A stretch of 8,757 bases of DNA, taken from Anaerolineales bacterium (lineage in GTDB: Bacteria; Chloroflexota; Anaerolineae; 4572-78; NAK82). Below the pieces are notes generated by a model that was not told the DNA's origin, ran no database searches, and was given only the letters and a program-made list of their open reading frames with translations. Positions 1-8,757 of the stretch are shown here, piece by piece. The stretch lies in assembly GCA_024643945.1 (NCBI GenBank), contig JAHELX010000109.1, positions 4,028-12,784 of the forward strand, in the 5' to 3' direction. Position numbers and translations under genes: made by a program. The stretch's first letter is position 1. Each line of letters starts with the position of its first letter.

Positions 1-998
1 CGTGCCTCTAGACGGCGGTGAGCCTCGGCCGCCGCCGACAGAGGCAGCACACTGTCAACTACCGGCTCCAACTTTCCCTCGCCGACCAACTGCAGCACAG
101 TGCGGAAGTTGGCCTGCGTGGAGCTGAAGGATCCCAGAATCGTGGCTTGCTTGGCGAACAGAGACCACAAGTCGGTTTCTCCCCAGCGTCCGGTGGTCGA
201 ACCGCATGTCACCAGTCGCCCGCCGATGGCCAGTGCGGTTACACTGTCTTTCCAGGTGTGCGTGCCTACATGCTCAATCACTACATCCACGCCGCGTCCC
301 TCGGTCAACCGGCGGACGGCGCGGGCAAAGCGGGGCTGTTGGGCGTAATTGATCGTCTCATCGGCCCCCAGGCCGCAGGCGCGAGCCAGTTTGTCGTCGG
401 TGCTGGCGGTGGCGATGACATGCGCGCCCAGGTATTTGCCTAATTGCACGGCGGCCATTCCCACCCCGCTGCCGGCCGCTAATACCAGGATCGTTTCGCC
501 CGCCGCCAATGCAGCCCGGTCCACCAGCATGTGCCAGGCGGTGCCAAAGGCCACCAGCGTAGCCGCGCCCTGCTCAAATGAGACGCTTTTGGGCAGTGGC
601 GCCAGCGCGTAGGCGGGTAGCTTTATATACTCGGCGTAGCCGCCATGCACATCCACGCCTACGATCAAGCGCTCAGCACACATATTTTCCTGGCCGGCCC
701 GGCAAAATTCACATCGGCCACACCAAATGCCAGGGCCGCTCACCACCCGGTCGCCCACACTCAGGCCGGTCACACCCTCGCCCAGGGCAGCTATTTCGCC
801 AGCCGTCTCCACGCCCAGAATGTGGGGCAACTTCACCCGTCGCCCCTGCTCCCCTCGACGGGTGAACACGTCCAGGTGATTCAGGCCGCAGGCCCGCACG
901 CGGACCAGCGCTTCGCCTGGCATTGGCTCTGGTGTAGGAAAATCCTCGTAGCGCAGCACCTCCGGGCCGCCACGCTGGTGCATCACGACCGCTTTCAA
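1..998 (-). CDS. Zinc-binding MDR-family alcohol dehydrogenase / NAD(P)H:quinone reductase-like, 3' end cut by window
   Basis: Medium-chain dehydrogenase/reductase; 332 codons are visible and the frame is still open at base 1, so probably only the last ten or so residues are missing. It should be a cytosolic NAD(P)H-dependent oxidoreductase; the substrate is unknown. The GroES-like N-terminal domain begins KAVVMHQRGGPEVLRYED. Cys37 (ACGLNHLD) sits at the usual catalytic-zinc position. Cys93, Cys96, Cys99 and Cys107 form the C-x2-C-x2-C-x7-C structural zinc lobe. The Rossmann motif AAGSGVG is at about 174-180, and the C-terminal part includes LSAAAEAHRRLEA. The start is a TTG: a GGAGG lies 9 nt upstream, and the TTG places KAVV exactly at the family's usual N-terminus, whereas the first ATG (residue 6) is inside strand 1. 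The usual GHE zinc-ligand motif reads GVE (62-64). It is the last visible gene of the leftward run, 86 nt after the DUF309 gene. The family is clear; the exact reaction is not. Confidence 0.9.
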   Translation of the reverse strand, partial: MKAVVMHQRGGPEVLRYEDFPTPEPMPGEALVRVRACGLNHLDVFTRRGEQGRRVKLPHILGVETAGEIAALGEGVTGLSVGDRVVSGPGIWCGRCEFCRAGQENMCAERLIVGVDVHGGYAEYIKLPAYALAPLPKSVSFEQGAATLVAFGTAWHMLVDRAALAAGETILVLAAGSGVGMAAVQLGKYLGAHVIATASTDDKLARACGLGADETINYAQQPRFARAVRRLTEGRGVDVVIEHVGTHTWKDSVTALAIGGRLVTCGSTTGRWGETDLWSLFAKQATILGSFSSTQANFRTVLQLVGEGKLEPVVDSVLPLSAAAEAHRRLEA

Positions 999-1007
999 GT
1001 GATAGAG

Positions 1008-1012
1008 CCTCC
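1008..1012 (-). promoter_or_regulatory. Ribosome binding site that fixes the TTG start of the dehydrogenase
   Basis: The minus strand reads GGAGG, then 9 nt, then TTG at 998-996. This is a full Shine-Dalgarno at ideal spacing and no ATG or GTG in the same frame is as well placed. It supports TTG initiation. Confidence 0.75.
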
Positions 1013-1084
1013 AAAAGTGGCAAATCGCCAATGGCAGATAGAGAATAGCCCATCGCAGACAGCGACTGGCTCCTACCATCAACG

Positions 1085-1894
1085 CTATGCGTCAACTATT
1101 TTTTCACCGGTCATCCGTCGAATGGTAGGGAACAAGGCCGGATCAAATTCGCCGATCCGTTCCGGCCCCAGTTGAATCAGGTACTCGCGGATACGATGGG
1201 CGTCGACCAATAGCCCGCTCACGTCAATGCCCATACAGGTTGGTTCAAAGTGGGCCAGCTTAGGAATGGCCCGCGTCAGCACCTTCATTGCGCCGCGCCA
1301 ATTACCCTGCTGCACGTGATACAGGGACACACCCACCTGGAGAATCCCCTGGTAGAGCAGCCGGATGGAACGAGGTTCTTCCATCCAGGCTGCTTCGATA
1401 GTTTCGTGACACTCGAAGAATTTACGCTGATTGAACTCCTCGATACCCCGTACAAGGCCGGGTGGTGGGGGCTCGCCACATAGGCTCGAGTCGGGCTGCC
1501 AGGCCCATTTTTCCACCAGAGAGGACAGATTGGTTGCCACGGCCGACCGCCCGACAACGGCGTCGCAGCCAGCCTCCGACGCTCGTTGCCGCAACTCCAG
1601 GTCGACGTGAGGACCGTAGGCCAAAATCGGCACGTGTCGCCACTGGCTTTCGTTTTTGGCATGGTCTACCAGGTGCTCCCAGTCGAGAGTCCTGGAGCCA
1701 ACGTTGACCAGCACCAGCGCTGGCGCGCCCTTCAGCAGCCGGTCAAAGGCCGGGGTCGTATCGGCAAAGACCGGTTCGTAGCCCATCCCCCGCAGTTTTG
1801 CCTCAAGGCCAGCGCCGAACATCATGTCATCTTCCAGCACGACGATGGTACGCGCCAGGGATCTACTCCTTTTGGGTTGGAAGGATGGAGGCAT
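1085..1894 (-). CDS. Degenerate receiver (pseudo-REC) fused to a DUF309 domain
   Basis: Two-domain soluble protein, 269 aa from ATG 1894. Residues about 15-130 have a response-regulator receiver fold pattern: TIVVLEDD (acidic pair at 21-23), a hydrophobic strand ALVLVNV, VPILAYG, and GCDAVVGR. The phospho-acceptor Asp is replaced by Asn64, the Thr/Ser switch position is Gly94 and the invariant Lys is Arg116, so it should not be phosphorylated normally. Residues about 148-216 match DUF309 (COG1547): FNQRKFFECHETIEAAW, then LLYQGILQVGVSLYHVQQGN and GAMKVL. The molecular function of DUF309 is not known. The start is uncertain. ATG 1894 lies inside an inverted repeat without a good ribosome site, while an in-frame CTG at 1858 has AAAAGGAG with a 7-nt spacer and would give ARTIVVLEDD, the typical receiver N-terminus. 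It lies between the S8 protease and the dehydrogenase genes, same strand. Confidence 0.85.
   Translation of the reverse strand: MPPSFQPKRSRSLARTIVVLEDDMMFGAGLEAKLRGMGYEPVFADTTPAFDRLLKGAPALVLVNVGSRTLDWEHLVDHAKNESQWRHVPILAYGPHVDLELRQRASEAGCDAVVGRSAVATNLSSLVEKWAWQPDSSLCGEPPPPGLVRGIEEFNQRKFFECHETIEAAWMEEPRSIRLLYQGILQVGVSLYHVQQGNWRGAMKVLTRAIPKLAHFEPTCMGIDVSGLLVDAHRIREYLIQLGPERIGEFDPALFPTIRRMTGEKIVDA
1866..1870 (-). promoter_or_regulatory. Strong Shine-Dalgarno inside the annotated 5' end of the pseudo-REC/DUF309 gene
   Basis: The minus strand shows AAAAGGAG, then TAGATCC, then CTG at 1858-1856, in frame with the receiver. The site is downstream of ATG 1894, which suggests that translation may really begin at the rare start codon CTG 1858. 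Confidence 0.5.
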
Positions 1895-1928
1895 GAGACA
1901 CTCATCCCCATCTTCCAGCCTTCCAACC
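1875..1928. repeat. Inverted repeat between the protease and DUF309 genes
   Basis: GGTTGGAAGG (1875-1884, plus strand) pairs perfectly with CCTTCCAACC (1919-1928): a 10-bp stem with a 34-nt loop. Four more pairs form after one mismatch. The loop holds a smaller palindrome ATGAG-ACA-CTCAT (1893-1905). The right arm belongs to a TTCCANCC direct repeat (1913-1933). In the minus-strand transcript the hairpin ends just before the AAAAGGAG ribosome site. No U-tract follows, so it is not a standard terminator. Confidence 0.7.
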
Positions 1929-1945
1929 TTCCATCTTAGGGTATT

Positions 1946-3202
1946 CTATTGCCCTCTCAGCAAGCGTTTAATCTGCTCCAGACAACCGACGGGGGGTTGC
2001 GGTTCTGGGCCGGGCGGCGTTGGCGTTGGCTCGGGTGGCTGAGGCAAGTCTGGTGGTATTTCGCTGGTAATTTTCTGGTAAGCGGCAAATACCTGGCCAA
2101 GTCCACTGCCCTGGGCGTTGGGATCCTCCCCCAAATCCCGGGCCGCGGTCATCAATGCCCACTTGACCTGGTTGGGCGTGAGATCCGGTCTGGCCTGTAG
2201 CAGAAGAGCCGCGCTGCCAGTGGCGTGCGGGGTGGCCATGCTGGTCCCCGATAGCTCCACGTAGCCGGGCGCGACGACTGGTCCCAGTGCAGTACCTTTG
2301 GCTTGGGCGGCCACGATGCCGGCCCCGGGGAAGACCAGATCGGGTTTGACCCGGCCGTCAGAGGTGGGACCGCGCGAGGAGAAATTGGTCACCTTATCGT
2401 TGTCGTCCACAGCGCCAATTGTGATGACCCAGCGCGCGCACCCTGGTGAGCCGACAGTGGAAGGCAATGGCCCTGAATTGCCTGCTGCCGTGCAGACGAC
2501 AACACCATGTTGCTGTACTGCCTGGTCGCACAGCGTCGAAAGTGCATCGGTGCCGTCGCACGGCCCACTGCTCCCCAGTGACAGATTGATGACATTGACA
2601 CCTTGGTCCACTGCCCATTCGACGCCGGCCATCACACCGCTCATTGTCCCTCCGCCGTTGGCATCGAGCACTTTGGCTACATACAGGCTGGCGGCAGGCG
2701 CCACGCCCCGGTACTTCCCGTCAGAGGCAGCACCGCTCCCAGCAGCAGTGCTCGCCACGTGGGTACCATGCCCATTGTCGTCGATCCCCTCGCCACCGAC
2801 GAAGCTGGTCATCGTGACTATTCGCCCCTCGAAGTCGGCGTGAGTGGGGTCAATGCCGGTATCTACGATGCCAATTTTAACCCCTTCGCCCATGAAGCCG
2901 GCCTCCCACATCAGCGGAGCCTGGATGTGGGGCACTGACACGTTCAGGCAGGTGTGAACCGGCAGGTCGGGCCAGATATACTCCACCGTCTCGTCGTCGC
3001 TGAGAGCCTCGATGTCTGACATGCGCACGCTCATAGCCGTGGCTGGTATCAATCGGTAACTATAGGTTACCTGGGCGTCGGCCACCACTTGCTGCGCCGC
3101 AAACACGCCCGGCTTGTGGCGGACGATCACGCCAACGGGCTCGCCCACGGCAGCAGCGGTCATTTCTACCTGCAGCTCACTTGCGATTTTGGCTTTATTC
3201 AT
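1946..3202 (-). CDS. Subtilisin-family S8 serine protease with cis I9-like prodomain, no signal peptide
   Basis: Serine endopeptidase of 418 aa. Residues about 20-83 (VGVIVRHK ... LIPATAMSV ... VEYIWPDLPV) look like an I9 propeptide fold. The catalytic domain follows: Asp114 (GIVDTGID), His145 (DDNGHGTHVA), oxyanion-hole Asn242 (TAAGNSG) and Ser321 (LSGTSMATPHATG), in correct order and spacing, so it should be active. After about 380 comes a proline-rich linker (PQPPEPTPTPPGPEPQPP), then a short tail CLEQIKRLLRGQ. The N-terminus (MNKAKIASELQ) has no hydrophobic signal segment, so it is predicted cytoplasmic unless exported in a non-standard way. Start: ATG 3202 follows AAGGACA and matches the domain start; the frame is open 90 bases further up to ATG 3292, but that extension overlaps the upstream small gene and has no homology look. 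It lies 41 nt after the I9-like gene, so both are probably co-transcribed. Confidence 0.93.
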   Translation of the reverse strand: MNKAKIASELQVEMTAAAVGEPVGVIVRHKPGVFAAQQVVADAQVTYSYRLIPATAMSVRMSDIEALSDDETVEYIWPDLPVHTCLNVSVPHIQAPLMWEAGFMGEGVKIGIVDTGIDPTHADFEGRIVTMTSFVGGEGIDDNGHGTHVASTAAGSGAASDGKYRGVAPAASLYVAKVLDANGGGTMSGVMAGVEWAVDQGVNVINLSLGSSGPCDGTDALSTLCDQAVQQHGVVVCTAAGNSGPLPSTVGSPGCARWVITIGAVDDNDKVTNFSSRGPTSDGRVKPDLVFPGAGIVAAQAKGTALGPVVAPGYVELSGTSMATPHATGSAALLLQARPDLTPNQVKWALMTAARDLGEDPNAQGSGLGQVFAAYQKITSEIPPDLPQPPEPTPTPPGPEPQPPVGCLEQIKRLLRGQ

Positions 3203-3243
3203 TGTCCTTACCTGTTCGCTTTCTGGCGTTTGTTGTTCGCCAT

Positions 3244-3501
3244 CTACTGCATGGTTGTAACCGGCTGGTCCTCTTCGACTTTGAGGACCCATTTCTCGTC
3301 GAGCAGCAGCAGTCCCGCTGCCGCCGGGCCTGTCACTGACACGCCTGGTACCAGCTTAAACTGGTGCCCCACCTGCAAGCCTAGCTCCGCCAGACGCGGC
3401 AGATGGGGCGTCGGGTCGCCGTCGGTACGAACGATCAAGGCCACCGACTGCTCCGCGTGGGCGGCCAGCTTTTGGTGCAACGCTTTGTCAATTTTACCCA
3501 T
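3244..3501 (-). CDS. Small stand-alone I9-like (subtilisin propeptide fold) protein
   Basis: 85-aa soluble protein, first gene of the leftward operon. Its pattern VALIVRTDGD (20-29), VGHQFKLVPGVSV (44-56), LLLLDEKWVLKVEEDQPV (64-81) parallels the prodomain of the protease encoded next (VGVIVRHK, YSYRLIPATAMSV, ALSDDETVEYIWPDLPV). It ends in the VxxVExDxPV-type edge expected of I9 propeptides and I9-type inhibitors. The inferred role is a trans-acting inhibitor or folding helper of the downstream S8 protease; this is not shown. There is no signal peptide or membrane segment. Start: ATG 3501 is preceded by GGGGAGGGAGAGACT, a strong ribosome site; an in-frame ATG at 3537 lies upstream of the predicted transcription start and is therefore unlikely. 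The assignment rests on pattern similarity only. Confidence 0.75.
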   Translation of the reverse strand: MGKIDKALHQKLAAHAEQSVALIVRTDGDPTPHLPRLAELGLQVGHQFKLVPGVSVTGPAAAGLLLLDEKWVLKVEEDQPVTTMQ

Positions 3502-3525
3502 AGTCTCTCCCTCCCCAATGTCCTC

Positions 3526-3555
3526 ATCATACCACATTCACCGCGCACTGGTCAA
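3526..3555 (-). promoter_or_regulatory. Sigma70-type promoter of the leftward protease operon
   Basis: On the minus strand, TTGACC (3555-3550), 18 bp, then TGG-TATGAT with the -10 at 3531-3526 (an extended -10, TG-N). The expected transcription start is near 3519. This gives an 18-nt leader made almost only of the GGGGAGGGAGAG ribosome site and the ATG at 3501. Confidence 0.7.
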
Positions 3556-3649
3556 GACCTATTTTTCCGTTGATCGATCCCTTTGGCCGCGTTAGATTGA
3601 CATAAAATAACTCCTTTGCAAGTTCCGGCCAGTCCACAATTTACTGAGG

Positions 3650-3686
3650 ACTTTGGTAAGGGATTTGAATCACTACGTGCCAAAGT
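3650..3686. repeat. Inverted repeat ACTTTGG...CCAAAGT in the divergent control region
   Basis: ACTTTGG (3650-3656) and CCAAAGT (3680-3686) are perfect 7-bp inverted arms, 23 nt apart. It could be a regulator binding site for either divergent promoter. Short arms of this kind can occur by chance. Confidence 0.35.
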
Positions 3687-3690
3687 TAAC

Positions 3691-3718
3691 ATTGTCACGG
3701 GAATCGGACAATATTCCC
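3691..3718. repeat. Two interlocked inverted repeats just upstream of the NYN-operon promoter
   Basis: ATTGTC (3691-3696) pairs with GACAAT (3707-3712), and GGGAAT (3699-3704) pairs with ATTCCC (3713-3718). The arms overlap in a staggered way, so only one hairpin could form at a time. The element ends one base before the -35 region at 3720, a typical position for an operator. Confidence 0.45.
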
Positions 3719-3719
3719 A

Positions 3720-3748
3720 TTGGTCTTAATGCCCAGGTATGCTATAAT
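3720..3748 (+). promoter_or_regulatory. Extended -10 promoter of the NYN/kinase operon, predicted leaderless
   Basis: TGCTATAAT (3740-3748) is a perfect extended -10. A weak -35 (TTGGTC, 3720-3725) lies 17 bp upstream. Transcription would start 6-7 nt downstream, at about 3754-3755, that is at the ATG of the NYN gene (3754). No Shine-Dalgarno precedes that ATG, which agrees with a leaderless mRNA. Confidence 0.75.
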
Positions 3749-3753
3749 CAAGT

Positions 3754-4218
3754 ATGGCGATTCTGATTGATGGACATAACCTTATTGGCAAAATGCCTGA
3801 CTTGCGGCTGGATGATCCAGTCGACGAGGAGAAGTTGTTGGTCCGGCTGCGGGCATACCGGGCCCATACCGGCAAGCATCTTGTCGTCTACTTCGATCCG
3901 GGAATAACCTATCAGTCGCCAGCGCGCCGGTCTAAAGGGGGTATCAGTATCCGCCAGGCCGGCACCGGTCAGCACGCCGATGATCTGATGATACGCGATA
4001 TCAGCCGTCATCACAATCCGAGCGAACTAACCGTGGTCACGTCTGACCATGCCATTCAACAAGTGGCGCGGCAGTATGGCGCTCGGGTGGTTGACTCGTC
4101 AACCTTTGCTGCGGAACTGAGTCGTCCTTCCGAGAAAGACGACGTTTCCGAGACGCCACCTTTGTCCGAAGAAGAAATTGAGGAATGGTTGGCGATTTTT
4201 GGACAATCGGATGAGTGA
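3754..4218 (+). CDS. YacP/Rae1-like NYN-domain ribonuclease
   Basis: 154-aa soluble protein of the NYN (PIN-like) nuclease fold, closest in pattern to the YacP/Rae1 group (PF05991), whose Bacillus member is a ribosome-associated mRNA endonuclease. Acidic metal-site residues are all present: Asp6 and Asn9 (ILIDGHNLIG), Asp48 (VVYFDPG), Asp76/Asp77 (QHADDLMI) and Asp98 (VVTSDHA). So it is probably catalytic, cutting RNA with divalent metal; the target is unknown. The C-terminus is an acidic helix (SEEEIEEWLAIFG) that could bind a partner. It starts at ATG 3754 directly at the predicted transcription start, with no ribosome site. Its stop overlaps the start of the next gene by 8 nt (ATGAGTGA), so translation is likely coupled to the UPF0175-like histidine kinase. 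It could also act as a toxin-like component (see findings). Confidence 0.88.
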   Translation: MAILIDGHNLIGKMPDLRLDDPVDEEKLLVRLRAYRAHTGKHLVVYFDPGITYQSPARRSKGGISIRQAGTGQHADDLMIRDISRHHNPSELTVVTSDHAIQQVARQYGARVVDSSTFAAELSRPSEKDDVSETPPLSEEEIEEWLAIFGQSDE

Positions 4219-5374
4219 TACCAATTCATTGACAAAAGCCCAGCACTTACCCGAAGTCGAAACACAACGAATAGAGATTGAAGTCCGGCACGAACTACTC
4301 GACCTGGGCGTGACTGCCGAGGAGATTCAGCAACAGGTTGAACTCTGGCTGATTGTCTCTCTCTTCAAGCAGGAGAAGATCACTTCAGCCTGGGCGGGCG
4401 AGTTGTGTGGTGCTGGTCGTGAAGCCTTCCTGGACAAGCTGGACGAACTAGGGGTGCTCTACATTGACGCGCCGCGTGAAGAATCGGGCGAGGTGCGTGC
4501 TGCGCCAGCCGTCTCGTTGCTGGCTGATGACCGCGCGACTTTGGCTGACCTAAACCGTGAGTTGGTTCGCATCAACCGCCGTCTACGTGAGGCTAACCAG
4601 AAAATTCGTGAGGCCGACCGCTTGAAGAGCGAGTTTGTGGCCACAATCAGTCACGAATTACGCACTCCGCTCAATACGATCATCGGCTTTGCCAAGTTCA
4701 TGCTCAATGGAAGCGCTGGACCTCTCACCGACATGCAGCGCACTGATCTCACTGCTATTTACTCTAGTGGTCAACACCTGTTGGGGTTGGTCAATGACAT
4801 TCTCGATCTATCCAAGATCGAAGCCGGCAAAGTCACGCTTAATAAAGAGCAACTCGACTTCCACGAAGTTGCCGCCGGCATTATGTCGTCAGCTATCGCT
4901 TTGGTAGCCGATAAGTCAATCGAATTGAAAGAAGAAATTGCTCTTCATCTTCCACCTATCTTTGCTGACCGCAAGCGGGTGCGCCAGATCATCTTGAACC
5001 TTGTTTCCAATGCAGCGAAATTCACTGAGCAGGGCCATATTGCCCTGCGGGTGAAACCTGTCACTGAGAATGGCAAGCCGTACATTTTATGCGCTGTAGA
5101 AGACACGGGGATCGGCCTGCGCCAGGAAGATGTTCCTACTATCTTTGAGGCTTTTCGCCAACTTGACAGCTCGTCGGCGCGGCGGGCTCAGGGGACAGGG
5201 CTGGGGTTGCCCATCAGCCGTCGGCTGGCCGAACTCCACGGTGGGCGTATGTGGGTAGAAAGTGAATTGGGGGTCGGTAGCACCTTCTATTTCACATTGC
5301 CCGCCGACAACAGTAACGGTAGCTCATCTGCACAAGATATGGTTGATCGGAGGTGGGAAGGATTCGATGAGTGA
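4211..5374 (+). CDS. Cytosolic histidine kinase with N-terminal UPF0175-like domain
   Basis: 387-aa sensor kinase without membrane segments. Residues about 24-90 resemble UPF0175: a leading helix (RHELLDLGVTAEEI), then ELWLIVSLFKQEKITSAWAG and ELCGAGREAFLDKLDELGV, matching the family pattern LYxxGKIS...AAELAGxSRxEFLxxLxExGI. A coiled coil follows (about 107-140, NRELVRINRRLREANQKIRE). The kinase core has His148 (SHELRTPLN), N-box Asn267 (NLVSNAAKF), G1 box Asp298 (VEDTGIGL), F box (IFEAFRQLD) and G2 box (GTGLGLPISRR), so it should autophosphorylate. Start: ATG 4211 overlaps the NYN stop within ATGAGTGA; an in-frame ATG at 4178 would overlap that gene further and has no support. The stop overlaps the next gene by the same octamer. 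UPF0175 proteins often neighbour PIN-type toxins; here the neighbour is an NYN nuclease. Kinase assignment is certain; the UPF0175 match is by eye. Confidence 0.93.
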   Translation: MSDTNSLTKAQHLPEVETQRIEIEVRHELLDLGVTAEEIQQQVELWLIVSLFKQEKITSAWAGELCGAGREAFLDKLDELGVLYIDAPREESGEVRAAPAVSLLADDRATLADLNRELVRINRRLREANQKIREADRLKSEFVATISHELRTPLNTIIGFAKFMLNGSAGPLTDMQRTDLTAIYSSGQHLLGLVNDILDLSKIEAGKVTLNKEQLDFHEVAAGIMSSAIALVADKSIELKEEIALHLPPIFADRKRVRQIILNLVSNAAKFTEQGHIALRVKPVTENGKPYILCAVEDTGIGLRQEDVPTIFEAFRQLDSSSARRAQGTGLGLPISRRLAELHGGRMWVESELGVGSTFYFTLPADNSNGSSSAQDMVDRRWEGFDE

Positions 5375-6650
5375 CCGAAGGCGAATCCTGTACGTTGAAG
5401 ACGACGTGCCCAGCCGTATGCTGGTCAGCCAGGTGTTGCAAGTGACCGGTTATGAGGTGGTGGAAGCTGAGGACGGTATGACTGGTATTCGCTTGGCGCA
5501 AGCAACAAGGCCAGACCTGATTTTGATGGACATCAATATGCCTGGCCTGGACGGCTACGAAGCAGCCACCAAAATCAAGAGTCTGCCCGGACTGAGTAAC
5601 ACGCCCATCATCGCTGTGACTGCCAATGTGATGGAGGGGGACCGGGAGCGCGCCCTTACGGCTGGCTGTGACGGCTACCTGCCCAAGCCGATTGACGTAG
5701 ATGCCTTGCCCGATCAGATCCGTGCATTTTTGGGTGGCCGACGCGAGAGGGTAGATGAGGCAGCAGAGCGCAGCTATCTGCGTGAGTACAGTGAACGATT
5801 AGTCGATAAGCTGCAGGAAAAAATCGCTGCCCTCACTGCTGCCAATGAGCAACTCCGTCGCTCCGACGAAATGAAATCGCGCTTCATCTCCATCGCTGCC
5901 CACGAGTTGCGTACACCGTTGACTATTATTCGTGGCTACCTGGATATTTTACTGGAACCTGATGGGCCGCTGAGCGAGGCCACCCCCAGTGCGGAGACAA
6001 TGCTCCAGGGTATATCCATTGGCGTACAACGACTTCATGAGATTGTGGAGGACATGCTTGACGTAACTCGCATCGAGGCCGATACTCTCGATTTGCAGAT
6101 TGCACCGGTGCGATTGGCCGAGGTCGCCGAGAAGGTGGTGACTTCGTACCTGGATGCTGCGAAGAGGCGGAACTTGTCGCTCGTATTAGAGTCCCTGGAA
6201 CATCTGCCTACCATCTGGGGGGATGGCTCTCGCATCCAGCAAATAATGGTCTATCTCCTTGGCAATGCCGTCAAATACACGCCCAATGGGGGCAGCATTA
6301 CTGTGAGCGGACGGGTTGTGGGCCAGGAAGCAAGCACCGCTGCGTCCGACCGCCTACAGAATGAACGCTTTGTAGAGCTCATCGTGGCCGACACCGGAGT
6401 AGGCATAGATCCCAGCGAACAGGATCGTATCTTTGAGCGATTCTACGAAGTGCGCGATCCACGTCTGCATAGTACCAGCAAAACTGACTTTATGGGTGGT
6501 GGAGCAGGGTTGGGGCTGGCCATCGCACGCGGGGTAGCCGAAGCCCACGGCGGCTGGATCTGGGTGGAAAGCGAAGGCTATGACCCCGAACGTTGTCCTG
6601 GCAGCCAGTTCCACCTGATACTGCCGGTAGGTACGCCTCCCAATCGTTAA
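5367..6650 (+). CDS. Receiver-histidine kinase (REC-HisKA-HATPase)
   Basis: 427-aa soluble protein. The N-terminal receiver has an intact phosphorylation site: Glu11/Asp12/Asp13 (YVEDDVPS), acceptor Asp55 (LILMDINMPGLDG), Thr85 (AVTAN) and Lys107 (YLPKPID). A coiled coil spans about 133-170. The kinase core has His179 (AAHELRTPL), N-box Asn300 (LLGNAVKYTPNGG), G1 Asp342 (ADTGVGID), F box (IFERFYEV) and G2 (GGGAGLGLAIARG). About 17 extra residues lie between the N and G1 boxes, and more between the F and G2 boxes, as in many Chloroflexota kinases. Start: ATG 5367 in GATGAGTGA overlaps the preceding kinase stop and has GGGAAGGA upstream; the longer frame from ATG 5262 would overlap that kinase by over 100 bases. 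Likely role: takes phosphate from the upstream kinase on Asp55 and modulates its own kinase output. No DNA-binding output domain is encoded nearby. Confidence 0.95.
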   Translation: MSDRRRILYVEDDVPSRMLVSQVLQVTGYEVVEAEDGMTGIRLAQATRPDLILMDINMPGLDGYEAATKIKSLPGLSNTPIIAVTANVMEGDRERALTAGCDGYLPKPIDVDALPDQIRAFLGGRRERVDEAAERSYLREYSERLVDKLQEKIAALTAANEQLRRSDEMKSRFISIAAHELRTPLTIIRGYLDILLEPDGPLSEATPSAETMLQGISIGVQRLHEIVEDMLDVTRIEADTLDLQIAPVRLAEVAEKVVTSYLDAAKRRNLSLVLESLEHLPTIWGDGSRIQQIMVYLLGNAVKYTPNGGSITVSGRVVGQEASTAASDRLQNERFVELIVADTGVGIDPSEQDRIFERFYEVRDPRLHSTSKTDFMGGGAGLGLAIARGVAEAHGGWIWVESEGYDPERCPGSQFHLILPVGTPPNR

Positions 6651-6673
6651 CAAGGTGTGTCTCCCCTAACTAT

Positions 6674-6702
6674 TTGACATCTCTTCTCAGCTAGGCTATC
6701 AT
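6674..6702 (+). promoter_or_regulatory. Consensus sigma70 promoter of the membrane aminopropyltransferase-like gene
   Basis: TTGACA (6674-6679), 17 bp, TATCAT (6697-6702). Transcription should start near 6709, giving a leader of about 43 nt with AAGGAG (6735-6740) before the GTG start at 6752. It lies 24 bp after the receiver-kinase stop, so the downstream gene can be transcribed on its own. I see no terminator hairpin between 6651 and 6674. Confidence 0.75.
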
Positions 6703-6751
6703 ACACTTCGTCTCCATTCCACAAATTATATTCCAAGGAGCACTCCGTTTT

Positions 6752-8757
6752 GTGAGCGAGCGCAAAGCTATTTGGCCTCTTTACCTGGGCGTTTTCACCA
6801 TCAGTATGGCAGTGCTAACTCTGGAAATCGCCCTCACCCGTATCTTCTCTGTCTCTCTCTGGTATCATCTCGCCTTTATGGTCATCAGTACAGCGCTGCT
6901 TGGATTCGGTGCTAGTGGCACCTTTCTCACAGTGCGTCGAGACCTGTTGGAGAAGAATCTGGAACGTAATCTCACCCGCTTTGCCGGGCTGGCGGCTGTT
7001 GGGATAGTGGTCTCCTTTGCCTTTATGATTCGGTTGCCTCTCGACCCGCTGGGTCCGCTGGCAGAGGGTCTTACTCCCGGTGCCCGGGCCTGGCAGACGG
7101 GCTTGCTCATCCTGTTGCTACTGGCCGATTACGTTTTGGTAGTTATCCCCTTTTTCTTTGCCGGGCTTACCCTGGGGACCGCCTTTTCGGCTATGGCGAA
7201 GCGCATCAGCACCCTTTACTTCGCCGACCTCATAGGCGCTGGGTTGGGCTGCCTGTTAGTTGTTGGCGTGTTGTGGATTCTGCCTGGGCAGGGGGTAGTG
7301 CTCTTTGCGGCAGGACTGGCAGCACTGGCTGCATTCTTCTTCAGTAGACAACAGACGGTAGATGCCAGATGGCGCGGGGTGGAGCACCAATCGAGTGCTT
7401 CGCGGGCCACGTTTCTGGCTGCGGCCGGCGTGATTCTTCTCTTCGCTCTGTCACCTGTCGCCGACCGCTTTCTGCCGCTATACATTCCTCCCAGCAAGCC
7501 ACTGTACCAGGCGCACGCCGATCCTACCATCAACCTGGTCTACACCGGCTTCACCCCTTTCGCCCGCGTAGACGTCATGTACAAAGAAGGTGCCAGTTTG
7601 GGGGCTTGGGGCCTGAGCCCACGCTGCACGGCGCCGCCTCCCCCTGAACAACTTTTCATCACTATTGATGCCGCGGCTATCACCACCATTACCCGCTTCG
7701 ATGGTGACCTGGAGCGCATTGGTTTTGTCAATTGTGCGCCCAGCAGTCTGGCCTACCAGGTGCGCGACGAACCGCTGGAGAGTGCGCTCCTCATCGGACC
7801 TGGCGGCGGCATTGATGTGCTCACCGCCTATTACAATGGCGCAAGGCGTATCATTGGCGCCGAGATTAATCCCCTCATCATCAACCTGGTCGCTGACGAT
7901 GCCTTGTATCGAGACTACGCTGGTGGACTCTACACTGATTATCCCCAGATACGGGTCGAACTGGCTGAGGGCCGTAATTTCATTGCTCGCTCGAAAGAAA
8001 AGTACGATCTGATTCAATTCTCGCAAGTGGATACCTGGGCAGCGGCCGCTTCTGGGGCTTACAGCCTAAGCGAGAACTTCCTGTATACTACCGAGGCTTT
8101 CCTCGATTATTATGACCATCTGACCGATGACGGAATGCTGGCCGTCGGGCGCTGGTATTTTGAGCCGCCGCGCCAGGCCTTCCGGCTGGTGACGATCGGC
8201 ACCACGGCACTGGAACAGCGGGGGGTTGCCGACCCGGCGCAGCACTTTGTGGTGGTGCGTGCTGGTGGTACCTCCACTTTCATTATGAAGAAGTCTCCCT
8301 TCACTGCCGATGAGATTGCCCGTTTGCGGCGTGTCGTAGACAACCTGGGCTTTACCATGCTTTACGCCCCCGATGAGACTAGTCCTGATAACTGGTTTGT
8401 GCGCTTCTTCAACGCTCCTGATCGGGCGCAGTTCTACCGAGATTATCCCCTCGACGTGACGCCAACGACGGACAACCGCCCCTTCTTCTTTGAATATTAT
8501 GGCTGGAGTAACTTTGGCGATTTTCGCTCTGGCAAAGTGACGTTGGTCATTTTGTTGGTCCAGGCGCTGTTACTGGCGAGCGCATTCATCTTGTGGCCCT
8601 TGTGGCGCTTCCAACGGCGGGGCCTGGCAACGCGTGGCTCGCGCCGCTTCATCATCTATTTCGCAGCACTGGGCATTGGCTTCATCTTCATCGAAATTGG
8701 GCTAATGCAACGTTTCATTCTCTTCTTGGGCCACCCTGTCTATTCGACCTCGGTCGT
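6752..8757 (+). CDS. Membrane-embedded spermidine-synthase-like SAM-dependent protein, 3' end cut by window
   Basis: 668 codons are visible and the frame is open to the window end. The start is GTG 6752, with AAGGAG 11 nt upstream. The N-terminal part has about six or seven hydrophobic segments, for example near residues 7-28 (GVFTISMAVLTLEIAL), 36-56, 78-98, 118-148 (LLILLLLADYVLVVIPFFF), 160-180 and 185-203. A cytosolic domain of the spermidine synthase fold follows: SAM-type glycine loop ALLIGPGGGID (345-355), acidic ribose-binding Glu371 (GAEINPL), then YDLIQFSQVDTW (418-429) and LSENFLYTTEAF. Near the end there are two more membrane segments (LVILLVQALLLASAFILWP and FIIYFAALGIGFIFIEIG) with further ones presumably beyond the edge. 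The sequence order matches the roughly 800-aa membrane 'spermidine synthase-like' proteins of Chloroflexota and relatives. True polyamine synthesis is unproven: the first Asp of the usual DSxDP catalytic motif is missing. Confidence 0.88.
   Translation, partial: MSERKAIWPLYLGVFTISMAVLTLEIALTRIFSVSLWYHLAFMVISTALLGFGASGTFLTVRRDLLEKNLERNLTRFAGLAAVGIVVSFAFMIRLPLDPLGPLAEGLTPGARAWQTGLLILLLLADYVLVVIPFFFAGLTLGTAFSAMAKRISTLYFADLIGAGLGCLLVVGVLWILPGQGVVLFAAGLAALAAFFFSRQQTVDARWRGVEHQSSASRATFLAAAGVILLFALSPVADRFLPLYIPPSKPLYQAHADPTINLVYTGFTPFARVDVMYKEGASLGAWGLSPRCTAPPPPEQLFITIDAAAITTITRFDGDLERIGFVNCAPSSLAYQVRDEPLESALLIGPGGGIDVLTAYYNGARRIIGAEINPLIINLVADDALYRDYAGGLYTDYPQIRVELAEGRNFIARSKEKYDLIQFSQVDTWAAAASGAYSLSENFLYTTEAFLDYYDHLTDDGMLAVGRWYFEPPRQAFRLVTIGTTALEQRGVADPAQHFVVVRAGGTSTFIMKKSPFTADEIARLRRVVDNLGFTMLYAPDETSPDNWFVRFFNAPDRAQFYRDYPLDVTPTTDNRPFFFEYYGWSNFGDFRSGKVTLVILLVQALLLASAFILWPLWRFQRRGLATRGSRRFIIYFAALGIGFIFIEIGLMQRFILFLGHPVYSTSV

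Follow-up and report, generated by a model that had tools for sequence, protein, structure and literature searches.

A histidine kinase with an antitoxin-type N-terminal domain is encoded directly behind a Rae1-type nuclease gene in an Anaerolineales bacterium

When a nuclease gene runs into the gene of a histidine kinase, and the kinase begins with a domain of antitoxin type, the question arises whether that domain restrains the nuclease or has passed into the service of the kinase. We analysed such a locus in a stretch of 8,757 nucleotides from an Anaerolineales bacterium (contig JAHELX010000109.1), here called the window. In the original prediction the genes of the nuclease (NYN) and the kinase (HK1) overlap by 8 nt, and the open reading frame coordinates agree (4211–4218). 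To this two-gene picture we add a third coupled gene, RRHK, whose start again lies within the preceding gene (8 nt overlap with HK1). We read NYN, HK1 and RRHK as a translationally coupled three-gene operon, a reading that forms part of a wider explanation to which, taken whole, we give an even chance. No output regulator was found among the genes of the operon.

Table 1. Positions of the features discussed, in window coordinates
Feature	Position	Strand	Details
DUF309 protein gene	1085–1894	-	81.4 bits
Subtilase gene	1946–3205	-	PF00082, 217.8 bits
97-aa open reading frame	3244–3537	-	beside the subtilase gene
Promoter-like element	3714–3748	+	TTCCCATTG at 3714–3722; TATAAT at 3743–3748; kept ahead of NYN at related loci
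NYN, NYN_YacP (Rae1-type) nuclease gene	3754–4218	+	154 aa; PF05991, 62.4 bits
NYN C-terminal motif LSEEE..EWL.IF	about 4162–4197	+	residues 137–148
HK1, UPF0175-HisKA-HATPase histidine kinase	4211–5374	+	387 aa; ATG at 4211; Pfam
UPF0175-like domain of HK1, HTH-type	4298–4483	+	residues 30–91; PF03683, 34.1 bits
Signalling helix of HK1, from N-domain to phospho-acceptor helix	4505–4705	+	residues 99–165; AlphaFold2 model
HisKA of HK1, H-box SHELRTP	4625–4828	+	residues 139–206; PF00512, 76.7 bits
HATPase_c of HK1	4967–5308	+	residues 253–366; PF02518, 102.2 bits
RRHK, receiver-HisKA-HATPase protein	5367–6650	+	427 aa from ATG 5367; Pfam; orthologues in 6/6 HK1-clade loci
Large membrane protein gene	6752–8755	+	no Pfam match over cut-off

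UPF0175 had been proposed at the N terminus of HK1, a proposal to be dropped if a profile search gave no match. Pfam, however, placed PF03683 there above the curated cut-off of 27.9 bits, and the first 140 residues searched alone gave 36.5 bits. The proposed fusion to a complete kinase was also borne out, since HisKA with its H-box and HATPase_c were both matched in HK1. Fold matches for the domain were weak. A search with the HK1 N terminus gave 58 related protein clusters; PF03683 is part of a kinase in 53 of them, and the remaining five span only 27–32% of the query, so the HK1 match is more than chance. One set of fusions (group 1) has the domain in all 53 clusters that cover the region; W46 is invariant in 59 rows, and L29, F73, L74, L77, D78 and Y84 are at least 90% conserved, which argues that the group 1 domain is under constraint. 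HK1 is not the small stand-alone protein beside a PIN or DUF3368 gene that a UPF0175 member is expected to be, being a 387-residue kinase with NYN_YacP as its neighbour. In the AlphaFold2 model of HK1 the helix that follows the domain runs on unbroken into the phospho-acceptor helix, and residues 1–130 modelled alone (mean pLDDT 87.3) also contained the helix, at 99–129. The stretch ahead of the phospho-acceptor helix is the place of kinase input domains.

RRHK matched Response_reg (97.3 bits), HATPase_c (78.6 bits) and HisKA (61.3 bits), and its receiver keeps the aspartate within DLILMDINMPG. From their domains and gene coupling, HK1 and RRHK look as would be expected of a phosphorelay.

NYN was well above the NYN_YacP cut-off (24.6 bits), and its family profile matched the Bacillus subtilis YacP structures 5mq8 and 5mq9 with E of about 5e-12. 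D6, D76 and D98 are invariant in 38 aligned rows and agree with the trio of active-site aspartates that PMC11346440 gives for NYN nucleases. The same paper assigns YacP a part in ribosome-dependent mRNA decay and unites NYN and PIN nucleases in one superfamily; ribosome-dependent cleavage is known only from B. subtilis. Exactly one PF05991 match per genome was found in all nine genomes with related NYN loci, as well as in G299. In 199 genomes of the class, PF05991 matched at E ≤ 0.001 in 128 and over the cut-off in 122, of which one or more are doubtful (G037, for instance, is a 926-aa frame); six of the 199 had two matches, the second being a frame of 928–989 aa below the cut-off. With one match per genome, NYN has the look of a cellular gene kept in single copy, not of a mobile toxin, and we take it to be the cell's single Rae1-type mRNA endonuclease, probably ribosome-dependent. 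To our knowledge, little is known about the regulation of Rae1-type nucleases. The C-terminal motif of NYN, with W145 invariant in 38 rows, is kept in relatives with and without HK1, and is thus not an HK1-specific contact.

The TATAAT box ends 5 nt ahead of the NYN start codon, so transcription would begin at this codon or right beside it, probably giving a leaderless mRNA. The pattern TTCCCATTG-N18-22-TATAAT gave eight matches in nine related genomes, six of them at NYN (G001, G004, G005, G235, G265 and G299), and none in a reversed control; it was absent from G002, G108 and G281. The box of L001 and L002 sits 27 nt farther from NYN, on its 5′ side, than that of the window. A shorter pattern, CCCATTG-N18-22-TATAAT, was less specific, with 19 matches, seven at NYN, and one control match. 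When any −10-like box before NYN was accepted, 20 of 70 loci had one, against 9.2 expected from shuffles. The promoter-like element thus appears largely NYN-specific in the nine related genomes.

Whether the three genes are kept together was assessed from both ends of the NYN–HK1 pair. Among the best 80 of 309 related NYN loci, an HK1 orthologue was found behind NYN in five (L001, L002, L007, L013 and L016), missed neighbours being a soft result because some contigs end near NYN. RRHK lies directly behind NYN, without HK1, in L012 and L015. In L003 and L004 neither kinase is there, and NYN is followed at once by the gene for the large membrane protein, which in the window comes after RRHK; this looks like the gain or loss of both kinases together. 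The nuclease, therefore, does not need the relay. An HK1-anchored profile search of 396 class genomes, scoring five candidates per genome, returned six matches of 502–567 bits, the next best scoring 418 bits. All six kinases of this clade (G001, G002, G108, G004 and G005, which carry the five loci in the order given above, and G299) are encoded directly 3′ of the sole NYN_YacP gene of their genome and 5′ of RRHK. No HK1-clade kinase away from NYN was found among the 396 class genomes, absences there being soft since many are, by title, draft metagenome assemblies and the class samples come without completeness figures. Taking the nearest ATG as the HK1 start in relatives, the overlap with NYN is 8 nt in the window, L001, L002 and L016, 14 nt in L013, and 1 or 4 nt in G299, whereas in L007 HK1 starts 11 nt past the end of NYN. 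In cluster data, 13 of 53 HK clusters shared their longest-contig size value with NYN clusters (120 of 169 listed), compared with a mean of 0.55 and a maximum of 3 for shifted values; chance may account for one of these matches (2739).

The UPF0175 domain is less constant than the gene pair. It scores over the cut-off in only two of the six linked kinases (G001 and G002). The HK1 of L007, the one group 2 fusion whose contig neighbourhood was read, has a decayed copy, with 33.8 bits to the group 2 profile over the first 49 profile positions and no PF03683 match in Pfam, and in L013, L016 and G299 the domain is absent. The domainless kinases do not form one clade (AU p 7e-5), and the domain is absent in more than one kinase lineage. 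Since the NYN–HK1 pair is kept with the domain present, decayed or missing, the linkage is independent of it; dispensable in some lineages, the domain is perhaps not the main input. The original prediction was to be dropped if a genome survey found the two genes apart; they were together in six of six loci, whether or not the domain was there.

The relatives of the domain point to its source. A profile of the fused domain found the fusion in two of 396 class genomes (G001 and G002), and its next matches were stand-alone proteins, mostly of about 90–110 aa; a UPF0175 match over the cut-off, of any kind, occurred in 214 of the 396. By pattern, a DUF3368-type start lies downstream in 19 of 28 stand-alone loci, and in 20 with L147, added by eye, at least one of the nine unflagged loci (L147) being a miss of the pattern. 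Fifteen of these 20 pairs have a 4-nt overlap between the UPF0175 gene and that of the nuclease, and one pair checked with Pfam (L122) gave 76.3 bits for UPF0175 and 52.7 bits for DUF3368. The nearest stand-alone proteins being encoded mostly 5′ of DUF3368-type nucleases, the fused domain is antitoxin-like in origin. PMC2701414 predicts that COG2886/UPF0175, through an HTH resembling the Fis type, acts as antitoxin to PIN nucleases, and PMC6929052 reports UPF0175 as a putative antitoxin in Geobacillus; the common partnership with PIN-type nucleases, assumed in the original prediction, agrees with these sources and with the stand-alone loci.

The fused copies, however, lack two traits of these close relatives. 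The mean net charge of the HTH stretch is −3.6 in 53 group 1 rows and −3.2 in 24 group 2 rows (one of 25 left out for length), in contrast to +3.8 in the 28 close stand-alone proteins, a set chosen for its resemblance to the fused profile; the ranges are −5 to −2 for group 1 and +1 to +6 for the close set. In a broader set of 44 stand-alone proteins (46 of 48 loci counted, two of them the fusions) the charge runs from −1 to +3, and group 2 (down to −1) touches its low end. The HTH of the fusions is therefore acidic where that of close relatives is basic. The tail of the stand-alone proteins is also missing, the signalling helix standing in its place.

These results bear on several readings of the locus. 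In the model of the original prediction, HK1 would bind NYN through an antitoxin, its UPF0175 domain, with phosphorylation either freeing the nuclease or keeping it in check. UPF0175 proteins of this kind do precede DUF3368 nucleases as predicted antitoxins, NYN nucleases belong to one superfamily with PIN nucleases (PMC11346440), and the NYN and HK1 genes overlap and remain paired; yet the pair persists where the domain is decayed or gone, NYN_YacP is single-copy with HK1 behind it in only five of the best 80 loci, and both the basic charge and the tail are lost in the fusions. A type II toxin–antitoxin system would have its nuclease encoded with the antitoxin, and this does not fit the loci of the domainless kinases, in which NYN persists with no such domain next to it. 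We consider an antitoxin role towards NYN very unlikely, although HK1 or its phosphorylation might act on the nuclease by another route. A simpler alternative is that the genes share a promoter for expression reasons, the kinases serving an unrelated pathway and the UPF0175 domain being a leftover on its way out. This would suit a domain decayed or missing in four of the six linked kinases and in more than one lineage, an NYN gene without kinases in most loci read (best 80 of 309), and the direct succession of NYN and the membrane-protein gene in L003 and L004. It sits badly with linkage in six of six loci with no HK1-clade kinase found elsewhere in the 396 class genomes, and with the constraint on the domain in group 1 (53 of 53 covering clusters, conserved residues), and we regard it as somewhat unlikely.

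Stand-alone antitoxins often regulate their own operon. By the same token, HK1 could be a kinase tethered to DNA, its HTH binding the operon promoter and phosphorylation altering autoregulation. The domain is indeed an HTH relative (PMC2701414), and a conserved promoter-like element lies 5′ of NYN, but the HTH stretch of the fusions is acidic, and the same element is present where HK1 is domainless (G004, G005 and G299) and where RRHK adjoins NYN without HK1 (G235 and G265). This makes such tethering, in our judgement, highly improbable. That the phosphorelay directly gates a ribosome-associated endonuclease, with the antitoxin-derived HK1 domain binding either the Rae1-like NYN or the ribosome complex that carries it, and phosphorylation of HK1 and RRHK setting its activity, also seems unlikely.

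The explanation that we prefer overall, finely balanced between right and wrong, is that the kinase pair is co-expressed with a single Rae1-like nuclease, and that an antitoxin HTH has been turned into an input or dimerisation domain of the kinase. A UPF0175 antitoxin-type gene would have been the source of the HK1 N-terminal domain. The comparison of the sequences, in which the charge argument is indirect, suggests that the borrowed domain has come to work for the kinase, in input or pairing, and not as an antidote to the nuclease, and that the fused HTH may no longer bind DNA. HK1, probably cytosolic, would hand its phosphate on to the RRHK receiver. The strict tie between HK1 and NYN suggests, we infer, that the pair monitors or influences Rae1-type mRNA decay and the state of translation, possibly in connection with translation stress.

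The other genes of the window were also inspected. The 97-aa frame is weakly like the N-terminal part of the subtilase (27% over 41 residues) and might, as a guess, be a free-standing propeptide-type inhibitor; it and the subtilase gene are both kept in L001. The N-terminal stretch of the DUF309 protein is receiver-like by eye, without the phospho-acceptor aspartate, and gave no Pfam receiver match. The large membrane protein, with orthologues behind RRHK in L001 and L002, looks spermidine-synthase-like.

The locus may represent the conversion of an antitoxin-type HTH into part of a kinase, and among the relatives that part can still be seen decaying or gone. The tie of a kinase pair to a single-copy Rae1-type nuclease makes a possible connection of two-component signalling with ribosome-dependent decay of mRNA open to direct test. 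If the gating reading were true, signal transduction would be linked to mRNA cleavage itself. No description of this layout was found in the full-text literature searched, mostly papers outside subscription, in line with the original statement that no such system was known. Compared with a two-component kinase and its receiver-kinase partner, HK1 and RRHK have the HisKA and HATPase_c domains, the receiver aspartate and the overlapping genes; they differ in an N-terminal domain derived from an antitoxin-type HTH, in the link to a nuclease and in an operon without an output regulator. The HK1 N terminus is homologous, over the curated cut-off, to the UPF0175/COG2886 antitoxins that accompany PIN or DUF3368 nucleases, whereas its copy is fused to a kinase, has an acidic HTH and a replaced tail, and has an NYN_YacP neighbour upstream. 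NYN, finally, resembles Rae1/YacP of Bacillus subtilis in its PF05991 match, conserved aspartates and single copy, and differs from it in sharing an operon, probably leaderless, with a kinase pair.
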